This document shows, in pieces, positions 1-14,408 of a stretch of DNA of 14,408 nucleotides (positions within the stretch are counted from its first letter, which is position 1; every line of letters starts with the position of its first letter). A program made the translations under genes and the position numbers. Below the pieces are notes generated by a model. It made no database searches. It worked only from the letters and a program-made list of their open reading frames with translations, and was not told the origin of the DNA. Source of the DNA: a bacterium (GTDB lineage: Bacteria > SM23-31 > JAUVVT01); contig JAUWXV010000074.1 in NCBI GenBank assembly GCA_030616165.1, forward strand, positions 1 through 14,408, given 5' to 3'.

Positions 1-98
1 AGATTAATTAATAAATATCTTCCATACACAAAATCAGGTAATCTTCATAAATGTTTGCTGTTAGAGGGAAATAAAAAAATAACAAAAGAGGAGGAGAT

Positions 99-2021
99 AT
101 GATAAACTTTAACTGTAAGAAATGGATTGTGCCTTTTGTATCAATTTTCGTGTTTGCCGCCTGGAGTACAATTTGTATGGCACAGGAATCTGATTCAAAA
201 AAAGAAGATTCTAAACTTCATACCGTGAAAGGTTATCGCCATGGTAAAAGTTTTTTCAAGAAGACTTACTATCAGGCAACAAAACCATTGAAGGAAGGTG
301 AACTTGACTTCAAGCATTATCATACGTATGACGAGATTCTTTATTTTTTGAAAAAATGGGCAGATGAATATCCTGACCTTATAGACCTTTATTCAGGAGG
401 AAAGAGCTTCGAAGAGAGAAAGATATATCAGGTTACTCTGACGAACAAAAAGACCGGCAAGGATACGGACAAACCAGCAATGGCCGTTGATGCAAACCGC
501 CACAGCGGGGAAGTTACTGCTGCCGAATCTGCCTTTTGGATGCTTGAGTATTTACTTACTCGTTATGGCAAGGACAAAGAGATTACCACCCTAATTGATA
601 CAAAAGCATTTTACTTCAGGATAAAGAACAATCCTGACGGGTCGGAGTTGTATCTACAAACAGCACAGAGAAACCGAAGCTCGGTTCGACCGCATGATTC
701 TGACCGCGATGGATTGTTAGACGAGGATCCCGGAGAAGACCTCGATGGTGATGGATTTATAAGGCAAATGCGGAAAAAGGTCGAGCCAGACAGCGGTAAT
801 TATATAATTGACCCGCGGGACCCTAAGGGAAGACTTATGAAGAGGGTAAAAGACGGTGAAGGAGATTGGAAGATTTACAGTGAAGGAATTGATAGTGACG
901 GCGATGGAAAATATAATGAGGATGGAATCGGAGGGCTGGATTTACACAGAAACTATCCTGAAAACTGGAGACCAGAACCCGGTCTGGATGCTACTAAAAG
1001 AAGCTGGACTCAAGGTGGTGCAGGTCAATTTCCCCTCTCGGAGTCAGAAACAAGGTCATTTGTGCTTTTCCTTTTGATGCATCCGAATATCGGTATTGTC
1101 AATTCCATGGATACCAGCGTTCCCATGCATCTGCGCGGGCCATCCACTTCCAGAAGCGAGGAACGGATGTACACGCAAGACCTTGCCATTCTTCAATATT
1201 TTGACAAGGAAGGACAAAAGATTACCAATTACCCCTGGGCAGGTGATACATATTTCGACTATAGAACCCGAAGGAAGGTTAATACTGTTACTGGTGACTC
1301 CACAAGACCGGGTCCCCTTTTTGGACATGGTCCTGATTTTGGGTACTGGTACTATGGGAGTATCTGGTACGGCGATGAACTTTGGTGCTCAGGTGCAGTG
1401 AAAGATTATGACAATGACGGCGAATATAATGAATACGACGCACTTCGTTGGAACGATGAGGCATGTGAAGGCAAAGAATTCAAAAGTTGGGCGAAGTTTG
1501 AACACCCACAGTTAGGGGAGGTTGAAATCGGCGGATTTAATCCGAAATTTTTCCGTCAAAATCCGCCCCCTCAATTTCTGGAAGAGTGGATAAAGAAACA
1601 GGCTATGTATAACATTTTTCTTGCCAAACAACTTCCTCAAATTGAGATTACTTCAATAGAAGTGAACCCATCAAACGAGGAAAACGTATTTGATGCCGAA
1701 GTGAGTTTTACCAATACCGGATTTCTCCCAACTGCACTTGAACAGGCTAAACTGGTGAAGATAGTTAAACCAGACAGGGTACAGCTTGAATTTGAAAAGG
1801 ATTTAACTAAAGGCGGGAAAAACAAAAAGGTCGAAATACTTGTCCCGAAAACTCAGTATAAAGATGTGGAACTGGGCTGGACAAAGAAGGGAGAGATAAA
1901 AACAGCACGTTTTAAAGTGAAATTGAATGGAATTTCAGAAGCGAAATGCAAGGTGCACGTTTTATCTACCCGCGGCGGTCACAAGGTGCAGGAAATTGTT
2001 TTCGGAAAAAACGAACGTTAA
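99..2021 (+). CDS. Exported M14-family zinc carboxypeptidase-like protein
   Basis: A 640-residue protein of the M14 metallocarboxypeptidase family, expected to act on peptides outside the cytoplasm. Residues 1-28 form a signal peptide (KK, hydrophobic core, cleavage near CMA/Q). The first zinc motif is H135-S-G-E138, the substrate-binding RN lies in LHRNYPENW (282-290), and GEVEIGG (473-479) carries the probable catalytic Glu476. Three Asp-rich loops of the DxDxDG kind (about 200-220, 264-276, 436-446) look like calcium-binding insertions. Residues about 515-640 form a beta-rich C-terminal domain. Oddity: where the family has the third zinc ligand in an 'H-T-x-x-G' context, this protein reads M-D338-T, with the nearest His at 344, so catalysis is uncertain. 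The start is set by GAGGAGGAGAT just upstream. It stands alone and ends before an intrinsic terminator. Family assignment is firm; substrate is unknown. Confidence 0.88.
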   Translation: MINFNCKKWIVPFVSIFVFAAWSTICMAQESDSKKEDSKLHTVKGYRHGKSFFKKTYYQATKPLKEGELDFKHYHTYDEILYFLKKWADEYPDLIDLYSGGKSFEERKIYQVTLTNKKTGKDTDKPAMAVDANRHSGEVTAAESAFWMLEYLLTRYGKDKEITTLIDTKAFYFRIKNNPDGSELYLQTAQRNRSSVRPHDSDRDGLLDEDPGEDLDGDGFIRQMRKKVEPDSGNYIIDPRDPKGRLMKRVKDGEGDWKIYSEGIDSDGDGKYNEDGIGGLDLHRNYPENWRPEPGLDATKRSWTQGGAGQFPLSESETRSFVLFLLMHPNIGIVNSMDTSVPMHLRGPSTSRSEERMYTQDLAILQYFDKEGQKITNYPWAGDTYFDYRTRRKVNTVTGDSTRPGPLFGHGPDFGYWYYGSIWYGDELWCSGAVKDYDNDGEYNEYDALRWNDEACEGKEFKSWAKFEHPQLGEVEIGGFNPKFFRQNPPPQFLEEWIKKQAMYNIFLAKQLPQIEITSIEVNPSNEENVFDAEVSFTNTGFLPTALEQAKLVKIVKPDRVQLEFEKDLTKGGKNKKVEILVPKTQYKDVELGWTKKGEIKTARFKVKLNGISEAKCKVHVLSTRGGHKVQEIVFGKNER

Positions 2022-2449
2022 ATCGGTGGAGAAAGGATTGCTCTTTGTTGGTGTTTTCACCACCAAAGAAAATGAGTGCGTTGGTCACAAGACTAAAACA
2101 CAGCACAAAATAATATAATTTTTCTCCAGTCGGATTGAATCTTAGTAATTCAATACGAATATATAAAAAAGGTTGGGAGGCAAGACAAATGCAGCACATC
2201 CCAACCTTTTTTTATGGATTACAAGATAATTTTTAACTTAATTTTAGTTTATCATATTTCTGGCACTATCAAGAAGTGTATTTGAGCGTTGTATACTTAC
2301 CTCTTGGAGTTACGGATGAAGGATTAATATTAAAATACTAACTTAAAAATCTATATATCCCTTCAGGTGTTCAATATATAGTGTTTTAAAAAATTTTTTT
2401 ACGAAAACAGTTGGTATCTCAAGTGCAAACTAAAAAAATAATTCCATTT
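2022..2449. other. Intergenic gap between convergent genes
   Basis: A 428-bp AT-rich gap between the M14 gene and the reverse-strand aminotransferase. It holds a small hairpin at 2043-2068 (CTTTG, TGGTG, TTTT loop, CACCA, CAAAG), the intrinsic terminator listed separately, and an AT inverted repeat CTATATAT (2351-2358) / ATATATAG (2374-2381) followed by A/T runs. No convincing coding region is visible. Confidence 0.6.
2165..2213 (+). terminator. Rho-independent terminator after the M14 gene
   Basis: GGTTGGGA (2171-2178) pairs perfectly with TCCCAACC (2199-2206) across a 20-nt loop and is followed by seven Ts (2207-2213). The preceding A run (2165-2170) can pair with the T tract, so it may also stop transcription arriving from the opposite strand. 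It lies 144 bp past the M14 stop codon. Confidence 0.8.
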
Positions 2450-3523
2450 TTACCCTCTATTTTTTTCCAAATACCTTTTAATTCTCTTTAAGCCTTCTTT
2501 TATCTTTTCAGCATCAAGGGCATACGAAAACCTCACTCTATCATCTATACCAAACCATTCTCAAAAGTAAGTAATTACTTTATATTTATCAAACATATCT
2601 AAAACAAAATCTCTCGGATTTTTAACCTTGGGCAGAACATAAAATGCTCCCTCCGGTTCCCATAAATCTAATCCCAGATTTAATAAACCATTATAAATTA
2701 AATCTCTTCTCTCCCTCCATATTTTTAACTGGTTATCTATGAAATCTCTTGAAACCTTGGTAGCTGCGTATGCCATTTCCTGCCCCAATATATTAGTATT
2801 CATCGATGTATGGGTTTTAATCGCAATAATTTTATTTACTAATTCCTGGTCTAATGACCATAAATAGCCGACCCTGAAGCCACACATAGCATATGTTTTT
2901 GAAAAAGAGTTTATTGTGACAACATGGGGTCCTTCTATCAGATAATTTTCTCTGACATAAATGAGGTCTTTATAAACCTCATCAGATAATACATATACAC
3001 CCAGGTCGCATGTTAATTTTTCTATCTTTTTTAAAGTTTCCACAGATTCGACTCTCCCGGTAGGATTAGATGGAGAATTAATAATCACTGCTTTACAGTC
3101 TTTTACTTTTTTTTCAAAATCATCAAAATCAATCCTACCCTTAACTAAATCTGTAAAAACAGGCTCCATATCGGCAAATCTTACGCAATTAGGATAAGAA
3201 TAATAATATGGTCTTGGCACTAAAACTTTATTCTTATTCTTATTCCCCATTCGAGCTATTGTCCTCAAAGTCAAATCCAGAGCTTCAGAAGCGCCATTAG
3301 TAATTACAAAGTTGTCTGCGTTTGAGTTAGGATACTGCTTAGACAAAGCCTCTCTTAAATTTGTCTGTCCTTGTATAAGCCCATATTTAAAATCTCTATA
3401 TTCTGGTAATATTTCATATACCTCTTTTGGGGGAGGTAAATCAGGTTGTCCAGAGCCAAATGAAATAATATCATCTCCATCAAGACCAATAAACATAGAG
3501 GGTGATAATTCTCTTGTTGCCAT
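2450..3523 (-). pseudogene. PLP-dependent class I/II aminotransferase, interrupted by an in-frame TGA
   Basis: Fold-type I aminotransferase of the aspartate aminotransferase-like class. Numbering from the ATG at 3523: NGASEALD (76-83), SPSNPTG (150-156), SDEVY (180-184) and the PLP-binding Lys209 in SFSKTYAMCGFRVGY. The first reading ends at TGA (2561-2563, codon 321), but the same frame continues for 36 residues with EWFGIDDRVRFSYA, which is the family's normal C-terminal block, including Arg331 that binds the substrate carboxylate, to TAA at 2450. The family usually reads P-G-E-x-F-G here, so TGA sits at the glycine position, consistent with GGA to TGA. A product ending at the TGA would lack the carboxylate Arg. 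The start at 3523 is preferred because AAGGTG lies 7 nt upstream; the alternative ATG at 3529 is only 1 nt from it. It could be a true pseudogene, a sequencing error, or a readthrough gene. The specific substrate is unknown. Confidence 0.85.
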
Positions 3524-3944
3524 TAGCATTCACCTTTTAATTGTTTAAATAATTCAGGTATTAAAAAAATTTGTATTTACTCCCTTGATAGATAACTACG
3601 TTTTGTATTTCCGAGTTGACATTAATGAAAAATTAATTCAAAGACTTCCTTATTGTTACAAGTTGATAATATATAAAATAAAAATGCAGAATAGCAAGGA
3701 TTATTTAATAGATGAATCACATTTGTGGTATCAAGAATTAAATGAGCAGAAAAAGAAATTTCCTGCAAATAAAAAAATACTATTTTATTGTTGTATATTT
3801 TTGTTTTTATGATTATTTTAAATTATAAAAATAGATTTCCTTGCAAGAGACTTTCAGAAAGATTGTCTTGTATTGTATTAATTTACAATGCTATCTTTAT
3901 CGTCTTGAAAAACAACATAAACAAATAATAAATTGGAGATAAGA
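3524..3944. other. Divergent AT-rich intergenic region
   Basis: A 421-bp region between the divergently oriented aminotransferase and cyclic-nucleotide-domain genes. Promoters for both should lie here, but no well-spaced -35/-10 pair stands out. A 75-codon open frame at 3585-3812 lacks a ribosome binding site and resembles translated AT-rich sequence, so it is not called. Confidence 0.5.
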
Positions 3945-4406
3945 ATGCTTCCTACTAAAGTATTTAAAAAAAGGCAATTCATCTATTCTGAAGGTGAAAC
4001 TGCCCGCGAGATGTATATCATAACAAGTGGTAATGTGAAGATTGTTAAAAGTTTGAAAAAAAATCCTGTTGAGATAGGAATCTTGGAAAAAGGGAGTTTC
4101 CTGGGTGAGGTTGCGATGTTTCGCAATGATAAGCACAGTGCAACTGCAATTGCCGAAAAAGACCTTGAACTTGCCGTGATAAATAAAGAGATTTTCGACC
4201 AGCAGTTAGAACTCTTGCCGAATTGGTTTCAAACCCTTATTCGGAACATGGCAGACCGGCTTTATGATGCTCTTGGACAATTGAGCAGCCAAACCAAGGA
4301 ACCACCCTCAACCGCCGAATCAAAAAAGGATGAACATGCAGAACCTCAAGCGGATAAAAAAGAAGAGAATACTACTCCCGATGAAACTTCAAAGACTAAC
4401 GGTTGA
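3945..4406 (+). CDS. Cyclic nucleotide-binding domain protein (Crp-like sensor domain, no HTH)
   Basis: A 153-residue protein made almost entirely of one cyclic nucleotide-binding beta-roll (about 5-105): FIYSEGETAREMYIITSG is the usual strand-turn start, and GSFLGEVAMF (50-59) begins the phosphate-binding cassette. In this cassette the usual Arg-Ser-Ala is replaced by H64-S-A (KHSATA), so canonical cAMP/cGMP binding is doubtful. Residues about 115-153 are a polar, Lys/Glu-rich low-complexity tail. There is no DNA-binding domain, so it may act through protein contacts. The ATG at 3945 is chosen because GGAG lies at 3935-3938; a TTG at 3933 overlaps that site. Its TGA stop is 2 nt before the ATG of yjbQ, so the two are probably co-transcribed and translationally coupled. 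Confidence 0.85.
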   Translation: MLPTKVFKKRQFIYSEGETAREMYIITSGNVKIVKSLKKNPVEIGILEKGSFLGEVAMFRNDKHSATAIAEKDLELAVINKEIFDQQLELLPNWFQTLIRNMADRLYDALGQLSSQTKEPPSTAESKKDEHAEPQADKKEENTTPDETSKTNG

Positions 4407-4408
4407 GT

Positions 4409-4807
4409 ATGGAAAGTATAACTGTTAAATCAAGTAAACGTAATGAACTAATTGATATTAATCATGAGGTGGAAGATATTGTATCCAAGTCCGGAATTAA
4501 GGAAGGTATTTGCAATATCTATGCACCTCATGCTACCTGCGGAATTATAATTAACGAAAATTACGACCCAAATATTTGTCTGGATATTGTTGATTTATTG
4601 AAAGAGTATGTTCCACAAGGAAAATGGAGGCATGACAGGATAGATAACAATGCGGATGCTCATATAAAGGCGGCTATTGTAGGACCTTCTGAAACAATAC
4701 CTATATCCAAAGGAAGATTGGTGATGGGAAGATGGCAGTCTATTATGCTGGCTGATTTTGACGGACCACGAGAAAGAAAGATTGTCGTAAATATTATTAA
4801 AAGTTAG
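4409..4807 (+). CDS. yjbQ: YjbQ / UPF0047 family protein
   Basis: A 132-residue single-domain protein of the YjbQ (UPF0047, COG0432) family. Some members complement thiamine-phosphate synthase activity and the family is often labelled 'secondary thiamine-phosphate synthase', though its physiological role is unsettled. Family blocks are clear: APHATCGIIINENYDP (39-54), NADAHIKAAIVGPSE (81-95) with His85, and GRWQSIMLADFDGPRER (107-123). His41 and His85 match the conserved His positions. Length is normal for the family. An in-frame TTG at 4403 overlaps the end of the previous gene; the ATG at 4409 is the more likely start. It forms a probable two-gene operon with the cyclic-nucleotide-domain gene. 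Confidence 0.9.
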   Translation: MESITVKSSKRNELIDINHEVEDIVSKSGIKEGICNIYAPHATCGIIINENYDPNICLDIVDLLKEYVPQGKWRHDRIDNNADAHIKAAIVGPSETIPISKGRLVMGRWQSIMLADFDGPRERKIVVNIIKS

Positions 4808-4854
4808 ATGTTAAAAATATTATTTATAGAGCGGTTGGCTTTTTTTTGAGAAAA

Positions 4855-4944
4855 TGTCTCATTTTGTCTCAATTTTATCTCATTTTGTCTCAATTTGTCT
4901 CAGTTTGTCTCATTTTTGGGGTGATTTTGAGACAGATGAGATAG
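4855..4944. repeat. Tandem TGTCTC repeat array with inverted copies
   Basis: TGTCTC occurs at 4855, 4865, 4886, 4896 and 4906, with a variant (TATCTC) at 4876, i.e. six units spaced 10-11 bp inside T/A-rich spacers. Shortly after, the inverse words GAGACA (4929-4934) and GAGAT (4938-4942) follow. A further TGTCTC occurs at 4979-4984 inside repeat copy A. The helical-turn spacing could suit a multimeric DNA-binding protein, but no binder is identified. Confidence 0.75.
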
Positions 4945-4994
4945 TTAAAGTTTTTAATTATCAATAGGTTACATTATTTGTCTCACTTTTTTTT

Positions 4995-5041
4995 AACCAC
5001 AGAGACCACCCACAGGGCAGGCAGAGTATTCCTCTGTGGTT
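4995..5041. repeat. REP-like inverted repeat inside copy A
   Basis: AACCACAGAG (4995-5004) pairs perfectly with CTCTGTGGTT (5032-5041) around a 27-nt, GC-richer centre. It sits exactly where copies A and B stop matching and is absent from copy B, so it looks like a small palindromic insertion. Words of the form CCACAGAG...CTCTGTGG recur in many uncultured bacterial genomes as dispersed palindromes (general knowledge, not checked here). Confidence 0.65.
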
Positions 5042-5061
5042 TAATATTTTATCCTCGCTTT

Positions 5062-5169
5062 TCATAGAACTTTTGACACTGCACATAATTTTTCAAAGTT
5101 ATTGATTTCTCTTTTATTAATGAGTTCGATAAATTTTCGTTTTTTTGCGGATAAGGTTTTGTAATTCAT
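5062..5169 (-). pseudogene. Small reverse-strand ORF in copy A, possible element remnant
   Basis: A 35-codon frame starting at the ATG (5167-5169) at the edge of the shared 108-bp block and ending in TGA (5062-5064). The peptide starts MNYKTLSAKKRKFIELINK. It is positioned like a gene whose upstream region is the shared AT-rich block. The K-R-K-F-I-E-L style N-terminus loosely resembles helix-turn-helix or small-terminase starts, but it is too short to assign. It may be the surviving N-terminus of a degraded gene. Confidence 0.3.
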
Positions 5170-5341
5170 AATTATGTTATATTATATAATTATTATATCA
5201 TTCGATGTTAGTATAAATAATAACATATATAATATAATATATTTTTCGAGGGAAGTCAAGGGAAATTTTGAGGAATCATATTAGAGTTAGAATTGTGATT
5301 AATTTTTTGATGATTTAAATATAAAAATAAATATTTTTTAC

Positions 5342-5368
5342 TTGACTTTTAAAGGTTTTAAATATAAT
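5342..5368 (+). promoter_or_regulatory. Possible promoter for the 5616 gene
   Basis: TTGACT (5342-5347) and TATAAT (5363-5368), but with a short 15-bp spacer. The corresponding part of copy B has TTGACT (6881-6886) and TATATA (6904-6909) with a 17-bp spacer. Conservation of the -35-like word in both copies is suggestive, but the sequence is so AT-rich that chance matches are likely and the distance to the next gene is about 250 bp. Confidence 0.3.
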
Positions 5369-5615
5369 ATATTATTGAGCTAACACAATCCTAATTTTAT
5401 ATAATAACCGTCTAATTATTAAGTTACATATTAGTTAGGCATGATTAAATGTTATTTATATACTAATCCACTGTTTTTACGATGAATTCTTTGAAAAAGA
5501 TAATATTGGGCCATAATTTCATAACCCAACCTGTTCTGGTATTTCTGCAGAATACACCAAATTACCAGGGCAGTTGGATAAACAAAATTAATAACAAAAA
5601 AGGAGGAAACACGTC

Positions 5616-5921
5616 ATGGCTAAGTATATTGCATTACACACCCTTATAAAAAGTGCTGAAGAGGTTTCTAAGGCTCTCAACGAAGCATCGCCTAAGCTTG
5701 CGCGGGCAATGGCAGCGGGCGAAACTCCCTGTAAGTGTATAAAAACCTGGAATCCTTCAGCATACGGAAGGACAGACTACGCGTTCTGCCTATGGGAAGC
5801 TGACAAACCTGAAGATATTGAGGCCACTTTGAAGGCATTCGGATTTCTTGAGTTTGTTACACTTGATTCTATGCAGGTTGATGAGATAGATTGGGAGCAA
5901 TTGGCTAAAGAAGTTGGTTAG
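5616..5921 (+). CDS. Small conserved-looking protein of unknown function
   Basis: A 101-residue soluble protein with a strong ribosome binding site (AAAAAGGAGG, about 8 nt before the ATG). It starts MAKYIALHTLIKSAEEVSKAL and has a C(x1)C pair (C69, C71 by count near TPCKCIKTW), an aromatic strand DYAFCLWEA, then PEDIEATLKAFG and VDEIDWEQLAKEVG. The alternating strand/helix pattern suits a small alpha/beta (dimeric ferredoxin-like) fold, as in GYD or DUF3303-type proteins, but no family is recognised with confidence. No transmembrane segment or signal peptide. It lies between the two duplicated elements and 368 bp upstream of an attC site in matching orientation, so it may be an integron cassette gene; the long gap to the attC site argues for caution. 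Confidence 0.75.
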   Translation: MAKYIALHTLIKSAEEVSKALNEASPKLARAMAAGETPCKCIKTWNPSAYGRTDYAFCLWEADKPEDIEATLKAFGFLEFVTLDSMQVDEIDWEQLAKEVG

Positions 5922-6288
5922 TCAGAAAACTGACGGTCAGTCTAATGCCCATCAAAGTTTTAATAAGATGCAAGTTTATGTAAGGTGAAAAGCTGGCTTG
6001 TTTTTGAGTCGTTAATAAAATTTTGTTTGCAGCAATATTCAAATCAAAAGTACTGGTAAATAATCTGGATCAAACATTAAATATTGCCGCTCACAATTTG
6101 GAAGTTTTATACTATTATCGAGCCAATTTCATTTTTATCTCTATTTTCAAATTAGTCTTGCATTTTAAACAGAATATTTTTAAACAGGTTTTAGTCAGTT
6201 TGTCATTTTCAATTATTATTAACCAGTTTATCAAATAACAAGAATCAGGCATTTTTTTGTCATAAGTTAAGTAATAATAGCGATTTTT
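5922..6288. other. Non-coding stretch before attC1
   Basis: A 367-bp AT-rich gap between the small gene and attC1. A 71-codon open frame from a TTG at 6023 has no ribosome binding site and a composition of translated AT-rich DNA; the long reverse-strand frame overlapping attC1 is an antisense reading of that site. No terminator with a T tract was found. Confidence 0.5.
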
Positions 6289-6422
6289 GCCTAACAATTG
6301 GCTGGAGCTGACCGAAAATGTTCTGTGCAAATTCAATTGTTTTGATTTCCGCATCAGCGTATTATTAAATCCGAACGTACAGTGCGCCGCATGTTTTCGG
6401 CAGCTCAGCCATGCCGTTATGC
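6289..6422 (+). other. Integron attC recombination site (attC1, 134 bp)
   Basis: R'' GCCTAAC (6289-6295) and R' GTTATGC (6416-6422) enclose an imperfect palindrome. On the left arm GGCT (6300-6303), GAGCTG (6305-6310) and CCGAAAA (6312-6318) pair with TTTTCGG (6394-6400), CAGCTC (6401-6406) and AGCC (6407-6410). The left arm has two unpaired bases, G6304 and A6311, the extrahelical-base pattern that orients attC recombination, and it gives + orientation. The apical part (6319-6393) is large, as in long VCR-like sites. R' departs from GTTRRRY at one base. Confidence 0.87.
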
Positions 6423-6523
6423 GGCTATAGAGATTCATGATCGCCTTGGGTATCTTACCCGAGGCACATAATAAGCGGGCTTCATAGCCCAATAAATAAA
6501 GGCAATAGATGAAACGATATCGT

Positions 6524-6912
6524 AGATAATTAAGGTTTTAATTATCAAGAGATTACATTATTTGTCTCACTTTTTTTTATTTCTGCAAACAATTCTAATT
6601 ATTCCGTCCGGATTCAGATTTTTTTCGGTCAATTCACCTGATTTATTATATTTTTTTTCGAGATAGATTTTTATTGCCCTGATTTCTCCCTGCAGCGCCA
6701 TTCATAATTATGTTATATTATATAATTATTATATCATTCGATGTTAGTATAAATAATAACATATATAATATAATATATTTTTCGAGGGAAGTCAAGGGAA
6801 ATTTTGAGAAGTTATAAATTAAATTTAGAATTGTGATTTATTATTTTAGTAATTTTAATATAAGAAAAAAAATTTTTTACTTGACTTTTAAATATTTATA
6901 TTGTATATAATT
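6524..6912. repeat. AT-rich duplicated element, copy B
   Basis: Second copy of the element at 4939-5370. It shares the 26-bp word (6553-6578), the 108-bp identical block (6701-6808) and a diverged tail with TTGACTTTTAAA (6881-6892). Its middle (6579-6700) is unrelated to that of copy A. It begins about 100 bp after attC1. A small hairpin pair (6444-6464, and GGGCT/AGCCC at 6477-6490) lies in the short interval between attC1 and this copy. Confidence 0.85.
6567..6701 (-). pseudogene. Small reverse-strand ORF in copy B, possible element remnant
   Basis: A 44-codon frame from the ATG at 6699-6701, at the border of the 108-bp shared block, to the TGA at 6567-6569 inside the shared TGTCTCAC word. 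The peptide begins MALQGEIRAIKIYLEKKY and ends RNKKK. The sequence looks like real protein rather than noise, and the A-L-x-G-x-x-x-A-I-x-x-Y-L pattern loosely recalls the C-terminal part of some small-terminase-like proteins. It occupies the same slot as the ORF in copy A but is unrelated in sequence, as if the two copies kept different parts of one ancestral gene. Confidence 0.35.
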
Positions 6913-7378
6913 ATTAATATAATATATTTTTTATATGAATGTTAACTGTATAATTATTGAGTTGATTATACCTTAAATTAAACTACAATAATAGAAGCTA
7001 AAAGATTAAATCCCCATAGAATTATCGGGGATGCGGCTTCGTTCAATCTGATTTTATACTTAATTGAGTTTGGTTCGAATAAAGTTTTGAAGTAGTTTAA
7101 ACTATGTTGTCTTTTTGTAATCATTTAAGGATTATTACGGTTCAACTACGTATAAAATCCTTAAAGTTATCACTAAATTTTTTATGAATAATAAGCGTAA
7201 TTAAGTTGAGTTACTTAACTTAGTTAGGCTACTACTATCAAAATCAAAATACATCCTATAAATAATTTATATAAATGTAAAAAGTTTTTTTGATAGAGTT
7301 ATTAACATTTTAATATAGAATTTGTTCTTTGAAATAGGAGATATCAACAATTTACAAAGACTCTTTGTGGTTTATATG
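6913..7378. other. AT-rich non-coding stretch before the IS110 element
   Basis: 466 bp without a supported gene. It contains hairpin-forming words: ATCCCC (7010-7015) / GGGGAT (7027-7032), and TTTAAGGATT (7124-7133) / AATCCTTAAA (7156-7165). Neither is followed by a T tract. GTTAGGC at 7223-7229 resembles an attC R' core but has no folding partner. Confidence 0.5.
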
Positions 7379-7390
7379 GTTATCCAGATT
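7379..7390. repeat. Right-end copy of the IS110 boundary repeat
   Basis: GTTATCCAGATT, matching 11 of 12 bases with GTTATCCACATT at 8795-8806. The transposase stop codon (7380-7382) lies inside it, so the right end of the element is almost nil. Confidence 0.6.
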
Positions 7391-8558
7391 TAAGCATAAT
7401 CAGCATAATATGTGTTAATTTTTTTGCGACATAGACAAGAGCTTGTTTTTCAGATTTTCCTTGGGAGATTTTTTTATAGTATAAAGATTTCATTTCGCGA
7501 TTGTGTTTAATGCTTGCCACAGCAGCCATGTAGAGTGCCCAGCGGAGATATTTAGGTTCTCTTTTAGAGATTTTATTTTCGCGTTTTTTATCTCCTGATT
7601 GGAATATTTTAGGGAAGAATCCTATATATCCGATGTATTGAGTAGCGGTGCTGAAAGCTTTTCCTTCGGTTCCGGTAGTAGAGATAACAGCAGCAACGGT
7701 TTTTAATCCGACGCCGGGGATAGTCATCAAATTATTTCCAGGGAAATCATCATTGTCATCTTTAGGATTCAATGTTTCGGCAATTTCCTGCTCCAGAAGT
7801 TCTATAGAATGGTTAAGTTTTTCAATATGTTCAAATAGTATGGTTAGTTTAAGTCATCGTGCCTGCTTTGATCTTCCGGAATAGATAGAATTTTTTGTAG
7901 TGTCAATAAGCTGATTAATAATACTTATGTTGAAGTTATTGCCCTGAATATTTCTGACTATTTTTTCGATATGTTTTACTTTTGCCTTAGCTATGTGTTT
8001 TGCAGTAGGATATTTTTTCAGTACTTCTATAGAGGCTATTAAAAAAGGATTCTTAAGAGCCGTTTTAGTGTATTCAGGAAACACCAGGGATAAAAGACTC
8101 ATTGCTTGTCTCTGATAGTCTTTTCTGTTTTTCATTAACTCATAACGGAGTTTGACAATCTCTCTGAGGTTTTGCACAGTTTCTTCTGGGACAAAAGAAG
8201 AGCCATAATGATTTGAACGTAATAAGTCAGCAATAACATAAGCATCGATATCATCTGTTTTAGCTTTTTTCATTAGAGCCTGATGGAATTTGTTGGTCTG
8301 GTACGGATTTAAAAGTATCACTTTGAATTTTTTTTCGGCAAGAAAACTATAAAGGTTCTCCCAATAATTTCCGGTAGCTTCAAGTCCGACTAATAAATTT
8401 TCCTGATTTAAGTTTAGTTTTTCAAGTTTTTCCACAAGCTTGTGAAAGTCGTTTAATGAGCTTTCAATAGTGAAGGATTTGCATAAGGCTTCTCTGTCTG
8501 AATCTAATATTACACAGCGATGTTTCTTTTTAGAAACATTTATTCCGAGATAGTTCAT
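7380..8558 (-). pseudogene. IS110 transposase (DEDD/serine), interrupted by an in-frame TGA
   Basis: A 392-codon frame with a single TGA at codon 235 (7854-7856). The N-terminal part is the RuvC-like DEDD domain: GINVSK (5-10), GLEATGNYW (58-66) with Glu60, and KAKTDDIDAY (98-107) with Asp102 and Asp105. The C-terminal part, in the same frame after the TGA, has a coiled coil, IPGVGLKTVAAVIS (280-293) and FQSG (319-322) with the probable catalytic Ser321, then ISKREPKYLRWALYMAA. Family members usually read GIDVSK, so the first acidic residue appears to be Asn7 here. The ATG at 8556-8558 is supported by AAGGAG (8569-8574). The TGA separates the two catalytic halves, so this copy is probably inactive unless read through. 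Confidence 0.88.
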
Positions 8559-8581
8559 AGTTGATATTCTCCTTATTTTTA

Positions 8582-8780
8582 AATTCAGCAGGAAGCTTTT
8601 CATGCAAAACAATCTCTAATATAGTCTGGGAAGATAAATGGTCTCCTGATCTATCGGAGCCATATCATCCTAAATAAATATTCCCAGAGATTGCCCCGCA
8701 TGAAGCAACATTCTTTTTTAAATGGTATCCACCTTAATCGGACCCATAAGGAGGTTTTAAAATTGTCATCCTGCTGAATT
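8582..8780 (-). ncRNA. Candidate IS110 bridge RNA
   Basis: The segment upstream of the transposase folds strongly. A perfect 12-bp outer pair closes it: AATTCAGCAGGA (8582-8593) with TCCTGCTGAATT (8769-8780). Inside, a long stem pairs 8595-8598 with 8703-8706, 8601-8605 with 8698-8702 and 8610-8617 with 8686-8693. The AAAA (8606-8609) facing CCCC (8694-8697) becomes GGGG/UUUU wobble pairs only in reverse-strand RNA. It continues with GGGAA/TTCCC (8628-8632 / 8681-8685) and a terminal hairpin (ATGG, CTCC around a 9-nt loop 8647-8655). A second hairpin pairs 8732-8736 with 8747-8751 around a 10-nt loop. IS110-group elements are known to encode a bridge RNA in exactly this place. RNA ends and loop roles are inferred. 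Confidence 0.72.
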
Positions 8781-8794
8781 GTTAAACAGTTTAA

Positions 8795-8806
8795 GTTATC
8801 CACATT
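8795..8806. repeat. Left-end copy of the IS110 boundary repeat
   Basis: GTTATCCACATT, an 11-of-12 match to the right-end copy. TATCCAC here (8797-8803) also occurs at 8726-8732 inside the candidate bridge RNA, whose transcript would therefore be complementary to one strand of the boundary, as expected of a guide segment. Confidence 0.55.
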
Positions 8807-8900
8807 ATTTTGTTGATAGTAAAAAGAAAGAAAAATCTACTACTACAATTATTATTTATAATTAACATGTAATATATGAAATTTATACTAGGAGGTCAAA

Positions 8901-11249
8901 ATGGATAAATCATCTCGCACTCGCATATATATAGAACTGGAGGACATCAGCAAGGCTGCGACCTTAGATTCAGCAGTTAGCGCTCTGGGTAAAGGCCTCA
9001 AACTTGCATCTGCTTTCCCAAAACTTGAACCAAATGAACGCGCGCTTGAACGCGCGAAGAAACGTGGTACTGGAGTAAAGGTCGATCTTTCAAGGCATAT
9101 GGTCATCGATGTAGATGATCCGAATATCGATGTTGATGAGGTTCGTCGCTTGCTGCTTGCTCGACCTGAAGTCCGTTCTGTGTATGTCGAGGAGTTTCCA
9201 CAACCGCTGTATAACCCTAATGACCCAGATGGGCTTGACTTCGCCTTAACAGACCAACAACTAACCCACGCTACCAACCCGTCGGCCTTAGACATTACCA
9301 TGGGCGCTGGAATTATTATCGGCATCATCGAAATGCCCTATTGGAATACTGGAGCCGATTATACGCGTCCTGAATTGGGAGGAACAGGCGACCAAGCAGC
9401 TGATTGGGCTGCAATTCAGGCAGGTACTCATGCCAAATTTGTTCTTTACACCGACGACGTAGGTAATCCTATTGACCCTTTTGGTACCGGTCACGGGGAT
9501 CGCACAGTCCCGCGTTGCGTGGCGATTGAAGACAACAACATTGACTATTTGGGTACAGCACCGCAAGCAAAGGTCATGTTTGCCTATCAAGACTACATCT
9601 CCGGTGCGATAAGACAACTAACCGCTTTGGGGGTGGATGTCATTTCAATTTCGTACACGGGCTCTTGGGGGAGACGGTTAGCTGTACAGGAAGCCGTTGC
9701 TAATGGTGTTGTTGTGGTGGATGCACATGCGAACAATACCAATGCAGAAACCGAGTTGCCCAAACCTTACGAGGCAATTAATGTTGGCGGGTATCGGCAA
9801 AGTGATTATTCCACAGCTCGTTCCTGGGGCATTGGTTTAACTCTTTTGGCAACCTCCACATACGGTACAACATATGAGTCTTATGCGACACCTACCGTAG
9901 CCGGTGCTGCGGCACTCCTATTGGCTCAGAATCCCAGTTGGAATCCGTATGACGTTCATCGGGCGCTAATCCAAAGAGCATTTAAACCCACCCAGATGAG
10001 TGCAGATGTATTCACTCGTAGCCATGGCTGGGGATTACTTCGGATCCATGACGCGTTACAACTCAGCCTAGCGGATTTGTTGCCCTTACCACCTGTGGAC
10101 GTCGAGACGGCAATTCACGCTGGCAGGGTAATCGAAGTGACCTGGACTGACCGCCCTATCACGAATTACGCTGGGGTTCGGATTGTAGGACGTTTGAATA
10201 CGCCACCGTCAACCAGTACTGGCAATGAAATAGAAAGAGACATTGCAGTTGGTACCAATATCGCTTATATCGTCCCACCAATAAGTGGCAATTGGTATTT
10301 CGCGGTATTGGGCAAAGACACAGCAGGCCGGTATTCTGAGGTAGTAGAATACATCCAATTTGCCTTCGAACCTTACATTTATAGATGTCCTAAAGCGCCG
10401 AAGATCAATCCGGTAGCTTCTCCCACTACAACTGGAGCAGTCACGCTCACAGGAACCAAAGAACGACGCACGGCTATCCATATTCGAGGTATTGAGGCGG
10501 TTCCACTCGATGATTCTGAAGCCTGGACTGCAACCGTTATGTTGGATCCAGGTGGGAACCTAATCCCCGTTACTGCTGTGGACGAGTATGGTGAGTCAAG
10601 CGATCCGGCCTACGCATTCGTTGATAGGCAAATGTACGTACGTCTGGCGGGCGATACGATGACAGGCCCTCTACAACTCGACAATGCGGGTACAACCGGC
10701 GGCTTGAAAATTCGCAGAGATAGCAGTGGCCTTCCTGAGTGGGCAATTAAGACCAGCGGCGAGCACTTGATCTTCATTGAACCGGATGATAATGATCGAG
10801 AAGTGCTGAGAATTAGGGATATCTCAGGGACTGGATCGGCGGCTCTTCAGTTGGCCGCGCTTTCAGGGGCCACTCTGAGTGCGGAGCAACTCAAGAGCCT
10901 GACCCAGACTGCCATTGTCCGTCGGTTAAAAGCGGATAACGGCACATCCGTACAATCAGTTAATCTTGGCTCTTCTCGAAAGGTCCTTGCTTTCATAGCA
11001 ATGACCAGCAGCGATCCTAGGCACGATCACGACAGAGGAGATATGTATGCAGCGGACATTTTCCGCGTCGATGGGAATCGACCTCCTGGTACATATTCGT
11101 ATGGTGGGGATCATCTGGGGCCAATTGGTGCATCTTCCAATTTGCTACCATCATTCTATATTGGCACAGTTTCAACCATTGAATTTCGCCTTAGGTCTTT
11201 TCAAGATGCAACAGTATGGGCCGTGGGTGTGGTACTTAGCCAACCATGA
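8901..11249 (+). CDS. Subtilase (S8)-like protein fused to Ig/Fn3-like and tail-fibre-like domains
   Basis: A 782-residue protein without signal peptide or membrane helix. Residues about 1-100 end in VRSVYVEEFPQPL and resemble an I9-type propeptide. Residues about 130-390 are subtilase-like: His198 in GTGHGD, Asn278 in the oxyanion region, and Ser327 in ESYATPTVAGAAALLLAQNP, close to the family's GTSMATPHVAG. The usual catalytic Asp is Glu144 (IGIIEMPYWNTG), and HGTHVAG is altered to HGDRTVPRC, so activity is uncertain. About 396-490 looks Fn3-like, about 500-573 like a bacterial Ig repeat, and YVRLAGDTMTGPLQL (579-593) is the motif common in phage tail fibres, followed by a beta-rich tip. 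AGGAGGT precedes the ATG. It is followed 30 nt later by a small gene and then attC2, all on +, suggesting a two-gene cassette. GC is clearly higher than in the AT-rich DNA on its left. Confidence 0.83.
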   Translation: MDKSSRTRIYIELEDISKAATLDSAVSALGKGLKLASAFPKLEPNERALERAKKRGTGVKVDLSRHMVIDVDDPNIDVDEVRRLLLARPEVRSVYVEEFPQPLYNPNDPDGLDFALTDQQLTHATNPSALDITMGAGIIIGIIEMPYWNTGADYTRPELGGTGDQAADWAAIQAGTHAKFVLYTDDVGNPIDPFGTGHGDRTVPRCVAIEDNNIDYLGTAPQAKVMFAYQDYISGAIRQLTALGVDVISISYTGSWGRRLAVQEAVANGVVVVDAHANNTNAETELPKPYEAINVGGYRQSDYSTARSWGIGLTLLATSTYGTTYESYATPTVAGAAALLLAQNPSWNPYDVHRALIQRAFKPTQMSADVFTRSHGWGLLRIHDALQLSLADLLPLPPVDVETAIHAGRVIEVTWTDRPITNYAGVRIVGRLNTPPSTSTGNEIERDIAVGTNIAYIVPPISGNWYFAVLGKDTAGRYSEVVEYIQFAFEPYIYRCPKAPKINPVASPTTTGAVTLTGTKERRTAIHIRGIEAVPLDDSEAWTATVMLDPGGNLIPVTAVDEYGESSDPAYAFVDRQMYVRLAGDTMTGPLQLDNAGTTGGLKIRRDSSGLPEWAIKTSGEHLIFIEPDDNDREVLRIRDISGTGSAALQLAALSGATLSAEQLKSLTQTAIVRRLKADNGTSVQSVNLGSSRKVLAFIAMTSSDPRHDHDRGDMYAADIFRVDGNRPPGTYSYGGDHLGPIGASSNLLPSFYIGTVSTIEFRLRSFQDATVWAVGVVLSQP

Positions 11250-11278
11250 GTCTTAATTGCGAAATAAGGAGGATTATC

Positions 11279-11566
11279 ATGTCAAAGATGAATCACAATG
11301 AGCCAATGTACATACTCTATAATGGAGATAATGGGCGTATTCTTGGCAATTACTCAAAGTACGATGCAGAAAAAGGGTGTTGCGTGGGATGCGACCCGGA
11401 GGAGGTAATTAAGGTTGCAGCAGGTGCATCCCCAGAACTGAGTTTGGGTAGTTTTGAAGTCTTGGAGGTTATACTCGAAGAAGGCAGTGAGCTAAAGGAT
11501 TTCAAAGTCGATCCAAAAAAAAGAGAGCTTGTAGCTCGAAAACCAGAGAGAGCAGGAAAAAAATGA
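11279..11566 (+). CDS. Small partner protein of the subtilase-like gene, function unknown
   Basis: A 95-residue soluble protein. The ATG at 11279 is chosen for its strong site AAGGAGG (11266-11272, 6-nt spacer); an upstream in-frame ATG at 11246 overlaps the subtilase stop codon and is not needed. The sequence opens with a strand-turn-strand, MYILYNGDNGRILGNYSKYD, then C(C)VGC (residues about 35-39), an acidic middle, and a basic end (VDPKKRELVARKPERAGKK). The 'YD..tGrIlG' opening and 'f.VDPkk.eLv.k' ending recall small proteins encoded beside phage tail fibres, but no family is recognised. Tight spacing to the subtilase gene implies co-expression; the pair is followed by attC2. Confidence 0.75.
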   Translation: MSKMNHNEPMYILYNGDNGRILGNYSKYDAEKGCCVGCDPEEVIKVAAGASPELSLGSFEVLEVILEEGSELKDFKVDPKKRELVARKPERAGKK

Positions 11567-11664
11567 GGACTTCATTAGCTCCCGAATAGTGATAGGCGAC
11601 TTTGATTCTGAAACAACCTAAATAAAGGTACAATTGGGATCAACTTTAACGTCGGTGATTTCTT

Positions 11665-11726
11665 GCCTAACAATCGGTTCAAGCTGACGGCGCTAACCGC
11701 GCCGCAGCTTAACCTTAACGTTAGGC
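11665..11726 (+). other. Integron attC recombination site (attC2, 62 bp)
   Basis: A textbook site. R'' GCCTAAC (11665-11671) and R' GTTAGGC (11720-11726) are perfect inverse complements. The stem is GGTT (11676-11679), AAGCTG (11681-11686) and CGGCGC (11688-11693), then a TAACC loop (11694-11698), then GCGCCG (11699-11704), CAGCTT (11705-11710) and AACC (11711-11714), all paired. C11680 and A11687 are the extrahelical bases, on the left arm, giving + orientation. The layout matches the well-known attC sites of resistance-gene cassettes. Recombination is expected between G11720 and T11721. Confidence 0.95.
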
Positions 11727-12239
11727 CAAGAACATTTTTGAATATTCGGTGATGGAACTCGTTAGGCAAATCTTGGTGTGGAGTCTCAATTTCATGGGCT
11801 CCATCGGAATTATGTTAATAGTCTACGGTGTCGTATCGCTGGTAACCTCCAGCATGTGGGCACCATTGGAGAAAATCGCAGAGTGGATAGCAACAATTAC
11901 GACACTGATAGCTGTATTCTTTACCGTGGTTTCCATATATTTTCCCATCAACGTTAGGAAACCAGACCCACTTAGTCTCTATTTTACGGCGCCAATCGTC
12001 ATCATAGCTGTATTTGTAGCAGTGGTTTACACGTTATACAGCCGCACTGTTCTGCCTGTTCACCTTGTCAGTGGTTTTGCAATTCTTGGACTTAGTGGTG
12101 CATTGTTCAGGATCTTGAGCCGGTAGGCAGATTTGCATGCGCGAGGTAGTTTGTTGGCCTAACTCGGCACTGCACCTGACCGCCATGGCTTTTTTCAAAT
12201 TTTGATTATTGATAGAGGCGGCAGGTGAACCGCATGTCG
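11721..12239 (+). mobile_element. Complete integron gene cassette
   Basis: The 519-bp interval between the expected crossover points of attC2 (G11720|T11721) and attC3 (G12239|T12240). It carries one gene that starts 26 bp after attC2 and stops 30 bp before attC3, in the orientation expected of a cassette. This compact one-gene architecture is diagnostic of integron cassettes. Confidence 0.85.
11752..12126 (+). CDS. Cassette-borne four-helix membrane protein, function unknown
   Basis: A 124-residue hydrophobic protein with four predicted membrane helices (about 12-33, 45-64, 76-96 and 105-122) and short connecting loops, two of which are charged (PLEKIAEW; NVRKPDP). There is no signal-peptide cleavage motif and no recognisable catalytic motif. 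A GTG at 11749 is directly upstream in frame; the ATG at 11752 is taken, but neither has a clear Shine-Dalgarno sequence, which is common for cassette genes. It sits alone between attC2 and attC3, with nothing else in the cassette. No family is recognised; cassette membrane proteins of this kind are frequent and mostly uncharacterised. Confidence 0.8.
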   Translation: MELVRQILVWSLNFMGSIGIMLIVYGVVSLVTSSMWAPLEKIAEWIATITTLIAVFFTVVSIYFPINVRKPDPLSLYFTAPIVIIAVFVAVVYTLYSRTVLPVHLVSGFAILGLSGALFRILSR

Positions 12240-12245
12240 TTAAAC
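12157..12245 (+). other. Integron attC recombination site (attC3, 89 bp)
   Basis: R'' GCCTAAC (12157-12163) and R' GTTAAAC (12239-12245, fits GTTRRRY). The stem pairs CACCTG (12173-12178) with CAGGTG (12222-12227) and CCGCC (12180-12184) with GGCGG (12217-12221); A12179 is the extrahelical base on the left arm, giving + orientation. The apical loop is about 32 nt and the outer arm is less well paired than in attC2. No further attC is seen to the right. Confidence 0.82.
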
Positions 12246-12473
12246 TTCATTTCGTACAATTTCTTAATAATTATAACTGTGTAAGTAACTATTTTTTGTG
12301 GCGATTTATTATAAATGATCAACATTGGTGAAAAGTCGATATTATCTATAATATCAATACCTTATATAAAATTTCTCCTCTCGGCCACTTGTTCTTCAGA
12401 ATCCTATCTTTCTTAAATAAAAACAAATCATTAAGTAAGTTTTGACCAGAGTATCGCCCAGGAAGGGGAAAAG
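12246..12473. other. Non-coding stretch after attC3
   Basis: 228 bp of AT-rich sequence following the last attC site. No coding region, terminator or attC core is visible; promoters for the GYD gene probably lie here or slightly downstream. Confidence 0.45.
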
Positions 12474-12551
12474 ATGAGCATCAAAGTTTTTTTGTGTCTT
12501 TTACAATTTTACTTGTTTTATACGGGATTTTGTTTTTATTTATTCATTTAG
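12474..12551 (+). CDS. Possible 25-residue hydrophobic micropeptide
   Basis: A short frame preceded by AGGAAGGGG (12460-12468, 5-nt spacer) encodes a 25-residue, almost wholly hydrophobic peptide (starts MSIKVFLCLLQFYLF) that could form one membrane helix. It ends 33 nt before the GYD gene and shares its direction, so it could be a small membrane protein or a leader peptide. Its evidence is only the ribosome binding site and position; T-rich DNA readily encodes Phe/Leu peptides by chance. Confidence 0.3.
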   Translation: MSIKVFLCLLQFYLFYTGFCFYLFI

Positions 12552-12584
12552 TCTCACAATACCCAAGAAAGGAGGTGATTTGCC

Positions 12585-12878
12585 ATGACCTTTATTATTC
12601 TTATGAAATTTACAGACCAGGGGATCCGTAATGTCAAAGAGACTGTTGAACGAGCCAAGTCATTTGTTGAAGCAGCGGAATCGAAGTTTGGCGCTAAAAC
12701 AAAAGAACTCTACTGGACATTGGGAGAATATGATTTGGTTGGCATTAGCGATGTTCCCGATGAAGAGACTGCCACCGCTTTGGCTTTATCCCTGGGTGCA
12801 TTAGGGAATGTCAGGACACTGAGCATGCGTGCGTTTAACGCTGAGGAAATGTCAGGGGTTCTTGCTAAAATCCCTTAG
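12585..12878 (+). CDS. GYD domain-containing protein
   Basis: A 97-residue protein of the GYD family (COG4274), small dimeric alpha/beta-barrel-like proteins of unknown biochemical role. Family features are clear: opening strand FIILMKFTDQGIRNVKE, the signature block WTLGEYDLVGISDVPDE (44-60), and ALALSLGALGNVRTLSMRAF (65-84). Full family length. Translation should be strong: AAGAAAGGAGGTGAT lies just before the ATG at near-optimal spacing. It is followed within 26 bp by a strong terminator, so it is expressed alone or with the putative micropeptide. It could be the first chromosomal gene after the cassette array. Confidence 0.92.
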   Translation: MTFIILMKFTDQGIRNVKETVERAKSFVEAAESKFGAKTKELYWTLGEYDLVGISDVPDEETATALALSLGALGNVRTLSMRAFNAEEMSGVLAKIP

Positions 12879-12903
12879 AAAGAGTCATGCTGTCAGTTTT
12901 TAT

Positions 12904-12937
12904 GGGGCTGTACTCCCCGTTACAGCCCCTCTTTTTG
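12904..12937 (+). terminator. Rho-independent terminator after the GYD gene
   Basis: GGGGCTGTA (12904-12912) pairs perfectly with TACAGCCCC (12921-12929) around an 8-nt loop, followed by TCTTTTTGT. A canonical strong intrinsic terminator 25 bp after the stop codon. Confidence 0.92.
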
Positions 12938-13127
12938 TATTTAGTGAATTTATTGCAGTTGAACAATGAGAACCTTATTGTTTATTTATTAATATTATTT
13001 CATGATATAAGGTAATAAAATATTACTTTGAAAATTCTATCTTTTACTTAAATTACGGAGTTATTTTCTAAACCTTAATGTAATTTTACAAGTTTTATCT
13101 ATTGAATAATTTATGGAGGTATCAATA

Positions 13128-14192
13128 ATGGCAGAATACACTCGCAGAGAATGGCTCCAGAGGAATATCGCAATCGCAGCCGGCGCCGGCGCGGCTTCGG
13201 CTCTGCCAATAGTGAAATCGTTTGGTGCTGAAGGCAATGTCGCTCCTGTCGTGAGTAAAGGGAATATACAATTAGCACTTATGCTTTCGATTAACCAGCC
13301 GTCGCGTTTGAAACTCGCCCGCCAGATTGGGGTCAATCACGCTATCGTGTCCTTGAATCAAGCGTTGAGGAGGAGCAGTCCGGATAAATACGTGGATGCC
13401 TTAGCGAAACTCAAACCGGTCGCTGCTAACCAGATTAAGTTGGGTTTACCCGGCCGCGATGAAGAGATTGCCAATTACTGTGCCGCCCTCGAAGCTATGG
13501 GCAAAGTAGGTATTACAATGTGCTGTTACAATTTTATGGCAGGGCTGGGGTGGTACCGGACAAATTTCGAAAGTCCCGCACGCGGTGATGCAATGACGAG
13601 CGAGTTCAATTATAAAGATTCAGAAAAGCAGGAACTAACCAGGTGGGGCAGGATAAGCGAGGAAAAAATCTGGGACAACATCACCTATTTTTTGAAGCGT
13701 GTTATCCCCGTCGCGGAAAAGGCAGGCGTAAAGATGGCACTGCATCCGGACGATCCTCCCATCTCGCCGCTGCGAGGTATCGGTCGGATTCTTACCAGCG
13801 CAGATGCCTTTCGCAGGGTAATGGACATCGTGCCCAGTCCGATTAACGGTATTACTTTCTGCCAGGCGAACTTCAAGGCAATGGGCGAAGACCTTGAAGC
13901 AGTAGCAAGGGAGTTCTGTGAGCAGGGTAAGGTTTTCTTTGTGCACTTCCGCGACATTGAGGGTCAAGGGAAATATTTCAGGGAAACGTTTCATGATAAT
14001 GGCCCGACCGATATGGCAAGGATGCTCCAGGTTTATTACGAATCCGGTTTCGACGGTCCGATTAGACCTGACCACGCACCGACCCTTGAGGGCGAGAGCG
14101 GAGCCAGCCGCGGTTACGGCATGCAGGGAAAGATATTTGCCATCGGATACATGAAGGGAATCATAGACGCATTGAACATTTCGTATCAGTAG
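13128..14192 (+). CDS. Tat-exported mannonate dehydratase (UxuA)-like protein
   Basis: A 354-residue TIM-barrel protein. Residues 1-34 are a twin-arginine signal (TRREWLQRN, then an Ala/Gly-rich stretch). The rest follows the UxuA pattern: ALHPDDPP (204-211) with His206, ITFCQ with Cys245, FFVHFRDIEG with His273, and GPIRPDHAP with Asp315/His316; these match the metal ligands of mannonate dehydratase, which dehydrates D-mannonate to 2-keto-3-deoxygluconate in glucuronate breakdown. Classical UxuA is cytoplasmic, so a Tat signal is unusual and suggests a periplasmic homologue with a related sugar-acid substrate. The ATG at 13128 is preferred over an upstream ATG at 13113, which overlaps the GGAGGT site (13115-13120). 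No other glucuronate-pathway genes are in the window. Confidence 0.88.
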   Translation: MAEYTRREWLQRNIAIAAGAGAASALPIVKSFGAEGNVAPVVSKGNIQLALMLSINQPSRLKLARQIGVNHAIVSLNQALRRSSPDKYVDALAKLKPVAANQIKLGLPGRDEEIANYCAALEAMGKVGITMCCYNFMAGLGWYRTNFESPARGDAMTSEFNYKDSEKQELTRWGRISEEKIWDNITYFLKRVIPVAEKAGVKMALHPDDPPISPLRGIGRILTSADAFRRVMDIVPSPINGITFCQANFKAMGEDLEAVAREFCEQGKVFFVHFRDIEGQGKYFRETFHDNGPTDMARMLQVYYESGFDGPIRPDHAPTLEGESGASRGYGMQGKIFAIGYMKGIIDALNISYQ

Positions 14193-14363
14193 AAGTATGT
14201 TAGAGGGACGAATTTATATCTGGATTATTGCCACAAGGTGATAGCTGTTGGCTGTTAGCTTTTAGAAAACAAATAAGGGCGAACCGTCGGGTAGCCCCTG
14301 CATTTTGTTGTAAGATATTATTATAGGATATTTTGTGGGAACACCTTAGCCAGCAGAAAGTTA

Positions 14364-14389
14364 CGCCCTGGGTAATGAAACCCAGGGCG
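14364..14389. other. Perfect 10-bp GC-rich hairpin
   Basis: CGCCCTGGGT (14364-14373) and ACCCAGGGCG (14380-14389) form a perfect stem with a 6-nt loop, 171 bp after the mannonate dehydratase-like gene. No T tract follows on either strand, so it is not a canonical intrinsic terminator; it could be a transcript-end stem, a repeat unit or a protein site. Confidence 0.7.
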
Positions 14390-14408
14390 ATCGATTCGTT
14401 GATTATTC

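Follow-up and report, generated by a model that had tools for sequence, protein, structure and literature searches.

The window, which is the whole stretch of DNA that was analysed (14,408 nucleotides), is the complete contig C233 of its genome. It carries three attC sites, attC1 (6289 to 6422), attC2 (11665 to 11726), and attC3 (12157 to 12245), all on the plus strand. Genes for YjbQ, a CRP-like protein, an aminotransferase, and an M14 peptidase lie upstream of attC1, and GYD and UxuA-like genes lie downstream of attC3. The genome comprises 3.74 Mb in 343 contigs and is 90.22% complete. The binning of C233 appears sound, because dozens of the genome's other contigs carry members of its repeat family.

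Structure and scores of the three attC sites

The first-pass annotation had placed the three attC sites at these positions in one orientation, and the R″ and R′ cores that it described were present at each. The cores (RYYYAAC/GTTRRRY) pair at the ends of all three sites, with 5–7 of the 7 positions complementary. attC1 is 134 nt long with a long variable terminal structure; its R″ core GCCTAAC begins at 6289 and its R′ core GTTATGC spans 6416 to 6422, the arms being GCTGGAGCTGACCGA and TCGGCAGCTCAGC with an extrahelical G and A on the left arm. attC2 is 62 nt long, with R″ GCCTAAC at 11665, R′ GTTAGGC at 11720 to 11726, and an extrahelical C and A on the left arm. It resembles the aadA attC of class 1 integrons, which is 60 nt long and has the same extrahelical C and A and the same loop type, although the window holds neither an IntI1 platform nor a resistance gene. 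attC3 is 89 nt long with imperfect arms, R″ GCCTAAC at 12157, and R′ GTTAAAC at 12239 to 12245. Only the second extrahelical base (the A in CTGAC) was found in attC3, and there were mismatches near the position of the first. Thus, the claim of paired arms with extrahelical bases on the same arm applied with two bases to attC1 and attC2, but for attC3 it was reduced to one base and a mismatched arm.

Covariance models were built from 19–22 independent attC sites, none of them from this genome, taken from plasmid integron cassettes and environmental attC (IMG/VR contigs and a few genome contigs). In the reference alignment, 89% of the pair cells were paired and there were 64 double changes, a result matched by none of 500 shuffles, indicating that the reference fold is supported by strong covariation. 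Model R1 was made from 22 independent attC, and model R2, which combines the R1 arms with an open 60 nt loop, was made to reach long-loop attC; both are home-made models distinct from that of IntegronFinder, and their E-values are rough. On the window, R1 gave attC2 a score of 62.1 bits (E 3.5e-15). It missed long-loop sites, attC1 among them, probably because of its maximum hit length. The three top matches of R2 were attC2 (59.6 bits, E 2.9e-12), attC1 (36.2 bits, E 3.8e-7), and attC3 (17.6 bits, E 0.0042), so that the covariance check proposed in the first-pass annotation, run with these home-made models, was significant at all three sites. We also used a pair-aware log-odds scorer of the paired arms in which the loop length is free. 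It gave 73.4 bits for attC2, 66.5 for attC1, and 40.0 for attC3, and the maximum over 150 dinucleotide-preserving shuffles of the window was 13.0. Bottom-strand folding yielded z-scores of −6.45, −3.83, and −1.78 for attC2, attC1, and attC3, respectively. attC3 is the weakest site, with a low covariance score, a weak fold, and a mismatched arm. An Rfam scan of the window returned no match.

The hairpins might instead be chance or non-cassette palindromes, such as terminators or repeats, and the fold of attC3 is only moderately above that of its shuffles. This reading is scarcely conceivable given scores of 40–73 bits against a shuffle maximum of 13, and attC sites elsewhere in the genome adjoin the stops of ORFs. 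For attC1 and attC2, it is refuted by the R1 and R2 scores together with the scorer shuffles. The first-pass annotation had named recurrence of identical palindromes as an observation that would speak against it; no second copy of attC1 was found in the genome's assembled contigs, and the objection does not apply. Judged from sequence, we regard all three sites as true attC, every one on the plus strand.

The 519 bp cassette and the stretch between attC1 and attC2

attC2 and attC3 are spaced 0.43 kb apart. Between their G^TT cut points lies a complete cassette of 519 bp (11721 to 12239, +), as the first-pass annotation had proposed (12239 − 11720 = 519). This interval contains a single ORF of 125 aa (11749 to 12126, +), which is hydrophobic and membrane-like by eye and had no match in Pfam, NCBIfam, PADLOC, plasmids, or viral contigs.

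The sequence from attC1 to attC2 (6417 to 11720, +) is far longer, at 5.3 kb, and is either one cassette that insertions have lengthened or a run of cassettes whose own attC have been lost. It begins with an interspersed intergenic repeat (6524 to 6969, +) bearing a promoter-like TTGACT...TATATA. Another copy, the first in the window, lies at 4842 to 5440 (+), upstream of a 101-aa ORF and not within the cassettes themselves. The family, marked by TGTCTCA tracts, an AT-rich palindrome, and the promoter-like sequence, occurs on dozens of the genome's other contigs. An attI-like identity was considered for the repeats flanking attC1 and was dropped on account of this wide occurrence. The repeat sits upstream of many genes, and its promoter-bearing part also precedes attC-bearing blocks on two other contigs, C204 and C172. 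The 101-aa ORF (5616 to 5921) and its upstream 300 bp have an 89% identical duplicate on contig C24 (L130, 631 to 936). No convincing ORF was found in front of attC1.

The repeat is followed by an IS110-family transposase in two frames (7380 to 8612, −), both halves of which matched NF033542 (E 8e-36 and 1e-26); this broken copy is probably inactive. Insertion sequences of the IS1111-attC group target attC sites. Such targeting was unsupported for the present copy, which is separated from attC1 by about 1 kb and from attC2 by more than 3 kb. Next comes a subtilase-domain (S8) protein of 782 aa (8901 to 11249, +), recognized by Pfam PF00082 (E 2.7e-13) and by subtilisin structures (E 5e-9). The GC content of this region is about 0.50, compared with 0.20–0.35 in the adjoining upstream stretch. 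By eye, the protein has a Glu where the catalytic Asp is usual (IIGIIEMPYW) and a tail-fibre-like AGDTMTGPL stretch towards its C-terminus. The last ORF (95 aa, 11279 to 11566, +) ends 98 nt before attC2 and had no family match in searches that included Pfam, NCBIfam, and PADLOC. Plasmids and viral contigs yielded no relatives of the cassette proteins.

Search for an integron integrase and assignment of the locus

The ORFs of the window and the family searches revealed no integron integrase, in agreement with the first-pass annotation. In the whole genome, 13 tyrosine-recombinase matches were obtained, and those that we read were XerC/D-like or phage/ICE-like, the IntI-specific insertion (as in IntI1) being absent from the translations read. 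No piece scored above 85.7 bits with the integron-integrase model TIGR02249, whose cut-off is 265 bits, and the central region of the model was unmatched in the best genome matches. There was no IntI, and hence no complete integron, in the assembled ~90% of the genome, nor any intI remnant with the IntI-specific region. Contig C22 (L023) carries two broken tyrosine-recombinase remnants (899 to 1075 and 4236 to 4686), in which no IntI-specific region was seen. In five other genomes of the phylum, which are 63–83% complete, none had an IntI over the cut-off.

The first-pass annotation had left two options for the window, a CALIN and the far end of a chromosomal array. Three attC in the same orientation and no integron integrase in the window ORFs or the 90% complete genome speak for the former. 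The cluster is unlikely to be the tail of a longer array on this contig, because ordinary genes close it on both sides. The usual clustering rule of IntegronFinder joins attC within 4 kb. Since attC1 is 5.2 kb from attC2, this rule would list it separately from the attC2–attC3 pair. The region is thus very probably a small CALIN of three attC, with one complete and at least one enlarged cassette, on a chromosome with no detectable integron integrase.

Further attC sites in the genome and in relatives

About seven other attC were found on five other contigs of the genome. The covariance models located sites on C204 (15423 to 15495), C172 (4935 to 5005), C92 (14780 to 14838), and C311 (7708 to 7796 and 5908 to 5976, with a third at 5213 to 5301), and C260 carries a degenerate one. 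The count is a lower bound, as the whole-genome R2 run missed attC1 and perhaps other long-loop sites. The sequences are strongly divergent between loci. On C204, C311, and C172, ORFs stop about 0–27 nt from the attC: a TIR-domain ORF stops 5 nt before the site on C204, an exonuclease-BRCT ORF ends within the R″ of the site on C172, and the ORF pair between two attC of C311 encodes a SIR2-like protein and a 158-aa partner. On C311 (L109, 5213 to 8174), the three attC follow one another, with type IV pilus genes on one side and the end of the contig on the other. On C24, attC-half-like sequences seen by eye are interrupted by a RAYT-type (Y1 transposase) element, and we read an ORF between them as DUF3795-like.

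In the phylum's other five genomes, attC matches were confined to G005, which belongs to the same class and had 11, and G002, which had one weak match. G005 had no IntI over the cut-off. Its contig C262 (L112), 10.4 kb long, carries five attC in one direction (3285 to 10045) together with an IS110 element, and this array is clearly a CALIN. By our own reading, toxin–antitoxin-like ORFs are among its cassettes, with RHH, MazF-like, and HigA-like members. In a genome of another phylum (G006, with 15 attC matches), contig C44 (L118) bears an integron-integrase remnant (2911 to 3190), in which model positions 1–55 are joined to 262–304 in another frame, 5.7 kb before an attC at 8845 to 8916.

Discussion

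The locus shares with the CALINs defined by IntegronFinder (PMC9024848) at least two attC of the same orientation that enclose cassettes, and the lack of an intI in the vicinity. It differs in the wide spacing of attC1 and attC2, in its sparsely sampled uncultured phylum, and in the scatter of attC over six contigs. Like the sedentary chromosomal integrons of Vibrio and Xanthomonas, it has attC-bounded cassettes, and defence- or toxin–antitoxin-like ORFs occur in other parts of the genome as well as in a relative; here, however, there is no IntI that could mark an adjacent attI, cassettes are few per locus, and the attC are heterogeneous. In the CALINs reported from archaeal and other MAGs (PMC9668308), most attC clusters likewise lack an integrase and are distributed over several contigs of a fragmented MAG, but those were archaeal, whereas the gene content here looks bacterial.

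The bottom strand of each attC would fold into a hairpin, which the tyrosine recombinase IntI would cut at G^TT. An IntI that the lineage formerly possessed, or one active only transiently on incoming DNA, may have inserted the cassettes, which would now be fixed unless IntI arrives in trans. The cassette with the subtilase gene would have been enlarged later by the repeat element and the IS110 copy. CALINs are common in MAGs and still usable by IntI in trans (PMC9668308), and intI loss, rearrangement, and off-target insertion have been proposed as their origins (PMC8618304).

The attC on six contigs are mostly single, and several are flanked by ordinary genes. This pattern would be expected if single cassettes had been inserted at scattered attG-like spots by an IntI from elsewhere, with no resident integron needed here, and insertion of cassettes at attG has been reported (PMC12444791). 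The row of three attC on C311, reaching the contig end, is more array-like. In addition, synteny with the other genomes offered no usable orthologue for locating an empty site, the downstream UxuA relatives being only 38–39% identical, and the left boundaries of the cassettes could not be placed. Off-target insertion of this kind is somewhat unlikely. The multi-attC pieces on C311 and on C262 of G005 would suit one resident sedentary chromosomal integron that was broken up by rearrangement and lost intI by deletion, and the IS110, RAYT-type, and other repeats in which the genome abounds could drive rearrangement. Such a remnant is a tentative possibility, weakened by the lack of an intI remnant with the IntI-specific region in the genome and by the strong differences between the attC of different loci. 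Home-grown arrays have near-identical attC.

The integron could also be live, with intI in the tenth of the genome that the assembly lacks and only outlying cassettes in the window. An assembly of 343 contigs at this completeness, with several attC near contig ends (C204, C311, and C172), leaves room for it; nevertheless, it is quite unlikely in view of the five relatives without an IntI over the cut-off and of a window cluster that has no integrase on either side. As for the two other origins, scatter and locus-specific attC fit off-target insertion and the breakdown of an old integron alike. It is conceivable, albeit rather improbable, that this bacterium of an uncultured phylum acquired single cassettes, many of them defence-like, one by one at distinct points of its chromosome and without a resident integron, by uptake through the integrases of foreign cells or mobile elements.

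Whatever its origin, the locus is another member of the known CALIN class, in a new host lineage. Less ordinary are the lineage itself and the scatter over six contigs, where most attC stand alone and the sequence differs from site to site. An undersampled lineage is thereby added to the range of integron cassettes. In its chromosome, cassettes are scattered, often beside TIR-, SIR2-, and exonuclease-type ORFs that may have a role in defence; defence genes in cassettes are already known (PMC12444791 and works cited there). If the scattered insertions are off-target events, genomes without an integrase would belong to the network of cassette exchange, and surveys of cassettes that start from intI would overlook them.
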